Source of the DNA: Acrocarpospora catenulata
Lineage (GTDB): Bacteria > Actinomycetota > Actinomycetes > Streptosporangiales > Streptosporangiaceae
NCBI RefSeq assembly: GCF_018476525.1
Contig: NZ_JAHCST010000011.1
Location: 62,001 to 126,000 of the forward strand
DNA: 64,000 bases
Direction: 5' to 3'
The translations under genes were made by a program, and so were the position numbers. The notes under the pieces are model-generated. The model made no database searches. It was not told where the DNA came from and saw nothing but the letters and a program-made list of their open reading frames with translations. Of the stretch, positions 1-64,000 are shown piece by piece (within the stretch, counting starts at the first letter, position 1; every line of letters starts with the position of its first letter).

Positions 1-744
1 CGGGCGGCCGGGCACCCGCCGCAGGAAGCCGTTCATCGCGGCCCGGGCCAGGCCGAGCAGCGGGCCGACCGACGAGGCCGCCGCGGTCGGCAGCAGCGGC
101 GCGCCGGGCTCCCGCCCGCGCAGCACCTCGGCCAGCGGGAGCGCCCGTACGGCGGGCACGTGCACGCCGTACGCGAAGGTGGTGACGCTGCCGGAGCCCT
201 TCAGGCCGCTGGTGTACCAGTCGTCCATGATCTCCAGCTCGGCCATCGGCACCAGGGCCATGATCGGCCCGGTCTCGGTCCCGGCCACGATCACCTGCCA
301 CTGGCTGTGGTGGGCGCCGCTCATGAAGGCCCACTGGCCGGTCACCGTGTACCCGCCGCCGGTCGGTACGGCTGTCGCGCTCGGGCTGAGCGTGGCGCAG
401 ATCCGCACGTCCGGGGTGGCGAAGACCTCGTCCTGGACCTCCTCAGGGAACTGCCGGGTCAGCCACGCCCCGATCGACCAGACCGCGGCGGTCCAGGCCG
501 CCGACCCGTCCGCTTCGGCCAGTGTGGCGCAGACCTCGACAAGGGTGCGGGTGTCGCAGTCGTGACCGCCGTACCGGGCGGGGACGCGGAGCCGGAACAC
601 CCCGGCCTCGGCCATCACCTCGATCGAGAGCGGGTGGAGCCGCCGGTGCCCCTCCGACCAGTACGCGTTGCCGCCCAGCAGCGGAACAATTGCGGACACT
701 CTCCGAAATATTTCAGCAGAATCGATACTCCGAACCGTTTCCAT
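1..744 (-). CDS. Acyl-CoA dehydrogenase-like flavin-dependent monooxygenase, N-terminal 248 residues (runs off window)
   Basis: The frame opens at an ATG preceded by a GAGGAG ribosome-binding site and stays open for 248 codons to the window edge, so the C-terminal part is missing. The translation begins METVRSIDSAEIFRRV and carries features of the acyl-CoA dehydrogenase fold as used by HpaC-partnered/HsaA-type hydroxylases: an N-terminal helical domain (PARYGGHDCD, TLAEADGSAAW), then the beta domain (YTVTGQWAFMSGAHHSQW, and WYTSGLKGSGS). Family members oxidise or hydroxylate aromatic or polyketide substrates with reduced flavin from a separate reductase. No partner reductase is visible because the neighbouring side lies outside the window. 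The substrate cannot be inferred. Confidence 0.75.
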   Translation of the reverse strand, partial: METVRSIDSAEIFRRVSAIVPLLGGNAYWSEGHRRLHPLSIEVMAEAGVFRLRVPARYGGHDCDTRTLVEVCATLAEADGSAAWTAAVWSIGAWLTRQFPEEVQDEVFATPDVRICATLSPSATAVPTGGGYTVTGQWAFMSGAHHSQWQVIVAGTETGPIMALVPMAELEIMDDWYTSGLKGSGSVTTFAYGVHVPAVRALPLAEVLRGREPGAPLLPTAAASSVGPLLGLARAAMNGFLRRVPGRP

Positions 745-831
745 GGCTCTCCTCGCTTGCCAGTACATGCACCGTAGGCCGGTACGGCGAGGGATCGCAT
801 CTCCTGAATTGCCTCGAAAGTTTCAGGTGAG

Positions 832-908
832 TGGTGCCGCTCCGGGGATTCGAACCCCGACGTCCCGTGTCCTGAGCACGGTGCCTCCTGCCGTTGGGCT
901 AGAGCGGC
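832..908 (-). tRNA. tRNA with CAG anticodon and short variable loop (atypical tRNA-Leu)
   Basis: Read on the minus strand, a 74-nt cloverleaf (835-908) forms with a perfect 7-bp acceptor stem GCCGCTC/GAGCGGC, a 5-bp anticodon stem CCGTG/CACGG, loop CTCAGGA with anticodon CAG, a 5-nt variable loop and a T arm with TTCGAAT. Discriminator A is followed by an encoded CCA (832-834). CAG reads the leucine codon CUG, but bacterial tRNA-Leu normally has a long variable arm, which is absent here. The gene sits 10 nt downstream of a second unusual tRNA. It may be a leucine tRNA variant, a tRNA charged with something else, or a non-translating tRNA-like element. Confidence 0.75.
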
Positions 909-918
909 CAGTGGTACG

Positions 919-991
919 TACGTCCGGCGGGATTCGAACCCGCATCCTCCGGCACCTCGGGCCGGCGCCTCTGCCGTTGGGCTACGGACGT
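919..991 (-). tRNA. tRNA-like gene with GAG anticodon, C at position 33, short variable loop
   Basis: The minus strand folds into acceptor ACGTCCG/CGGACGT, anticodon stem CCGGC/GCCGG with loop CCGAGGT, a 5-nt variable loop and T arm GCGGG-TTCGAAT-CCCGC. The anticodon would be GAG (leucine codons CUC/CUU). Two oddities are visible: the nearly universal U33 is C, and the variable loop is class I rather than the long class II arm expected of tRNA-Leu. No CCA is encoded after discriminator A (919). The D arm (TAGCCC-AACGGCAG-AGGC) is nearly the same as in the gene at 832-908, so the two are probably related by duplication. Confidence 0.6.
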
Positions 992-1001
992 CAGAAATCG
1001 G

Positions 1002-1077
1002 TGGCTGCCAGAGCACGACTCGAACGCGCACTTTCCCGGTTCAAAGCCGGGCGTCCTGCCAATTAGACGATCTGGCA
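1002..1077 (-). tRNA. tRNA-Gln (TTG)
   Basis: The minus strand forms acceptor TGCCAGA/TCTGGCA with the weak U1-A72 pair and G73 discriminator typical of glutamine tRNAs, then an encoded CCA at 1002-1004. The anticodon stem is CCCGG/CCGGG with loop CTTTGAA, giving anticodon TTG. The T stem has one G-T wobble (GCGCG/CGTGC). It is the first of three closely spaced minus-strand tRNA genes and lies just downstream of a terminator-like hairpin (1106-1128), so the three may be cotranscribed from a start near 1085. Confidence 0.8.
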
Positions 1078-1095
1078 TCGTGCGCCGTGGAATTC

Positions 1096-1128
1096 AAAAG
1101 AGAAAGGCCGCCGGTTTCCCTGGCGGCC
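1096..1128 (-). terminator. Rho-independent-like terminator
   Basis: On the minus strand GGCCGCC (1128-1122), a 9-nt loop and GGCGGCC (1112-1106) form a perfect 7-bp stem followed by TTTCTCTTTT. It lies 18 nt after the stop of the small reading frame at 1147-1248 and before the tRNA genes. Confidence 0.65.
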
Positions 1129-1146
1129 GCACGATTCCCCGGAATT

Positions 1147-1248
1147 TCACCCGAGTCTGCGGCCGATCCACAGCGCGAGGCCACCGAGCAGCAGCTCACG
1201 GCGCATCCGCCGACCGCGTTGCCGTTCCTTGCTCGCCTGGTGGTTCAT
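1147..1248 (-). CDS. Hypothetical 33-aa protein, basic N-terminus with hydrophobic segment
   Basis: A 33-codon frame starts at ATG 1248 with AGAGGA eight bases upstream, and is followed by a clear terminator hairpin. The product begins MNHQASKERQRGRRMRREL and continues with a short hydrophobic stretch (LLLGGLALWIG) ending RRLG. The ribosome-binding site, the downstream terminator and the basic-hydrophobic pattern are the only support; no family is recognised. It could be a small membrane-associated protein or a chance frame. Confidence 0.35.
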   Translation of the reverse strand: MNHQASKERQRGRRMRRELLLGGLALWIGRRLG

Positions 1249-1551
1249 GGCTCGTCCTCTGTGGTTTCCGTTCTCCGGTTGTTCAGAACCGTAGTGCCCG
1301 GGGTCGGCGGCGGGCCACTCATTTACGCGACGCCAATGGAGTCGGAGGGCTCGGAAGGGACCACCAAGGGCCTGGCGGCAACCGTGTGGGGGCAGCCGGG
1401 GTTTGGGACAACCAGATACGCCCATAGGGGATATTTCGGCTAGTCACTATTTTGTCATGCTAAATGTCGAAATGCGGGGTTCCCAAACGACGGGAAATGC
1501 GTCATCGTTGCTTCTGGTTCGGGGGGAATCTGGATCTTGAGGGGCTGGACG
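1249..1551. other. Non-coding leader region between small gene and six-gene operon
   Basis: About 300 bp without a supported gene. GC content drops near the right end (1425-1490). Frames here overlap one another on both strands without ribosome-binding sites. It should contain the promoter of the operon starting at 1552, but no confident -35/-10 pair could be picked. Confidence 0.5.
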
Positions 1552-4500
1552 GTGAGCTCGCTGATTGTCGTGCCCGTGCATTTAGATGCGCTTTGTCTGG
1601 AACGGTCCACTGATGTCAGTGGCCCCACGGCCGACTTCACCCGGCTGCCGTACGCGGCGGAGGGCGGCGACCAGCACGCGGACCAGCCGTACCTGAGTGA
1701 CATCGTGGTTCCCGAGCCGTTCGAGGACCAGGATTTCCGGCTCAAGGCGGGCGTTCACCTGCACTGGGCGCTACCGGATGGGCTGACCCGGATGGTGCAG
1801 CAGGACGACGGGCAGACCTCGATTCCCGCGGTGCCCGACCGGTGGCTGGTGACGCGGAGCCGGGACGGGGTGGTCGAGGCGCAGTGGGTGGTGGAGAGCG
1901 ACGTGTTCTCCCAGGAGAACGTGGGCGCGATCGCCTATCCGCTGTCGGACGGCCCGGAGACGTACCGCCGACTCGGGCGGCAGGTGCCGCTCAATGTCTG
2001 GAGCCCGACCACCGACCCCGCCCAGCGTCTGCCGCTGCTCACCGCGGTCGGTTACGGCGAGCCCGCGTTCGCCGCCTACTACCCGAACTGTCACAGCGTT
2101 TTCGGTCTGCACGACCCTGCCTACCCGGGCGTTCCCCCGGCGGGGCTCAGCTATGACGTGGTCGGCTGGTACCAGGACCTGTCCAGCGACCCGCTGACCA
2201 GGCTCCAGCCGGACCCGGACCAGACCCTGACCGAAAAGCTCGAAGAGCAGTTCGATTGGAACGTGACAGAAGATGGCCCTTTCGAGCGGATCGTCTGCGT
2301 TGCCCGGCTCACCTTCCAGCCCGCCGAGGACACCACCAGCCCGCTCCTGTCCGACGACACCGGCGTCTGGGTCGGCAACACCGCCACCGAGGCCCTCGCC
2401 GCCCACCTGGGCGCGGTCCTCCCCGCCACCACCCCGGCCGAGGCCGAGCACCTGCTGGAGGCGCTCTCCTTCGCCGAGGAGCTGGAATCCCAGCAGCTGG
2501 ACCTGGGGCTCACCCTCGCCGAGAACCGGCACGCCGCGACCTTCCGCAGCCTGCCCGGCGGCACGCTCTGGACCATCGTCCGCGAGGACGAACCGGGCGA
2601 CAGCAGCGCCGAGGAACGGCAGGCCCGCGAGAACCTGACCCTGCCCCCGGACGCCTGCGACCTCCTCGACGAGCTCAACCGCCTCCAGTCCGCCTACGAC
2701 AACGAGGCCGCACGGCTGACCGGCCTGCGCGAGCGGCTCTTCGCCGACTGGCACAAGTACCTGCTCTGCGCCTACCCGTACGACACCACCCGGGACGGCT
2801 ACCCCGACCCCGACCTGGTCAAGTTCTTCATCGAACGCCAGCTGCGGATCCTCCAGCGCCGCTCGTACGCCAACGGCGAGCGCAGCGAGATCATCTCGAT
2901 GAGGCGCAGCCGGCTGGAGTGGGTGCTCCGGCAGGTCGACACCGAGACCGCGCGGGCGAGCTTCGTGGTCAAACCGGTGGCCGCGCCGCAGTACTACCTG
3001 CCCAACGAGCCCGTCGTGCTGTTCACCGGCGACGCCGCCACCCCCACCGACCGGCACGGCCAGGACGGCGCCCAGTCCCCGGACGGCCTGCTGCGCTGCC
3101 ACGCCGTCACCGACCCCGGACCGGCCTGGGACGCGGGGACGGCGGGCGACCTGCGCGATGCCGTGCTCCCGCTGGCCGAGGCCCAGGTCTGGCGGCACGC
3201 GCCCTGGCACCCGGTGCTGCTCCACTGGCAGGTCGAGTTCTTCCCGTCCGGCCAGGGCGGCAACCTGTCGCCGAACGACCGCACGTACGACGAGGACTAC
3301 GTCACCCGCACCTACGAGCTGGCCTCCGGCGAGGTGGAGCTGACGGTCATCCCCGGCCAGGACGCCAACGACAAGGCCGCCAACGTCTACAGCGGGGTCA
3401 CCCTGCTCTCCCCCGCCGCCCGCCCGGTGCTCTCCGCCCGGGTGCTCAGGTACCTGGAGGGCGCCCTGCTCCCCCGGTACGGCGAGAACATGGACGACCC
3501 GGAGAAGGTGTTCCAGCGGTACCTGGACCAGCCCGCCCCTGAGCAGCGCCTGGTCACGCTGATCGAGGCGTACCGGCATCTGGCCGCCAACGAGGGCGGC
3601 AACCTGGCCGGTGTGCTCGGCGGGTTCAACGACGCCCTGCTGATGCGGAAGCTGGTCCGCCAGCTGCCGGTGGACGACCCGCTGGGCTTCCGGCGCTACC
3701 AGGACTTCGCCGGCGAGGTGAAGTGGGCGATCGGCAACGAGACCACGCACGCGCCGCAGCCGCTGAGCGACTTCGCCCCGATCCGGGCGGGCGCGATGCG
3801 GGTGCTCGCCCTGCGGCTGGTGGACAACTTCGGGGTCGGCCACGACGTGGACGTGCGCCTGCCCGGCACCACCACCGAGCTGACGGTGCCCGACCATCCC
3901 GGCTGGGTGGCGATGCCGCCCCGGCTGGCCCAGCCGACCCGCATCTCGGCCCGCTGGCTGGACGCCCGCTACGACCGCAGGGAGAGCAACAGCACCCCCG
4001 AGTCGACACCGGTCTGCGGCTGGCTGCTGCCGGACAACCTGGACGACGGGGTGGCCGTGTTCGCCGCGGACGGGCGGATGATGGGCGCGCTCTACGCCGT
4101 ACCCGACCTGGGGGATCCGACGCTGGCGCAGTGGCGCGGCCTGCCCGGGGCGGGCTGGGTCGGGACCGGGGAGATCCCCGACGAGCACCTGCGCGCGGTG
4201 GTGGCCAGGCTCCGCACGGCCGGTCCCGACCGGCTGGGCGAGTTCGTGGCGGCGCTGAGCGACGCGCTGGACGCGATCGAGCCCGAGGAGCAGGCGCAGC
4301 ACCGGGCCCGCGCGATCCTCACCGGCCGCCCGCTGGCCGTGGTCCGGGCCGCGATCAACCTGGAGTTGCAGGGTGTGCCGGCCGTGCACCAGGACTGGAA
4401 CGTGTTCCGCCAGGACCTGGCCAGGACCAGCCGGGAGAGCAACGACTTCCCGCTGGTACGGTTCCCGGTCCGGATCGGCTCCCACCACCATCTGGACGAC

Positions 4501-4941
4501 GGCGTGGTCGGCTACTGGGTGGAGGGCGAATCCCCCCAGAAGTTCCACAGCATCCTGGACGCCGAGCCGATCCTCCAGGCCATCGACGAGGCGCCGCACG
4601 TGCTCACCCTGCTGCTGGACCCGCGCGGCAAGGTCCACGTGACCAGCGGCGTGCTGCCGTGCAAGACCCTGGACCTGCCGGCCCAGTACCACGCCGAGTC
4701 GGTGTCCGCGCTGGAGTCCGACTTCTTCACCGCCCCCGTGCTGGCCGCGCAGGGCGACTTCGGCCTGCCGCTGCCGGATGAGCCCGGTTTCGCCTGGTCC
4801 TGGCGGGAGCGGACGGGCGCGGACTGGGCCCAGCTGGACACCGCGCCCACCGCACTCGACGCGCAGTTCCCGCCCGAACTGTCCCTCCGCGAGGGCTGGC
4901 TGGCCCTCCGTCCTTACGCCCCTCCTGCAAGGAATGCCTGA
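1552..4941 (+). CDS. Large uncharacterised protein (1129 aa), first gene of six-gene operon
   Basis: The GTG at 1552 is preceded by GAGGGG at good spacing; a TTG at 1537 in the same frame is an alternative. The product has no signal peptide or membrane segment. It opens VSSLIVVPVHLDALCL and has a block FRLKAGVHLHWALPDGL near residue 70, a helical, charged stretch in the middle (about residues 380-470, with LTGLRERLFADWHKYLL), and mixed alpha/beta sequence afterwards. I recognise it as a conserved hypothetical type but no characterised domain. It overlaps the next gene by TGATG, implying translational coupling. Its size and its neighbours (fibre-like protein, DUF6603-like protein) suggest a structural or scaffold role, which is inference only. 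Confidence 0.8.
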   Translation: MSSLIVVPVHLDALCLERSTDVSGPTADFTRLPYAAEGGDQHADQPYLSDIVVPEPFEDQDFRLKAGVHLHWALPDGLTRMVQQDDGQTSIPAVPDRWLVTRSRDGVVEAQWVVESDVFSQENVGAIAYPLSDGPETYRRLGRQVPLNVWSPTTDPAQRLPLLTAVGYGEPAFAAYYPNCHSVFGLHDPAYPGVPPAGLSYDVVGWYQDLSSDPLTRLQPDPDQTLTEKLEEQFDWNVTEDGPFERIVCVARLTFQPAEDTTSPLLSDDTGVWVGNTATEALAAHLGAVLPATTPAEAEHLLEALSFAEELESQQLDLGLTLAENRHAATFRSLPGGTLWTIVREDEPGDSSAEERQARENLTLPPDACDLLDELNRLQSAYDNEAARLTGLRERLFADWHKYLLCAYPYDTTRDGYPDPDLVKFFIERQLRILQRRSYANGERSEIISMRRSRLEWVLRQVDTETARASFVVKPVAAPQYYLPNEPVVLFTGDAATPTDRHGQDGAQSPDGLLRCHAVTDPGPAWDAGTAGDLRDAVLPLAEAQVWRHAPWHPVLLHWQVEFFPSGQGGNLSPNDRTYDEDYVTRTYELASGEVELTVIPGQDANDKAANVYSGVTLLSPAARPVLSARVLRYLEGALLPRYGENMDDPEKVFQRYLDQPAPEQRLVTLIEAYRHLAANEGGNLAGVLGGFNDALLMRKLVRQLPVDDPLGFRRYQDFAGEVKWAIGNETTHAPQPLSDFAPIRAGAMRVLALRLVDNFGVGHDVDVRLPGTTTELTVPDHPGWVAMPPRLAQPTRISARWLDARYDRRESNSTPESTPVCGWLLPDNLDDGVAVFAADGRMMGALYAVPDLGDPTLAQWRGLPGAGWVGTGEIPDEHLRAVVARLRTAGPDRLGEFVAALSDALDAIEPEEQAQHRARAILTGRPLAVVRAAINLELQGVPAVHQDWNVFRQDLARTSRESNDFPLVRFPVRIGSHHHLDDGVVGYWVEGESPQKFHSILDAEPILQAIDEAPHVLTLLLDPRGKVHVTSGVLPCKTLDLPAQYHAESVSALESDFFTAPVLAAQGDFGLPLPDEPGFAWSWRERTGADWAQLDTAPTALDAQFPPELSLREGWLALRPYAPPARNA

Positions 4942-5126
4942 TGTCACCGCAGATATCGCTTAGTTTCTCGGTCCCGGAGACCAACCTCATCCTGGAAGCG
5001 CTGGGCAACCTGCCGTACGTGCGGGTGTGCGACCTGATCACGCGGATCCACCAGCAGGCGGAACCCCAACTGGCGGCCGAGACGGCGCTGCCGCGGCCGG
5101 CCCTCGTGGACGGGGTGGGCGCGTGA
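4941..5126 (+). CDS. Small protein (61 aa), resembles small virion-module proteins of phages
   Basis: The ATG overlaps the preceding stop (TGATG) and the stop overlaps the next GTG (GTGA), so this small gene is embedded in a coupled array and is very likely translated. The sequence begins MSPQISLSFSVPETNLIL and continues with EALGNLPYVRVCDLITRI. From memory, short phage proteins encoded near tail or capsid genes share the pattern V-N-x-I-L-x-A-L-G-x-L-P-Y followed by L-I-x-K-I-x-x-Q. This resemblance is by eye. The neighbouring fibre-like protein fits a virion-derived module. Confidence 0.7.
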   Translation: MSPQISLSFSVPETNLILEALGNLPYVRVCDLITRIHQQAEPQLAAETALPRPALVDGVGA

Positions 5127-7468
5127 CTCTGGTCCTGCACTGGCATCTGGACGCGGTCACCGACTCCAGCCGCGCGATCGACGACTCGGGCAACCTGCTC
5201 AACGGGCAGGTGGTGGGCGACCCGAAGAACGTGCCCGACCCCCGGTTCGGCAGTTGCCTGGCCTTCGACGGCGTCGGGGACGCGGTGATCATCCAGGGCG
5301 CCCGCGAGCTGGAGCTGACCTCGTACACGGTGGAGTTCTGGGTAAGGCCGGCGGACCAGCGGAACACCCGGTTGATCACCGGCGCGTTCGGCAACGTCGG
5401 GATCACCAACGAGGGCATCCTGGCGCACCGTTTCGGCGGGACCGACCAGTTCGCCCACCGCCTGGCCCTGGACAGCTGGCAGCACGTCGCGGTGTGCAAC
5501 GACGGCGAGACCGCCCGGGTCTACTACGACGGCTCGCCGGTCGCCGAAGGGCCGGGCCTGCGGACCGACCTGATCAAGGACGTCGAGCTGGCGGTGGGCC
5601 GCGAGGGCGGGAGCGAGGGCTACTTCGAAGGGCGGCTCGCCCACCTGCGGATCTACGACGGCGCTCTGTCGGAGGCCGAGATCCGCCGGGACATGGCCGA
5701 GGACGAGGCGGCGCTGGCCGCGTTCGTCCGTAGCCACCCGCTGGACTTCCTCCTCTCCGACGAGCACCAGCAGCCGGTGCTCCGGATCGAGGACGACCAG
5801 GACGGTCAGGAGATGACGCTCCGGCTGACCAACGGCTCCCGGCAGGACCTGCTGATGGCCCCGGGCGAGCGGGACCAGGACTACCAGCTGGCTCTGCGCT
5901 TCCGCCCCGGCACCCTGGCCGACCTGCCGGAACCGGGGATCGCCGCGGACGGCTGGACGCTGCGCCGGACCTCCGACGCCTCCGGCACGACGCTCTACCT
6001 GCGCTCGGCGGGCCCGTTCACCCTCTCCACCGGGGCCGACCTGATCCTGCCGCTGACCGGTCTCAAGGCGGACGGCACCGGCGGCACCCGGGGGACCCGG
6101 GTCGAGCTGCAGTACCGGCTGCTCAGATACGCCGGGGAGTCGGACGAGCTGTCGGGCTCGCGCATGCAGTTCCTGGAGGTGGTGAACGCCCGGGGCAGCA
6201 AGGACGCGCCGATCACCGCCGGTTTCGTGGGCGGCAACGCCGTCCTCAACGATAACGTCACACCGAACACCCTCCGGATCCGCCTCTCCAACCTCTCCCG
6301 CGACCGCTCAATCCCACTAAATCCGGATTCGGCGTTCACGGTGACGTTCGACGTCCAGGAGCAGCACGAGACCCAGCTCGGCGCCCTCACGGAAGCGGGC
6401 AAGGGCACCCAGGTCCATCTGACCGCCACCGGCGCCCCCGGCATGGACTCCGGCTGGCACGTCGCCGACCAGCACCTCGGCCAGGAGCCGGTCTGGACGG
6501 TACGACCCCAGCAGGCCACCGCCATCGCCCCCGACGGCTGGATCGACCTGACCCTCACCCCGGTGGTGGCCCTGTCCGCCCTCGGCCACGCCGACATCGT
6601 CATCGGCTACCAGAACATCCCCGGGTACGCCGACGGCTACCTCAAGGTCACCGCGGAACGCTCCCCCCTGATCCCCGCCGGATCCAACGTCGGCATCGGC
6701 ACCACGGCCCCCGAGGCCAAGCTCCACATCATGCACGTCCCGCAGGACATGAACGGCAACGCCCTGATCATCGGGCCGACCGGCGGCGCCAACCTGCGCA
6801 TGGGCTACCACCAGAACTACAGCTGGATCCAGTCCCACGGCGTCCGCCCACTGTCCATCAACCCGATCGTCAACAACGTCGGCATCGGCACCACCGCCCC
6901 AGAAGGCCGCCTCCAGATCCTGCACGGCCCGCAGGACCCCAACGGCAACGCCCTCATCATCGGCCCGACCGGCGGCGCCAACCTGCGTATCGGTTACCAC
7001 CAGAACTACAGCTGGATCCAGTCCCACGGACTCCGCCCGCTGCTGATCAACGCCGTCGGCAACAACGTCGGCCTCGGCACCGCCAACACCACGGCCAAGC
7101 TCACCATCGGCGCCGACAACACCCACCTCCAGCTCCGCCGCGAGGCGTCCGCCGGGGGCGGCAACCTGGTCTTCCTGGAGATCTACCAGGCCCAGCAGTC
7201 CACCCAGGTCAACCCGAGCCTGCGCTTCACCAGCGGGACCGCCTCGCACCGCATCGAGGCCCGCCCCGACGGCCTCCACCTCAAGGTCGGCGACCCGGCC
7301 CAGGACACCTACACCAAGCTCACCGCCGGCGACACCACCGTGGGCTCGCTGACCGCCACCACCGTCACCGTCGGCGGTACCACCCTCAACGCCACCGACT
7401 TCGCCAACCTCCGCCGCCTGCTGGACCACCCGAGCTCGGGCGGACTGTTCGGGTTCCTCTTCCCCTGA
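5123..7468 (+). CDS. LamG-domain protein with C-terminal tail-fibre-type repeats (781 aa)
   Basis: The start is the GTG at 5123, which overlaps the preceding stop as GTGA; an upstream in-frame start at 5027 would overlap the small gene completely and is rejected. Residues 1-215 form a LamG/concanavalin-like sandwich (LAFDGVGDAVIIQG, YTVEFWVRP, WQHVAVCNDG, YYDGSPV, LAHLRIYDGALSEAEI). Residues 220-510 are beta-rich without a known match. Two 63-aa tandem repeats and a partial third follow, each opening NVGIGTTAPE or NVGLGT, the pattern of phage tail fibres and trimeric surface fibres. No signal peptide, membrane anchor or chaperone domain is visible. A carbohydrate- or surface-binding role is the likeliest reading. 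Confidence 0.85.
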   Translation: MTLVLHWHLDAVTDSSRAIDDSGNLLNGQVVGDPKNVPDPRFGSCLAFDGVGDAVIIQGARELELTSYTVEFWVRPADQRNTRLITGAFGNVGITNEGILAHRFGGTDQFAHRLALDSWQHVAVCNDGETARVYYDGSPVAEGPGLRTDLIKDVELAVGREGGSEGYFEGRLAHLRIYDGALSEAEIRRDMAEDEAALAAFVRSHPLDFLLSDEHQQPVLRIEDDQDGQEMTLRLTNGSRQDLLMAPGERDQDYQLALRFRPGTLADLPEPGIAADGWTLRRTSDASGTTLYLRSAGPFTLSTGADLILPLTGLKADGTGGTRGTRVELQYRLLRYAGESDELSGSRMQFLEVVNARGSKDAPITAGFVGGNAVLNDNVTPNTLRIRLSNLSRDRSIPLNPDSAFTVTFDVQEQHETQLGALTEAGKGTQVHLTATGAPGMDSGWHVADQHLGQEPVWTVRPQQATAIAPDGWIDLTLTPVVALSALGHADIVIGYQNIPGYADGYLKVTAERSPLIPAGSNVGIGTTAPEAKLHIMHVPQDMNGNALIIGPTGGANLRMGYHQNYSWIQSHGVRPLSINPIVNNVGIGTTAPEGRLQILHGPQDPNGNALIIGPTGGANLRIGYHQNYSWIQSHGLRPLLINAVGNNVGLGTANTTAKLTIGADNTHLQLRREASAGGGNLVFLEIYQAQQSTQVNPSLRFTSGTASHRIEARPDGLHLKVGDPAQDTYTKLTAGDTTVGSLTATTVTVGGTTLNATDFANLRRLLDHPSSGGLFGFLFP
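6686..7130 (+). repeat. Tandem 189-bp (63-aa) fibre repeats, two full plus one partial
   Basis: Copies start at 6686, 6875 and 7064, each exactly 189 bp apart and in frame. The first two share NGNALIIGPTGGANLR and YHQNYSWIQSHG almost unchanged, while the third keeps only the opening NVGLGT and then diverges. The exact spacing and high identity show recent duplication or homogenisation. Confidence 0.85.
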
Positions 7469-7484
7469 TCGCCGGGAGACGCGC

Positions 7485-8687
7485 ATGCCACAGACCAAGC
7501 GCAAGGCCAAGGAGCAGGACGACGTCGAGCTGGCCCACCGCAACAAGATCGCGAAGCAGAAGGCCTTCGGCAAGGAACTGCTGAAGGTGCTCGAGAAGCG
7601 GGATGAGTGGCTCGGCAAGCACAAACGCTCGGACGGCAATCGGGGCGACGGCACGTTCTACATCCATTACGTCTCGGTGGGCCAGGGTGACTGCACGCTC
7701 ATGACCACCCCCGACGGCCGGGTCATCCTGGTGGACTGCGGTTCCAGCGAGCATCCCGCCACCGGCGACTTCTACGAGCGGCTGAAGCAGAAGCTGCTCC
7801 AGAAGGTGTTCCTCAAGCACGACCGGGTCATCGACGTGATCGTGCTCACCCACCCCGACAAGGACCACCACAACGCGTTGAAAAAGGCGCTGATCCAGGC
7901 CGGGGTCACCACCATCCACGCCGTCTACTGCTCGGGCTCGATCGGGGACTACAAGCACACGGCCTGGCACCTGTACAAGACGATCCCCGACTTCCGGATC
8001 GTGCGGGACGTCGTCATGAACGACGATCCCGACCGGAGCGACGACGGCTCGACCACGCTCAAGCCGGCCAGCAACAGCAAAAAGGAGTTCTCCCACACCC
8101 GCCCGCCCGACTCCGAGAACGGTTACGACGTGAACGTCATCACCGACGTGGGCATCCGCATCGTGGCCGAGGACAATTGCGACATCACCATCATCGCGGC
8201 GGGCGTCGAGGACAAGTACGACGAAGAGGACGAGGGCACCGACATCAACCGCGCCAGCATCGTCCTGCACGTGAAAGCGTTCGAGGAGAACCTGCTCCTG
8301 ATGGGCGACGGCACGGCGGGCACCGAGCGGTTCCTCATGGCGACCCAGGAGGAACTGCTCGGCAATACGTCGTCGATCCGGATAGGCCACCACGGCAGCA
8401 CGGTCACCTCCTCGCTCCAGGAGTTCGTGGAGATGGTCAGGGCCCAGATCGCCGTCGTCAGCGCCGACGCCGCGGCCTCGCCGAGCAACTGGCGGCACCC
8501 CCACTGGGAGGCGCTCGACCGCTACGTGGCGGTGATGGACAGGGACGTCGAAGAACTCGACACGCCGAACACGGTCAACGCCTACAACTACGAAGACGAC
8601 GACGGATACAAGCCGAAGAACATCAAGTACGACCTGGACGCCACCGAGGACACCAAGGACCTGGCCCACTTCTATGAGGCGACATGA
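7485..8687 (+). CDS. Metallo-beta-lactamase-fold hydrolase, ComEC/Rec2 C-domain-like (400 aa)
   Basis: The ATG follows a GGGAGA site 16 bp after the fibre gene. A basic, lysine-rich N-terminus (residues 1-45) precedes an MBL fold: VGQGDCTLM and VDCGSSEHP (about residues 66-87), the metal motif HPDKDHH (about 123-129), MGDG near 270, and RIGHHGSTVTSS near 302, followed by AVVSADAAASPSNWRHPH. This is the arrangement of the extracellular nuclease-like domain of ComEC and of stand-alone relatives. No secretion signal or membrane segment is present, so it is probably cytosolic. Active-site residues are intact. It is coupled to the next gene by ATGA. It may be a nuclease or phosphodiesterase serving the operon. 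Confidence 0.85.
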   Translation: MPQTKRKAKEQDDVELAHRNKIAKQKAFGKELLKVLEKRDEWLGKHKRSDGNRGDGTFYIHYVSVGQGDCTLMTTPDGRVILVDCGSSEHPATGDFYERLKQKLLQKVFLKHDRVIDVIVLTHPDKDHHNALKKALIQAGVTTIHAVYCSGSIGDYKHTAWHLYKTIPDFRIVRDVVMNDDPDRSDDGSTTLKPASNSKKEFSHTRPPDSENGYDVNVITDVGIRIVAEDNCDITIIAAGVEDKYDEEDEGTDINRASIVLHVKAFEENLLLMGDGTAGTERFLMATQEELLGNTSSIRIGHHGSTVTSSLQEFVEMVRAQIAVVSADAAASPSNWRHPHWEALDRYVAVMDRDVEELDTPNTVNAYNYEDDDGYKPKNIKYDLDATEDTKDLAHFYEAT

Positions 8688-11600
8688 CCCCTGACGACAT
8701 CCGGGTCACCGGCGGCCTGCTCGACCTCGACGTGACCGGCCTGGTCGACCCCGCCTTCTTCCCCACCGGCAGGCTCACCCTGACCGGGGCCGTACGCACG
8801 GAGGCCGCCGGCACGGTCACCGTCACCGGCACGGGGTCGGGCCTGCCGTACCCGGGCATGGCCGTGACCGCCGTCTTCGAGCCGGACGGCGACGACCTGA
8901 CCGCCACGGTGACCGCGCGGGCCGCCGCCGACTGGACCATGGGCACCGCCTTCCCCGACCTCGGGGAAGGCCTGATGGCCCGGCTGACCTTCACCTCGGC
9001 CACGCTCACGCTGACCTCCGGCGCGGAGCGCATGGGCGTGGAGGGCGTGCTCGACCAGGACCGCCCGCCCCTCTTCGACCTGCTGGTGCCGGTGGCGGAA
9101 CACCGGCTGCGCGGCAGCGTCGGCATGGTGTCCGGCCTGCCCGACACCGACCTGGACACCTCCACCGTGCCGGACGTCATCCTGTACGGCCCGTCGGGCG
9201 CGAGCCTGAACATGGGCCTGTTCACCATGTCCGAGCTGCGCTACGAGATCTACGGCGAACCCCAGTTCAGCTACGACATCCTCGACTGGGAGGTCCTCTC
9301 CCACGTCGAGTTCACCGGCGCGATCCAGGTGGGCGGGCGGCGGGTGCTGATCAGCGCCGAGGTGCGCGGCAGGGAGGCCGTGCAGTTCAGCGCCGACTTC
9401 AGCGACCTCGGGCCGCTCGGCGTGGACACCGTCGCCGCCCTCGCCAACCTGGAGTCCCTGCCGACCGCCCTCGGGCCCCAGGTCAGCCTGCCGGTCCTGC
9501 TGAACGATGTGACGTTCACGGTGGACTCCAGCGGGCGGGTCCCGAACATCAGCCTCACCCTCGCCGCCGCCGAGACCTGGACGGTCGGCGGGGTCACCTT
9601 CAGCGACATCCAGCTGACCTTCGCCGTCAGCGGGCCCATGTCCGAGGAACCCGAAGTGACCGGCATGGTCTACGGCGAGGTGACCCTGGGCGAGGCGGGG
9701 CGGCTGGAGGCGTTCGGCATCTTCGGCGACGAGACGAGGCTGGCGATCGGCCTGCCGGACCCGAACGGCGGGAACTGGGACGAGGACGCGGAGCTTCCGG
9801 TGCTCCGGCTGGACGAGCTGTACACGTTCGTCACCGGCGACTCCGCCCGCCACCTGCCGGTCATGGAGGTCACCCAGCTCCATCTGGAACTCACGCTGCC
9901 GCGCAGGTTCAGCGGCGTCGTCGAGGTGAACGGCGACTGGACGCTCATCGAGCACGTCGAGCTGCGCACCGTCCACTTCCAGCTGGACCAAGATGACTCG
10001 GGCACCACCTTCGTAGGCCGGGGACACTTCGTGATCGGCGGCGTACCCGTCATCGTCGAAGTGGACCACTTCCCCGACCCGACCCCGCATTGGCGGCTGT
10101 CAGGCGCGACCCGTACGGACGCCAGAATCCCGATCGGCCGTCTCTTCGACGACCTCACCACCCGGTACGGCGGCTTCGCCCTGCCCGAGCCGCTGGCCGG
10201 TCTGGTCCTCAGCAAGCTCAGCGCGGAGGCCACCACCGGCGACGACGGAGGGCTCCGCCTGGCCGGGCGCGCCACGTTCCCCGTGGACGGCCGCCCGGTG
10301 GTCTTCGATCTCCGCATGGACACGGTGGCCCGGCTGCTGACCACCGCCCTGGAGGTGACGCTCGGCGACGACGCGAAGCTCTCCTTCGGCCTGGGCTTCC
10401 GGGGCGCGCTCATGGTGGGCTACTACGCCCACACCCCTGGCGGCACGCTCCCCACCGTCAAGGAGCTGGTGGCCGCGATCTCGCCGCAGGCCGGCGCGTA
10501 CGTGCCGGACGGCCTGGTCGTGGACCTGCGGGACGCGTACTTCGCCGAGCAGGAGGGACGGCGGCTGGTCGGAGCCGACCTGACCGCGACCATCGACCTG
10601 TCGAAGCTGCCGCTGGCCGGCCCGATGCTGCCGCCCGGTCCCGTGGGGTTCGCGCCACTGCGGATGATCTCGGTGTCGGGAGCCCTGGACGCGGCGGCCG
10701 TCAACGGGCTGCTGCCGTCGGCCGTCCCTCCCCTGCCGGGCGAACTCCCGGCGGGCGGTTTCGTCATTGACGGGAAGCTGCTGCTCGGGCCGTTGGAGGA
10801 GAGCCTTCGGCTGCCGGTGGACGCCCCTCCCCCGGCCGGCTCCCCTGCCTCTCCGGCGCCGTCGGAGAACGTGCTCTGGTACAAGGTGCAGCGGGGGTTC
10901 GGGCCCGTGCACATCGCGCGGATCGGGCTGGCCTACCGGGAGGGGCGGCTGTTCGTCCTGGTGGACGCGGCGCTGACGGTGGCCGGGCTGACGCTGTCGC
11001 TCAACGGGCTGGCGGCGGGCCTCTCGTTGTCGGACCCGTTGAGCACGCCGACCTTCGATCTGGCGGGGCTGGGGATCTCCTACACCGGGGGTCCGCTGGA
11101 GGTCACCGGGGCGTTCCTGCACGGAACGCTGGAAGTGGACGGAGTCGAGCGGGACTCCTTCAACGGGCTGGCCACCCTCAAGACGGCAGACCTGTCGATC
11201 GCGGCGCTGGGCTCGTACGTGCAGCTGCCGAGCGGGCCGTCGCTGTTCGTGTACGCGTTCGTGGACTACCCGCTGGGCGGGCCCTCCTTCTTCTATGTAC
11301 GAGGACTGGCCGCCGGTTTCGGATACAACCGCAGGGTCGAGTTGCCCCCGGTAGAGCAGGTGGCTGGATTCCCGCTGGTAGCCGAGGCCACGGGGCGGAT
11401 GGAGCGCACCGACCTGGCCGGGGAAGTGGCCCGGCTCTCCGATGCCCTGACGGTCTCCGAAGGCGACTACTTCCTGGCCGTCGGCGTGCACTTCACCACG
11501 TACGAGATGATCGACTCGTTCCTGCTGCTGAGCGCCGTCTTCGGGCACCGGTTCGCGCTCCAGCTGGTCGGTCTGTCGACGCTGACGCTACCTGCGGAGT

Positions 11601-12904
11601 CCTCGGGGAAGACGCCGATCGCCCAGGTGCAGATCGCGCTGCGGGCCACCCTCGTGCCGGAGGACGGGTACTTCTCGCTGGTCGCGCGGCTGACGCCGGG
11701 ATCGTTCGTGCTCTCCCGGGACTGTGTGCTGACCGGCGGTTTCGCGTTCGCGTCCTGGTTCGGAGAGCAGCATTCGGGCGACTTCGTACTGACCGCAGGC
11801 GGCTACCACCCCCGCTTCCCGGTCCCGGCGCACTACCCGCAAGTACCCCGGCTGGCCTTCAACTGGAAGGTCGACCGGTCACTGACGTTGAAGGGGACCG
11901 CGTACTACGCGCTGACCCCGTCGGCGTTGATGGCGGGGGGCTCCCTCAACGCGACCTGGCACGACGGGTCACTCAAGGCGTGGTTCGACGCCTCGATGGA
12001 CTTCCTCATCGGATGGCATCCCTACCACTACGACGCCTCCTTCCACATCAGCGTCGGTGCCTCCTACACTTTCCACTTCTTCGGCACCCACACCATCACC
12101 GCCCACGTCGGCGCGGACGTGCAACTGTGGGGACCGGAGTTCAGCGGCAGGGCGCACATCGACCTCAGCGTGGTGTCCTTCACCATCTCCTTCGGCGCAC
12201 GGGCACAACAGAAGCCGACCGTGTCATGGTCGGAGGTGCGGAACGCGCTGCTGCCGTCCGACCTGGTCACCGTCGTGCTGGGCGGGGGCGCGCTGCGGCC
12301 GGGCGAGGGCGAGGACCTGGGCCTGGTGGATCCGGGACGGCTGACGCTCACCACCGACTCGGTGATCCCGTCCACCCGGGCGCTGGCGGGCACGAACGAG
12401 CAACAGGGCACCGCGTTCGGGGTCGCCCCAACCGGAGACACCTCGGTGACCGCCACCCACCGCGTGACGATCACCCGCGACGGCGAGCCCGCCGAGCACC
12501 TGTTCACCTTCGAACCGGTACGGAAGGACCTCCCGTTCGCCCTCTGGGGCACCTCGGCGACTCTGTCCCTGAACCACCCCCAGCTGGTCAGCGACCTGCT
12601 CACCGGCTACACGATCACCCCACTCCCACCGATCGAACCGGGTCAACCGGCCACCATCGACGTGGCCGACCTGCAGGCCACCCCGCTGGTGCCGCCGCAG
12701 GAAGCCATCTGGTGGACCGAACCCGACCCGTTCATCCCCGCCGACGGCGACCCCGCCGACCTGATCACCACCAGCCTGACCGCCTCCGACGTGGCGGAGA
12801 CCAGGGCGGCCCTGCTCGACGCGGTCCTGCCGGGAACCACCGTCGACCTGGCCGGATTCACCGTGAACGAATTCTTCGAACTGCCAGAGGTGGCATATGC
12901 CTGA
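8684..12904 (+). CDS. Giant beta-rich protein, DUF6603-like (1406 aa)
   Basis: The start ATG overlaps the preceding stop as ATGA. The whole sequence is made of short alternating strands (patterns such as VTVTGTGSGLPYPG, LTLTSGAERMGVEGVL) with no signal peptide. Around residues 870-905 it has FFYVRGLAAGFGYNRRVELP, which I associate with the DUF6603 family; that assignment is from memory. The C-terminal 250 residues are less repetitive. The length and strand-rich composition suggest a long beta-solenoid or lipid-transfer-like rod, but no function is known to me. The stop overlaps the next gene by 8 bp. Confidence 0.7.
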   Translation: MTPDDIRVTGGLLDLDVTGLVDPAFFPTGRLTLTGAVRTEAAGTVTVTGTGSGLPYPGMAVTAVFEPDGDDLTATVTARAAADWTMGTAFPDLGEGLMARLTFTSATLTLTSGAERMGVEGVLDQDRPPLFDLLVPVAEHRLRGSVGMVSGLPDTDLDTSTVPDVILYGPSGASLNMGLFTMSELRYEIYGEPQFSYDILDWEVLSHVEFTGAIQVGGRRVLISAEVRGREAVQFSADFSDLGPLGVDTVAALANLESLPTALGPQVSLPVLLNDVTFTVDSSGRVPNISLTLAAAETWTVGGVTFSDIQLTFAVSGPMSEEPEVTGMVYGEVTLGEAGRLEAFGIFGDETRLAIGLPDPNGGNWDEDAELPVLRLDELYTFVTGDSARHLPVMEVTQLHLELTLPRRFSGVVEVNGDWTLIEHVELRTVHFQLDQDDSGTTFVGRGHFVIGGVPVIVEVDHFPDPTPHWRLSGATRTDARIPIGRLFDDLTTRYGGFALPEPLAGLVLSKLSAEATTGDDGGLRLAGRATFPVDGRPVVFDLRMDTVARLLTTALEVTLGDDAKLSFGLGFRGALMVGYYAHTPGGTLPTVKELVAAISPQAGAYVPDGLVVDLRDAYFAEQEGRRLVGADLTATIDLSKLPLAGPMLPPGPVGFAPLRMISVSGALDAAAVNGLLPSAVPPLPGELPAGGFVIDGKLLLGPLEESLRLPVDAPPPAGSPASPAPSENVLWYKVQRGFGPVHIARIGLAYREGRLFVLVDAALTVAGLTLSLNGLAAGLSLSDPLSTPTFDLAGLGISYTGGPLEVTGAFLHGTLEVDGVERDSFNGLATLKTADLSIAALGSYVQLPSGPSLFVYAFVDYPLGGPSFFYVRGLAAGFGYNRRVELPPVEQVAGFPLVAEATGRMERTDLAGEVARLSDALTVSEGDYFLAVGVHFTTYEMIDSFLLLSAVFGHRFALQLVGLSTLTLPAESSGKTPIAQVQIALRATLVPEDGYFSLVARLTPGSFVLSRDCVLTGGFAFASWFGEQHSGDFVLTAGGYHPRFPVPAHYPQVPRLAFNWKVDRSLTLKGTAYYALTPSALMAGGSLNATWHDGSLKAWFDASMDFLIGWHPYHYDASFHISVGASYTFHFFGTHTITAHVGADVQLWGPEFSGRAHIDLSVVSFTISFGARAQQKPTVSWSEVRNALLPSDLVTVVLGGGALRPGEGEDLGLVDPGRLTLTTDSVIPSTRALAGTNEQQGTAFGVAPTGDTSVTATHRVTITRDGEPAEHLFTFEPVRKDLPFALWGTSATLSLNHPQLVSDLLTGYTITPLPPIEPGQPATIDVADLQATPLVPPQEAIWWTEPDPFIPADGDPADLITTSLTASDVAETRAALLDAVLPGTTVDLAGFTVNEFFELPEVAYA

Positions 12905-14651
12905 CCAGATCTCCTTCCTGGACTTCCGGCAACCCGCCCTGCCGGCCGGGGACTACGCGATCTCGGCCACCACCGAGATCGAGCTGGATCCGGAGGTGTT
13001 CACGGCCTCCCGTACCTTCACGGTCGGGTCGGACCGGCACCGGCTGGCGCCCGAGGACATCCGCGCGGTCTTCCCCCCGCCCGGCAGCCTCGGCGACCAC
13101 GCCGCCGTGCTGCCGCACCTGGTGCTCAGCCGCGCCACCCTGCCGTGGGAGCGGGGGGAGCTCCCCTGGCTGGCGCTGCTCCTGTTCACCCCGGAGGACC
13201 GGCCGGAGCCCCGGACCACCACGGCGGGCGCGCTGGGCGTGCCGCTGGAGGGCCACGAGTCCCCGGACGACCAGGTGACCGTCATCGACGTGCCCCGCGC
13301 GCTGCTGCCCGACCAGGCGGACCTGCCCTACCTCGCCCACGTACGGCAGGGCGAGGAGGAGAACGCGGTGCTGATCTGCGAGCGGTTGCCCGCGCCCGGC
13401 GCCACCAGCACGGTGCACCTGGTCTCGCTGGAAGGCGCGTACGACAAACCCGAGGGCCTGATCACCCTGGTCACCCTGCACAGCTGGCGGTTCGCCTGTC
13501 TCGACCCCGGCCAGACCTTCTCCTACCTGGTCCGCGACCTGGCCAGGGGCGGGCAGACCTTCCGCCTTCCCGACACCGGGGAACCCCGCGCGGACGCGTT
13601 CCTGGCCCAGGGATTCGTCCCGTTCCCGCACCGGCTCCGGCAGGGCGGCGACACGGTCTCCTGGTACCGGGGTCCGTTCCTGACCGGCCCGGCGGGCGAG
13701 AGCCCGGAACTGCCCCCCGTCCGTACGTCCGACGGGTTGCTCAGGTTCCATCCCGGGGTGGGCATGCTGGAGACCGGGTACGCGGCGGCCTGGCAGCTCG
13801 GGCGGCTGCTCGCGCTGGCCGCGCCGGACTTCGCCACCGCGCTGTTCGACTGGAAGCGGGCCAGGGCCAAGCGGCGGCTGCGGGCGGAACGGGAGCCCGC
13901 CGAGGGGTATCCGCTGGCGGTGGCGGAGATCGACGTGACCCCGCCGGAGCCGGTGGTGAGCTGGCTGACCGGGCTGTCCCGGCTGCACGGGGTGCCGTTC
14001 TGCTACCTGGTGCCCGACGAGCGGCTGCTGCCGGTGGAGACGATCCGGTTCCTCCGGCTGGACCAGCGGTGGGTGCACTGCCTGGTGGACGGCGCGTACA
14101 GCATCGGGCGGCTCACCCCCGCCGACGCCCTGCTGGACCGCGAATCCCCGGTCCCGGTGGACTCGCCGCCGCTGAGCGGCGCGCTGATCCGCTCCGACGT
14201 GATTACCGGGTATCCCGGCCTGCTCATCGACGCGTACGCGGACCAGGACGGCACCCGCCCGCTCCCGTTGGTCCGCCGCGAAATCATTTCCGGAAATATC
14301 CTGCTCTGTCTGTTTGAAGGGGAGCTCCAGCGCCTGGACCTGCACCAGCGGCCGGAGACCCTGCACTTCGCCGTGGAACTCCCCGAAGCCGTGGGACCCC
14401 CCGAACCTGGGGAACTTCCCGAAACCGAAGGTGGTGAGGGGACCTTCACCAAGGCCCTCCGCGACCGGGACGACCCCCTCACCGGCACACTCGCCCCATT
14501 CCGCAAGATCCCGATCGCCGACCTGGCCGCCCAGATGGCCATCGCACAGGGCCTGCCCGAGATCGGCTCGGGAGCTTTCGCCCTGCGGATGATGGAGAGC
14601 GCGGAACGGGTCACCTTCCTGACCCCGTTATTTCCTGAGGCCGGCGACTGA
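12897..14651 (+). CDS. Uncharacterised protein (584 aa), last gene of six-gene operon
   Basis: The ATG lies inside the end of the preceding gene (8-bp overlap), so it is translated from the same message. The product begins MPDQISFLDFRQPALPAGDY, has no signal peptide, and contains a helical block AAWQLGRLLALAAPDFATA followed by a basic stretch FDWKRARAKRRLR near residue 320. Further on are LRLDQRWVHCLVDGAYSIGR and SGALIRSDVITGYPGL. I recognise the latter patterns only as belonging to conserved proteins of unknown function. The gene is followed one base later by a convergent gene, marking the end of the operon. Confidence 0.75.
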   Translation: MPDQISFLDFRQPALPAGDYAISATTEIELDPEVFTASRTFTVGSDRHRLAPEDIRAVFPPPGSLGDHAAVLPHLVLSRATLPWERGELPWLALLLFTPEDRPEPRTTTAGALGVPLEGHESPDDQVTVIDVPRALLPDQADLPYLAHVRQGEEENAVLICERLPAPGATSTVHLVSLEGAYDKPEGLITLVTLHSWRFACLDPGQTFSYLVRDLARGGQTFRLPDTGEPRADAFLAQGFVPFPHRLRQGGDTVSWYRGPFLTGPAGESPELPPVRTSDGLLRFHPGVGMLETGYAAAWQLGRLLALAAPDFATALFDWKRARAKRRLRAEREPAEGYPLAVAEIDVTPPEPVVSWLTGLSRLHGVPFCYLVPDERLLPVETIRFLRLDQRWVHCLVDGAYSIGRLTPADALLDRESPVPVDSPPLSGALIRSDVITGYPGLLIDAYADQDGTRPLPLVRREIISGNILLCLFEGELQRLDLHQRPETLHFAVELPEAVGPPEPGELPETEGGEGTFTKALRDRDDPLTGTLAPFRKIPIADLAAQMAIAQGLPEIGSGAFALRMMESAERVTFLTPLFPEAGD

Positions 14652-15113
14652 CTAGCCGACCACCGCCACCCGGACCACGGGCTCGTTGACGATGAACGCG
14701 CCCGAGTTGCCGGCCCGGTAGGTGGCGCGGACGGTGTAGGTGCCGTTGGGGACGTTGCCGATGGCGAACGCGTTGGGGACCTGGTTGACGACGCAGTTGC
14801 CGCCGGCGTTCGTGGTGACCGCGCCGCTGTTCGCGCCGAACATGCCGGTCACGGCGGTGAAGGTGATCGGCGTGCCGGGCTTGATGCCGTTCCCGCCGAC
14901 CTGGAAGAAGCTGCCGCGGAAGGCGAAGATCGTGGGCACGCCGTACCGCTTGTCGTTCTCGAAGCCGGACATGTAGTTGAAGCCGTCGGCCGGGTAGATG
15001 AAGTAGGCGTGGCCCAGGGTGGCGCAGACTGCCGCGCTCGCGGGGGTGGCGGACAGGGCGGTGCCGGACGCGGTGGCCAGGGCCAGGGCGAGCAGGGCGA
15101 TGCGGGTACGCAT
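14652..15113 (-). CDS. Secreted beta-sandwich protein of unknown function (153 aa)
   Basis: The start is ATG 15113 with GGAG upstream; longer in-frame starts lack a site. A classical Sec signal peptide (MRTRIALLALALATASGT, cleavage near ATPASA-AV) precedes a mature domain of about 120 residues with two cysteines (VCATLGHAYF and GGNCVVNQVP) and strand-rich sequence with Ig-like features (GTPITFTAVTG, VPNGTYTVRATYRAGNSG). The pattern suggests an extracellular Ig-like or adhesin-type module. It is convergent with the six-gene operon and stands alone on its strand. No specific family is recognised. Confidence 0.75.
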   Translation of the reverse strand: MRTRIALLALALATASGTALSATPASAAVCATLGHAYFIYPADGFNYMSGFENDKRYGVPTIFAFRGSFFQVGGNGIKPGTPITFTAVTGMFGANSGAVTTNAGGNCVVNQVPNAFAIGNVPNGTYTVRATYRAGNSGAFIVNEPVVRVAVVG

Positions 15114-15205
15114 GAAAGGCTCCTTCGCAGATGTCGTTTCCGAACGGACACCGCGAAGGTAGGCCGCGTAAGTGTTCACTTTCATGGCCGCCTCAGGGCC
15201 GATCC

Positions 15206-16183
15206 TCACCCGTTTCCGGCCCGCTCTTCAAGCGGTTCCTGCGCGATCTCGTGACCCCGGAGGGGCAGGTGACAGGCGTCGCAGCTGAGCCTGGTGTGAT
15301 AGTTCCGCCCGCAGGCCCGGTGCGTGTAGACCAGGGCAGGACCTTCGGGGGCGCGGAACCAGCGCTGCCCCCAGTCGATCGCCGTGATCACGACGGGGAA
15401 GAACGCGCGGCCCTTCTCGGTGAGGCGGTAACTCGGCCAGGCCGCCCGTTCCTCGCCGGGGGTCTGGGTGAAGACGCCCAGCTCGCAGAAGGCCCGGAGT
15501 CGCTCGGCCACGATGGCGGGCGGCGCGCCGAGCCGCTGCTCGAAGTCCCGGAACCGGTGCAGGCCCTGGAAGGCCGCGCCCAGGATCGCCGCCGACCAGC
15601 GGTTCCCGATCAGGGTCATGGTCTGCGGGAACAGTCCCGCGCCCCCGAGCGTGACGCCGCTGCGCCGCCGGGTGGTGGCGACCGGGACCGACCGTGCCCA
15701 GCTGCCGCTCGGGCCGAATCCCCCGGCCAGGTCCCTGGACCGCACCGGCTCGCCGCAGGCCGCGCAGCCGAGCACCGGCCGGAACCGCTGCCCGCACGGC
15801 TGGTGCACCATGACCGGGAGCGACTCCACGTGCTCGGGCACCCAGTCCAGCTCCCAGGCCCAGATGGTGAGCAGCACCGGCCAGAGCTCCCGCCCGCGCC
15901 GGGTCAGCCGGTACTCCAGGCGGCCGGTGTGCGTGCCGTACTCGGCCTTCTCGAAGACCGCCAGGTCGGTGAGGGCGGTCAGGCGGCGGGTGAGCACCGC
16001 GTGGGAGATGGGCAGCGCCGCCCGCCACTCGCCGTAGCGGCGCACGCCGAGCATCGCGTACCGGAGGATGAGCAGGTTCCACTCGTCGCCGATCAGGCCG
16101 AGGGTGACGCCGACCGCGTTGGGTCCGCCCGGCGGGAGCGGGGTCGGGTGCTCGGGCACGCGGGGCCGGACCCGGGTGTTCAC
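15206..16183 (-). CDS. Tandem HxlR-family transcriptional regulator (325 aa)
   Basis: The GTG start overlaps the thiolase stop (GTGA), so the two are translationally coupled. The protein has two HxlR winged-helix domains. The first (about residues 20-130) has GDEWNLLILRYAMLGVRRYGEW and ISHAVLTRRLTALTDL; the second (about 190-300) has IGNRWSAAILGAAF, FRDFEQRLG and IVAERLRAFCELGVF. Each is followed by a matching cysteine motif, HQPCGQ..CAAC and HRACGR..CDAC, which may bind zinc. Most HxlR proteins have a single domain of about 110 aa and dimerise, so this looks like an internal duplication forming a pseudo-dimer. It probably controls the adjacent divergent thiolases. Confidence 0.85.
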   Translation of the reverse strand: MNTRVRPRVPEHPTPLPPGGPNAVGVTLGLIGDEWNLLILRYAMLGVRRYGEWRAALPISHAVLTRRLTALTDLAVFEKAEYGTHTGRLEYRLTRRGRELWPVLLTIWAWELDWVPEHVESLPVMVHQPCGQRFRPVLGCAACGEPVRSRDLAGGFGPSGSWARSVPVATTRRRSGVTLGGAGLFPQTMTLIGNRWSAAILGAAFQGLHRFRDFEQRLGAPPAIVAERLRAFCELGVFTQTPGEERAAWPSYRLTEKGRAFFPVVITAIDWGQRWFRAPEGPALVYTHRACGRNYHTRLSCDACHLPLRGHEIAQEPLEERAGNG

Positions 16184-17397
16184 TCCACCCCGATGACGAA
16201 GCTCACGGTGGTCGTGGTGCTGCCGCCGATGTTCAGCGTGCCGAACCGGCGGGCGCCCCCGACCTGGTAGTCCCCCGCCCGGCCGGTCACCTGGCGGGCG
16301 GCGTCCAGCACCATGCGCACGCCGGTGGCGCCGACCGGATGCCCGCCGCCGATCAGCCCGCCGCTCGGGTTGACGGGGATGCGCCCGCCGCGCTCCAGGT
16401 CGCCGTTCTCCACGGCCTTCCAGCTCTCGCCGGGTCCGGTGATGCCGAAATGGTCGATCGCCGCGTACTCCGACATGGTGAAACAGTCGTGGGTCTCGAT
16501 GCCGTCCAGCCCGTCCACGTCGGCGATCCCGGCGCGGGCGAAGGCGTCCAGCACGGTGTTGCGCACGTGGGGCAGCACGTAGGGCTGCCCGGCGCTGCGG
16601 GCCAGCTTCCGGTCCAGCGGCAGGCCGACCGTGCGGTGACCCCAGCCGAGCACCCGGGCCGCACCCGCCAGGTCCGGGCGGCGGGCCAGGAAGCGTTCCC
16701 CGGCCAGCACCACCCCGGCCCCGCCGTCGGTGATCTGGCTGCAGTCGGTACGGCGCAGCCGCCCCTCCACGATCGGGTTGGCCTCGTCGTCGGCGGCGAA
16801 GCTGCGATCGGTGAAGGTCCAGGCCCGCGTCTGCGCGTTCGGGTTGGCCCTGGCGTTGCGGAAGTTCAGCTCGGCGACGGCCCGCAGGTGCGCCTCGTCG
16901 AGCCCGTACCGCCGGTCGTACTCGTCGGCCAGCGCACTGAACATATATGGCCACATGAACCGGGCGTCCTGCCCCTCGTGGCCGGTCCAGGCGGCGGCGC
17001 CCATGTGCCGGGCCGCCTCGTCACCGGAGACCGTGCGCTCCAACTCCAGGCCGAGGACCAGGGCGGTCTCGTACCTCCCTGACTGGATGTCGGCCATGGC
17101 GGCAAGCAGGGCGACCCCGCCGGAGGCGCAGGCGGCCTCGTGCCGGGCGGCCGGGACCTCCCAGAACTCGGGGAGCACGGTGGCGGGCATGCCGCCCAGC
17201 TGGCCCTGGCGGGTGAACAGCTGGCCGAAGGCGTTGCCGACGTGGATCACCCCGATGTCGGCGGCCGCCACCCGGGCGTCGGCGAGCGTGCCGGTAGTGA
17301 CCTCTTCGGTCAGCTCGGCGAAGCCCTGTCCCGCGCGGCTCCAGTTACGGGCGAAGTCGGTCTGGTACCCGCCCAGAACCCAGACGGTCTCCGGCAT
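16180..17397 (-). CDS. SCP2-type thiolase / acetyl-CoA acetyltransferase (405 aa)
   Basis: ATG 17397 follows GGGAGG at ideal spacing. Thiolase features are complete for the SCP-x/lipid-transfer subclass: the nucleophile region HEAACASGG (Cys near residue 90), the Asn/His region ETHDCFTMSEYAAIDHFG, and GGLIGGGHPVGATG with the catalytic His near the C-terminus. Such enzymes cleave or form 3-ketoacyl-CoA, often in branched or sterol side-chain oxidation. It is divergent from a second thiolase with a 61-bp gap and is followed directly by an HxlR regulator. The substrate is not inferable. Confidence 0.85.
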   Translation of the reverse strand: MPETVWVLGGYQTDFARNWSRAGQGFAELTEEVTTGTLADARVAAADIGVIHVGNAFGQLFTRQGQLGGMPATVLPEFWEVPAARHEAACASGGVALLAAMADIQSGRYETALVLGLELERTVSGDEAARHMGAAAWTGHEGQDARFMWPYMFSALADEYDRRYGLDEAHLRAVAELNFRNARANPNAQTRAWTFTDRSFAADDEANPIVEGRLRRTDCSQITDGGAGVVLAGERFLARRPDLAGAARVLGWGHRTVGLPLDRKLARSAGQPYVLPHVRNTVLDAFARAGIADVDGLDGIETHDCFTMSEYAAIDHFGITGPGESWKAVENGDLERGGRIPVNPSGGLIGGGHPVGATGVRMVLDAARQVTGRAGDYQVGGARRFGTLNIGGSTTTTVSFVIGVE

Positions 17398-17458
17398 GGC
17401 CACCTCCCTGTTGCTACATTTAAAAGAGTAATACAGCGGCGGCCGAGAGGTTGATCAC

Positions 17459-18667
17459 GTGTCCGAGGTGTACCTGCTGGAGTACGTACGCACCCCTCGC
17501 GCCAAGGGCTCCGCCCGCGGTTCCCTGCACCACCGCGGTCCCGTCGACCTGGTGGCCGACCTCCAGCGCGCGATCGTGGACCGCACCGGCCTCGACCCGG
17601 CCGCCGTGGGCGACGTCGTGATCGGCTGCGCCTCCCAGGTGGACGAACAGGGCGCCAACCTGGCCCGCACCGCGACCCTGCTGGCCGGCTGGGGGAACGG
17701 GGTCCCGGGCGTCACGGTCAACCGGTTCTGCGCCTCCGGCATCGACGCGGTCGCCCAGGCCGCGGCCCGGATCACCTCCGGCGAGCTGGATCTGGCCGTG
17801 GCCGGAGGTGTGGAAAGCGTCTCCCGGGTGCCCATGTTCAGCGACCGGGGGCCGCTCTGGAGCGACCCGGAGACGGTCAAGCGGATCGGGTCCGTTCACA
17901 TGGGGATAGCCGCCGACCTGAACGCCACCATCGACGGGTGGACGCGCCAGGAGCTTGACGCGTACGCGGTGGAGACCCACACCAAGGCGGCCGCGGCCTG
18001 GGATCGCGGCGACTACGCCCGGTCCGTGGTGCCCGTGCGCCGCGCCGACGGCTCGCTTTTCGACCGGGACGAGCTGATCCGGCCCGGCACCACCGCCGAG
18101 GGCCTGGCCGCGCTCGTCCCCGCCTTCGCCGAACTCGGCGCCGCCGGGCAGGACGACCTGGTGGCCGCCGCCCACCCCGAGGTCGGCCCGATCGGTCACC
18201 TCCACACCGTGGGCAGCTCGCCCGCCCTCGCCGACGGGGCCGCCCTGCTCCTGCTCGGCACCCGCGAGCGGGCCGAACAGCTCGGCCTGCGTCCCAGGGC
18301 CAGGATCGTCGGCGCCGCCACCGCCGCCGTGGACCCGGTGATCATGCTCACCGCCGGTCAGGAGGCGATCGAGAAGGTCCTCGCCAGAGCGGGGCGCACC
18401 CCCGCCGACATCGACGTCTACGAGTTCGCCGAGGCGTTCGCCGCGCTCTGCCTGCGGCTGCGCCGCGACCTCGGCCCGGGCCCCGACCGGCTCAACCCGG
18501 GCGGCGGCACCATCGCCATGGGCCACGCCTTCGGCGCCACCGGCGCCATCATGGTCGGCGGCTGCGCCGACGCCCTGGACCGCCTCGGCGGCCGGTACGG
18601 CGTGGCCGCGGTCAGCGGGGCGGCCGGTCTCGGCAGCGCGGTGCTGATCGAGCGCGTGGACGCCTGA
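17459..18667 (+). CDS. Thiolase-family acetyl-CoA acyltransferase, second catalytic Cys replaced (402 aa)
   Basis: GTG start with GAGAGG upstream. Length and order match degradative thiolases: VNRFCASGIDAVAQAAARI with the nucleophilic Cys near residue 90, the FAEAFAA region near 330, and GGGTIAMGHAFGATGA with the catalytic His near 350. At the C-terminus, where thiolases carry the general-base Cys (usual form C-x-G), this protein reads AAVSGAAGLGSA, so Ser appears in the Cys position. It may have altered activity, such as a hydrolase or a different condensation. It is divergent from the SCP2-type thiolase, suggesting joint regulation by the HxlR protein. Confidence 0.8.
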   Translation: MSEVYLLEYVRTPRAKGSARGSLHHRGPVDLVADLQRAIVDRTGLDPAAVGDVVIGCASQVDEQGANLARTATLLAGWGNGVPGVTVNRFCASGIDAVAQAAARITSGELDLAVAGGVESVSRVPMFSDRGPLWSDPETVKRIGSVHMGIAADLNATIDGWTRQELDAYAVETHTKAAAAWDRGDYARSVVPVRRADGSLFDRDELIRPGTTAEGLAALVPAFAELGAAGQDDLVAAAHPEVGPIGHLHTVGSSPALADGAALLLLGTRERAEQLGLRPRARIVGAATAAVDPVIMLTAGQEAIEKVLARAGRTPADIDVYEFAEAFAALCLRLRRDLGPGPDRLNPGGGTIAMGHAFGATGAIMVGGCADALDRLGGRYGVAAVSGAAGLGSAVLIERVDA

Positions 18668-18677
18668 TCGCAGGCGT
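18660..18677. terminator. Short hairpin between convergent genes
   Basis: ACGCCTG-ATCG-CAGGCGT is a perfect 7-bp stem with a 4-nt loop spanning the thiolase stop and reaching the base before the stop of the convergent methyltransferase. There is no T-run. Position suggests a shared transcription end. Confidence 0.4.
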
Positions 18678-19481
18678 TCAGGGCTTACGCGCGATGCCGC
18701 CGTACTGGTAGACCTCGCGGTCGGCGTACAGGGTGTCGGGGCCGGGGTGCCACTTGGGGAGGGAGACGACGCCCGGCGGCAGCAGTTCCAGGCCGTCGAA
18801 GAAGGCGGTCACCTCGGGGACGGAACGCAGGTGGATCGGGGTGGCGCCGGCGCTGTTCCAGAGGGCCGCGGCCTCGTCCATGCTGGGGCTGGTGACGCTG
18901 GAGGCGATGGCCAGGTAGCTGCCGGGGGCGAGGCCGTCGACCAGGGCGCGGACGGCGTCGCGGGCCAGAGTGTCGTCGGGGATGAACTCCAGTACGCCGA
19001 GGATCATCAGGGCGACGGGGCGGTAGAAGTTGAGGGTCTCGGAGGCCGCCTGGAGGATGACGTCGGGGGATCGGAGGTCGGCGTCGACGTAGTCGGTGGT
19101 GCCCTCGGGGGTGCCCTTGAGCAGCATGCGGGCGTGGACCAGCACGATCGGGTCCCTGTCCACGTACACGATCCTGGCTTTGGGGTTGACGGACTGGGCC
19201 ACCTGGTGGACGTTCTCGGCGGTCGGGATGCCTGTGCCGATGTCCAGGAACTGGTCGACCCCGCACTCCCCGGCGAGGTAGCGCACCGCGCGCCCGATGA
19301 ACTGCCGCTCCGCCCTGGCGATCGTGGGCAGATCCGGCATCACCTCGATGATGGCCTCGCCGACCTCCCGGTCGGCCGGGAAGTTGTCCGTTCCGCCCAG
19401 CCAGTAGTCCCAGACCCGGGCGGGATGGGGCACCGAAGTGTCCAATCGCCGCTCTGCCGCGGTCGGGGGATCCTCACCCAT
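18678..19481 (-). CDS. DUF574-type SAM-dependent methyltransferase (267 aa)
   Basis: ATG with a GAGGAGG site. The sequence has the hallmark N-terminus of the actinobacterial DUF574 (Methyltransf_19) family, TSVPHPARVWDYWLGGTDNF, then the SAM-binding loop FLDIGTGIPT near residue 85, VYVDRDPIVLVHAR for the second strand, and ALMILGVLEFIPDD. These proteins are abundant in filamentous actinomycetes; substrates are mostly unknown, and members occur in developmental and secondary-metabolite contexts. It stands alone, convergent with the thiolase gene and followed upstream by an AT-richer gap. Confidence 0.9.
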   Translation of the reverse strand: MGEDPPTAAERRLDTSVPHPARVWDYWLGGTDNFPADREVGEAIIEVMPDLPTIARAERQFIGRAVRYLAGECGVDQFLDIGTGIPTAENVHQVAQSVNPKARIVYVDRDPIVLVHARMLLKGTPEGTTDYVDADLRSPDVILQAASETLNFYRPVALMILGVLEFIPDDTLARDAVRALVDGLAPGSYLAIASSVTSPSMDEAAALWNSAGATPIHLRSVPEVTAFFDGLELLPPGVVSLPKWHPGPDTLYADREVYQYGGIARKP

Positions 19482-19570
19482 GTCCTGCCCTCCTCAATCT
19501 GCGCTTTAAGCACATACTCCGCCCGGAAGGGACGAGGGGCAACCAGATGCCTTTGCTTTTGGTACTTAAT

Positions 19571-20758
19571 TCAACTAGCCGCGTGAAGCCGGAGCGGGGC
19601 GCTGGTGTTCAGGAACTCCTCCAGCACCAGCGTGGCCGCCCCGAGCGCGACCGCGTCAGGGCCCAGCTCCCCCAGCACGATCGAGGTCGCGTTGTACGGC
19701 TGCGCCAGCGAGTGGGCGCAGGCCGCCTCCCGGATGCCCGGCAGGAGATCCCGCCCGATCATCAACCCCGCCCAGCCGCCGATCAGGATGCGCTCGGGAT
19801 TGAGCAGGTTGATCAGGTTGGCCAGCCCCATGCCCAGGTAGGCCACCGTCTCCTCGATCACCGGTGACCGCGACTCCAGCACCCGGCCCAGCGCGGCCTG
19901 CCAGTCGGTGGTCCCGGTCGGCACCCCGGCCCGCTCCAGGATGCCCTCGGCCCCGATGTACGCCTCCAGGCACCCCCGCCCGCCGCACCGGCACTGCCGC
20001 CCGTCCAGGGCGATCTTGGTGTGCCCCCACTCCCCCGCGCTGTTGCTGGCCCCGCGCATCACCACCCCGCCGGCCACCACGGTCGCCCCCACGCCGGAGC
20101 CGATCAGCACGATCACCGCGTGCTCGGCCCCGCGCCCGGCGCCGAACCAGAGCTCGGCCTGGCCCATGGTCTTGGCCCCGTTGTCGATGAAGACCGGCAG
20201 CGAGGTGCCCGCCCGCATCATGGCGCCGAGTGGCACGCCGTCCCAGCCGAAGGTCTTGGCGTGGATCAGCGTGTCGGGGCCGCGCTCCACGATGCCCGGC
20301 ACGCCGATGCCCACCCCGAGCACCTGCTCGGCGGGCACCCGCCCGTCGGCGAGCACCACGTCGATGCCGGCCAGGATGCGCCGGGCGACCAGTTCGATCT
20401 CGTGGTGCGAGGGCCGCAGGCTGTAGTCCACCCGGGCCTTCTCGTTCATCTCCAGGTCGAACAGCTCCACCCGGACGTGCGTCTCGGCCACGTCCACGCC
20501 GATCACGTGGCCGTACCCGGGGTTGACCCGGAGCAGCACCCGGGGCCGGCCGCCGTCGGAGTCCACCTGGCCGGCCTCGACGATGATGTTGTCGGCCAGC
20601 AGGTCGCCGGTCATCGTGCTGATCGTGGCGGCACTGAGGCCGGTGAGCCCGGTGAGCTCGTGACGGCTGGCCGGTCCGTCGAAGTAGAGCGTCCGCAGCA
20701 GCATGCCGCGGTTCCCCTTCCGGACGTCCCGGACCGTCTTGCGCTCAGGCCTCGCCAT
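19571..20758 (-). CDS. ROK-family transcriptional repressor (395 aa)
   Basis: ATG 20758 is chosen because GGGGAGG lies just upstream; a TTG at 20773 is in frame. An N-terminal winged helix (residues about 10-75, SRHELTGLTGLSAATIST) is followed by the ROK sugar-kinase-like domain: IGVDVAETHVRVELFD, GIGVPGIV, the ROK signature GVGATVVAGGVVMRGASNSAGEWGH region, and the zinc motif CRCGGRGCLE. Family members repress sugar uptake genes and respond to the sugar. It is divergent from an ABC sugar importer, its presumed target, and a palindromic operator lies in its own leader. Confidence 0.9.
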   Translation of the reverse strand: MARPERKTVRDVRKGNRGMLLRTLYFDGPASRHELTGLTGLSAATISTMTGDLLADNIIVEAGQVDSDGGRPRVLLRVNPGYGHVIGVDVAETHVRVELFDLEMNEKARVDYSLRPSHHEIELVARRILAGIDVVLADGRVPAEQVLGVGIGVPGIVERGPDTLIHAKTFGWDGVPLGAMMRAGTSLPVFIDNGAKTMGQAELWFGAGRGAEHAVIVLIGSGVGATVVAGGVVMRGASNSAGEWGHTKIALDGRQCRCGGRGCLEAYIGAEGILERAGVPTGTTDWQAALGRVLESRSPVIEETVAYLGMGLANLINLLNPERILIGGWAGLMIGRDLLPGIREAACAHSLAQPYNATSIVLGELGPDAVALGAATLVLEEFLNTSAPLRLHAAS

Positions 20759-20788
20759 GGCCCGCCTCCCCAACGTGTCGAGACGTTA

Positions 20789-20803
20789 GTTCAACTTGTG
20801 AAC
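20789..20803. promoter_or_regulatory. Palindromic operator candidate for the ROK regulator
   Basis: GTTCA-ACTTG-TGAAC is a perfect 5+5 inverted repeat centred 38 bp upstream of the regulator start and about 160 bp upstream of the divergent binding-protein gene. Position and symmetry suit autoregulation and control of the importer. Binding by this protein is inferred. Confidence 0.5.
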
Positions 20804-20958
20804 CTATAGTTGCGACGCTCTCACCTCGGGCGCAACCACCGCGGAGGTGACCGACCAGGCTTGCCGCCGGTGCGTTACCAAAGCGTTTCCGGCAAGGGAC
20901 TCATCTTTTTTTGCATCTTACATTATCGTCTGTGCCACCCCCGATGAAGGAGATGGAA

Positions 20959-22176
20959 ATGATCAGGAGAGTCACAGGGGCCGCCGCGGTCGCGGCGCTG
21001 CTCGCCGGACTCACCGCTTGCGGCGGCTCCGAGGAGGCCGCAGGGTCCACGACCCTGACCTACTGGATGTTCCAGGACCGGACTCCGCAGGCGGCCGAGG
21101 TCGTCGAGAAGATCCGCACCGACTTCGAGAAGGCCAACCCCGGGGTTACCGTCAAGATCGTCAAGATCCCGAAAGACGACTACAACACCAAGCTCGGCAG
21201 CGCGGTCGCCGCCGGGACCGTCCCCGACGTCGGCATCCTCGACCAGCCGTTGGTCGCCCGGTACGCGCTGGACAAGACCATCGTGGAGATGCCGGCCGGC
21301 ACCGTGAACGAGGCCGACTACTTCGAAGGGGCCCTCAACACCAACCGCGTCGACGGCAAGCTGTACGGCCTGCCCGTCGACCACACCGCCGTCGCGCTCT
21401 TCTACAACAAGAAGCTGGTCCCCACGCCGCCCAAGACCTGGGACGAGCTCAAGCAGATCAGCGATTCCATCCACAAGGCCGACCCGAAGATCGCCGGCAT
21501 CGTGGTGCCCAAGGGCGACGGCTACGGGGCCTGGATGTTCCCCGGCGTGGTGCACGGCGCCGGCGGCGAGATGGTGGACGAGCAGAACAAGAAGATCCTG
21601 TTCGACCAGGCTCCGGCGGTGGAGGCCCTCCAGCTCTGGGTGGACCTGCTGCCCTCCTCGCCGCGTGAGATCACCGACTCCGACATGGCCTTCGCCAACG
21701 GCCTGGCCGGCATGATGATCTCCGGCCCGTGGGACGTGGCCACCATCAAGGACCAGTTCCCCGAGCTCGACTTCAACGTCGCGCCGCTGCCGTACAAGAC
21801 TCAGCCGGCCGGGAACATCGGCGGCGAGAACGCGGTGGTCTTCGCCAAGGGCAAGAACGCCGACCTGGCCTGGAAGTGGCTGAAGTTCCTCACCAACTCC
21901 GACAACAACACCCAGCTGGCGCAGGCGCTCGGCGGCTTCCCCATCAACAAGGCCGCGGCCGAGCGGGACGCGGCGAGCTTCGGCGAGCAGCAGCAGGGTT
22001 TCCTGGAGCAGCTCAAGGTGGCGCACGCCCGACCGGCGCTGCCCGACTGGATCAAGATCAACGACGAGTACATCGCCCCGGCCATCGAGGCGGCGCTGAG
22101 CGGCAAGATGACCTCCCAGCAGGCCCTCACCGAGGCGGCGGACAAGACCCGCGCCCTGCTCGGCTGGAACAGCTAA
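20959..22176 (+). CDS. ABC transporter sugar-binding lipoprotein (405 aa)
   Basis: ATG 20959 has GAAGGAG upstream; the longer frame from 20911 lacks a site and would spoil the signal peptide. The signal peptide ends in the lipobox LTAC-GG, so the protein is anchored outside the membrane. The mature part is a family 1 solute-binding protein (LTYWMFQDRTPQ, AGTVPDVGILDQP, LYGLPVDHTAVALFYNKKL, GLAGMMISGPWD, ENAVVFAKGKNADLAWKWLKFL). It delivers a sugar or oligosaccharide to the two permeases that follow. The substrate is unknown; regulation by the divergent ROK protein is likely. Confidence 0.9.
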   Translation: MIRRVTGAAAVAALLAGLTACGGSEEAAGSTTLTYWMFQDRTPQAAEVVEKIRTDFEKANPGVTVKIVKIPKDDYNTKLGSAVAAGTVPDVGILDQPLVARYALDKTIVEMPAGTVNEADYFEGALNTNRVDGKLYGLPVDHTAVALFYNKKLVPTPPKTWDELKQISDSIHKADPKIAGIVVPKGDGYGAWMFPGVVHGAGGEMVDEQNKKILFDQAPAVEALQLWVDLLPSSPREITDSDMAFANGLAGMMISGPWDVATIKDQFPELDFNVAPLPYKTQPAGNIGGENAVVFAKGKNADLAWKWLKFLTNSDNNTQLAQALGGFPINKAAAERDAASFGEQQQGFLEQLKVAHARPALPDWIKINDEYIAPAIEAALSGKMTSQQALTEAADKTRALLGWNS

Positions 22177-22197
22177 CTCGGCGGAAGTGAGGCAATC

Positions 22198-23163
22198 GTG
22201 GCATCTCCGGTGCTGGCCGACAGGCCCGCCGTGACGCCCCGGCCCGGGCGGCGCCGCCGCCCGGGCGTCGGGCGCTCGGACCATCTGATCGGGTGGCTGC
22301 TGATCACGCCCGCGCTGATCTACTTCGTGGTCTTCCTGCTCTACCCGGCTGTCGCCGCGCTCTACTACAGCTTCACCGACTGGAACCTGCGGGCGCCCGC
22401 CAACTGGGTGGGCTTGGCCAACTACACCGAACTGCTCTTCAACGACGTCCAGTTCCCGCACTTCTGGAAGTCCGTGCAGGTCACGCTCCAGTACACGCTG
22501 ATCGCGGTACCGCTCACCCTGATCTCCGCGCTGGCCCAGGCGCTGCTGCTGAACGCCATCCGGCGCGGCTCGAACCTGTTCCGGCTGCTGCTGTTCCTGC
22601 CCGTGGTCACCGCCGAGGCGGCGGTCGGCGCCATCTGGCGCTGGCTCTACGACCCGCAGTACGGCCTGATCAACGCGATCCTCGGCCTGTTCGGCATCCC
22701 CAAGCAGAACTGGCTGAACACCCCCGAGTTGGTCATCCCCGCGCTGGCGTTCATCGCGGCCTGGCAGTGCGGCATCTCCATGATCATTTATCTGGCCGGG
22801 TTGAAGGGCATCCCCGAGTCGATCCGGGAGGCGGCCATCATCGACGGCGCCGGCCCCGTGCAGCGGTTCTGGAAGGTCATCGTGCCGATGCTCCGGCCGA
22901 CCACGTTCTACCTGATCGTGACCGGGACCATCGCGGCGCTCCAGGTGTTCGGTCTGGTCTATGTGATCTTCTCGGGCGGCGGCGGGCGCAGCGTCACCGG
23001 CGGGCCCGAGCAGTCCGGACTCGCCTACGTGCTGCACATCTACCTGTACGCGTTCCGGTACGACGCGATGGGCGCGGCCTGCGCGATGTCGTTCCTGCTG
23101 CTGGTGCTGATCATGATTGTCACCGCGCTCCAGTTCAAGTTCCTCAAACAGGAGGCGTCGTGA
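22198..23163 (+). CDS. ABC sugar permease, MalF/UgpA type (321 aa)
   Basis: GTG start 21 bp after the binding protein with a GTGAGG site. A basic N-terminus (RRRRPGVGR) is followed by six predicted membrane segments and the EAA loop near residue 210 (IREAAIIDGAGPVQRFWKVI), which docks the ATPase. Family membership as a binding-protein-dependent sugar permease is clear. The stop overlaps the next permease start (GTGA), so subunits are made in step. Confidence 0.9.
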   Translation: MASPVLADRPAVTPRPGRRRRPGVGRSDHLIGWLLITPALIYFVVFLLYPAVAALYYSFTDWNLRAPANWVGLANYTELLFNDVQFPHFWKSVQVTLQYTLIAVPLTLISALAQALLLNAIRRGSNLFRLLLFLPVVTAEAAVGAIWRWLYDPQYGLINAILGLFGIPKQNWLNTPELVIPALAFIAAWQCGISMIIYLAGLKGIPESIREAAIIDGAGPVQRFWKVIVPMLRPTTFYLIVTGTIAALQVFGLVYVIFSGGGGRSVTGGPEQSGLAYVLHIYLYAFRYDAMGAACAMSFLLLVLIMIVTALQFKFLKQEAS

Positions 23164-24005
23164 CCGCCAAACAGGTGCGAAAGGCCCCCATCTACGTGGC
23201 GCTGGTGCTGCTGGCGCTGGTGTCGGTGGTGCCGTTCATCTGGATGCTGGCGACCTCGTTCAAGCACAGTTCGGACATCTACACGAAGGTGCCGAACCTG
23301 TTGCCGGTGGACAAGCAGACCGGCGAGTGGGCGGCGACGCTGGAGAACTACGAGCACGTGCTCGGGATCGGCGGGCTGGGGACGGCGTTCCTCAACAGCG
23401 TCTGGGTGTGCGCGATCCTGGTGCCCGCCAAGCTGCTGATCGACGCGCTGGCGGCGTACGCGTTCGCGCGGATTCCCTTCCCCGGGCGGGACAAGCTGTT
23501 CGTGCTGTTCCTCACCGGGATGATGGTGCCGACCATCACGCTGCTGGTGCCTCGGGTGCACATCACGCAGGTGCTCGGGATGTACGACACCGGCTGGGGG
23601 CTGATCCTGCCCAACGTCGCCTCCGTGCTGGACATCTTCCTGCTGCGGCAGTTCTTTATGTCGCTGCCGGGCGAGTTGGAGGAGGCGGCCCGGATCGACG
23701 GCGCCGGGCGCATGCAGATCTTCTGGCGGATCGTCCTCCCGCTGTCCAAGCCCGTCCTGGCCGTGGTGACCATCACCAGCTTCATCTTCCACTGGAACGA
23801 CCTGGTCTGGCCGCTGGTGGTGACCAACGACCCCGAACTGAACACCCTGCCCCTGGCCTTGCAACAACTGGCCAGCACGGAGTCGGGCCGCGCCTACTAC
23901 ATCATGGCGGGCGCCGCCCTCTCAGTGATCCCGGTCATCATCATCCTGCTGATCTTCCAGCGCCGCATCATGCAGGGCATCGCCTTCACCGGCCTCAAGA
24001 CCTGA
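23160..24005 (+). CDS. ABC sugar permease, MalG/UgpE type (281 aa)
   Basis: GTG 23160 overlaps the upstream stop. The protein starts VTAKQVRKAPIYVALVLL and has six membrane segments and the EAA loop ELEEAARIDGAGRMQIFWRI near residue 185. No ATP-binding gene follows, as is common in actinobacteria where one shared MsiK-type ATPase energises many sugar importers. A terminator-like hairpin lies about 20 bp downstream. Confidence 0.9.
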   Translation: MTAKQVRKAPIYVALVLLALVSVVPFIWMLATSFKHSSDIYTKVPNLLPVDKQTGEWAATLENYEHVLGIGGLGTAFLNSVWVCAILVPAKLLIDALAAYAFARIPFPGRDKLFVLFLTGMMVPTITLLVPRVHITQVLGMYDTGWGLILPNVASVLDIFLLRQFFMSLPGELEEAARIDGAGRMQIFWRIVLPLSKPVLAVVTITSFIFHWNDLVWPLVVTNDPELNTLPLALQQLASTESGRAYYIMAGAALSVIPVIIILLIFQRRIMQGIAFTGLKT

Positions 24006-24024
24006 AATCGAAATTTCCGCACTT

Positions 24025-24061
24025 ACCGGGGTATCGGGGCCATAGCCACCGGTACCCCGGT
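24025..24061 (+). terminator. Stem-loop after ABC operon
   Basis: ACCGGGGTA (24025-24033) pairs perfectly with TACCCCGGT (24053-24061) around a 19-nt loop, 20 bp after the permease stop. No U-run follows. The remaining bases up to 24210 hold no supported gene. Confidence 0.5.
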
Positions 24062-24210
24062 CCCATGCCAACGCCCTTTCGCAACCAATCTCTCGCGCGT
24101 CGGGGCGGTGGCCGACCCTCCCGGTGGGAGCCGGGCCCGGACCCGGAGGGTCAAAGGGTGGGTGGGTGGGAGAACCACGCCAAACGACGGCGAAGCCGCC
24201 CCGTAGACGC

Positions 24211-25218
24211 TTAGGCCGTTATGGCGAGGGTGGCCGGGTCGACCGGATGGGCGAGGGGTTTTCCGGTGAGGACTCGGATGACCTCTTCGGCGGCCGAGGC
24301 ACCCAGTCTGGCCACTTCCCCGCCCAGTGCGCCGGCGACGTGAGGTGTCAGTACAACGTTGGGGAGATCCCAGAGCGGTGAATCAGGGGCTGGTATCTCG
24401 GGATCGGTTACGTCCAGTACGGCTGACAGGCGGCCGGTGAGGAGTTCCGCCAGGAGTGCCTGTTCGTCCACCAAGGAACCCCGGGCCGTGTTGATCAATG
24501 TGGCTCCGTCGCGCAGCGAGGACAGTAGTTCGGCGGTGACCATGCCTCGGGTCTGTTCGGTCGCGGGGGCGTGCAGGGAGACGACGTCGCTACGGGCGAA
24601 GACCTCCGCCAGGTCGGCCGGGGTCGCCCCCAGTTCCCGGATGCGCGAAGCCGGCACGTATGGATCAGAGAGCAGAACGGTGAGGTCGAACGGGCGGAGC
24701 AGCCCGAGGACCCGCCTGCCGATCCGGGAGGCGCCTACCAGGCCGACCGTTCTGCCGTGATTGCCGAAGGTGCCGCCGCGGCGAATCAGCGCGAGGTCGG
24801 CGCGTTTGGCTTGGTATTCGCGGGCCAGAGCGGGGACGGCCTTGTTGGCCAGCAGAATCATGGCCAGGGCGTATTCGGCGACGGGGACGGCGTTGGCTTC
24901 GGCGGCGGAGCTGACGGGGATACCGCGTTCGAAGACGTACCGGCTGACGTGGGACTTTATCGTGCCGGCCGCATGGACGACCGCTTTGAGGTCAGGGGCG
25001 TACCGAATGGTCTGGGCGTCGATTTCCGGACTGCCCCAGCCGGTGAGCAGGATGGTGGTCTTCTGGAGCCGGGACCGGGCCTGCCGGGAGGTGAACTCGG
25101 TCAGCGGCGCGCGGGGATCGATGTCGGCATATCTCCGGATCCATTCGATCGACTCCCGGCTGAAGAGCCGCCCGGGCAGATCCGGATACATCGCGAGTTC
25201 GACCCTGGGCCGGGCCAT
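24211..25218 (-). CDS. D-isomer-specific 2-hydroxyacid dehydrogenase (335 aa)
   Basis: ATG 25218 overlaps the stop of the aldehyde dehydrogenase (TGATG), which fixes the start. The NAD-binding domain has GLVGASRIGRRVLGLL (a G-x-G-x-x-G variant with A-S in the loop), LLSDPYV, the catalytic Arg in INTARGSLVDEQAL, Glu/Asp in DVTDPEIPAPDSPLWDLP, and the catalytic His in NVVLTPHVAG. It would reduce or oxidise a 2-hydroxy/2-keto acid with NAD(P). Its coupling to the aldehyde dehydrogenase suggests sequential oxidation steps on a sugar-derived aldehyde or aldonate, which is inference. Confidence 0.9.
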   Translation of the reverse strand: MARPRVELAMYPDLPGRLFSRESIEWIRRYADIDPRAPLTEFTSRQARSRLQKTTILLTGWGSPEIDAQTIRYAPDLKAVVHAAGTIKSHVSRYVFERGIPVSSAAEANAVPVAEYALAMILLANKAVPALAREYQAKRADLALIRRGGTFGNHGRTVGLVGASRIGRRVLGLLRPFDLTVLLSDPYVPASRIRELGATPADLAEVFARSDVVSLHAPATEQTRGMVTAELLSSLRDGATLINTARGSLVDEQALLAELLTGRLSAVLDVTDPEIPAPDSPLWDLPNVVLTPHVAGALGGEVARLGASAAEEVIRVLTGKPLAHPVDPATLAITA

Positions 25219-26624
25219 CACCGCGTCCAGGCGGGCGGTTCGAGCGGAGTCCGCTGCACGCCGATCCACTGCCGACGGGTGAACCCGGGCATCTGGTTCT
25301 CGGCACCGTGCCGCGCGTGCGCGTCGTTGACGTGCACCTCCCCGGCCTGAAGCCGCTCGGCGACCGCCATCCCCCGCATCAGATCGGCGGTGAAGACCGA
25401 GTTCATCAGCATCGGGTACCCATTGACCAGGCCGATCGCCTCTTCCTCCGAATCCACGACAGTGATCGGCAACACCGGCCCGAAGATCTCCTCGCTGAAG
25501 GCAGGCATATCGGGCGTGACGCCCGTGAGCACAGTCGGCCGGTAGAACAGCCCCTCGTATGTACCACCGGCGACCAACGAAGCCCCTTTCGCGAGGGAGG
25601 GCTGAACGATTCCCCGATGCACCCGATCCCGCTGCGCCTCGCTGATCAGCGGCCCGAGTTCGACCTGCTCGCGAACCGGGTCCCCCACCCGGAGCCGCTC
25701 GACCCGCCGGGTCACCGCCTCGACGTACCGATCGGCGACCTCCCGAAGGACGATGTGCCGGCTGGCGCTGATACAGGTCTGCCCCTGGAACTCCAACGAA
25801 GCCACCATGGCGCAGGACGCGGCCAACTCGATGTCGGCGTCCTCCAACACCACGAAGGCATTGGAACCCCCCAGCTCCAGCCGTATCTGCCGCAGATCGG
25901 CGGCGGCGGAGGCGGCGATGGCCAGCCCGACCTCCCGGGACCCGGTGAAGTCGAGCAGGTCCAGCCCCCGATGCTCGGCGAGCGCGTGCCCGGCCTCGGG
26001 ACCGTCACCGGTGACCAGGTTGAACACCCCCGGCGGGAACCCGGCCGCGTGCGCGGCCTCGGCGAACACCTGCCCACCCAGGATCGGGGTGAGTTCGGCC
26101 GGTTTGAGAACGATGGTGTTCCCGAACGCCAGCCCCGGCGCGACCGCCCGCAACGCCAGGTTGAACGGGTAGTTCCAGGGCGTGATCACCCCGATCACAC
26201 CCAGCGGCACCGCCCGGGAGAGCGATAACTTGCCCGCCTTGTACGGCTGGAGGATGTCGCCCGCGCTCTGCACCGCCTGCACGGCCGAGATGGCCAGCTG
26301 CCGCAGCCCCGCGGTGACCTCGTCCTCGGCCTTGGCGCGCACGCCGCCGGTCTCCCGCATGCTGAGTTCGACCAGCTCCTCGTACCGGGAGCGCAGGTCC
26401 TCGGCGAAGCGTTCCAGGCAGGCGGCCCGTTCCGGCGCGCCCAGCGCGGCCCATCCCGGCTGCGCGGCACGGGCCGCCGCCACGGCGCGGTCGACGTCGG
26501 CGGGGCCGCCCAGCGCGTACGCTCCGATCGGGTCGCCGGTCGCCTTCTCGTGGACGGGTGCGGTGTGGCCGGAGGCGGCGGGGGTGAACTCACCGTTGAC
26601 GTACAGGCTGCCTGAAGCGCTCAT
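25218..26624 (-). CDS. Aldehyde dehydrogenase, benzaldehyde/vanillin type (468 aa)
   Basis: ATG 26624 starts MSASGSLYVNGEF. Class motifs are complete: GVITPWNYPFNLALRAVAP, FTGSREVGLAI, catalytic Glu in LELGGSNAFVVLEDADIE and catalytic Cys in QGQTCISASRHIV. The best overall resemblance is to NAD(P)-dependent aromatic aldehyde dehydrogenases. It forms a two-gene operon with the hydroxyacid dehydrogenase downstream. About 225 bp separate it from the divergent DUF2264 gene; this gap is AT-rich near 26630-26665 and includes a TTGACA (26779) that could be a -35 element for the rightward gene. Confidence 0.85.
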   Translation of the reverse strand: MSASGSLYVNGEFTPAASGHTAPVHEKATGDPIGAYALGGPADVDRAVAAARAAQPGWAALGAPERAACLERFAEDLRSRYEELVELSMRETGGVRAKAEDEVTAGLRQLAISAVQAVQSAGDILQPYKAGKLSLSRAVPLGVIGVITPWNYPFNLALRAVAPGLAFGNTIVLKPAELTPILGGQVFAEAAHAAGFPPGVFNLVTGDGPEAGHALAEHRGLDLLDFTGSREVGLAIAASAAADLRQIRLELGGSNAFVVLEDADIELAASCAMVASLEFQGQTCISASRHIVLREVADRYVEAVTRRVERLRVGDPVREQVELGPLISEAQRDRVHRGIVQPSLAKGASLVAGGTYEGLFYRPTVLTGVTPDMPAFSEEIFGPVLPITVVDSEEEAIGLVNGYPMLMNSVFTADLMRGMAVAERLQAGEVHVNDAHARHGAENQMPGFTRRQWIGVQRTPLEPPAWTR

Positions 26625-26849
26625 GGCGAAGATTCTAAGCTTACTCCTATTCCTAAAATAAGGTCTTGACCACGGCCGACTTGTCCGGAAGGCTCTCCCA
26701 ATCCACCCCAAACCTCCCGATGATCGCGATGTTCCCCGACCAGGGCGGCGCACTTCTGTCGAAGGTTAAAACTAAGCCTTGACACAGTTGGGGTGTTACG
26801 GCGACCTTGAGTGCACCCATCCGGCCCGATCAGCGATCAGGGGAAGCGC

Positions 26850-28700
26850 GTGGACCAGTCGACCTCGGCGGCACCCGAAATCCCGCCCTCCCCTCTGGCA
26901 GGCTCGCTTGAGGGGTTGCAGGGGCTGTTGAACGAGCTGGTGGAGCCGCTGCTGGGCCGGTTCAGCCCGGGACGGGCCCGAGTGCTTCTCGGGCGAAATA
27001 CCGCGCATTATCCGGACGCGGCAGCGGAACTGGAGGCGTTCGCCCGGCCACTCTGGGGGCTGGCCCCGCTGGCGGCCGGGGGCGGGAAGTTCGACCACTG
27101 GGAACTGTGGCGGGAGGGACTGGCGGCGGGCACCGATCCGGCGCATCCCGAATACTGGGGCGCGGTCACCGACATCGACCAGCGCCTGGTCGAGACGGCA
27201 GCGATCGGGCTGGCGCTGGCCCTCGCGCCCGAGGTCCTGTGGGACCCGCTGACCGGGCGAGAGCGGGACAACGTGGCCACCTGGCTGCGGCACGCGATGA
27301 CCGTACGCCCGGTCGAGAACAACTGGCAGTTCTTCCCAGTACTGGTGGGACTGGGGCTGAATCGGATGGGCGTCGGCTTCGACCCGGCCCCCAATCTCGC
27401 GCGCCTGGACCTGCTGGAGTCGTACGCGCTGGGCAAAGGCTGGTACAGCGACGGCCCAAACCCCCAGCGGGACTACTACATCCCCTTCGCCATGCACTAC
27501 TACGGCCTGATTTATGCCCATTTAGGGGACGACAGTGACCGGGCCCAACGCTTCCGTGACCGAGCCGCCGCGTTCGCGCTCGACTTCCAGCACTGGTTCA
27601 CCACCGACGGCGCCGCCGTCCCGTACGGCAGGAGCCTGACCTACCGTTTCGCGCAAGGCGCGTTCTGGGGCGCCCTGGCCTTCGCCGGAGTCGACGCGCT
27701 GCCCTGGGGAGTGGTCAAGGGCTACCTCCTCCGCCACCTGCACTGGTGGCAGACCCACCCCATTTACGACAACTCCGGACTTCTCACCATCGGCTACACC
27801 TACCCCCAGCCCACCCTGGCCGAGCAGTACAACGCCCCCGGCTCGCCCTACTGGGCCCTGAAAGCCTTCCTCCCCCTGGCCCTTCCCGCCACCCACCCCT
27901 TCTGGCAGGCCGACGAGGCCCCCGCTCCCCCGCTCCCGGACGTACACACCCAGCCCGAACCGGGAGTCACCCTGATGCGCTGCGAGCAGGGCCGCCAAGT
28001 CGTCCTGCTCAGCGGCGGCCAGCACAACAACTGGGCCCGCCACGGCGCCGCCAAGTACAGCAAGTTCGCCTACTCCACCGCCTTCGGCTTCAGCGTCCCT
28101 GCCGGCACTTGGGACCTCGAACAGGGCGCCTTCGACAGCACCCTCGCCCTCAGCGAGGACGGCCACCACTGGCGCCCCTGCGAACTCCCCGAACACGCCG
28201 TCACCCACCCCGGCCACCACCACTTCACCTGGTCCCCCTGGCCAGACGTCCACCTCGAAACCTGGCTCCTCCCCCACGCCCCCTGGCACATCCGCGTCCA
28301 CCGCATCACCACCCCCCGCCCCCTCCACACCGCCGAAGGCGCCTTCGCCCTCTCCCGCGACATCCACTACAACTCAGAAACAGGCCCCGCCCACGCCCGC
28401 CTGACCTCCCCCACCGGCCACTGCCAAATCGAAGACCTCCAAGGCCACCGAACCGGCGAACTCATCCACCCACTCCCCGGCACGAACGTGATGACCCCTC
28501 GAACGGTGCTCCCCACCCTCCGCACCGAACTCCCCCCTGGCGAACACTGGCTGACCTGCGCAGTCCTGGCCCTGACCACCCCGGCGGGGGCGTGGTTGCC
28601 GCCCCCACCGGTGGCCCACCTGAGCGATCTCGTCCCGATCGCGTCCGGCGGGCCCACGGACCTCAGGAGCGGGCGCGGCGCAGGACCTCCTCGGGGGTGA
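26850..28700 (+). CDS. DUF2264 family protein, predicted (alpha/alpha)6-barrel polysaccharide-active enzyme (616 aa)
   Basis: GTG 26850 has AGGGGAAG upstream; the longer frame from 26811 lacks one. No signal peptide. DUF2264 is recognised from conserved blocks ENNWQFFPVLVGLGLNRMG, GWYSDGPNPQRDYYIPFAMH and YGRSLTYRFAQGAFWGAL, followed by a C-terminal beta-rich domain. Members are predicted glycan-degrading enzymes related to polysaccharide lyases and hydrolases. Cytosolic location fits processing of oligosaccharides taken up by a transporter such as the one at 20959-24005. Its 3' end overlaps the convergent ATPase gene by 38 bp. Confidence 0.85.
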   Translation: MDQSTSAAPEIPPSPLAGSLEGLQGLLNELVEPLLGRFSPGRARVLLGRNTAHYPDAAAELEAFARPLWGLAPLAAGGGKFDHWELWREGLAAGTDPAHPEYWGAVTDIDQRLVETAAIGLALALAPEVLWDPLTGRERDNVATWLRHAMTVRPVENNWQFFPVLVGLGLNRMGVGFDPAPNLARLDLLESYALGKGWYSDGPNPQRDYYIPFAMHYYGLIYAHLGDDSDRAQRFRDRAAAFALDFQHWFTTDGAAVPYGRSLTYRFAQGAFWGALAFAGVDALPWGVVKGYLLRHLHWWQTHPIYDNSGLLTIGYTYPQPTLAEQYNAPGSPYWALKAFLPLALPATHPFWQADEAPAPPLPDVHTQPEPGVTLMRCEQGRQVVLLSGGQHNNWARHGAAKYSKFAYSTAFGFSVPAGTWDLEQGAFDSTLALSEDGHHWRPCELPEHAVTHPGHHHFTWSPWPDVHLETWLLPHAPWHIRVHRITTPRPLHTAEGAFALSRDIHYNSETGPAHARLTSPTGHCQIEDLQGHRTGELIHPLPGTNVMTPRTVLPTLRTELPPGEHWLTCAVLALTTPAGAWLPPPPVAHLSDLVPIASGGPTDLRSGRGAGPPRG

Positions 28701-31700
28701 GCGGCCCCGCGGGGTGGTGGCTCAGGCACATCGGGGTCCGCAGCTTGACGAACGGGGAACCGTCGCGGGCGGCGTAGAAGGTGCCGACCTTGAGGTGACC
28801 GATGTCGCCGATGTCGCTGCCCTTCGCCCTGGCCACCTCCTTGGCCGCTTCGATATGCGCGGGGGCGTTGAGCAGGCCGAAGAACTGGGTGGCGGCGTTT
28901 CCGGTGATCCGGTTGTGCAGGCCCTTGGGCGCTTGGGTGGCGAAGATCAGGCCCAGGCCGTACTTGCGGGCCTGGGAGGCCAGCCAGAGAGTGCTCTGCG
29001 TGCAGGCGGTCGCCGGGCCGTCGGACGGGGCGAAGGTCTGGGCCTCGTCCATCACGAAGAGGCAGCCCAGCGGGCGATCGTTCGCCGGGTTCTTCTTGAT
29101 CCAGGCGACCAGGGCCATCTGGAGTTGGTTGACGAAGCTCTGCCGATCCGCGTCGGACGGCAGCCCGACAAAGCTGATCACCGAGATCCTGGCTCGCTTG
29201 CCGCCCGCTGGCGTGAGCAGGACGCCGGGATCCACGGGGGTTCCGTCGCCGCCGAACAGCGGATCGTTGACCTTGGCCGCGATGAGGATCTGCGCCAGAG
29301 CGGAGGCGATCTTGTGGGCGTTGCGTACCTCGCTCACCTCGTCCGGCAGGTCGGCGAGCAACTCGATCAGGCCGTCCAGCCCGCCGGAACCCTCCCGGCC
29401 GTGGTGGATGACACTCTCCCGGAGCACAGCACGAGCGAGATGCGCCTTCTCCGTCCTGCCATCGATCTTCGCCCGGGGGATCAGAGCCGCCATCGCCGAA
29501 TCCACGGCTTCGAGGAACTCGTCCGCGTCGCCGCGCACCGCAGCGAAGTCCGGCAGGGGCTGGAAGGAGATGGGGCGTCCGCTCGCCTTCCTGGGCGTCC
29601 AGACCACCACGTCGGTTCCTGCCAGGTAGTCGGCCGCCCGTACGTCGTCGCCGTCCTCCCACAGCTCGTTCGGCTGCGGCCAGGCGTCACCCAGGCGAGC
29701 GAGGTCGTTGTTGGGGTCCAGAACGATCGCCGACACCCCACGCAGCGCGCACTCTTCGATGATTCGCCGGATCAGAACCGTCTTACCCGACCCCGAGCCA
29801 GCGAAGATCACCGTGTGCTTGCGTAATGCGGCAAGCTCGACCGGCAGAGGCCGCCCGCCCACCGTGGCCCGGCCGACCACGAAACCGACGGGATCGATCA
29901 GCGCCGCCCGGCCGGCCGCCGGATGAGCGGGCTGTTCCAGCGAGCGCTGCGACTCGGCCGTGGAGGCCGCCTGGTCGGCAGCGGGCGGCATCGTCAGGTC
30001 GGGCCGTCCCATGACATCAGGCGACGTCGCCAGGTCAGGCCACGCCAGGTTGGGCGCTGCCCCGCCGGACGATGTCAGCGAGCGCGGAGTCTCGGCCGCA
30101 GGTGCCGCCGGACCGCCAGCGGGCGGCACCGCCAGATCGGGCCCTGCCGTCAGATCAGGCCATGCCGTCAAGCCGGGCGTAGCCCCGCTGCCGGAGGACG
30201 CCAGCGCGCTGAGGATGTCGGCGGCCGGTGGTTCGGTGCCGGACTCTGGGCTGGCGGGCGTAGCTTCGGGAGGTCGCCGGACCCCTGTTCCGGCAATCGA
30301 GGTCGGCAGATCCCCGATGTCGTGGAGTGCCTCGTTGAAGAGCTTTACGCCGTTGATCGGTTTGCGGTCGGCCAGCCATGCCTGAAGGTGGGGCGGGTTG
30401 GTGGCGATCAGGTCGCGCAGGGCGGCCAGGGCCTTGAGGTCGTCCGGTTCGAGGCGGAGGGTCCGCCCGCCCGCCCGTTCGAACTCCGCCAAGACCTCAA
30501 GTGTGCGCTTGCCACGGCCCCAGTCGGCCGTACGTAACAGGAATAGGCGGCGTTTGGGCACCTCTGCGTCGAGGCCCGCCGCGACGCAGGCGCTGCGGAT
30601 TCGCGTGAGGGCGGCGACCGCGTTGGTCGCGCCGATGCCACGGAACGCCCAATGCGCCTCGTCTTCAATGGTTTCATCCAGCGTGCGGCGGAGGCGGGCA
30701 TGTAGCGGAGGCTTGGCGTTCGGGAGGGGGTCGACGCTGAACGCCCTGCCCTGGTCGCCTTGGGCGGCAATCCAGGCGGTCAGCCCGGCGTGCAGCAGCC
30801 GGGGCATGACCACGTCCTCCGTGGCGGGGTCGAGTGCCGCCTCGATATCGGCGGCATCGGCCAGCAGGGCGAAGCTCGTATCGAGAGCTTGGAAATGAGC
30901 GACTTCGACCATGGGCGATACAGGCGGCCGCTCCACAGTGATCGTCTGGTCCAGGAGTTCAAGTTCCGAGATCTCGTCATTGATCAGACATCGCTGCACG
31001 TGAGCGTCGATCCTGGCGAAGAGTTGACGCGGCGTGTACTGGTACGCCTGTTCCAGTGCGGAGGGTCTCACCGGCCAGGTCGGATACGGCGGTTCGAACC
31101 CCAGCCTGGCGAACTGCACCCCCACACGCTTCGCCACGAGATCCCGGGCGACATCCGCATTGGGTATCTGCTTGAGCTGGACGGCCTCACGGAATCGGGC
31201 CTGGACCGTCTGTGTCGCGATGTTACGGATGTACTCCCAGGTGGCATTGAGACACGACACCACGGTCAGGGTCCGCCGAGTGTGCTCACGCAGGTCCATC
31301 AGCCCGCCCGCGACCTGCTCAATCACCAGTGCATCCGGCAGGTTGACCATGTTGTCCATGGTCGTCGCGTGCGCCGACTGGGCGATCAGTGTGTCGATCT
31401 GGTCGACCGCGATCACAGAGTGTCCGGTCAGGGCAAGCAACCGGGAGATGTCGGCGACGATCTCCTGCGGTGTCCGTTGGACCGGGCGAATCCCCCATTG
31501 GGTCCGTCCCTCGTGCTCCGATTCCGGAATGGAGTAGAGGAATGCTTCACCGATGTCCTGGAGGCGGAAATCATCCGAACCCAGGAGGATTAGAGCGCGC
31601 AGCGTGTCCTGCGCATCCCTGCCGAGCTGTGGATCCAGCCGGCGCAAGCCACTCACGAATGCGTCCAGGTGCTCACGGGCGAGTTCGGTGCCGCCGATGA

Positions 31701-32142
31701 CTGCCAGCCGCACGATCCGCTTGACGTCGATCAGCGGGGCCAGCCTGCCGAGGAAGACGCTGAGCTGAGTGTCCCCGTTCTCGTTCCGGTGGGACAGACC
31801 CCCGACCGCCGAGGTGACCATGCTCTCCCAGAAACCCTTGGCGTCCAGGAGTTGGAGCAGGAAGAAGTAGCCGCCCTGTTCCTGGACCTGCTCACGGAGC
31901 CAGCCGAGCATGTGTGTCTTGCCTGTGCCGTGCTCGCCTTGCAGGACGACCCCGACCGGGCTGACGTCCCGGCTCTCAGCCGCGCGTCGCAGGGCGGTCC
32001 GCAGCACCTCGATCGTCGCGCGGTGCAGGCTGTCCACATGGAACGGCGAGAGTCTCCAAACATCCGGCGGGCCCTGGACCGCATCGAACTGGAGCGCGTT
32101 GAGCGCCTGCCACTCCCCGCCAATCATCTCCGCGCCGATCAT
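28663..32142 (-). CDS. Double ATPase: N-terminal AAA plus C-terminal HerA/FtsK-like domain (1159 aa)
   Basis: ATG 32142 overlaps the previous stop (ATGA). The N-terminal half is an ORC/STAND-like AAA ATPase with Walker A GEHGTGKT (residues 69-76), Walker B-like VIAVDQIDTL near 245 and a long helical region. A low-complexity linker rich in Pro/Ala with repeated PDL units (about 610-760) follows. The C-terminal domain is HerA/FtsK-like: Walker A AGSGSGKT near 775, a second strand IVLDPNNDLARLGDAW, Walker B LFVMDEAQTFAPSDG near 1030, and FATQAPKGLHNRITGN with the sensor/arginine region. HerA-type motors pump DNA and pair with nucleases in defence systems. Here the upstream nuclease gene fits that picture. 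Confidence 0.85.
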   Translation of the reverse strand: MIGAEMIGGEWQALNALQFDAVQGPPDVWRLSPFHVDSLHRATIEVLRTALRRAAESRDVSPVGVVLQGEHGTGKTHMLGWLREQVQEQGGYFFLLQLLDAKGFWESMVTSAVGGLSHRNENGDTQLSVFLGRLAPLIDVKRIVRLAVIGGTELAREHLDAFVSGLRRLDPQLGRDAQDTLRALILLGSDDFRLQDIGEAFLYSIPESEHEGRTQWGIRPVQRTPQEIVADISRLLALTGHSVIAVDQIDTLIAQSAHATTMDNMVNLPDALVIEQVAGGLMDLREHTRRTLTVVSCLNATWEYIRNIATQTVQARFREAVQLKQIPNADVARDLVAKRVGVQFARLGFEPPYPTWPVRPSALEQAYQYTPRQLFARIDAHVQRCLINDEISELELLDQTITVERPPVSPMVEVAHFQALDTSFALLADAADIEAALDPATEDVVMPRLLHAGLTAWIAAQGDQGRAFSVDPLPNAKPPLHARLRRTLDETIEDEAHWAFRGIGATNAVAALTRIRSACVAAGLDAEVPKRRLFLLRTADWGRGKRTLEVLAEFERAGGRTLRLEPDDLKALAALRDLIATNPPHLQAWLADRKPINGVKLFNEALHDIGDLPTSIAGTGVRRPPEATPASPESGTEPPAADILSALASSGSGATPGLTAWPDLTAGPDLAVPPAGGPAAPAAETPRSLTSSGGAAPNLAWPDLATSPDVMGRPDLTMPPAADQAASTAESQRSLEQPAHPAAGRAALIDPVGFVVGRATVGGRPLPVELAALRKHTVIFAGSGSGKTVLIRRIIEECALRGVSAIVLDPNNDLARLGDAWPQPNELWEDGDDVRAADYLAGTDVVVWTPRKASGRPISFQPLPDFAAVRGDADEFLEAVDSAMAALIPRAKIDGRTEKAHLARAVLRESVIHHGREGSGGLDGLIELLADLPDEVSEVRNAHKIASALAQILIAAKVNDPLFGGDGTPVDPGVLLTPAGGKRARISVISFVGLPSDADRQSFVNQLQMALVAWIKKNPANDRPLGCLFVMDEAQTFAPSDGPATACTQSTLWLASQARKYGLGLIFATQAPKGLHNRITGNAATQFFGLLNAPAHIEAAKEVARAKGSDIGDIGHLKVGTFYAARDGSPFVKLRTPMCLSHHPAGPLTPEEVLRRARS

Positions 32143-32861
32143 CGCAGACCTATCGCGATGAGGTGCTTGTCCTGATCACCGATGCGGACCGCCGCGACGC
32201 GGTCGTCAGGGGTGAGTGTCTTCTGGTTCACCTCGGCGATGATGCGGACGTCGTCTTGGTGGATCATCTGGATCAGCGCCTGGTCGACGTCGGCCTTCGG
32301 GAGGTCGCCCAGCAGCGGCCGGACATCACGCAGACGTACCCATTCGGCGGGGGCGGAAGCCAGCTTGCTGTAGGCGGTGCGGATGAGTGTCTGGATCTCC
32401 TCCGCGGACACCGGCGTGAGCGAAACCTCCGGTGCGGTCCCGGTCTCCGGCAGCGAGGCTTCTGGCTGCGAGGTTTCCGGCTCCGGGGTTTCCGGCTGCG
32501 GAGCAGTCGGCTGCGCGGTGCCGAAGAGGTCGCTCAGCCGCAAGCCGGTCTGTTTCATGTAGCGCGGCAACCAGGGGAGGAGTGCCTTGAGCATCACACC
32601 CGAGGTGCGTGACGGGATCTTGATTCCCGCGTCCAGCTCACGCGCGACACGCGCCCAACCGCTGTCGGTCAGCGCGTGAACGTAAGCCCTTCCCTCCTTA
32701 CGGCTGTCGACCAATCTGAGCTGGTTCAACGTCTTGCGATCGGCGCCGTCAATGGTGATGCCATAAGTCGCGTCCAGCTCGGGGTTGGATATCTTCTTCC
32801 CTTCCACCATCAACACGACAAGTGCCGTAATTTGCGGATACGAGAGACCCTTTTCGGTCAT
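32139..32861 (-). CDS. Adaptor-like protein with winged-helix-type N-terminus (240 aa)
   Basis: ATG 32861 follows AAGGA and begins 1 bp after the nuclease stop; a longer start at 32885 overlaps the nuclease. The N-terminal 90 residues look like a winged helix (LSYPQITALVVLMVEGKKIS, NQLRLVDSRKEGRAYVHALT). A Pro/Glu/Thr-rich linker (about residues 125-150, repeated PETP/PEAS units) leads to a C-terminal domain of about 95 residues (VSAEEIQTLIRTAYSKLA, VRLRDVRPLLGDLP) that could be a second winged helix. No enzymatic motif is seen. It is sandwiched between the nuclease and ATPase genes and probably links them or senses DNA. Confidence 0.75.
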   Translation of the reverse strand: MTEKGLSYPQITALVVLMVEGKKISNPELDATYGITIDGADRKTLNQLRLVDSRKEGRAYVHALTDSGWARVARELDAGIKIPSRTSGVMLKALLPWLPRYMKQTGLRLSDLFGTAQPTAPQPETPEPETSQPEASLPETGTAPEVSLTPVSAEEIQTLIRTAYSKLASAPAEWVRLRDVRPLLGDLPKADVDQALIQMIHQDDVRIIAEVNQKTLTPDDRVAAVRIGDQDKHLIAIGLR

Positions 32862-32862
32862 G

Positions 32863-33999
32863 TCATTGTCCTTCGAACGTTCCAAGGCGACGGCCCTGGA
32901 GGAACTGTTTGAGCTGTTGGAGGACGAGCTGGAGATCGGTCAGAACGTGATCGTTGGTGAAGCGGAGGACCGCGAAGCCGTCGAGCTGGAGTTGGACGTC
33001 GCGGTGGCGGTCGGCGGCGAACTTACGTGGTTCGAGGTGGTCCTTGCCGTCGATCTCGACGACGCAGCGCTCTGCCCGCCAGATGAGATCGGTACGGATC
33101 AGGTTGCGCAGCGCGCGCGGGCGGTAGACCTGGTTCCAGGCCCGCCCCGCCGCCCAGTCGCAACGTTCGAGCGCCGCCTCCAGTACCTGTTCCGCCTCGC
33201 TGTAGGGATGCGGCCGCCCCAGCACCGCCGGCACGGCGACCGTGTGCGGGTCACGCGTGATCGGTGACGGGGGCAGTTCGGCCATCAGGTCGGCCAGGTC
33301 GTCGCGTAGCGGGACGTACACCGTCTCCACCCGGGCGGTGTCATCGAGATCCGCCCCGGTGAGCCAGACACCCAGTTGGCCCCGATCCGCCAGCCAGCCC
33401 AGCCCGGAGACGAGCACCCGCCGCTCACCAGCGGAAAGTCCATCAGGCACCTGAACGAGCAACGCGGCGTGGGTCCGCCCGAACCCGGCCGCCAGCACCC
33501 GGGCCAGCCCTTTCACGCGTATCTCGGCGGAGAAGGCCACCCGCGCCCGACTCCATGCTCCCGGTGTGGCGGCGTTCCCCAGAGTGCCCGGCATGCCCGT
33601 GCCCGCTAACCCCGGTGTGGCCGAGGTCCCCGGTGCGCCCTGAGTGCCACGTTCGAGGGCCCGTGCCGCCAGGTCCGCCAGGAACGGTCCGAAATGACGG
33701 CTGCCGGAGGCCAGGTCCAGGGCCATCGCCCGTACGGCCGCGATACCCAGGCCGCCGGGGCCGTCCAGGTGGGCGGCGCGGGGCAGCCAGGCCGGAAACA
33801 GGTCGATGGCGATGTTTTCCAGCTTGCGCAGGACGACGTCCACCAATTCCGTGGTGGAGCGCGAATTGCCGGCGACGTAGGTGACAATCGCCGGGGCGTC
33901 CTCGGGGAGCGGATCGAGGGAGAGTTCGATGGCGTCCGGATCGGCGCCCGCGAGGCGGACTACCCGGCCGATCGGCACCTTCCCCCACGACCACGCCAT
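32863..33999 (-). CDS. DUF559-type endonuclease-domain protein (378 aa)
   Basis: The first ATG (33999) gives MAWSWGKVPIGRVVRLAG. The C-terminal 100 residues carry a PD-(D/E)XK nuclease of the DUF559/Vsr-like group: RTDLIWRAERCVVEIDGKDH, with the Asp, Glu and Lys in place, then FAADRHRDVQLQLDGFAVLRFT. The N-terminal 270 residues are of unknown type, with a glycine/alanine-rich low-complexity stretch near 130-165. It heads a three-gene operon with an adaptor-like protein and a double ATPase. A nuclease role against foreign DNA is inferred from the domain pairing. Confidence 0.8.
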   Translation of the reverse strand: MAWSWGKVPIGRVVRLAGADPDAIELSLDPLPEDAPAIVTYVAGNSRSTTELVDVVLRKLENIAIDLFPAWLPRAAHLDGPGGLGIAAVRAMALDLASGSRHFGPFLADLAARALERGTQGAPGTSATPGLAGTGMPGTLGNAATPGAWSRARVAFSAEIRVKGLARVLAAGFGRTHAALLVQVPDGLSAGERRVLVSGLGWLADRGQLGVWLTGADLDDTARVETVYVPLRDDLADLMAELPPSPITRDPHTVAVPAVLGRPHPYSEAEQVLEAALERCDWAAGRAWNQVYRPRALRNLIRTDLIWRAERCVVEIDGKDHLEPRKFAADRHRDVQLQLDGFAVLRFTNDHVLTDLQLVLQQLKQFLQGRRLGTFEGQ

Positions 34000-34221
34000 A
34001 CTGTTTCCTTCTGACGCCTGGCAGCCAACCCCGCAGAGGCTATACGCGACCAGACGGGAATCGTGGGCAATTAGGTGTAATGGACGAAAATCCCCCTAAT
34101 TGTGATGGCCCTGAAATCTACAGCTTGGCCATAAATCAGTAAATTTCGGACTTTGAGTCTTCTTCACGCCTTGCATGAACCAATAAATGACAGTTTAAGA
34201 CCATTAGGGCGTTTTATGCCC
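34000..34221. other. AT-rich intergenic region upstream of nuclease operon
   Basis: About 220 bp with clearly lower GC than the surroundings (especially 34060-34215). No gene is supported. It should hold the promoter of the leftward nuclease operon. A short inverted repeat AGGGC-N7-GCCCT at 34206-34222 follows the stop of the hydrolase gene and could end its transcript. Confidence 0.5.
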
Positions 34222-34890
34222 TCATCCCTTCCCCAGGAAGGGGATGGCGAGGGTCGTGAAGGCGGTGAAGGCGTCCGTGTGGATGCAGTGGCCGACGTCG
34301 ATGGTGGCGAACTCTGCCTTGGGCATGAGGTGTGCCATCTCGGCGATGGCCTCGGCTGAGATGTGGCTGGCAGGGCCGCCGCTGATGGCGAGGGTGCGCA
34401 TGGTCATCTCGGGGAGGCGGTTCCACCAGGTGGGGTCGACGGCGCGGATGTCCCGGCGCATGACGTCGACGACTCGCCAGTCGAAGTCAATGGGTTCGTC
34501 GGGCTTCTCGAACAGGTCGATGGGGAGGGGCGGACCTTCGCGGGGTGGTGGGGGCGCGTCTTCGAGGATCATGCGGCGGACGAGTCCGGGACGTTCCCTG
34601 GCCACTCGATGGGCGACCGCGCCCCCCATCGAGTGGCCGACGAGGTCGATCTGCCGGAGGCCCAGCCGGTCGAGCAGGGCCAGGGTGTCGGCGGCCATCA
34701 GGTCCACGGAGTACTCGCCCGGCCAGGGGCTGTCCCCATGGCCTCGCGCGGTCACCGCGAACGTGTGCCTGCCCAGTTCGGCGATGAAGTCATCCCAGGT
34801 CGCAGGGCTGTCGGTCAGCCCGTGCAAGAGTACGACCGGGATCCCCCCGGCCACCCCGCGCTCCTGATAGGCGAGCTCAACGGTCTTCAT
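34222..34890 (-). CDS. Alpha/beta hydrolase (222 aa)
   Basis: Compact alpha/beta-hydrolase with oxyanion region VVLLHGLTDSPATWDDF, nucleophile elbow GHSMGG (Ser near residue 90) and a C-terminal His in DVGHCIHTDAF. The acid residue is probably in the strand preceding EAIAEMAHLMP. The length is short for the family because the cap is reduced. It could be an esterase, lipase or haloperoxidase-like enzyme. It is followed by a weak hairpin and stands alone. Confidence 0.85.
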   Translation of the reverse strand: MKTVELAYQERGVAGGIPVVLLHGLTDSPATWDDFIAELGRHTFAVTARGHGDSPWPGEYSVDLMAADTLALLDRLGLRQIDLVGHSMGGAVAHRVARERPGLVRRMILEDAPPPPREGPPLPIDLFEKPDEPIDFDWRVVDVMRRDIRAVDPTWWNRLPEMTMRTLAISGGPASHISAEAIAEMAHLMPKAEFATIDVGHCIHTDAFTAFTTLAIPFLGKG

Positions 34891-34959
34891 GCAGGCACGC
34901 TAACGGATGTCCGAAGCCTGGAGCCCTTGCCGGATTCAGCCCTCAGGGAAGACCACCGG

Positions 34960-35274
34960 TCAGATGAACGGCGACAGGTCGGCCAGGATCAGCCGCTTGG
35001 GGCGGGCGCCCTTGATCTGGTGGACGATCTCGCCGTCGCGGTAGAGGTTGAGGGTCGGGTAGCCGAGCACGTCGTAGCGGAGCGCGATGTCCGGATGGTC
35101 GTCGGCGTTCAGTTTGGCCACGATCAGCCGGCCGCCGAGTTCGGCGTCGATCTCCTCCAGGATGGGAGCGATCATCTTGCAGGGCGGGCACCAGTCCGTC
35201 CAGAAGTCGACAAGAACGGGGAGGTCGCTCTTCAGGACCTGCTCGTCGAAGGTCTCCGTGGTCAAAGTGATCAT
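34960..35274 (-). CDS. Thioredoxin (104 aa)
   Basis: ATG 35274 overlaps the MerR stop as ATGA and has AGGAG upstream; the longer open frame from 35412 is not the protein start. It is a normal-length thioredoxin with active site DFWTDWCPPCKM near residue 30, cis-Pro in LGYPTLNLY and the fold end HQIKGARPK. The active-site dipeptide is PP rather than the common GP. It reduces disulfides in the cytosol. Coupling to a cysteine-bearing MerR regulator indicates a redox-response pair. Confidence 0.9.
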   Translation of the reverse strand: MITLTTETFDEQVLKSDLPVLVDFWTDWCPPCKMIAPILEEIDAELGGRLIVAKLNADDHPDIALRYDVLGYPTLNLYRDGEIVHQIKGARPKRLILADLSPFI

Positions 35275-35645
35275 TTTGTTCTCCTGATCGCACAACCCGG
35301 GCAGGCTTGCTTCAGTTGGGCGGCGACCTCGGCCCTGCGGGCCACCAGCGCCCGGATCTCGGCGTCGATCTCGGCGAGCTTGCGCCGGTAGACGTCCACC
35401 GACTCCGGGCACGCGGCGCCCGACTCGTGCCCCGCCAGCAGGCAGGCCACGAACGGCCGCGCGTCCTCCAGGGTGAACCCGACGGCCGTCAGCGCCCGGA
35501 TCTGGGCGACCAGCCGCACGTCGGCCTCGTCGTAGTCGCGGTAGCCGTTGGCGGACCGCCGGGCCCGGATGAGCCCCTGCTGCTCGTAGTGGCGGAGTGC
35601 CCGGGTGCTCACCCCGGCCCGTTCGGCCAGCTCACCGATCCGCAT
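35271..35645 (-). CDS. MerR-family regulator with C-terminal cysteines (124 aa)
   Basis: N-terminal MerR winged helix (IGELAERAGVSTRALRHYEQQGLI, YRDYDEADVRLVAQIRAL) and the long dimerisation helix follow family order. Three cysteines sit at the C-terminal half: FVACLL, GAACPES and the end motif ACPGCAI. The CPGC resembles a CxxC redox or metal site. The next gene, a thioredoxin, overlaps by ATGA. The regulator probably controls its own operon in response to thiol stress or a metal. Confidence 0.85.
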   Translation of the reverse strand: MRIGELAERAGVSTRALRHYEQQGLIRARRSANGYRDYDEADVRLVAQIRALTAVGFTLEDARPFVACLLAGHESGAACPESVDVYRRKLAEIDAEIRALVARRAEVAAQLKQACPGCAIRRTK

Positions 35646-35729
35646 ACGCCCTCCGACCTGCCCATGGACCGGCCTGTCCGCGACCGGCTCACCGACGATA
35701 AACGTTCACGCCAACGTCAAGGTCAACCG

Positions 35730-36521
35730 TCACGCCGTGCAGAGGATTTCGTTGTGCTGGACGAGGAACCAGGCGTCCGGGGAGGCGGACCAGGTCTGCC
35801 AGGCGGCGGCGATGCGGTCCAGGTCGGCGGGGGTCTGGCCGCCGGCGGCGAGGGCCTGGGCGGCGATGGCGGAGTGGCGCATGCGGTCGGCCCACAGGCC
35901 GCCCCACCAGGCGCGCTCCTCGGGGGTGGTGAAGTGCCAAGTCGATTCGCCGGCGGTGACGGCGGTGAACCCGGCTTCCCCGGCCCAGGCGGCCAGGTGG
36001 CGGCCCGCGTCGGGTTCGCCGCCGTTGGCTCTGGCGAGGGACCGGTAGAGGGCGATCCAGTCGTCCAGTCCGGGGACGGCCGGGGACCAGGAGAACCGGC
36101 TGAAATCGCTGTCCCTGGCGGTGACCAGGCCGCCGGGACGGCAGACCCTGCGCATCTCGCGGAGCGCCTGGACCGGGTCGGCGACGTGTTGCAGCACCTG
36201 GTGGGCGTGGACGACGTCGAAGGAGTCGTCGGGGAAGTCCAGGGCGTGGATGTCGGCCACGGCGAACTCGATGTTGGCGCGTCCCCTGGCGGCGGCCTCG
36301 GCGCGGGCCAGGTCGAGTTCCGTCTCGCCGATCTCGGTGGCGGTGACCCGGGCGACCCTGGTGGACAGGTCGGCGGTGATCGTCCCAGGGCCGCAGCCGA
36401 TGTCCAGGAGCGTCTGGTCCTCCCGCAGGTACGGCAGCAGGTGCGCGGCGGAGTTCTCGGCGGTCCGCCAGCGATGGGAGCGCAACACGGACTCGTGGTG
36501 GCCATGCGTGTAGACGTTCAT
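35730..36521 (-). CDS. Class I SAM-dependent methyltransferase (263 aa)
   Basis: ATG start. Motif I LLDIGCGPGTITADL near residue 40, motif II VTATEIGETELDLA, and VHAHQVLQHVADPVQAL place it in the UbiE/ArsM-like group of small-molecule methyltransferases. The substrate cannot be told from sequence. It is separated from MerR by about 85 bp and is probably transcribed alone. Confidence 0.85.
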   Translation of the reverse strand: MNVYTHGHHESVLRSHRWRTAENSAAHLLPYLREDQTLLDIGCGPGTITADLSTRVARVTATEIGETELDLARAEAAARGRANIEFAVADIHALDFPDDSFDVVHAHQVLQHVADPVQALREMRRVCRPGGLVTARDSDFSRFSWSPAVPGLDDWIALYRSLARANGGEPDAGRHLAAWAGEAGFTAVTAGESTWHFTTPEERAWWGGLWADRMRHSAIAAQALAAGGQTPADLDRIAAAWQTWSASPDAWFLVQHNEILCTA

Positions 36522-36564
36522 GCCGGAAAGCTAGCATCCGTCTTACATTTTAAGAGGATGTGTC

Positions 36565-37290
36565 TCACATAGCGGAATCGTCCAGCCAGATGAAGCCGCC
36601 GAACCGGCCGGTGCGCTGGTCGCGCCGGTACGAGTAGAGCTCCGCGGTTTCGATCGTGCACCGGGTGTCGTGCCGGATGTCGGTGATGCCCGCCTTGCGA
36701 AGCTGCGCCTCGATACCGGCGCGCAGGTTGACCGCCGGTGTGCCCTGCCGCGTGGTCGCCCACGTCTCCGGCACCGACCGCGCCACGTCCTCCCGCATCT
36801 CGGCCGGCACCTCGTAACAGAGCCCGCAGGCCATCGGCCCGACCAGCACCGCCATCCGCGACGGCTCCGCCCCGCGCGCCGCCATCGCCTCGACGAGCGC
36901 GGGCACCACCCCGAGCTGTGTCCCCGGACGCCCGGAATGCGCCGCGCCCACGACCCGGGCGACCGGGTCCGCCACCAGCACGGGCGCGCAGTCCGCGACG
37001 AGCACGTTCAGCGCCAGCCCTGGCCGGTCGGTGCAGATCGCGTCCAGCCCCGGCGCCTCGTCCCCGAACGGCTCGGTCACGAACCGGACCTCGCGCCCGT
37101 GCACCTGCCGCATCATCACGACCCGGGCGGGGTCGATCCCCAACTCGACGGCGGTGTCATGCCGGTTGCGCCGGACGGCCTCGGGGTCGTCCCCGACCAT
37201 CCCGCCAAGATTGCGCGACCCGTACGGCTCAGCACTGACCCCGCCGCGCCGATCGGTGATGACCGCCCGAACCCCGTCACCCAGAAGCAC
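36565..37290 (-). CDS. PgeF/YfiH-family polyphenol oxidase-like or purine-nucleoside enzyme (241 aa)
   Basis: The family is recognised by MMRQVHGREVRFV, the copper/zinc ligand region VADCAPVLVADP, GAAHSGRPGTQLGVV and CGLCYEVPAEM. Homologues act as purine-nucleoside phosphorylase/adenosine deaminase or peptidoglycan-editing factor. The conserved N-terminus (VLLGDGVRAVITDRRGGVSA) suggests GTG 37290, though no ribosome-binding site is evident; an in-frame GTG at 37374 overlaps the vapC stop as GTGA and would add 28 residues. Confidence 0.85.
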   Translation of the reverse strand: MLLGDGVRAVITDRRGGVSAEPYGSRNLGGMVGDDPEAVRRNRHDTAVELGIDPARVVMMRQVHGREVRFVTEPFGDEAPGLDAICTDRPGLALNVLVADCAPVLVADPVARVVGAAHSGRPGTQLGVVPALVEAMAARGAEPSRMAVLVGPMACGLCYEVPAEMREDVARSVPETWATTRQGTPAVNLRAGIEAQLRKAGITDIRHDTRCTIETAELYSYRRDQRTGRFGGFIWLDDSAM

Positions 37291-37370
37291 GCGACGAGCG
37301 TACCAACCCGGTTCCGCTCGGTGACGTAAGCGCCCACAGGTGAGGCCGGGCGGGCCGGCAGCCGTGATGT

Positions 37371-37793
37371 TCACTTACCGGCCGGGGGTCCGTACCACTG
37401 GAGAGCCTGTCCGGTGACGGCCGCGACGCAGTCGAAGTCCCGGTCGCGATGGAGCAGCGTCAGCCCCCGCAGTTCCGCTGTGGCGGCCACGACCAGGTCC
37501 ACCGCCCCGGCACTACGGTGCCGCCCCTGCCTGGTCAGTTCCTCCTGAACCTCCCACGCCCGGCCGTAGGCGCGATCGTCGACCGGGACCCATCCGAACA
37601 TCAGGCTCATCTCCTCGATCCCCCGCATGCGGTCGGCGATCGAGCGGGCGCTGAAGAAGAATTCGAGCTCGGTGATGGGACAGACCGCGATCAAACCAGC
37701 CGCCACCGCCTGGTCCCAGCCATACTGCTCGGCATCACCGCGCAGCAGCCGGGCCAAGGCGCTGGTGTCAATCAAGAACTGCGCCGGGTTCAC
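37371..37793 (-). CDS. vapC: VapC-type PIN-domain toxin (140 aa)
   Basis: GTG 37793 overlaps the antitoxin stop as GTGA. The PIN metal-binding residues are visible: D in FLIDTSALARL (residue 9), E in PITELEFFFS, D in AVDLVVAATAEL and D in HRDRDFDCV. VapC toxins cleave tRNA or rRNA. The adjoining vapB supports a type II module. Confidence 0.9.
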   Translation of the reverse strand: MNPAQFLIDTSALARLLRGDAEQYGWDQAVAAGLIAVCPITELEFFFSARSIADRMRGIEEMSLMFGWVPVDDRAYGRAWEVQEELTRQGRHRSAGAVDLVVAATAELRGLTLLHRDRDFDCVAAVTGQALQWYGPPAGK

Positions 37794-38005
37794 CGGCGGT
37801 AGCCCCTCTTGTCCTCGAAGATCTCAAGATCGAAGGCGCCCTCCGCCGCCGCCTCACGCAACCGGGCCAGCGCCAACGCCCGGCGCCGAGTCTCCAGCAC
37901 CTCCCGCAGAGCGCTGTTCACGGTCTCCTTCTTCGTGCTGGTCCCCAGCGCTTTGGCGACCTCGGCGACCAGATCATCATCCAGGTCGATCACCGTACGA
38001 CTCAT
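37790..38005 (-). CDS. vapB: VapB-type antitoxin (71 aa)
   Basis: ATG 38005 follows GGGAGG (a GTG at 38011 is in frame). The sequence MSRTVIDLDDDLVAEVAKAL is a ribbon-helix-helix N-terminus, and the tail (FDLEIFEDKRGYRR) is typical of the toxin-binding segment. It is expected to bind VapC and to repress its own promoter, where TATC/GATA-type repeats lie. Confidence 0.9.
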   Translation of the reverse strand: MSRTVIDLDDDLVAEVAKALGTSTKKETVNSALREVLETRRRALALARLREAAAEGAFDLEIFEDKRGYRR

Positions 38006-38021
38006 CGACACCTCCCCTTTA

Positions 38022-38058
38022 TATCTGAGGATACATCGATGATATCTACTGTGATATC
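38022..38058. promoter_or_regulatory. Candidate VapB operator with TATC/GATA repeats
   Basis: TATC-TGAG-GATA (38022-38033) is palindromic, and two copies of the palindrome GATATC (38041-38046 and 38053-38058) follow. They sit immediately upstream of vapB and partly inside the 3' end of the adjacent PLP-enzyme gene. Binding by VapB/VapBC is inferred. Confidence 0.4.
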
Positions 38059-38918
38059 CATTCAGGGCCGGTGACGACGGCCACGATCTTCGCCCCCGGG
38101 CGGAAGGAACCCTTGCCGATCAGGTCGAACAGCCCGTACATCATCTTGCCCGTGTAGATCCGGTCAAGCCGGAGGCCATGTCGTTCGTCGAAGTCGTCGA
38201 TGAACGCGGACAACTCCGGCGTCGAGCGAGCGTATCCGCCGCAGTGGTAGGCGGTCTCCACCCGCCATCCCGGGACGGCCTCCCCCAGTGCCTCCCGCTG
38301 CAATCGGGCGACCTCGTCGGCCAGGAAACCGCCCCCGCGCAGCGCGGAGAAGCCGATGGCCTGCTGCCCGGGGCCGAGTCCGGCCGCGATCCCGGCCAGG
38401 GTACCTCCGGTGCCCACCGGGCAGCACACGACATCGAAGTCGATCTCCGCTGAGATCTCCGCTGCCAGTTCCCGGCACCCCAGCACCGCCGCCGCGTTCG
38501 ACCCGCCCTCCGGCAGGATCAGGCAGCCGGGAAACCTGGCCTGTAGGCCCTCCAGCACCTCAGGGGTGTGCTTGAGCCGATATGTCCCCCGGTCGAGGTA
38601 CGTCAGGCGCATCCCCCGCTCCACCGCGTACGCCAGCGTCGGATTGAGCGGCAACCGTTCCTCGCCTCGGATCACCCCGACCGTGGCGAACCCGAAGTGC
38701 CATCCCGCCGCCGCCACCGCCCGGATGTGATTCGAGTAGGCCCCGCCGAAGGTGAGCACCGGCCCTCCGAATGCGGGCAGGTTGTGTTTCAGCTTCCGCC
38801 ACTTGTTGCCGGGAATCTCCGGGTTGATTTGATCGTCACGTTTCAACCAGAGACGGACATCGTGCAGGCGGGCATCGCGCAGTTCCACCAGAGGGGACGG
38901 CAGGCGAAGGTCGAGCAC
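38046..38918 (-). CDS. D-cysteine desulfhydrase / ACC deaminase-like PLP enzyme (290 aa)
   Basis: GTG 38918 (VVLDLRLPSPLVEL) is chosen because family members start here; the open frame extends to 39083 without a site. Fold-type II PLP enzyme: LWLKRDDQINPEIPGNKWRKLKHNL with the PLP lysine, FGGAYSNHIRAVAAAG, and the phosphate loop CPVGTGGTLAGIAAG. The group contains ACC deaminase and D-cysteine desulfhydrase; the residues separating them cannot be judged securely. It is divergent from galactokinase. Confidence 0.85.
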   Translation of the reverse strand: MLDLRLPSPLVELRDARLHDVRLWLKRDDQINPEIPGNKWRKLKHNLPAFGGPVLTFGGAYSNHIRAVAAAGWHFGFATVGVIRGEERLPLNPTLAYAVERGMRLTYLDRGTYRLKHTPEVLEGLQARFPGCLILPEGGSNAAAVLGCRELAAEISAEIDFDVVCCPVGTGGTLAGIAAGLGPGQQAIGFSALRGGGFLADEVARLQREALGEAVPGWRVETAYHCGGYARSTPELSAFIDDFDERHGLRLDRIYTGKMMYGLFDLIGKGSFRPGAKIVAVVTGPEWISQ

Positions 38919-38988
38919 GACACCAAGGCTGGCACAGGGCGGGAAAGTCGTTAGGCTACGGGCAGCCGATGTTGAGGAGTGTTTGATT

Positions 38989-40100
<1,112 letters not shown>

Positions 40101-40104
<4 letters not shown>

Positions 40105-40883
40105 CCCCCGAGCGGGCGGAACGCCGGGGGCCGCCGCTCCAGGAAGCTGGCCACCCCTTCCGCGAAGTCGGCCCGGCCGAAGGACTCCACCATCAGCCGT
40201 TCCGCCTTCTCGCGCGAGTCGTCCAGACTCTTGTCCCAGTCTCCCCAGACCTGGCGCTTGATCACCGCCATCGAGGTCGGCGAGCTCAACGCGGCCAGCT
40301 CCCGCGCGTACCCCAGCGCCTCGGAAAGCAGTTCCTCGCCCGGTACGGCCCGCAGTGCCAGCCCCATCTCGGCCGCCTCGGTCCCGGTGAAGGTGCGCCC
40401 GGACAGCAGCAGGTCGAGGGCCCGGGACTGGCCGATGAGTTTGGGCAGCACCCAGGCCATGCCGTACTCGGCGACCAGGCCGCGCCGGGCGAAGGCGGTG
40501 GTCCACTTCGCGTCGGCGGCGGTGAGGACGAGGTCGCAGACCAGGGCGTGCACCATGCCGAGCCCGGCGCAGGCGCCGTTGACGGCCGCGATGACGGGCT
40601 TGCTGATGGTGGTCGCGAACGTGTGCGGGCGCTTCTCCGTATCCATGGTGATCTCACCGGTCCGGAGCGCGGTCAGCATTTCGAAGTCGGCGCCCGCGCA
40701 GAAGCCCTTGCCCGCGCCGGTGACCACGATGACCCGGACCGCCGGGTCCCGCTCCGCCTCCTCCAGCAGGTCGAAGTAGCGCCGGCCCAGCTCCTGCGTC
40801 CACGCGTTCAGCCGGTCGGGCCGGTTGAGGGTGAGGGTGAGCACGCCGTCGACGAGATCGGAGAGCACCAGATCGTCGGTCAT
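40101..40883 (-). CDS. Enoyl-CoA hydratase/isomerase family protein (260 aa)
   Basis: Crotonase fold with GAGKGFCAGADFEML forming the oxyanion hole, KPVIAAVNGACAGLGMVHAL and AKWTTAFARRGLVAEYGMAWVLPKL. The second acidic residue (Glu in VAEYG) is present at one of the two usual positions, while the first (near GACAGLGM) lacks Glu, so isomerase or other crotonase chemistry is possible. Confidence 0.85.
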
Positions 40884-40923
40884 ATGACCTCCTTTCGCAC
40901 CTTCGCATTATGCACAACGGGTA

Positions 40924-42060
40924 TCACCAGGCATGGTGGGCGAACCCCGGAGTGAGCGTCACCTCGTCGTAGTACCGGTGGAAGACCGGGGTGAGCGAGC
41001 CGGAGAGCGGCGGCACGATCCAGGACCAGTCGGCGGGGCAGACCCGTCCTGAGCTTTCCTCCTTCTCCAGGTGGGTCAGGAAACGCCGGGCCTCGGTGTG
41101 GTGGTCGGTCATGGTCACCTTGGCCGCGGCGAAGGAGTGCAGCACGGCCACGTTCAGCTCCACCAGCGCGTGGTCCCGCCAGAGCGTGCGGTCGCTGGAG
41201 GTGTCCAGGCCCAGCCGCTCGGCGATCAGCGGCAGCTGGTCGTAGCGGCCGGTGTCGGCGAAGTTGCGTGCGCCGATCTCGGTGCCCATGTACCAGCCGT
41301 TGAACGGCGCGGCCGGGTAGCAGACGCCGCCGATCTCCAGGCACATGTTGGAGATCGCGGGCACCGCGTGCCAGCGCAGCCCGAGCTCGGCGAACCAGGG
41401 GTAGTGCGGATGGCTGATCGGCACTTCCATGATCACGTCCGCGGGGAGCTCCCGCAGCTCGGTCTCGCCCTTGACCTCGATCAGCAGCGGCAGCACGTCG
41501 AACCGGCCGCCCTGCCCCTGCCAGCCGAGTTCCTGGGCCTGTTCGGTGACCGCCGTGGAGAGCGGGTCGCCGACCACCGAGCCGTCGTCCTGCCGGTACC
41601 CGGCGTACCTGATCAGCTGCTCGTTGTGGAACCGCGCCGCCGGGCGTCCCTGCCGGGCCGGGGCGAAGACGGTGATGGTGGGCCTGATCCTGCCGTGGTT
41701 GGTGGCGACCCTGAGGTGTTCGACACACTCCTCCACGATGCCGTCGGCGGTGTCCACCTGCCGCCGGTCCCTGACCCGGAGCGACCTCCAGTAGAGCCGC
41801 CCGATGCACCGGCTGCTGTTGCGCCAGGCCACCCGGGCGCCGAAGGCCAGCTCACCGGGCGTGTGCGTGTACGTGCCCGTCCGGTCGATCTCGGCCAGCA
41901 CCTCCCGCAACCGGGGGCGGATCGACCCGGCCGAGGGATTCTCGTCATGGTAGAGCCGGAGAAACTCCTCCGCGGCCCCCGCATCCACCCCCTCGGTCTC
42001 CGTCGGTACGGCTTTCGCGTCCTTCTTCCACCACGTGCTCACGTCTGCAACCGCCTGCAT
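40924..42060 (-). CDS. nos: Bacterial nitric oxide synthase oxygenase (378 aa)
   Basis: ATG 42060 (MQAVADVSTWW) gives the normal bacterial NOS length; earlier starts lack a site. The haem-thiolate Cys lies in ARVAWRNSSRCIGRLYW near residue 87. The arginine-binding Glu lies in NGWYMGTEIGARNFAD. WSWIVPPLSGSLTPVFH is a pterin-binding region. No reductase domain or reductase gene is present, as usual for bacterial NOS, which borrow cellular flavodoxin reductases. It would make NO from arginine. Its role here is unknown. Confidence 0.95.
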   Translation of the reverse strand: MQAVADVSTWWKKDAKAVPTETEGVDAGAAEEFLRLYHDENPSAGSIRPRLREVLAEIDRTGTYTHTPGELAFGARVAWRNSSRCIGRLYWRSLRVRDRRQVDTADGIVEECVEHLRVATNHGRIRPTITVFAPARQGRPAARFHNEQLIRYAGYRQDDGSVVGDPLSTAVTEQAQELGWQGQGGRFDVLPLLIEVKGETELRELPADVIMEVPISHPHYPWFAELGLRWHAVPAISNMCLEIGGVCYPAAPFNGWYMGTEIGARNFADTGRYDQLPLIAERLGLDTSSDRTLWRDHALVELNVAVLHSFAAAKVTMTDHHTEARRFLTHLEKEESSGRVCPADWSWIVPPLSGSLTPVFHRYYDEVTLTPGFAHHAW

Positions 42061-42306
42061 TCCGCTCGCGGGCCCCCGCACCGATTCCGGGCGGCGTCGC
42101 GGACCCTCTAGCGGTGGCCCTCCCCCACCGCTGCGCATGTCGTTCCGCGGCTGCCGTGCCAGTGGCACAGCGGATCACATTTTCTGCCAATCTCCGGTGA
42201 TTTGTCATCTGAATCTGTACAGCTATGGCGACGGAGCGTCGCCGGGCTTTCTCTCGCACTACTGAAAGAATCCATTCAGACACAGAACGTAGCCGCAGGA
42301 GGTCTG

Positions 42307-42780
42307 ATGAAGCGTGTGGTCGCCGTTGCGGCGGTGGTGCTGGCCAGTGCGGGATGCTCGGCGGAGACCGCGCCGCGCCGGACCGAACTGCGCTTCGACA
42401 GCGCCGGGAAGCACCTGGCCGAGCACTGGGGCATCAAGTTCACCTCGCCCAGCGGGCAGCCGCGCACCACCCAGCACGGCAGCGTGACCCAACCCAGCGG
42501 CGGGCGCCTGTCGGCCATTCTGGGCGGGCGGCGGCCCGGCACCGTGCGCACGGTCTCCTGCCAGGCCTTCGGAGCCACCCAGAAGACGGCAGGCGACTTC
42601 CTGAAGGACTGCGCCGCGCTGCCCTTCCCCGGCCCGGAGCGGCGGCAGGTGGAGGCGGTCAACTGGACCAAGGGACGGCGGCTGAGCATCGGCGGCGTGC
42701 GCTACGTGCTCTCGGCCACCCCCGAGCGGAACCTGTGGGTGCTGCGCTTCTCGCTGCCCGAACGGCGGCCGTTGCCGTAA
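42307..42780 (+). CDS. Lipoprotein of unknown function (157 aa)
   Basis: ATG 42307 follows CAGGAGGTC. A short signal peptide MKRVVAVAAVVLASAGCSAE contains the lipobox ASAGC, so the protein is anchored outside the membrane. The mature part is basic and has two further cysteines (VSCQAFG, FLKDCAALPFPG) that may bridge. No family recognised. About 245 bp upstream to the NOS start is lower in GC and contains no other supported gene. A strong hairpin follows. Confidence 0.8.
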   Translation: MKRVVAVAAVVLASAGCSAETAPRRTELRFDSAGKHLAEHWGIKFTSPSGQPRTTQHGSVTQPSGGRLSAILGGRRPGTVRTVSCQAFGATQKTAGDFLKDCAALPFPGPERRQVEAVNWTKGRRLSIGGVRYVLSATPERNLWVLRFSLPERRPLP

Positions 42781-42797
42781 ACGCCCGGTAAAGCACG

Positions 42798-42828
42798 GAA
42801 ACCCCGCAGCAGACGCTGACGGGGTTTC
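42798..42828. terminator. Terminator hairpin after lipoprotein gene
   Basis: GAAACCCCG (42798-42806) pairs perfectly with CGGGGTTTC (42820-42828) across a 13-nt loop, followed by TTTC. It lies 17 bp after the lipoprotein stop and about 9 bp before the convergent tRNA-Asn 3' end, so it may serve both. Confidence 0.7.
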
Positions 42829-42836
42829 TTTCGGTG

Positions 42837-42909
42837 CTCCCGCGATAGGACTCGAACCTATAACCTGCCGGTTAACAGCCGGCTGCTCTGCCGATTGAGC
42901 TACACGGGA
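42837..42909 (-). tRNA. tRNA-Asn (GTT)
   Basis: On the minus strand a 73-nt cloverleaf forms: acceptor TCCCGTG/CGCGGGA, D arm with AATCGGCA, anticodon stem GCCGG/CCGGC with loop CTGTTAA (anticodon GTT) and T loop TTCGAGT. No CCA is encoded after the G73 discriminator. Confidence 0.9.
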
Positions 42910-43101
42910 TCGCTTCGGCCACCAGATCGGGCCCCTTGGGGCTTTCCTTGACGGCGCGGAACTAGATTAGCGCACTCCAGGGGTGCTCTGTCACATCCAT
43001 TTAGCGTCACCGGCGAGTCGGGACATTCTGGGACGAACCAGGTTGGATAGATGCAGGTCTCGCGGGTAGGAGGCCGGTAAGAACGAGCGGGGAGGTGGCA
43101 G

Positions 43102-43425
43102 ATGCGAGCCAAGATGATGTTCGCCGTGGGCCTGGGCCTCGGGTACGTGCTGGGCACGCGGGCGGGCCGGGAGCGGTACGAGCAGATCGTGCACACCGCC
43201 CGGCGGATCTCCGACGATCCCCGGGTCCAGGAGGCCGCGGGCCTGGTACGGGCGAAGGTCTCCAGCGCGGGCACGGCGGCCAAGGACATGGCCGCCGACA
43301 AGATGGGCCGGGGCAAACGCAAGGAAGGCCACTGGGAGCGGGAGAAGGTCACCAGCCCGAGCGGCGCGGGCGGTAAGAGCAGCCCGACCGGCTGGCCGGA
43401 GACCGAGTCGGACCGAGTCACCTGA
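43102..43425 (+). CDS. Small YtxH-like membrane-associated protein (107 aa)
   Basis: ATG with GGGGAGG upstream. The N-terminal hydrophobic stretch MRAKMMFAVGLGLGYVLGTRA-GRERYEQI is followed by a helical, basic region and a hydrophilic tail, the pattern of short actinobacterial YtxH-type proteins. Function unknown; it is commonly found near the primary sigma and dnaG region. Confidence 0.75.
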   Translation: MRAKMMFAVGLGLGYVLGTRAGRERYEQIVHTARRISDDPRVQEAAGLVRAKVSSAGTAAKDMAADKMGRGKRKEGHWEREKVTSPSGAGGKSSPTGWPETESDRVT

Positions 43426-43469
43426 CCCCCCGCCGCACCGCGGACACCAGGACACCGGGCGGCACCGGG

Positions 43470-43937
43470 TCACACCCCCAGGCTGCGCCTGACCTCCTCC
43501 AGCGCCTGCTCCAGCGCGGCGCGGGTGCCGGGGTTGTCCGGGTCCAGACCGGCGTCGTAGGCGTACTCCCACACCACCCCGTCCTGACCGGCGATCCGCC
43601 GGGCCACCAGGCGCACGCCGTGCTCGCCGAGGCGCACGTAGCGGCTGGCCACGATGGAGTTGGTCACCCGCTCCCGGATGGTCTCCGGCAGCAGGCCCGG
43701 CCGGGGCAGGTCCAGCCGGTGCTCGGTGGCGTCACCCAGGATGATGGTCACGCCCTGCTGGTCCCAGACCGCCTTGTGCACGCGGTGCCACGGCAGCCGC
43801 TCGCCGTCGGGCAGGTGCAGGGCGGTCAGCGTGGCCACCACGAAGGCGCCGGAGGGCGTACGGGCGTGCGAGAGGGGGCGTTCGCCGGCGAGAGCCGTAC
43901 GGACGTCCGCGGGCAGGCGGGAGCCGAACAGAGGCAT
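43470..43937 (-). CDS. Conserved actinobacterial protein of unknown function (155 aa)
   Basis: ATG 43937. Begins MPLFGSRLPADVRTALAGER and contains LPWHRVHKAVWDQQGVTIIL and a helical C-terminus. Features suggest a soluble protein without catalytic motifs. It is separated from rpoD by a strong hairpin and so probably has its own transcript. Confidence 0.7.
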   Translation of the reverse strand: MPLFGSRLPADVRTALAGERPLSHARTPSGAFVVATLTALHLPDGERLPWHRVHKAVWDQQGVTIILGDATEHRLDLPRPGLLPETIRERVTNSIVASRYVRLGEHGVRLVARRIAGQDGVVWEYAYDAGLDPDNPGTRAALEQALEEVRRSLGV

Positions 43938-43953
43938 GAGCCAAAGTTACCGA

Positions 43954-43976
43954 GGCCCGCGCGATCCGCGCGGGCC
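43954..43976 (-). terminator. Terminator hairpin after rpoD-type sigma gene
   Basis: GGCCCGCGCG (43954-43963) and CGCGCGGGCC (43967-43976) form a perfect 10-bp stem with a 3-nt loop. It lies 31 bp beyond the sigma gene stop and just before the next leftward gene. There is no U-run, as is common in high-GC genomes. Confidence 0.6.
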
Positions 43977-44007
43977 GGGTAAGCGGTCTGGACTTTGAAG
44001 ACCGGGT

Positions 44008-45159
44008 CTAGTCCAGATAGTCCCTGAGCATTTGCGCCCGCGTGGGGTGGCGGAGCTTGGCCAGGGTCTTGGATTCGATCTGCCGGATGCGCTCGCGGGT
44101 CACCCCGAACTCGCGGCCGACCTCCTCCAGCGTCCGGGGATGGCCGTCGGCCAGCCCGAAGCGCAGCTGGATGATGCGCTGCTCACGCTCGGAGAGCGTG
44201 GCCAGGATGTCGTCGAGCTGGTCCTGCAGCATGATGAAGGCGGCCGCCTCGATCGGCACCACCGCGTCCGCGTCCTCGATGAAGTCGCCGAGGTCGGAGT
44301 CCTCCTCGCCGATCGGGGACTGGAGCGAGACCGGCTCCTGGGCGATGCGCTGGATCTCGATCACGCGGTCGATCGGCAGGTCCATCTCGGCGGCGATCTC
44401 CTCGGGCGCGGGTTCCCGGCCCAGATCCTGGTGGAGCTGGCGCTGCACCCGGACCAGTTTGTTGATCGTCTCCACCATGTGGACCGGAATTCGAATTGTC
44501 CGCGCCTGGTCGGCGATCGCTCGCGTGATCGCCTGGCGAATCCACCAGGTGGCATACGTGGAGAATTTATAGCCCTTGGTGTAGTCGAATTTCTCGACCG
44601 CGCGGATGAGCCCGAGATTGCCTTCCTGGATCAGATCAAGGAACAACATCCCACGGCCGACATAACGTTTCGCGATCGACACCACCAAACGCAGGTTGGC
44701 CTCGATCAGCCGTTGTTTGGCGCGCACTCCCTCCCAGACGAGATCCTCGAACTCGGGCCGGGCCACCCGGATGGACGGTGTCTCACAGAGCTTGTCCTCG
44801 GCGAACAGACCGGCCTCGATCGCCTTGGCGAGCTCCACCTCCTCCTCGGCGGTGAGCAGCGGCACGCGGCCGATCTCCCGCAGGTAGATCCGGACGAGGT
44901 CACTGGTCGGGGCACGTTTGCCGATGTCCTCCTCGTCCGGTTTGGCGGTCTCCTCGTCGCCTTGCGGCTCAAGGACTTCAACCCCGTTCTCGGCGAGCAT
45001 GCGCACGACGCGCTCGAGCGCGTCCGCAGGCAGCTCGGATCGGTCGAGCGCGGCGGCCACGTCGTCGACTGTGACGCTCCCGCGCTCCCTTCCCTTCACG
45101 ACGAGCTCCGCCACCTGGTCTACCGATGGCGGCCCGCTTGGCAGCACCGATGCACCCAC
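44008..45159 (-). CDS. RNA polymerase primary-type sigma factor (about 383 aa)
   Basis: Sigma-70 regions are complete: 1.2 ([16 protein letters not shown]), 2.1-2.4 ([59 protein letters not shown]), 3.0 ([15 protein letters not shown]), 3.1-3.2 and 4.2 ([25 protein letters not shown]). It belongs to the HrdB/SigA/RpoD group. The N-terminal extension is short compared with long HrdB proteins. Several in-frame GTG starts exist; 45159 is taken, 45147 is possible. An AT-rich gap of about 130 bp lies between it and dnaG. Its place beside dnaG echoes the macromolecular synthesis operon. Confidence 0.95.
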
Positions 45160-45291
45160 GCAACACAGTCTGCGGTATAAGGACAACAAAACGGCAGGCC
45201 TATTTTTGTCACCGAAGGTAAGATCTTCGTCATTACCGAATCGATATCAAACCAATGTTTCGGCAGTGTGAGACCAGGAAAGTATTGTTAT

Positions 45292-47130
45292 TCACGCCCC
45301 CGCCGCGCGTTCTCTCAGCACGCGTCGCTGCTGCTCCAGCGCCACCAGTTCGGCGAACATGCGGTTGTACTCCTGCTGCTCCTCGACCGGGTTGAGGCGT
45401 TGCATGCGGGCCTTCAACCCGTCCAGCGCCCTACCCACGGTGATCTCCTGGAGTTTGGCGAGCACTGCCGTGCTGTAACGCTCCTCGACGTTCACGTCGA
45501 CCCTGACCTCCTCCACGGCCAGCCGGGTGACCAGCGGGCGGAGCTCCTCGGTGGCGCCGTCCATCAGCCGTTCCACCCACTGCCGGCCCCCGGGACCGCC
45601 TGCGGCGGTGCCGCCCGCGGTCAGGATGAGCTCGTAGAGGGCGGCGTGCTCGGGCTGGGTGAAGGTGGCGGCGCCGAGCGTGTCGAACTCGGGGCCGAGC
45701 AGGGCCGGCCGCTGCACGGCCAGCTTGAGCGCCTCGCTCTCCAGCCGCACCATCGGGTCGGCCGGGCCCGGCCGGGCCGCGCGGGGCTGGGCGCGTGTTT
45801 CGACCGGGCGGGCGGCGATCTCCTGGATGCGCTCGACCACGAGACGCTCGTTCATGAAACCCAGCCAGCGGTCGAGATCCACCGCGTACATGTGGCGCAG
45901 CGCCCGGTCCTTGATGGAGGCGACCACGGGGGCCGCCGCGTCCAGCGCGGAGAGCTTGCCCTCGTTGGTGTTGAGGTCGTAGCGGGCGATGACGCTCCTG
46001 ATGGCGAACGCGAAGAGCGGCTCGCGGCTGGCCACCAGGTCCCGCACGGCCGCGTCGCCGTGCTTGACCCGCAGGTCGCAGGGGTCCAGACCGTCCGGCT
46101 GGACCGCGACGTAGGTCTGGGTGACGAACTTCTGCTCGTCCTGGAAGGCGCGCAGGGCGGCCTTCTGCCCGGCCGAGTCGCCGTCGAAGGTGAAGATCAC
46201 CTCGCCCTGGCCCTGGTCGAACAGGATGCGGCGGAGCACCTTGATGTGGTCCTCGCCGAAGGCGGTGCCGCAGGTGGCCACGGCGGTGGGCACACCGGCC
46301 AGGTGCAGCGCCATGACGTCGGTGTAGCCTTCGACGATCACCGCCTGGGAGCGTTTGGAGATCTCCCGTTTGGCCAGGTCGATGCCGTACAGGACCGAGC
46401 TCTTGTGGTAGATCGGGCTTTCGGGCGTGTTCAGGTATTTCGGGCCGTCATCGGCGTCCAGCAGTTTGCGGGCGCCGAAGCCGATGACGTCGCCGGTGAT
46501 GTCGCGGATGGGCCAGATCAGGCGGCCGCGGAAGCGGTCGCGCGGGCCCCGGCGGCCCTCCGCCGCCAGGCCGCCCCTGAGCAGTTCCTGGGCGGTGAAG
46601 CCGCGGGCCATCAGGTGGCGGGTGAGGGCCTCCCACTCGTTGGGGGCGTAGCCGATGCCGAAGTGCTCGGCGTCCACCCGCTCGAAGCCGCGCTCGGACA
46701 GGAAGCGGCGGCCGGGGGCGGCCTCGGGGCTGGTCAGCTGGGCGAGGTAGAACTCGGCGGCGGCCCGGTGCGCCTCGATCAGGCGGGCGCGTTCGCCCTG
46801 CTGACGGCCGGGCACGTAGCCGCCCTGCTCGTAGCGGAGCTGGAGCCCGGCCCTGGCGGCCAGCCGCTCCACCGCCTCGGCGAAACTGAGCGCGTCGATC
46901 TTCTGGATGAAGGTGATGGCGTCGCCGCCCTCGGAGCACCCGAAGCAGAAGTACATGCCCCGGGCGGGGGTGACGTTGAACGACGGGGACTTCTCCTCGT
47001 GGAACGGGCACAGCCCTTTCAGGTTGCCGCCGCCCGCGTTGCGGAGCTGCACGTACTCCCCGACCACGTCGGCGATCGGAGAGCGTTCCCGGACGAGCGC
47101 GATGTCCGCATCGCTGATCCTGCCTGCCAC
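45292..47130 (-). CDS. dnaG: DNA primase (612 aa)
   Basis: GTG start (MAGRISDADIALVRERS). Zinc ribbon with Cys/His in NLKGLCPFHEEKSPSF and MYFCFGCSEGGDAI (residues 38-67), Toprim motifs VIVEGYTDVMALHLAG and EVIFTFDGDSAGQKAALR, and a C-terminal helicase-interacting domain. It lays down RNA primers for replication. It stands upstream of the sigma gene and 9 bp downstream of an M23-like lipoprotein gene, with which it may be cotranscribed. Confidence 0.97.
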   Translation of the reverse strand: MAGRISDADIALVRERSPIADVVGEYVQLRNAGGGNLKGLCPFHEEKSPSFNVTPARGMYFCFGCSEGGDAITFIQKIDALSFAEAVERLAARAGLQLRYEQGGYVPGRQQGERARLIEAHRAAAEFYLAQLTSPEAAPGRRFLSERGFERVDAEHFGIGYAPNEWEALTRHLMARGFTAQELLRGGLAAEGRRGPRDRFRGRLIWPIRDITGDVIGFGARKLLDADDGPKYLNTPESPIYHKSSVLYGIDLAKREISKRSQAVIVEGYTDVMALHLAGVPTAVATCGTAFGEDHIKVLRRILFDQGQGEVIFTFDGDSAGQKAALRAFQDEQKFVTQTYVAVQPDGLDPCDLRVKHGDAAVRDLVASREPLFAFAIRSVIARYDLNTNEGKLSALDAAAPVVASIKDRALRHMYAVDLDRWLGFMNERLVVERIQEIAARPVETRAQPRAARPGPADPMVRLESEALKLAVQRPALLGPEFDTLGAATFTQPEHAALYELILTAGGTAAGGPGGRQWVERLMDGATEELRPLVTRLAVEEVRVDVNVEERYSTAVLAKLQEITVGRALDGLKARMQRLNPVEEQQEYNRMFAELVALEQQRRVLRERAAGA

Positions 47131-47139
47131 ATCGTGAGT

Positions 47140-47958
47140 CTATTGGCCGGGACCGACAGTCTCGATGGCGAACGGGATGACCACCGGGGGTTCGTCCTCG
47201 GTCTGCTTGGGCGGTTTGTTGGGTTTGGCCGGCGGCTGCTCCTTGCCCGAGCACTGCACCGAGCAGGGCGGCAGCTTGCCCACCTTCTTCCGCAGCGCCA
47301 TGGTCTCGGGGCGGGGCGAGTAGGTGCGGTTGCCGTTGAACCAGGCGTCCAGGTAGTCCCAGGGGTCCACCATGCCGCGCCGGATCCACCAGTATCGGGA
47401 GTCGACCGGCCAGCTGATCGCGAAGTAGAGGTTGCTGGCGGTGTCCCTGGCGTTGCCGGTGTTGCCGACCCGGCCGAGGGTGCGTCCCGCCTTGACCTTC
47501 ACGCCCGGACGGATGCCGTCGGCGATCGAGTCCAGGTGGCCGCCGAGGTAGAGCACGCCGTCCTTGCCGAGCAGGGTGACGAACCGGCCCTCGCGGTCGG
47601 CGCCGCGGTCGGTGGAGGGCACCCAGCGGTTCTGCACGTTGACCTCGCGGATCACCCCGTCCACCGGGGCCACGAAGGCGCAGCCCTGGGGCGCCCAGAT
47701 GGTGCTCTTGGGGATCACCAGGCGCTTGCGGGCGTACGTCACCCGGCAGTCCTTCACCGGGAAGGCGTACTTGAACTTGGATAACTTCGGCGGCGGCAGC
47801 CGGACCGGATCGTCCGCCTCTGGCGGCGTGACAGGCGCGGCGAAGGTCTGCCCGTCGTCGGGCCGGGGGCTGCCGGGAACGGTGCTCACACCCGCCACGC
47901 CCGCCGGCGCACTGCACGCCGCCGTCAGCAGAATGAGGGCCAATGTCCCCGTTCGCAT
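47140..47958 (-). CDS. M23-like lipoprotein with degenerate metal site (272 aa)
   Basis: ATG 47958 gives a signal peptide with lipobox LTAAC-SAP. The C-terminal half has the M23 (LytM) fold pattern: CAFVAPVDGVIREVNVQNRW, YLGGHLDSIADGIRPGVKVKAGRTLGRVGNTGNA and SNLYFAISWPVDSRYWW. In active M23 enzymes the last block has H-x-H and an upstream H-x3-D; here the HLHF-type motif is LYFA and no H-x3-D is evident. It is probably a non-catalytic cell-wall factor. It was likely a regulator or structural homologue rather than a peptidase. Confidence 0.75.
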   Translation of the reverse strand: MRTGTLALILLTAACSAPAGVAGVSTVPGSPRPDDGQTFAAPVTPPEADDPVRLPPPKLSKFKYAFPVKDCRVTYARKRLVIPKSTIWAPQGCAFVAPVDGVIREVNVQNRWVPSTDRGADREGRFVTLLGKDGVLYLGGHLDSIADGIRPGVKVKAGRTLGRVGNTGNARDTASNLYFAISWPVDSRYWWIRRGMVDPWDYLDAWFNGNRTYSPRPETMALRKKVGKLPPCSVQCSGKEQPPAKPNKPPKQTEDEPPVVIPFAIETVGPGQ

Positions 47959-48019
47959 GAACTCCACCCGCGTGACGGTATCGAAACTCTGGCCCTCATT
48001 TGTAATCGACCAGGTGTCG

Positions 48020-49228
48020 CTAGATGAATGGAATATCCGGATTGGCAAGGATTTCGGGGTCGACCACCCGGCCTGACCTGATGAGCGCCTGGATGTCGTC
48101 CACCACCTCCCAGACGTTGACGTTCATGCCGGCCACCACCCGGCCCTCGCGCAGCCAGAAGGCGATGAACTCCAGGTCGGAGCCGCGGATCACCACCTGG
48201 TCGTGGCCCTCGATGTCGCCGGAGAACTCCATGCCCAGTTCGTACTGATCGGTGTAGAAGTAGGGCAGCAGGTCGTAGACCGCGTCCTGGCCGAGCATGG
48301 CGCGGGCGGCGACCGGGCCCTGGTTGAGGGCGTTGGCCCAGTGCTCCACCCGGATGCGGCGGCCGAGCAGGGGGTGCATGGCCTCGGCCACGTCCCCGGC
48401 CGCGTGGATGTCGGGGTCGGCGGTGCGCAGGGCGGCGTCCACCACGATCCCGCTGTTCACCTCCAGACCGGCCTCCCTGGCCAGTTCCACGTTGGGGGCG
48501 GCGCCGATGCCGATCACCACCTCGTCGGCGGGCAGCGCCTCGCCGTCGGCCAGCACCACCTCCCGTACGTGGCCGTCGCCGCGGAGCGCGGTGACCCCGC
48601 CCTCGAACCGGAACCGCACGCCGTTGCGCCGGTGCAGCTCGGCGAAGACCCCGCTGAGCCGGGAGCCGAGCACGCGGTACAGCGGTCCCGGCCCGCTCTC
48701 CACGACGGTGACCCTGCACCCGGCCTTGCGGGCGGCGGCGGCCGTCTCCAGGCCGATCCAGCCCGCGCCGATCACCACCACGTCGCCGCCGTGGCCGAAC
48801 GCGGCGCGCAGCGCCTGGCTGTCGGCGAGCGTGCGCAGGTAGTGCACGCCGTCCTGGTCGGCGCCGTCCACCGGCAGCGGGCGCGGGGTCGCCCCGGTGG
48901 CCAGCAGCAGCTTCCCGTACGGCAGGCGCTCGCCGTTACCCAGCTCGACCAGCCGGGCCGCCCGGTCGACCCGGGTGGCCGGCACGCCCAGGCGCAGGTC
49001 CACCTGGTGGTCCCGGTACCAGCCCTCCTCGTGCACGTAGACCTCGTGGAGCTCGGTGGAGCCCTGGAGGTAACCCTTGGAGAGCGGCGGGCGCTCGTAC
49101 GGGCGTTCCTGCTCGGCGGCGATGATCGTCACCTCGCCGTCGAAACCCTCCGCGCGCAGGGTCTCGGCGGCCTTGGCGGCGGCGAGCCCGCCGCCGACGA
49201 TGACGTACGGCCGGTCGTTGGTGGCCAT
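48020..49228 (-). CDS. FAD-dependent NAD(P)H oxidoreductase, ferredoxin/rubredoxin reductase type (402 aa)
   Basis: Two dinucleotide sites are visible: VIVGGGLAAAKAAETLR at the N-terminus (FAD) and VVVIGAGWIGLETAAAARK near residue 150 (NAD(P)H), then ADEVVIGIGAAPN and DIHAAGDVAEAMHPLLG. These define class II pyridine-nucleotide oxidoreductases such as putidaredoxin reductase-like enzymes. It may feed electrons to a ferredoxin/P450 or other partner that is not in the window. About 60 bp separate its stop from the M23-like lipoprotein start downstream. Confidence 0.9.
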   Translation of the reverse strand: MATNDRPYVIVGGGLAAAKAAETLRAEGFDGEVTIIAAEQERPYERPPLSKGYLQGSTELHEVYVHEEGWYRDHQVDLRLGVPATRVDRAARLVELGNGERLPYGKLLLATGATPRPLPVDGADQDGVHYLRTLADSQALRAAFGHGGDVVVIGAGWIGLETAAAARKAGCRVTVVESGPGPLYRVLGSRLSGVFAELHRRNGVRFRFEGGVTALRGDGHVREVVLADGEALPADEVVIGIGAAPNVELAREAGLEVNSGIVVDAALRTADPDIHAAGDVAEAMHPLLGRRIRVEHWANALNQGPVAARAMLGQDAVYDLLPYFYTDQYELGMEFSGDIEGHDQVVIRGSDLEFIAFWLREGRVVAGMNVNVWEVVDDIQALIRSGRVVDPEILANPDIPFI

Positions 49229-49276
49229 GATGCTCCTTTGGACATGGGGAACGGGCCGGGGACCCGGAGTATCCGC

Positions 49277-50506
49277 TCAGACGGAGCTGCCCGCCAGTCG
49301 CCGGTGCATGGCGGTCGCCGAGGCGTCGGTCAGCGAGGCGATCTGGTCCACCACCGCGCGGAGCCTGGCCGCGTCGTCCGGCGCCTGCACGAAGGCGGGG
49401 CGGAGCGGGGGCTCAAGGGTGCGGGGGGCGCCCAGCATGATCAGTTCGGCCAGTTCCGCGATGATCTCGCGTTGCCTGGCCTGGCGGGTGTGGTGTTCCT
49501 CGCGGCTCATCACGTACCGGCCGATCACGCCCTTGAGCAGGGCGCACTCCAGCCGGGCCTGGCGGGGGACCACCAGGTCCGCCGTGTGCCTGCCCGCCGG
49601 CTCCGCGCCGTACGCCGCCCGGGTGGCGTCCTGGGCGGCGTGGCAGAAGCGGCCGATGGTGGAGCTGGTGAGGCGTTTCAGGGCGGCCAGGTCGGCCATG
49701 CCGCCGTCGAACCTGACCGGCCAGGTGGGCTCGCTCACCAGGCGGGTGAACAGCTCCTCCAGCTCGGCCAGGTCGGTGTCCGGAACGTACCAGTCGCGGG
49801 TGAGGCGGCAGACCTCGCGGCGCTCCAGCGGGTCGCGGAGGGCCACGGGGGTGACGTGGCCGGAGTGGAAGGCGTCCTCCAGGTCGTGGACGGAGTAGGA
49901 GATGTCGTCGGCCCAGTCCATGATCTGCGCCTCGAAGCTGACCCTGCCCTCGGGGGCGTCCTGGCGAATCCAGTCGAAGACCGGGCGGTCGTCGAGGTAG
50001 ACGCCGTACTTGGGGCCGTGTTCCCGCGGCCAGGGGTACTTGATGGCGGCGTCCAGGGCGGCTCTGGTGAGGTTGAGGCCGGCACTGCGGTCGTCCTCGG
50101 TGAGGACCTTGGCCTCCAGGCGGGTGAGCAGGCGCAGGCTCTGCGCGTTGCCCTCGAAGCCGCCGCAGGCCCGGGCCACCTCGTTCAGCGCGGTCTCGCC
50201 GTTGTGGCCGAACGGGGGGTGGCCCAGGTCGTGGGCCAGGCAGGCGGTCTCCACCAGGTCGGGGTCGCGGCCCAGCACCCTGCCCATCTCGCGGCCGATC
50301 TGGGCGCACTCCAGCGAGTGGGTGAGGCGGGTGCGCAGGCTGTGCATGCCCCGCTCCCCCGGGGCCACCACCTGGGTCTTGGCGGCCAGCCGGCGGAGCG
50401 AATCACTGTGCAGCACCCGCGCCCGATCCCGCTCGAAGGCGCCACGCTCGGCCCCGGGCGGTTCCGGAACCCATCGTGCCTGGTCGTGCTCACTGTACGG
50501 CGTCAC
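49277..50506 (-). CDS. dgt: dGTP triphosphohydrolase family (409 aa)
   Basis: GTG 50506 ([12 protein letters not shown]) has a G-rich site upstream; the frame to 50584 reads through the ppdK-dgt intergenic region. HD-domain residues are present: [35 protein letters not shown] and [16 protein letters not shown]. It hydrolyses dNTPs to deoxynucleoside and triphosphate. The dgt/dnaG/sigma proximity is a recurring actinobacterial arrangement. Confidence 0.92.
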
Positions 50507-50594
50507 GCGTCCCCCTTTCCTCGGTCCAACGGACGAGGGAGTGTGACAGTACCCGCATTCACCACCGATAACGACAAACCCCAAGGAAACAGTT

Positions 50595-53213
50595 CTACCT
50601 GGTGTCCGAGTCCAGGCAGGTGATCGCGGCCCGGCCCGCCTCCAGGCGGGCCACCGGGACCCGGAAGGGGGAGCAGGAGACGTAGTCGAGGCCGAGTTCG
50701 TGGCAGAAGTGGACGGAGGCGGGGTCGCCGCCGTGTTCGCCGCAGATGCCGAGTTTGAGGTTGGGGCGGGTGGCCCGGCCTTCGGCGGTGGCGATGCGCA
50801 TCAGGCGGCCGACGCCGTCGCGGTCGAGGGACTCGAACGGGGAGACGCCGAAGATGCCGAGGTCCAGGTACCTGGAGAAGAACGAGGCTTCCACGTCGTC
50901 CCGGGAGAAGCCCCAGGTCATCTGGGTGAGGTCGTTGGTGCCGAAGGAGAAGAACTGGGCGGCTTCGGCGATCTGGCCGGCGGTGATGGCGGCCCGGGGG
51001 ACCTCGATCATGGTGCCGATGAGGGCGTCGACGCCGACGTCGGCGAGGATCTTCAGGGCCTCCTCGCGTACGCTTTCGAGCTCCTGGACCGCGCCGACCA
51101 GGGGGATCATGATCTCGGCCCGGGCATCGGCGGCCTCCTTGGCCGCTTCGGCGATGGCGCGGACCTGCATCGCGAACAGGCCGGGGATGACCAGGCCGAG
51201 CCGTACCCCGCGCAGGCCGAGCATGGGGTTCTCCTCATGCAGGCGCTTGACGGCGGTCAGCAGGCGGGCGTCCTTCTCGTCGCCCGCCCCGGTGGCGACC
51301 CGTACGGACAGCTCCACGATGTCCGGCAGGAACTCGTGCAGCGGGGGGTCGAGCAGGCGGATGGTCACCGGCAGCCCGGCCATCGCCTCGAACAGGCCGG
51401 CGAAGTCGGTCTTCTGGAGGGGCTCCAGGGCGTCCAGGGCGGCCTGCCGCTGGTCGGGGGTCTCGGCCAGGATGAGGTCCTCGACCAGCTGCCGCCGGTC
51501 GCCGAGGAACATGTGCTCGGTCCGGCAGAGCCCGATGCCCTGCGCCCCGAACCGCCGCGCCCGCGCCGCGTCCTCGGGCGTGTCCGCGTTGGTCCGCACG
51601 GCCAGCCGCCGTGCCCCGTCCGCGTGCCGCATGACGCGGTGGACCGCCGTGACCAGGTCGTCGGTGATCGGGCCGCCCTCGAAGTACTCCATCACCGGGG
51701 AGGCCACGACCGGCACCTCGCCCAGGTAGACCGCTCCGGTGGAGCCGTCGATGGAGATCACGTCCCCTTCGCCGACCACCGTGCCGCCGACGGCGAACCG
51801 GCGGTTCCTGGTGTCCACGTCGAGTTCCTCGGCGCCGCACACGCAGGTCTTGCCCATGCCCCTGGCGACCACGGCCGCGTGCGAGGTCTTGCCGCCCCGC
51901 GAGGTGAGCACCCCGGCCGACGCGATCATGCCGGACAGGTCGTCGGGGTTGGTCTCCCGCCGTACCAGGATGACCCGCTCGCCCTTGGCGGCGAGTTCGA
52001 CCGCGCGGTCGGAGGTGAAGACGGCCTTGCCGACGGCCGCCCCCGGCGAGGCGTTCATGCCCTTGGTGAGCAGCTTGTTGGGCGCGTCCTCGGCGAAGCG
52101 CGGGAACATCAGCTGGGCCAGCTGGTCGCCGGTGCACCGGATGACCGCCTCGTCCAGGTCGATCAGGCCCTCGTCCACCAGCTGCACGGCCACCCGGAAC
52201 GCGGCGGCGGCGGTGCGCTTGCCGACCCGGGTCTGCAACATCCAGAGCTTGCCGCGCTCGATGGTGAATTCGATGTCGCACAGGTCCCGGTAGTGGTTCT
52301 CCAGCCGGGCCATGATGTCCAGCAGTTCCCGGTAGGCGCTGGGGTCGATGCGCTCCAGCTCCTGGAGCGGCACGGTGTTGCGGATGCCGGCCACCACGTC
52401 CTCCCCCTGGGCGTTGGGCAGGTAGTCGCCGTACACGCCCTGCCGCCCGGAGGCGGGGTCGCGGGTGAAGGCCACGCCGGTGCCGGAGTCCATGCCGAGG
52501 TTGCCGAAGACCATGGCCACCACGTTGACCGCTGTGCCGAGGTCGCCGGGGATGCGCTCCTGGCGGCGGTAGAGCACGGCGCGGGGGGCGTTCCAGGAGT
52601 GGAAGACGGCCTGGATGGCCAGGTCCAGCTGCTCGCGCGGGTCGCTGGGGAAGTCCCGTCCTGTCTGCTCGCTGACGATCTCCTTGTACGTCCCGACCAG
52701 CCCCCGGAAGTCCTCCGCCGTCAGGTCGAGGTCGTCCCGGCCGTCCTTGAGCCGCTCCAGGGCCTCGTCGAAGAGTTCGCCGGAGATGTCGAGCACGGTC
52801 TTGCCGAACATCTGGATCAGCCGCCGGTAGGAGTCCCAGGCGAAGCGCTCATTGCCCGACTGCGCGGCCAGCCCGTGCACCGAGCGGTCGTTGAGGCCGA
52901 TGTTGAGGACGGTCTCCATCATGCCGGGCATCGAGAACTTGGCCCCGGAGCGCACGCTCACCAGCAGCGGGTCCTCCGCGTCGCCGAGCCGCTTGCCCAT
53001 GGCGGCCTCGAGTTTGGCCAGGTGGGTGGCGATCTCCTCGCCGGGCAGCCCCCCGTCGGCCATGTATCGCCGGCACGCCTCGGTGGTGATGGTGAATCCG
53101 GGAGGAACAGGCAACCCGAGGTTGGTCATTTCCGCGAGATTGGCGCCCTTACCACCGAGTAGGTCCTTCAGGTCCTTGTTGCCCTCGGTGAAGTCGTAAA
53201 CGAACTTTGCCAC
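50595..53213 (-). CDS. ppdK: Pyruvate, phosphate dikinase (872 aa)
   Basis: ATG 53213 starts [20 protein letters not shown]. The order is N-terminal nucleotide-binding domain ([23 protein letters not shown]), the swivelling phosphohistidine site [21 protein letters not shown] near residue 450, and the PEP-binding barrel ([39 protein letters not shown]). It interconverts pyruvate and PEP using ATP/Pi or AMP/PPi. Around 270 bp of AT-richer upstream DNA holds two operator-like palindromes. Confidence 0.97.
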
Positions 53214-53394
53214 GATGGCTCCTCATCGACGCGAACCGGCCCCGCCATTCCGGACTCTACCGATAAAGAACACCACGAAACATCACTACCGTCACTTTTC
53301 ACCGTTTTCCCAGGTAGACGACCATGAAGTGGTTTAATCCAATTCAGGAAACCGTAAACTTCGGTCATTTTTAACGGGGTCGGAAGCTGCACTG

Positions 53395-53449
53395 AATGGT
53401 ATAAACCAGCGGGATTTTGTTGCGCTCACGTTAATTGGTGTAGACCATT
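53395..53449. promoter_or_regulatory. Two dre-like palindromes (possible DasR sites)
   Basis: TGGTATAAACCA (53397-53408) and TGGTGTAGACCA (53436-53447) match the TGGT-N4-ACCA core of the DasR consensus, given in the literature as ASTGGTCTAGACCAST (from memory). The second site agrees at 13 of 16 positions when flanks are counted. They end 33 bp before the secreted hydrolase start and lie about 190-240 bp from the ppdK start. A different inverted repeat, ACCA-N5-TGGT, lies at 53321-53333. The regulator itself is not in this window. Confidence 0.45.
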
Positions 53450-53479
53450 TCTTTGGGTGGCGCCGGGAAAGATCGGCAT

Positions 53480-54916
53480 ATGACGCGACTGGTGGCGATG
53501 GCCGTGCTGCTCGTGCTGACCGCGTGCGCGGGCGGACCCGCCCCGCCATCCCCCGGCACGGTCGCGGACCCGCCCAGCACTGCCCAGCTGGCCTGGGGTC
53601 CCTGCCCCGGGGTCAAATCCCCGGCGAAGTTCGAGTGCGCCACCATGCGGGTCCCGCTGGACTACGCCCATCCGGAGGGCAAGGGCCTGGACCTCGCCCT
53701 GGTCCGGCTGCCCGCCACCGGCACCCGCCTCGGCTCGCTGGTCTTCAACTTCGGCGGCCCCGGCGGCTCCGGGGTCACCACGCTGACCGACGCGGCGGGC
53801 GCGTTCCGCACCCTCGGCACCCAGTACGACCTGGTCAGCTTCGACCCGCGCGGGGTGGACCGCAGCGGCGGCGTCCGCTGCCTGCGGCCCAAGGCGTTCG
53901 AGGCGTTCATGGCCGCGGAGCCCAGCCTGGACGTCGCCACCGAGACCAAGCTGGCCACCGTGTTCGCCCAGGCCTGCCAGCGCAACTCCGGCTGGATCCT
54001 GCCGTACGTGGGCACCCTCAACGCGGCCCGCGACATGGAGGTGCTCCGCGAGCGGCTGGGCGACCCGAAGCTGAACTACTTCGGCTTCTCCTACGGCACC
54101 CACCTGGGCGCCCTCTACGCCACCCTGTACCCGGCCAAGGTCGGCCGCATGGTGCTGGACTCGGCCCTGGACCCGTCGGTGGGGATGCTGGAGCAGTCGC
54201 GCACCCAGGCGCTGGGCTTCCAGCGCGCGTACGAGAACTACCTGGCCGACTGCGCCCGCCACGGCTGCCCGTTCGGCGGCAACCAGGCCGTGCTGAAACT
54301 GCTGGACTCGCTCGGAGCACGACCGCTCACGGTGGGCGGCCGGATCGTCAACACCGACGTGGCCAGGGCGGGCATCGCCGACGCGCTCTACAGCAAGCTG
54401 ACCTGGCCGCTGCTCACCCAGGCCATCACCGACGCCATCGCCGGCAACGGCGCCGGGCTGCAGGCGCTGGCCGACTCCTACGCGGGGCGGCAACCGGACG
54501 GCAGCTACAACACGCTGCAGTCCTCGCTCCCGGCCGTCCTGTGCGCCGACACCACCAACCGGCCCAGCGTGGCGACGGCCGTGGGACTGGCCAAGGAGCT
54601 CATCCCCAAGACGCCGATCTTCGGCCCGGAGGTGGCCAGCGCGGGCCAGTGCAGCGTCTGGCCGGTGCCGGGGGAGGACAGCAACAAGCGCATCGACGCC
54701 ACCGGCTCGGCGCCGATCGTGGTGGTCGGGGTGACCAACGACCCGGCCACGCCGTACGTGTGGGCACCCCGGCTGGCCCGGCAGCTGCGGACCGGCGTGC
54801 TGCTCACCCTCAAGGGCGAGGGCCACGGCGCGTACGGCCAGAACAAGTGCATCGACACGACGGTCGACGCCTACCTGCTGAACGGGGTGGTGCCGCCCAA
54901 GGGCAAGGTCTGTTAG
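53480..54916 (+). CDS. Secreted alpha/beta hydrolase with TAP-like C-terminus (478 aa)
   Basis: ATG 53480 gives signal peptide MTRLVAMAVLLVLTAC with lipobox LTAC; it is a lipoprotein. The fold shows FNFGGPGGSG, the nucleophile elbow GFSYGTHLG near residue 200, and a C-terminal TAP-like lid ending KGEGHGAYGQNKCI with the catalytic His. Cysteines are spread along the protein (CPGVKS, CQRNSG, CARHGCPF, CADTT, CSVWP, KC). Homologues are tripeptidyl aminopeptidases or esterases outside the cell. Its stop overlaps the convergent kinase stop by 3 bp. Confidence 0.9.
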   Translation: MTRLVAMAVLLVLTACAGGPAPPSPGTVADPPSTAQLAWGPCPGVKSPAKFECATMRVPLDYAHPEGKGLDLALVRLPATGTRLGSLVFNFGGPGGSGVTTLTDAAGAFRTLGTQYDLVSFDPRGVDRSGGVRCLRPKAFEAFMAAEPSLDVATETKLATVFAQACQRNSGWILPYVGTLNAARDMEVLRERLGDPKLNYFGFSYGTHLGALYATLYPAKVGRMVLDSALDPSVGMLEQSRTQALGFQRAYENYLADCARHGCPFGGNQAVLKLLDSLGARPLTVGGRIVNTDVARAGIADALYSKLTWPLLTQAITDAIAGNGAGLQALADSYAGRQPDGSYNTLQSSLPAVLCADTTNRPSVATAVGLAKELIPKTPIFGPEVASAGQCSVWPVPGEDSNKRIDATGSAPIVVVGVTNDPATPYVWAPRLARQLRTGVLLTLKGEGHGAYGQNKCIDTTVDAYLLNGVVPPKGKVC

Positions 54917-56109
54917 ACGACGGGATCGCCGTCCGGGACCTGCCCGGACGGCCCGGCGCGGCCCGGCAGCCAGAGCACGAACGTGCTGCCGGTGCCGAGC
55001 TCGGAGAACAGCCGCACCTGGCCGCCGTGCGACTCCACGATCTGCCGCACGATGGCCAGCCCCAGCCCGGTGTGCCGATCGCGGCGGCTGCTAACCCCGC
55101 CCCCGGCGTGCCCCCGCCAGAACCGGTCGAAGACTCGTTCCCGGTCGTCGGCGGCGATACCGGGCCCCGCGTCCCGGACGGCGGCCCAGACCCAGCCGTC
55201 CCGCTCCCCCGCCGCCACGGTGACCACGCTCCCGGCGGGGGCCAGCCGGACCGCGTTGGAGATCAGGTTGCCGATGGCGCGGCGGAGCGCGTCGTGGTCG
55301 CCCACCGTGGCCAGGCCGGGCTGGAGCAACCGATGCAGGGTCAGCGCCCGCCCGGCCGCCGGGGCGGCGAACTCCTCGCACGCCTCGTTGGCGATCACCG
55401 CCAGGTCCACGTCGGCGTCCACGAAGGCGGGCGCCTGGCGGCGGGCCGAGGCGAGCAGGTCCTCCACCAGCCGGGTCATCCGGGTGGTGGCCCGGTCCAC
55501 GATGACCACCGCGCGGGCCCGCTCGGCCTCGGTGGCCTCCGGCGCGGTCAGCACCGCGTCCAGGTTGGCCCGGATGATGGCCAGCGGGCTGCGCAGCTCG
55601 TGCGAGGCGTCGTCGATCAGCTGCCGCTGCGCCCGGAAGGCGTCCTCCAGGCGGCCGAGCATGGTGTCCACCGTGTCGGCCAGGTCGCGCAGCTCGTCCC
55701 TGGGGCCCGCCAGGTTGATCCGGCGGGCCAGGTCGGTGGCCTGGATCTCGGCCGCGGTCCTGGTGATCGACCGGATCGGCCGCAGCGCCCGCCCCGCCAG
55801 CACCCAGCCGATCGCCAGCGCGGCCAGGAAGAGCCCGGCCAGCGTGGCGAGGGAGTAGTTGCGCAGGGTCTCCAGGGTGCGCACGTTGACCGCGTTCTCC
55901 ACCTCCTCCACCTGCACCACCGGGATCTTGCCCAGGTACTGGCCCGAGCGGGTCTGCGCCTTGGCGTACTCCACCGTGTACGGCCGCTGCTCGGTGCTCT
56001 TGGAGACGGCGAAGTAGATCGCGCCCAGCACCAGCGCGGCGGCCACGATCAGCAGCCCCGAGTAGAGCACGGTCAACCGGAACCTGATCGTCTGCACGAA
56101 GGGCCTCAC
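54913..56109 (-). CDS. Sensor histidine kinase (398 aa)
   Basis: GTG 56109 overlaps the response-regulator stop (GTGA). Two membrane segments (near residues 10-35 and 85-110) flank a short external loop of about 50 residues; then HAMP, the H box DDASHELRSPLAIIR (His near 170), N box RAIGNLISNAVRLAP and G boxes (GIAADDRERVFDRFWRGH, GLGLAIVRQIV). It forms an OmpR-type pair with the preceding regulator. Confidence 0.92.
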   Translation of the reverse strand: MRPFVQTIRFRLTVLYSGLLIVAAALVLGAIYFAVSKSTEQRPYTVEYAKAQTRSGQYLGKIPVVQVEEVENAVNVRTLETLRNYSLATLAGLFLAALAIGWVLAGRALRPIRSITRTAAEIQATDLARRINLAGPRDELRDLADTVDTMLGRLEDAFRAQRQLIDDASHELRSPLAIIRANLDAVLTAPEATEAERARAVVIVDRATTRMTRLVEDLLASARRQAPAFVDADVDLAVIANEACEEFAAPAAGRALTLHRLLQPGLATVGDHDALRRAIGNLISNAVRLAPAGSVVTVAAGERDGWVWAAVRDAGPGIAADDRERVFDRFWRGHAGGGVSSRRDRHTGLGLAIVRQIVESHGGQVRLFSELGTGSTFVLWLPGRAGPSGQVPDGDPVV

Positions 56110-56783
56110 AAGGCCTCCCGGAGCCGGTAGCCCCGGCTGATCACCGTCTCGATCGGCGACTCGCCCGCCCCGGACAGCTTCCTGCGCAGGGTGCCGACGG
56201 TCACCCGGACCGTGTTGGTGAACGGGTCGGTGTGCTCGTCCCAGACGTGTTCCAGCAGCTCCTCGGTGGAGACCACGTGTCCTGGCCGGGTCATCAGGTA
56301 GTGCAGCACCCCGAACTCCTTCGGGGTCAGGCTGAGCGGGCGGCCCGCCCGGTAGGCCTCCACCCTGGCCGTGTCCAGCCGCAGGTCGCCGACCTCCAGG
56401 ATCGCGGTGCCGCCGGAGGGCTCCCGGCGCAGCAGCGCGCGCACCCTGGCCAGCAGTTCGGGGAAGGCGAATGGCTTGACCAGGTAGTCGTCGGCGCCCT
56501 CGTCCAGCCCGCGAACCCGGTCGTCCAGCCGGTCCCTGGCGGTCACCATGAGGATGCGGACCGCGGCACCGCCCTCGCTGCGCCGCAGCGCGCGGCAGAG
56601 CTCGAACCCGTCGCCGCCAGGCAGGTTGAGGTCCAGGAGCACCAGGTCGTAGGAGGTGACCTGGAGCTTCTGGTCGGCGGTGGGCGCGTCGTAGGCGACG
56701 TCCACCGCGTACCCCGCCCGGACCAGACCGACGCGGAGCGCGTCGACCAGGTCTTCTTCGTCCTCGACCACGAGCAGCCGCAT
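56106..56783 (-). CDS. OmpR-family response regulator (225 aa)
   Basis: Receiver with acidic pocket VVEDEEDLVDAL and phosphorylatable Asp in YDLVLLDLNLPGGDGF (near residue 52), Lys in YLVKPFAFPEL, then the winged-helix output RLSLTPKEFGVLHYLM-type region. It starts 16 bp after the HtrA-like protease gene and is coupled to its kinase. Confidence 0.93.
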   Translation of the reverse strand: MRLLVVEDEEDLVDALRVGLVRAGYAVDVAYDAPTADQKLQVTSYDLVLLDLNLPGGDGFELCRALRRSEGGAAVRILMVTARDRLDDRVRGLDEGADDYLVKPFAFPELLARVRALLRREPSGGTAILEVGDLRLDTARVEAYRAGRPLSLTPKEFGVLHYLMTRPGHVVSTEELLEHVWDEHTDPFTNTVRVTVGTLRRKLSGAGESPIETVISRGYRLREAL

Positions 56784-56799
56784 CTATCGAACCTAGTCC

Positions 56800-57639
56800 T
56801 TAGTCGCGGATTATGCGTTCGGCCACCGAGGCGGCCCGGTCCACCGGGATGGCGAAGCCGATGCCGATGCTGCCACCACCGCGCCGGGACAGCGTGGCGA
56901 TGACCGTGTTGACGCCGATCACCTCGCCCCGCACGTTCACCAGCGGGCCGCCCGAGTTGCCGGGGTTGATGGAGGCGTCGGTCTGCAGCGCGGTCTGGCG
57001 GCCGCCGTTGCCCAGCGAGACCTCCCGGTCCAGGGCGCTGACGATGCCGGCGGTGACCGTGCCGGCCAGGCCCAGCGGGGAGCCGATGGCCAGCACCTGG
57101 TCGCCTACCCGGACGTCGGCCGAGCGGGCCAGCCGGGCCGGGACCAGGCCCACGCCCGGGTCCACCTCCAGCACGGCCAGGTCGTAGGCGTCGTCGGCAC
57201 CGACCACCTGGGCGCTCAGCCGCCGCCCGTCGTGAAGGATCACCGACACCGAGTCGGCCGTGTCCACCACGTGGGCGTTGGTCAGGATGTGGGACCGGTC
57301 GATGGCGAACCCCGAGCCCGAGCCGCGCCCGGCCTCCACCGAGACCACGCTCGGCAGCACCAGCGCCGCCGTCCCGCTCAGGCTGCTGGTCGTGGGCAGC
57401 GGCCCCGCCGTCGAACGCGGCAGCGCCACCGGCAGGGGCTCCCCCTGGCGTCCGGTCGCCCAGCCCGCCGCGGCCCCGGCCAGCGCCCCGGCCACCAGGG
57501 CGGCGGCCACCACCATCCCGGAGCGCCGCCGTACCGGCTCCCTCTTTTCCGGTACGGCCTGCGCCCCCGGCCGGAACTCGATCGCCACCTGCCGGAACTC
57601 TGGCCCCCTGGGCGTCCCCAGCCCGGTCGGATCGCTCAC
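56800..57639 (-). CDS. Membrane-anchored trypsin-like serine protease, HtrA type without PDZ (279 aa)
   Basis: GTG 57639 follows GTGAGG. A cytosolic basic N-terminus (RREPVRRRS-type) precedes one membrane segment (MVVAAALVAGALAGAAAGW, about residues 42-62). The extracytoplasmic protease has the triad His in LTNAHVVDT, Asp in AYDLAVLEV and Ser in NPGNSGGPL. The usual C-terminal PDZ domain is absent: the protein ends just after the second barrel. It probably degrades misfolded or specific envelope proteins. It shares an operon with MoxR, vWA proteins and a two-component system. Confidence 0.9.
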   Translation of the reverse strand: MSDPTGLGTPRGPEFRQVAIEFRPGAQAVPEKREPVRRRSGMVVAAALVAGALAGAAAGWATGRQGEPLPVALPRSTAGPLPTTSSLSGTAALVLPSVVSVEAGRGSGSGFAIDRSHILTNAHVVDTADSVSVILHDGRRLSAQVVGADDAYDLAVLEVDPGVGLVPARLARSADVRVGDQVLAIGSPLGLAGTVTAGIVSALDREVSLGNGGRQTALQTDASINPGNSGGPLVNVRGEVIGVNTVIATLSRRGGGSIGIGFAIPVDRAASVAERIIRD

Positions 57640-57649
57640 GTGTGCCTCA

Positions 57650-58597
57650 CTAGGGGAGTCGGGAGAACCAGAACATGGAGGCGCCCGCGGCGACCACCGC
57701 CAGCAGCAGGCCCAGGCCGACGAACCACGGCCAGACCTCCTGCCGTTCGGTGCGGTAGCCGACCGAGCTGCCGATGTCGTCGTACACGGCCTGGAGTTCG
57801 TCGCCGGAGGCGGCCTCGTAGAAGCCGCCTCCGGTGGAGTCGGCCAGGTCCTTCAGCGCGGGAGCGTCCACGGGCACCGCGACGGTCCGGCCGTCCATCT
57901 CGATGATTCCGCCGGCGGTGCCGTACGCGATGGTGGAGACCGGCACCCCTTGGGCGTTGGCGGCGGCCACCGCCAGGGCGATGGACCGGCCGGTGGTGAT
58001 CGAGCCGTCCGAGAGCAGGACCACGTGGGCCGGAGGGGGGTCCGCCCCGGCCTCCGAGTCCAGCGCCAGGATGGCGTCCAGCGAGGAGAACACCGCCTCC
58101 CCGATGGCGGTCCCCGCCGAGGTGGCCAGCCGGTCCACCGCCTCCAGCACCGCCTGCCGGTCCGTGGTGGCGGGCACCGCTACCGAGGCGTACTGCGAGA
58201 ACGCCACCAGACCGAGGTTGAAACGAGGGGGCAGCCCCTCGGCGAAGCGCCGCGCGGCCTGCTGGGCGGCGGTGAACCGGGTGGGGGCCACGTCCCGCGC
58301 CTGCATCGAGGCCGAGACGTCGAAGGCGACGATGACGGTCGCCCGCTCCCTGGGCACCCGCACCTCCGCGGTCGGCCGGGCGAACCCGACCACGAGCAGG
58401 ACCAGCATCGCGGCGAACGCGGCGGCGGGCACATGGCGGCGAAATCCCGGCCCTTTCGGGGCGACGCTGCTGAGCAGGTCGAGGTTGGTGAAGCGCACGG
58501 CGTACTGGCTGCGGCGCAGGTTGAGCACCAGGTAGAGCAGCACGATCAGGAAGACGGGGAGTAACAGCAGCAGCCAGAGCGGGGCGAGGAAGGTCAT
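57650..58597 (-). CDS. Membrane vWA-domain protein (315 aa)
   Basis: ATG 58597 overlaps the DUF58 stop (ATGA). Two hydrophobic segments near the N-terminus (FLAPLWLLLLLPVFLIVLL, FAAMLVLLVVGFA) anchor it, then the von Willebrand A fold with MIDAS motif FDVSASMQARD and Thr/Asp further on (VVLLSDGSITTGRSIAL), and a C-terminal membrane segment (WPWFVGLGLLLAVVAAG). It matches the BatA/BatB-like proteins found with MoxR and DUF58 genes. Confidence 0.92.
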   Translation of the reverse strand: MTFLAPLWLLLLLPVFLIVLLYLVLNLRRSQYAVRFTNLDLLSSVAPKGPGFRRHVPAAAFAAMLVLLVVGFARPTAEVRVPRERATVIVAFDVSASMQARDVAPTRFTAAQQAARRFAEGLPPRFNLGLVAFSQYASVAVPATTDRQAVLEAVDRLATSAGTAIGEAVFSSLDAILALDSEAGADPPPAHVVLLSDGSITTGRSIALAVAAANAQGVPVSTIAYGTAGGIIEMDGRTVAVPVDAPALKDLADSTGGGFYEAASGDELQAVYDDIGSSVGYRTERQEVWPWFVGLGLLLAVVAAGASMFWFSRLP

Positions 58598-59487
58598 CCG
58601 GCCCCCACTCTGGCCAGGCGGCGCTGGGCCAGCACGTGCTCGACCAGGTCGCGCAGCCAGTCCCGGTCCGTGCGTAACGACAGGTGGGCGGCGCCCGCCG
58701 CGCGGATCGCGTCCCGGACCGCCGCGCGCTGGGCGGCGGCGGCCCGCGCGTACCGCTCGCGCAGCCGGGCACTGCCGGTGGCCACCTCCTGCCGCCGCCC
58801 GGTCTCCGGGTCGACCAGGGTGATCACGCCCACGTCCGGCAGGGTCAGCTCGCGGGGGTCGGTGACCTCCACGGCCAGCACCTGGTTCCGTACCCCGAGA
58901 TGGCGCAGCTGGGTCTGCCACCGCTCCGGGGGCTCCAGGAAGTCGGAGACCACCACCATCAGCCCGCGCCGGAGCACGGTCCGGCGCAACTGCTCGATCG
59001 CCGTGCCCAGCCGGGACTCCCCCGTGTCCCCGCGCGGGAGCGTCACCATGGCCTGGAGCAGCGCCATCAGGTGTGGGCGGCCGGTGCGCGCGGGCAGCCG
59101 CCGCAACTCGCCGGGGCGGAGCAGGCAGGCGCCGATGCGGTTGCCGGTGCGCTGGGCGAGGAAGCCGACCGCGGCCACGGCGGCCACCGCCAGCTCCCGC
59201 TTCTCCATGCGCCCGGTGCCGAAGTCCATGCTGGCCGTGGCGTCCAGCAGCACCCAGACCTCCAGTTCCCGGTCGGAGATCACGTCCCGGACGTGCGGCA
59301 ACGCGGTACGCGCGGTGACGTTCCAGTCCATCCGCCGCACATCGTCCCCCGGCTGGTACGGCCTGGCCTCGGCCGGTTCGCTCCCCGGGCCCGGCAGCAA
59401 CCCCAGGTGGTCTCCTTGCAGCAGGCCGTCCAGCCGCCGGGTGATGGTGAGTTCCAGACGGCGGAGCACCTGCTCGGCGGGGATCAC
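58594..59487 (-). CDS. DUF58 protein of MoxR-vWA system (297 aa)
   Basis: GTG 59487 overlaps the moxR stop (GTGA). DUF58 signature near residue 40-65: EARPYQPGDDVRRMDWNVTAR; vWA-like second half (VWVLLDATASMDFG, LMVVSDFLEPPERW). No membrane segment is apparent. DUF58 proteins act with MoxR ATPases in complex assembly or envelope maintenance. Confidence 0.92.
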   Translation of the reverse strand: MIPAEQVLRRLELTITRRLDGLLQGDHLGLLPGPGSEPAEARPYQPGDDVRRMDWNVTARTALPHVRDVISDRELEVWVLLDATASMDFGTGRMEKRELAVAAVAAVGFLAQRTGNRIGACLLRPGELRRLPARTGRPHLMALLQAMVTLPRGDTGESRLGTAIEQLRRTVLRRGLMVVVSDFLEPPERWQTQLRHLGVRNQVLAVEVTDPRELTLPDVGVITLVDPETGRRQEVATGSARLRERYARAAAAQRAAVRDAIRAAGAAHLSLRTDRDWLRDLVEHVLAQRRLARVGAG

Positions 59488-60554
59488 GCGGCCTCCCCCG
59501 GCTCCTGGGTAGGCGCTATCCGGGGCTGCGGGATCGTACGCAGGACGCGTTCCACCACGTGGCGGGCGGTGACGCCCTCGGCCAGCGCGTCGAAGGAGAG
59601 CACCAGGCGGTGCGCGATCACGTCCACCGCCAGGTCGGCCACGTCGCCGGGGAGCACGTACTCCCGGCCGCGCATCAGGGCCAGCGCGCGGGCCGCCGCC
59701 ACCAGGCCGAGGGTGGCGCGGGGGCTGGCACCGAAGGAGAGCAGCCGGGGCAGGTCGGCCAGGCCGTACCGGTCGGGGGTGCGGGTGGCGTAGACCAGGC
59801 GGACCGCGTACTCGGCCACGGCGTGGTGCACGAAGACCCGTCCGGCGGCCTGCTGGAGGGCGACCAGCTGTTCCGGGCCGAGCACCCGGGCGGCGACCGG
59901 CGGGTCCACGCTCATCCGGTAGAGGATGGCCAGTTCCTCCGACTCGGTCGGATAACCGACGTCGATCTTCATCAGGAACCGGTCCCGCTGGGCCTCCGGC
60001 AGCTGGTAGACGCCCTCGGACTCGATCGGGTTCTGGGTGGCCAGCACCAGGAACGGCACCGGCACCGGGTAGGTCCGGCCGCCGATGCTCACCTGCCGCT
60101 CGGCCATCACCTCCAGCAGCGCCGACTGCACCTTGGCCGGGGCCCGGTTGACCTCGTCCGCCAGCACGAAGTTGGCCATCACCGGGCCGAGCTCGGTGTC
60201 GAAACTCTCGGTCGAGGGGCGGTAGACGCGGGTGCCGACGATGTCGGAGGGCACCAGGTCGGGGGTGAACTGGAGGCGGGCGAAGGTGCCCCCCGCCACC
60301 TCGGCCAGGGTCTCGGCGGCCAGCGTCTTGGCGATGCCGGGCACGCCCTCCAGCAGACAGTGGCCGCGCGCCAGCACCGCCACCAGCATGCGCTCGACCA
60401 TCCGATCCTGGCCGACGATCACCCGCTTGACCTCGAAAAGCGCGCGTTCCAGCAGCTTGGGATCGCCCGCCTGCTTCACGATCTCATTCGTCACGATCTC
60501 ATTCGTCACGGGCTCATTCGTCACGGGCTCGTTTGTCACGGGCTCGTTTGTCAC
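59484..60554 (-). CDS. MoxR-family AAA ATPase (356 aa)
   Basis: GTG 60554 overlaps the stop of the upstream 51-aa gene (GTGA). After an unusual N-terminal repeat, the AAA core has Walker A EGVPGIAKTLAAETLAE, Walker B FVLADEVNRAPAKVQSALLEVM and sensor FLVLATQNPIESEGVYQLPEAQRDRFLM. It is followed immediately by DUF58 and vWA genes, the classic MoxR operon. The repeat gives several GTG starts, so the true N-terminus is uncertain. Confidence 0.92.
   Translation of the reverse strand: MTNEPVTNEPVTNEPVTNEIVTNEIVKQAGDPKLLERALFEVKRVIVGQDRMVERMLVAVLARGHCLLEGVPGIAKTLAAETLAEVAGGTFARLQFTPDLVPSDIVGTRVYRPSTESFDTELGPVMANFVLADEVNRAPAKVQSALLEVMAERQVSIGGRTYPVPVPFLVLATQNPIESEGVYQLPEAQRDRFLMKIDVGYPTESEELAILYRMSVDPPVAARVLGPEQLVALQQAAGRVFVHHAVAEYAVRLVYATRTPDRYGLADLPRLLSFGASPRATLGLVAAARALALMRGREYVLPGDVADLAVDVIAHRLVLSFDALAEGVTARHVVERVLRTIPQPRIAPTQEPGEAA
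60480..60554 (-). repeat. Five tandem 15-bp repeats encoding VTNEP/VTNEI at the MoxR N-terminus
   Basis: Five consecutive 15-bp units code for (V/M)TNEP, VTNEP, VTNEP, VTNEI and VTNEI. Each unit begins with GTG, so each offers a possible start codon. Such short in-frame repeats can expand or contract by slippage. Confidence 0.8.
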
Positions 60555-60706
60555 GGCGCGGCCAGCGGCTGCGGACAGTCGTCCACCACCAGGATCAGTT
60601 CAGCCTGCGGCTCCTCGGGTGACGGCGCGGCCCCGGCGGGAGCCGCCCCAGCCGTCGCCAGAACCAGACCCCCCGCGAACGCCGCCGCCTTCCAGCGAGA
60701 TGACAT
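60551..60706 (-). CDS. Small secreted protein, first gene of MoxR operon (51 aa)
   Basis: An ATG at 60706 with GAAGGGG upstream opens a 51-codon frame whose stop overlaps the moxR GTG (GTGA). The product has a signal peptide (MSSRWKAAAFAGGLVLATAG, likely cleaved near GAAPAGA-AP) and a mature part of about 25 residues (PEEPQAELILVVDDCPQPL). Coupling to moxR and the signal peptide make it plausible. No family recognised. It could be a signal or substrate for the envelope complex. Confidence 0.6.
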   Translation of the reverse strand: MSSRWKAAAFAGGLVLATAGAAPAGAAPSPEEPQAELILVVDDCPQPLAAP

Positions 60707-60820
60707 GGATTGCGCCCCTTCTCAGCACGGCAACAACCCAATGTCAGCAAAGCCCCCCGAAAACCCCGTTAAATCGGTGTTTTACGCGATCTTTCGGGGG
60801 CGGTCAGTAGCTTGCGAGAG

Positions 60821-61735
60821 ATGACGCCGTTTCAGCGCTATCTCGCCGAAGAGGTCGCCGAAGATCACGTCGATGGAATCATTCCCCGCCGCGAGGCCAT
60901 GCGCCGCCTCGGACTGCTGGGGTTCAGTGTGCCCGCGGCCGTCGCCCTGCTCGCGGCCTGCGGCGCCCCCGAGGAGGGTGCGGCGCCGACCCCCACCCCG
61001 GCCCCGCCCTCCTCGGCAACCCCCGCCACGCCTGCGACCCCGGCCGGACCAAGCCCGCTCCCGACCGAGGAGATCACCTTCGACGGCCCGGCGAGCACCC
61101 TGATGGGCGCGTTCGCCGCCGCCCCCAGCCCACGCGGCGCCGTCCTGGTCATCCACGAGAACCGCGGCCTCAACGACCACACCCGCTCGGTGGCCGGACG
61201 GCTGGCCGCCGCCGGATACTCCGCCCTCGCCCTCGACCTGCTCTCCCGCGAGGGCGGCACCACCGCCGTCGGCGAGCCCGGCGAGGCCACCGCCGCCCTC
61301 AACGCCGCCACCCCCGAACGCTTCATCGCCGACATGAAGGCCGCCCTGGACGAACTCACCCGCCGCACCCCCGGAGCCAAACTGGGCGCCGTCGGCTTCT
61401 GCTTCGGCGGCGGCATGACCTGGCTCCTCCTCTCCTCCGGAGAACCCCGCCTGGCCGCCGCCGCCCCCTTCTACGGCCCCCTCCCCGACAACGCCAACTT
61501 CTCCGGCACCGAAGCCGCCGTACTCGGCGTGTACGCGGAAGACGACGCCCGCGTAAACGCCACCCGAGACGCCGCAACAACCGCCCTGCAACAGGCCAAC
61601 CTGCAACACGAGATCGTCACCTACCCCAACGCGGGCCACGCCTTCTTCAACGACACCGGCCCCCGCTACAACCCCACCGCCGCAGTCCAGTCCTGGGAAA
61701 AGCTGACCACCTGGTTCGACCAGCACCTGGCGTAG
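60821..61735 (+). CDS. Dienelactone hydrolase-family lipoprotein (304 aa)
   Basis: ATG 60821 is preferred over a TTG at 60812. The N-terminus has twin arginines (PRREAMRRLGLLG) then a lipobox LLAAC-GAP, so export may be Tat-dependent and lipid-anchored. A Pro/Ala/Thr-rich linker (residues about 55-85) leads to a dienelactone hydrolase-like alpha/beta domain: VLVIHENRGLNDHTRSVAG, nucleophile region GAVGFCFGGGMTW (Cys), and YPNAGHAFFND with the His. An extracytoplasmic esterase role is likely. Confidence 0.9.
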   Translation: MTPFQRYLAEEVAEDHVDGIIPRREAMRRLGLLGFSVPAAVALLAACGAPEEGAAPTPTPAPPSSATPATPATPAGPSPLPTEEITFDGPASTLMGAFAAAPSPRGAVLVIHENRGLNDHTRSVAGRLAAAGYSALALDLLSREGGTTAVGEPGEATAALNAATPERFIADMKAALDELTRRTPGAKLGAVGFCFGGGMTWLLLSSGEPRLAAAAPFYGPLPDNANFSGTEAAVLGVYAEDDARVNATRDAATTALQQANLQHEIVTYPNAGHAFFNDTGPRYNPTAAVQSWEKLTTWFDQHLA

Positions 61736-62062
61736 TTGTAATAACAATGGCCCTCAGTCTACTGGGAGTTGGGAAGCTCGACCTGGTGGCCGACTTCAGT
61801 AACCACTTTATGAAGGTCGCCTGACCTTCTGGCTCCACATGCAGGCTAGCGCTATGCATTCCGCCTCTGAGCATGGCTTTTGGGCGCCGTCGCGCGAATA
61901 GAGTAAATCTTTGGACCTAATAGGCGGTGATCACGATCTACTCAAGGCGGATCCCGAATTCTTTCTTCGGTAACGAATAAGGATAAGACTCCGCGGGCAC
62001 CGATTAATCATCCGACCAGGTCGGTCGCCGTGTGGATCCACACCCTTTATGGTTCAGGATGT
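61736..62062. other. Lower-GC intergenic region
   Basis: About 330 bp with no supported gene and visibly lower GC, especially 61840-62030. Short frames on both strands lack start sites. A 21-residue in-frame stretch on the minus strand ending SGDLHKVVTEVGHQVELPNSQ-stop could be the tail of a lost gene, but it has no start. Confidence 0.5.
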
Positions 62063-63381
62063 TCAAGTCGAAGTGGCGTCTCCATTTAGCGACTCCTGCG
62101 GCGGATAGATACCGCCGAATTGATCGCGTAGTGTCGACAGCATCGGCGATAACCCGATGCCGCCCAGAGCCCCGAGGATATCCGGCAGGTTGAGTCCGAC
62201 TGCCGTGATGCGGGCAATGGGAGAACCGTCAAAGCGGCGCAGCACCACATGGTCAGGAGGTACGTCTCGATCGCTGGCGAAGACAATGTAAGCCGTCGGC
62301 GTCGCAGCCACATGAGAGGCGCTCAGTGCATTGGCGTACGCAAAACTCTGATAGAGATCCTCCGGCTTGATTTTCCTATCGGTATAGAGCTTGTACTTGG
62401 CATCGACCGATCGTCGCCAGGCTCCGGGCCCGTGGCCTCGAACAAGCTGAATGTCGGGCGTAATCGTGGTGTAGCTTCGGCCATCTCCGTGACGGATCGC
62501 CCCGCGAAGAGGATGCTGGGCACGTACGGCGACGCCTGTGCCGTGGAAGGCCTCACCTAGCAATCGGGTGACGAACGCCTCGAAAAGCGCGTTCATCTCC
62601 AGGAGAAACGTCCGGGCCGTTGGCCCACCCACGGAATACAGATTATCCAGCCCACCCGCCCTGTAGGAGCAGAAGCGCCCATCTATGCGCCTGCCGGTAA
62701 TGCTCGTTGTGCCGGTGATAGGTGAGCCGCTGCTCCGCCCACCTGGCGTCGATTCCGCCCACTGTGCACATGTCGGTGAAGTCAGCCGCGGCCCGCCGTG
62801 CGCGCCCCCTTATCGCATCATCTCTGCGCAGCCACCTGGAGAGCCGCCGCGCATACTTGGTTGTCGAGGATGTCCGCCTCAAACTCGTCAAAGCGGCATT
62901 CCAATCTGTCGAGACGGCCGAAGCGACGAAGCATCTGCCGGTCAGCAAGGAGGCGGCCTCGTACGGCCGGCAGTAGCTCTTCCCGATGGACGTAGTCACG
63001 ACGGAGACCGCCGCGGAGCAGCGCTTCGCACTCGATCGCGAGAAGAAGACAGATGAGATCCCGCAGGTTGTGGCCGACATCGGGTAAGTGCCGCAGCCGG
63101 TCAACGTATCGGAGGGCCGAGAGCCCACTGGCGTAGTCGAGCATGCGCAGCACAGACAGTTCCCGCCCAGCCAGCTTGGGCCGGACATGAATGGTCACGC
63201 AGTCGAGAGCAACCACTCCGACATGCGAGGTCGCGGTGACCTCAAGAGCGCCGTCGGGCAGCCACCGCAACTTGATCCGCTTATTGAGCTCCTCCGACTC
63301 GGACAGCTCGCGGTCGGAACCACTCGGATTCAGTCCGCTGACCTTAACTGTTTGATACTCGTCCACAACGACGGGGGTCAC
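62063..63381 (-). pseudogene. mcrC: McrC-type restriction component, broken by two frameshifts
   Basis: The N-terminal part (63381-62818) reads IHVRPKLAGRELSVLRMLDY and ADILDNQVCAAAL, typical of McrC. It then stops at 62818, but the expected continuation RRDDAIRGRARRAAADFTDM is in another frame and ends at 62643. The C-terminal nuclease part resumes in a third frame (from about 62660, GLDNLYSVGGPTARTFLLEM) and carries RRSVDAKYKLY with the nuclease Asp and Lys. Both breaks are +1-type (an extra base or two missing). The GTG start overlaps the mcrB stop (GTGA). The gene is decayed, or two sequencing errors are present. Confidence 0.75.
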
Positions 63382-64000
63382 TCGACCACGTCCACCTGCA
63401 ACTCGGCATAGAGCGCGTCGACCAACTCCTCGTCATTCAGGTCATGGAGCCGGTGCCCGACGTCGTCGACGATGTCGGGGCCAAGGAAGCGGGCGAGCAT
63501 CGAGTAGTCGTCGTAGGCGTACTCCTGCAGCAGCGGCAGCACCTCGTTGCGGATCACCGCAGCCAGAGCGGATTCGTCGGCGACCGGTCCGCCCGAGGCG
63601 AGGAAGAAAGAATGGCCGATCTGACGCTCACGTCCAAGTTCCCGTAGGACTCGAAGATTGAGCTCGCGAAAAAGGTCGGCGAGGTGGACCTTTCCTACGG
63701 TGAAACCTTCCAGGACAGCCGGGTCAGGGAGGAGTTCCACGAACGCGAAACGCCGACGTAGTGCCGAGTCGAGAAGCCGGATGCTGCGATCGGCGGTGTT
63801 CATGGTCCCGAGCACATAGACGTTCGGCGGCACGCTGAAATCCTGCCCGCTCTGGGGCAGGACCACAGTGACGCCCCTCTTGTCCTGTTCGAGCAGCGTG
63901 ATGAGCTCACCGAAGATCTTCGGCATGTCCCCGCGGTTGATTTCGTCGATCAGCAGCAGGTACGGGTGGTCAGGATCGTTCTCGGCGGCGCGGCAAATCC
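63378..64000 (-). CDS. mcrB: McrB-type AAA GTPase/ATPase, C-terminal part (runs off window)
   Basis: The frame is open to the window edge, so the N-terminus and Walker A are missing. Walker B is visible as YLLLIDEINRGDMPKIFGEL, then VYVLGTMNTADRSIRLLDSALRRRFAFVEL with the sensor and arginine residues typical of McrB. McrB loads onto modified DNA and partners with McrC for cutting. It is coupled to mcrC through GTGA. No methyltransferase is visible in the window, consistent with a modification-dependent system. Confidence 0.85.
   Translation of the reverse strand, partial: ICRAAENDPDHPYLLLIDEINRGDMPKIFGELITLLEQDKRGVTVVLPQSGQDFSVPPNVYVLGTMNTADRSIRLLDSALRRRFAFVELLPDPAVLEGFTVGKVHLADLFRELNLRVLRELGRERQIGHSFFLASGGPVADESALAAVIRNEVLPLLQEYAYDDYSMLARFLGPDIVDDVGHRLHDLNDEELVDALYAELQVDVVE

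Follow-up and report, generated by a model that had tools for sequence, protein, structure and literature searches.

A six-gene DUF6603 operon with an exchangeable enzyme slot, possibly encoding a modular enzyme carrier

The window, a 64,000-nucleotide stretch of Acrocarpospora catenulata DNA, contains at positions 1552..14651 an operon of six intact genes on the + strand, named P1 to P6 here. At the level of sequence, the operon is constant, the enzyme slot upstream of its DUF6603 gene is variable, and the enzyme and the N-terminus of the DUF6603 protein P5 behave as one unit. We give slightly less than an even chance to the proposal that the six genes specify a modular enzyme carrier, a constant, fibre-bearing assembly to which the N-terminus of P5 would dock its cognate enzyme.

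Organization and distribution of the operon

The six genes, P1 (1552..4941, 1129 aa), P2 (4941..5126, 61 aa), P3 (5123..7468, 781 aa), P4 (7485..8687, 400 aa), P5 (8684..12904, 1406 aa) and P6 (12897..14651, 584 aa), are all on the + strand. Successive genes are separated by -1, -4, +16, -4 and -8 bp, which confirms the original prediction of six coupled genes that overlap or abut, with one 16-bp gap. The operon is real and not accidental, because its gene order recurs across many genomes and dN/dS between related operons of type A was 0.27–0.64 (two pairs). Genes rarely found next to each other elsewhere had been named as the sign of an accidental unit; instead, the operon genes are constant neighbours throughout Actinomycetota. 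The seven genes flanking the operon encode, according to Pfam, an acyl-CoA dehydrogenase, an HxlR regulator, two thiolases, a methyltransferase, a ROK protein and one protein without a match. The claim that the window contains no phage genes holds for these seven genes, since the family scan extended only to about 20.8 kb.

The order P1-P2-LamG/fibre-enzyme-DUF6603-P6 was found at 15 of the 79 loci examined, and a sixteenth locus has it without P2 and P6. P1 opens type A operons; it comes after DUF6603-P6 in type B and is present in all 28 type B loci. P6 comes after DUF6603 in operons of types A, B and C alike. Of the 72 loci with a downstream gene called, 71 have a member of the P6 superfamily behind the DUF6603 gene, directly so in 67 of them, and by hhalign P6 of types A and B is homologous to its type C counterpart, the gene behind DUF6603 there (probability 97.7, E 2.3e-12). 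The same method detected no relation of P1 to the third or fourth gene of type C, of the type B fibre to P3 or to the fourth gene of type C, or of P6 to P1. The constant part thus differs between types, because the third gene of type C has no detectable relation to P1.

Members of Streptomyces, Embleya, Paenibacillus and Paraburkholderia hold relatives, whose distribution is patchy, and none came up in the phage and viral collections searched. Among 60 genomes, DUF6603 was found in 13, P1 in six and P6 in seven, P1 and P6 being confined to genomes that hold DUF6603. The DUF6603-P6-P1 part is also present on a Bacillota plasmid. On a plasmid of Paenibacillus sonchi, P6 and P1 adjoin, yet the record contains no DUF6603 match.

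Constant proteins of the operon

P5 is a clear member of the Pfam family DUF6603 (PF20248), with 465 bits against a gathering score of 27, and its domain spans residues 735–1209 (10886..12310, + strand). The description of P5 as strand-rich fits, since its hydrophobicity alternates in a strand-like manner (z 7.1 against shuffles). PF20248 is listed in Pfam as a family of unknown function, to which our analysis adds an operon context, an enzyme slot and an enzyme-linked N-terminus. A text search of the literature returned no description of the operon, and DUF6603, PF20248 and IPR046538 were not named in the titles and opening parts of abstracts. The best match of P5 alone among solved structures (E 0.69) is not credible, and the search with alignments of P6, P1 and DUF6603 gave nothing credible either.

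P1, P2 and P6 have no Pfam match, and P1 belongs to no known family. The N-terminus of P1 in the window is VSSLIVVPVHLDAL. A crude N-terminal hydropathy scan agrees with the original prediction that none of the proteins has a signal peptide; the scan is not a signal-peptide predictor, and it found a hydrophobic stretch within the first 50 residues in 13 of 48 P1-family rows. The small protein P2 is conserved across six aligned copies and is confined to type A operons; only two of 100 genomes contain it, both with operons of that type. Its sole phage match (E 0.01) begins outside annotated genes, between co-chaperonin and terminase genes, and was judged uninformative.

P3 contains a LamG domain near its N-terminus (LamG_3, 70.2 bits in Pfam), which has relatives among solved structures, and repeated NVGIGTT-type fibre motifs near its C-terminus. 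These features support its predicted role as a fibre-like binder. The plasmid matches of P3 span only about a quarter of the protein, around the LamG domain.

The exchangeable enzyme slot

P4 carries the motifs THPDKDH and HHGS and has a weak Lactamase_B match in Pfam (23.0 bits against a cut-off of 22.7). We take (S/T)HxDxDH and HHGS to be the metal-binding motifs of ComEC-type metallo-beta-lactamase-fold hydrolases. The proposed nuclease-like enzyme of this fold is supported by sequence, and P4 is a ComEC-type hydrolase whose substrate is probably nucleic acid or some other phosphodiester. P4 shares these motifs and weak model matches with ComEC/Rec2, Avs1a, LmuA and 6A-MBL, but it differs from them in being a standalone protein far under the NCBIfam cut-offs, in having a basic leader before the lactamase core (7485..7658, + strand), and in that other enzymes take its place in relatives.

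The gene immediately upstream of DUF6603 is a variable enzyme slot among the relatives. It is occupied by two groups of metallo-beta-lactamase-fold proteins, trypsin-like, S8, M64 and M14 peptidases, tyrosinase, PLD, PhoD-like and galactose-oxidase-like proteins, and unrelated enzymes occur even inside a single clade with support in the DUF6603 tree. The cargo is not always visible, because 16 of 57 close upstream genes were left without identification and, in many type B operons, nothing is encoded close upstream. The (S/T)HxDxDH pattern is missing in three of six c11 and three of 13 c9 lactamases, and therefore some of the proteins in the slot may be altered or lack activity. The suggestion of a lipid- or nucleic-acid-handling complex is weakened because the slot of relatives holds peptidases, tyrosinase, galactose-oxidase-like or PLD proteins.

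A variable effector beside a constant core, together with the patchy distribution and the lack of signal peptides in the crude scan, could also indicate a system for intracellular conflict or defence against phages. In that case, a complex of DUF6603, P6 and P1 would act in sensing or control, and the N-terminus of P5 would restrain the enzyme effector until infection. P4 weakly resembles lactamases of the known anti-phage systems Lamassu, Avs1 and 6A-MBL, with 64.7 bits to LmuA (PADLOC, cut-off not given), 43.4 bits to Avs1a and 45.5 bits to 6A-MBL. However, P4 is the only one of the six proteins with PADLOC or other defence-model matches, and its scores are far beneath the curated NCBIfam cut-offs of 420 for Avs1a and 220 for 6A-MBL. 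Conflict systems do not usually include LamG and fibre parts or slot genes of the tyrosinase, galactose-oxidase-like and carboxypeptidase kinds, and we consider this explanation unlikely.

Co-variation of the enzyme and the P5 N-terminus

The enzyme changes along with the first approximately 500 residues of P5, against a constant background of the DUF6603 domain, P6, P1 and the fibre. The operons L117 and L119 are 92.8% identical in DNA over P1–P3, whereas their enzymes are merely 39% identical in protein. Their P5 proteins are mostly 40–70% identical up to residue ~500 and 80–100% beyond. The corresponding segment in the window comprises the N-terminal ~520 residues of P5 (8684..10243, + strand; the end is approximate and mapped from L117/L119), and it is the proposed adaptor. 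In 15 type A operons, the identity of P5 residues 1–500, adjusted for that of P5 731–1210, P6 and P1, was higher inside an enzyme class to an extent reached by one of 5000 permutations. The same test on controls was null (P5 731–1210, 524/2000; P3, 1986/2000; P6, 958/2000). Among ten c9 operons, the partial correlation between enzyme identity and P5 1–500 identity was 0.85 (0/5000 permutations). A type C clade has the same pattern, by a statistic that ignores relatedness.

The co-variation could be linkage, because the enzyme and the P5 N-terminus adjoin: recombination tracts that bring a new enzyme would carry adjacent DNA, without binding of the enzyme to P5. The tract edge in type A, which lies about 240 residues ahead of the Pfam domain start, is in line with such an origin. 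However, the equally adjacent P3 showed no effect in the permutation test, the divergence of L117 and L119 ends at the end of P3, and in type C the change falls close to where the domain starts (residue 427 in L140). Linkage alone is therefore a very unlikely explanation.

A possible mechanism of enzyme carriage

Based on the constant and variable parts of the operon, a modular enzyme carrier can be proposed, for which we infer the steps of docking, assembly, release and targeting. P5, P6 and P1 would be the constant scaffold, and P3, with the small P2, the fibre or binding module. The enzyme encoded directly upstream of P5 would be the exchangeable cargo, and the N-terminal ~500 residues of P5 a dedicated adaptor exchanged along with it. 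In the window, the cargo would be the ComEC-type hydrolase with its basic leader. The proteins may form one assembled complex with the enzyme physically docked, whose fibre may bind a cell surface or polymer and whose release may need no signal peptide, as would be the case on lysis. We identified no signal peptide, in the crude scan, or secretion gene that would account for export. The original suggestion of an assembled particle or delivery device may hold and fits cassette exchange.

The leaders of c9 lactamases are mostly basic in type A operons and often MPxKRKR-like. The pattern K[KR]x[KR], picked after the leaders had been seen, occurs within the first 40 residues of eight of 11 c9 lactamases versus seven of 733 other proteins of the same loci; the leader of P4 in the window contains KRK and lacks this pattern. 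The c9 leader looks like a loading tag or like a nuclear localisation signal of eukaryotes. We speculate, as a distinctly unlikely extension, that such operons in Actinomycetota, Bacillota and Pseudomonadota encode non-viral fibre-bearing machines, loaded with interchangeable enzymes through the cognate N-terminal adaptor of the DUF6603 protein and released to act on other cells; given the leaders, some targets could then be eukaryotic competitors or predators in soil.

The tyrosinase, galactose-oxidase-like and peptidase slot genes and the LamG domain and fibre repeats of P3 could also belong to an operon that tailors or exports a natural product, a spore coat or a secreted polymer, in which the enzyme modifies the large proteins or a product; this is highly improbable, given that the operon contains no biosynthetic genes and, in the crude scan, no export signals. 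That the operon is left over from, or related to, a phage tail or contractile injection system is extremely improbable, and a phage origin was rejected. The fibre-like repeats of P3 and weak PHROGs tail and virion matches (P3 via LamG, P4 to a tail protein that contains a lactamase stretch) stand against the absence of a phage match for P5 and of relatives of P1, P5 and P6 in viral contigs (pattern scans, which reach only fairly close relatives); moreover, none of the six proteins belongs to a sheath, tube, baseplate or ATPase family in the family scans.

The proposed carrier resembles extracellular contractile injection systems and phage tails in its fibre-like protein and possible leader-tagged cargo, but family scans of the six proteins and seven flanking genes (Pfam for the flanks) gave none of the structural and ATPase families of those machines. 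Effector-adaptor modules of secretion and polymorphic toxin systems combine an exchangeable enzyme and a co-changing protein part with a constant apparatus. The operon is similar to them in its variable enzyme beside a constant core and in a part of P5 that changes in step with the enzyme, in type A beyond relatedness, but family scans detected no homology to a secretion apparatus. The small immunity gene of polymorphic toxin systems is absent next to the enzyme, which in type A lies directly between P3 and DUF6603.

DUF6603, P6 and P1 gain a testable role as the constant parts of an enzyme-swapping cassette system. PF20248 would gain a functional hypothesis, and the genes that should be studied jointly are indicated. 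If the docking is true, the operons would represent modular enzyme carriers of a new class, and natural enzyme-adaptor pairs would be ready for use. The exchange of an enzyme gene together with the matching front of its giant neighbour, like a cartridge, suggests an unstudied system that carries different enzymes in soil bacteria.

Organization of the operon and its genomic site

The six genes of the operon (1552–14651, plus strand) are arranged as in the original prediction, with inter-gene distances of −1, −4, +16, −4, and −8 bp. They encode proteins P1 to P6 of 1129, 61, 781, 400, 1406, and 584 residues. The only recognizable families among them are LamG in P3, a ComEC-type metallo-β-lactamase fold in the enzyme P4, and DUF6603 in P5 (residues 735–1209). 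Strand-like hydrophobic alternation is pronounced in P5 (z 7.1) and weaker in P3 (z 2.7), and the same test detected none in P1 and P6. The window belongs to contig 13 of a 10.3-Mb genome, which contains one DUF6603 gene. Three consecutive tRNA genes (Leu-CAG, Leu-GAG, and Gln-TTG; 832–1077, minus strand) lie just upstream of the operon, and no tRNA was found in the matching stretch of the congener L103.

The right flank of the operon, containing HxlR and thiolase genes, is present in all four congeners searched, and none of the operon genes were found near it in the fetched stretches, two of which are shortened by contig ends. P2 is missing from all four congeners, although two of them carry other DUF6603 genes. 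In L103, both flanks are on one contig, separated by approximately 5.3 kb of other sequence. The operon therefore occupies a variable site, through gain or loss.

Operon types and distribution

Genes in 79 loci were called by our own script (in L070 by annotation) and labelled with HMMs built from our own alignments; the loci were drawn from searches, mostly with top scores first, and are a non-random sample. From the 40 regions fetched in the family search, L115 and L116 were left out because their contigs have the same lengths as those of L009 and L010. Our HMMs identified DUF6603 in 75 of the 79 loci, the exceptions being L056, L060, L071, and L104. Sixteen loci are of type A, with the order P1-P2-P3-enzyme-DUF6603-P6, and in several of them P1 is truncated by the end of the stretch. 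The type A locus L125 is without P2 and P6, has a 2.1-kb gap after its DUF6603 gene, and is possibly a decaying copy. Type B (28 loci) has the order DUF6603-P6-P1, and 16 of these loci contain, at any position, a gene labelled as the type B fibre. Type C (28 loci) has DUF6603 followed by a P6-like gene and often by two other families. Three further loci are truncated after DUF6603. The P6-like type C gene is homologous to P6 (hhalign probability 97.7), and no relation was detected between P1 and the third gene of type C. P6 or its type C homologue immediately follows DUF6603 in 67 of the 72 loci with a downstream gene called, lies one gene of about 390 residues further away in four (type C loci L135, L138, L142, and L145), and is missing in L125. 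The type B DUF6603 proteins of L059, L126, L127, L128, L129, and L144 are approximately 3070–3250 residues long and have a long N-terminal part; in that of L059, Pfam names the DUF6603 domain only. A length filter removed the window, along with some of the type A rows, from the first tree of 64 rows; in a second tree of 75 rows, which was calculated by a quick method and includes them, the window is placed in a type A clade of 16 rows (SH-aLRT 100).

Among named relatives, the Streptosporangiaceae Microbispora, Herbidospora, and Nonomuraea carry the same operon. Searches detected DUF6603 in 13 of 60 relatives, in 12 of 396 genomes at the level of the phylum, and in 63 of 297 genomes within the family, each count including the A. 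catenulata genome, and in none of 14 control genomes. P6 and P1 are present in seven and six of the 60 relatives, all within the 13 with DUF6603, and P2 in two of 100 genomes, both of which hold type A operons. L041, L042, and L043 all come from one genome, which has two DUF6603 operons of type A and a third of type B. Plasmid relatives of P5, P6, and P1 occur in Streptomyces, Embleya, and Paenibacillus, and those of P5 also in Paraburkholderia. Homologues of P6 and P1 adjoin on a Paenibacillus sonchi plasmid (L071:9912–15263), the record of which has no match to DUF6603 or P5. P5 had no match among 50,697 phage records, and pattern scans of viral contigs for P1, P5, and P6 found no relatives. 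On a Paenibacillus polymyxa plasmid, a gene with the annotation phage baseplate assembly protein V (L070:1–2452) ends some 9 kb upstream of the DUF6603 operon; it precedes pentapeptide-repeat, nuclease, and ankyrin genes. On a Streptomyces plasmid, CATRA conflict-system and CHAT-domain genes (L072:1098–6154) are located near a type B operon. A literature text search, the scope of which excludes preprints and most subscription papers, returned no paper on DUF6603.

Enzyme slot upstream of DUF6603

A same-strand gene at most 200 bp upstream of DUF6603 is present in 57 loci. On the basis of Pfam matches, clustering, or motifs, 41 of these slot genes were given a class and 16 were not. Two groups of metallo-β-lactamase-fold enzymes, c9 and c11, account for 13 and six genes. 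Five members of c11 were grouped by clustering, and the sixth, from L124, is slightly below the Pfam Lactamase_B cut-off and matches the c9 model with an E of 4.1e-11. The (S/T)HxDxDH pattern is missing from three of the 13 c9 and three of the six c11 proteins. The other classes are M64 (five genes), M14 (three), S8 (two), galactose-oxidase-like (two), PhoD-like (two, with L063 under the Pfam cut-off), and tyrosinase, PLD, and WD40 (one each). Four genes are weakly assigned as trypsin-like (L141 by Trypsin_2, E 0.0019, the rest by cluster); a homologue beside the L049 slot gene has a Trypsin match above the cut-off. The gene of L113 has an HExxH motif only (HECMH), and the occurrence of HExxH in 15 of 680 proteins of these loci makes the motif alone a weak basis for the assignment. 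One supported tree group of 11 type C proteins is associated with six slot enzyme families.

Ten of the 11 type A c9 enzymes have a leader of 58–85 residues, mostly rich in K/R near its start; in L118, our pattern did not locate the start of the core. The sequence K[KR]x[KR], a pattern picked after the leaders had been seen, occurs within the first 40 residues of eight of the 11 enzymes, the window's own not among them, against a background of seven of 733 other proteins of at least 100 residues in these loci. The two type B c9 enzymes begin directly with the core, and so do the c11 N-termini inspected. The leader may serve as a loading tag, as a nucleic-acid-binding tail, or as a putative nuclear-localization-like signal.

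Exchange of the enzyme together with the P5 N-terminus

Against a constant core, the enzyme and the N-terminus of P5 behave like a single exchangeable unit. The P1, P2, P3, and P6 proteins of the type A loci L117 and L119 are 90–95% identical, and their enzymes are 39% identical. At the DNA level, the two operons are 92.8% identical until just beyond the end of P3. P5 is diverged over its first ~500 residues, where identity is mostly 40–71%, with one outlier 25-residue bin at 88% and another at 24%; past this part, the P5 bins listed have 80–100% identity, and P6 is 90% identical. With blastn, the match (91.5% overall) picks up again around P5 residue 288, inside the moderately similar part.

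In 15 type A operons (L125 excluded), the identity of P5 residues 1–500 was regressed on those of P5 731–1210, P6, and P1. The residual of pairs with the same enzyme class was 0.114 above that of different-class pairs, which was reached in one of 5000 label permutations, performed without a tree model and with the covariates as a proxy for relatedness. The same kind of test was null for P5 731–1210 (524 of 2000 permutations), P3 (1986 of 2000), and P6 (958 of 2000). For the ten operons with a c9 enzyme, enzyme identity and P5 1–500 identity had a partial correlation of 0.85, reached in none of 5000 such permutations. A smaller same-class difference is present elsewhere in P5 too, for example in residues 1201–1300 (0.53 versus 0.42). 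For the type C group of 11 members, with the M64-related rows L143 and L135 counted as separate classes, uncorrected identities in residues 1–400 are 0.55–0.57 for pairs with the same enzyme (five pairs) versus 0.25–0.29 for the others (50 pairs), and same-enzyme pairs are somewhat closer in the constant part too (for example, 0.75 versus 0.68). In L140, the DUF6603-domain HMM begins at residue 427.

The exchange stops short of P3, which flanks the enzyme on the side opposite P5, and this argues against plain linkage of neighbouring genes. The simplest mechanism for the joint exchange of the enzyme and the P5 N-terminus, proposed from sequence, is that each N-terminus would be the docking or shielding part of its enzyme.
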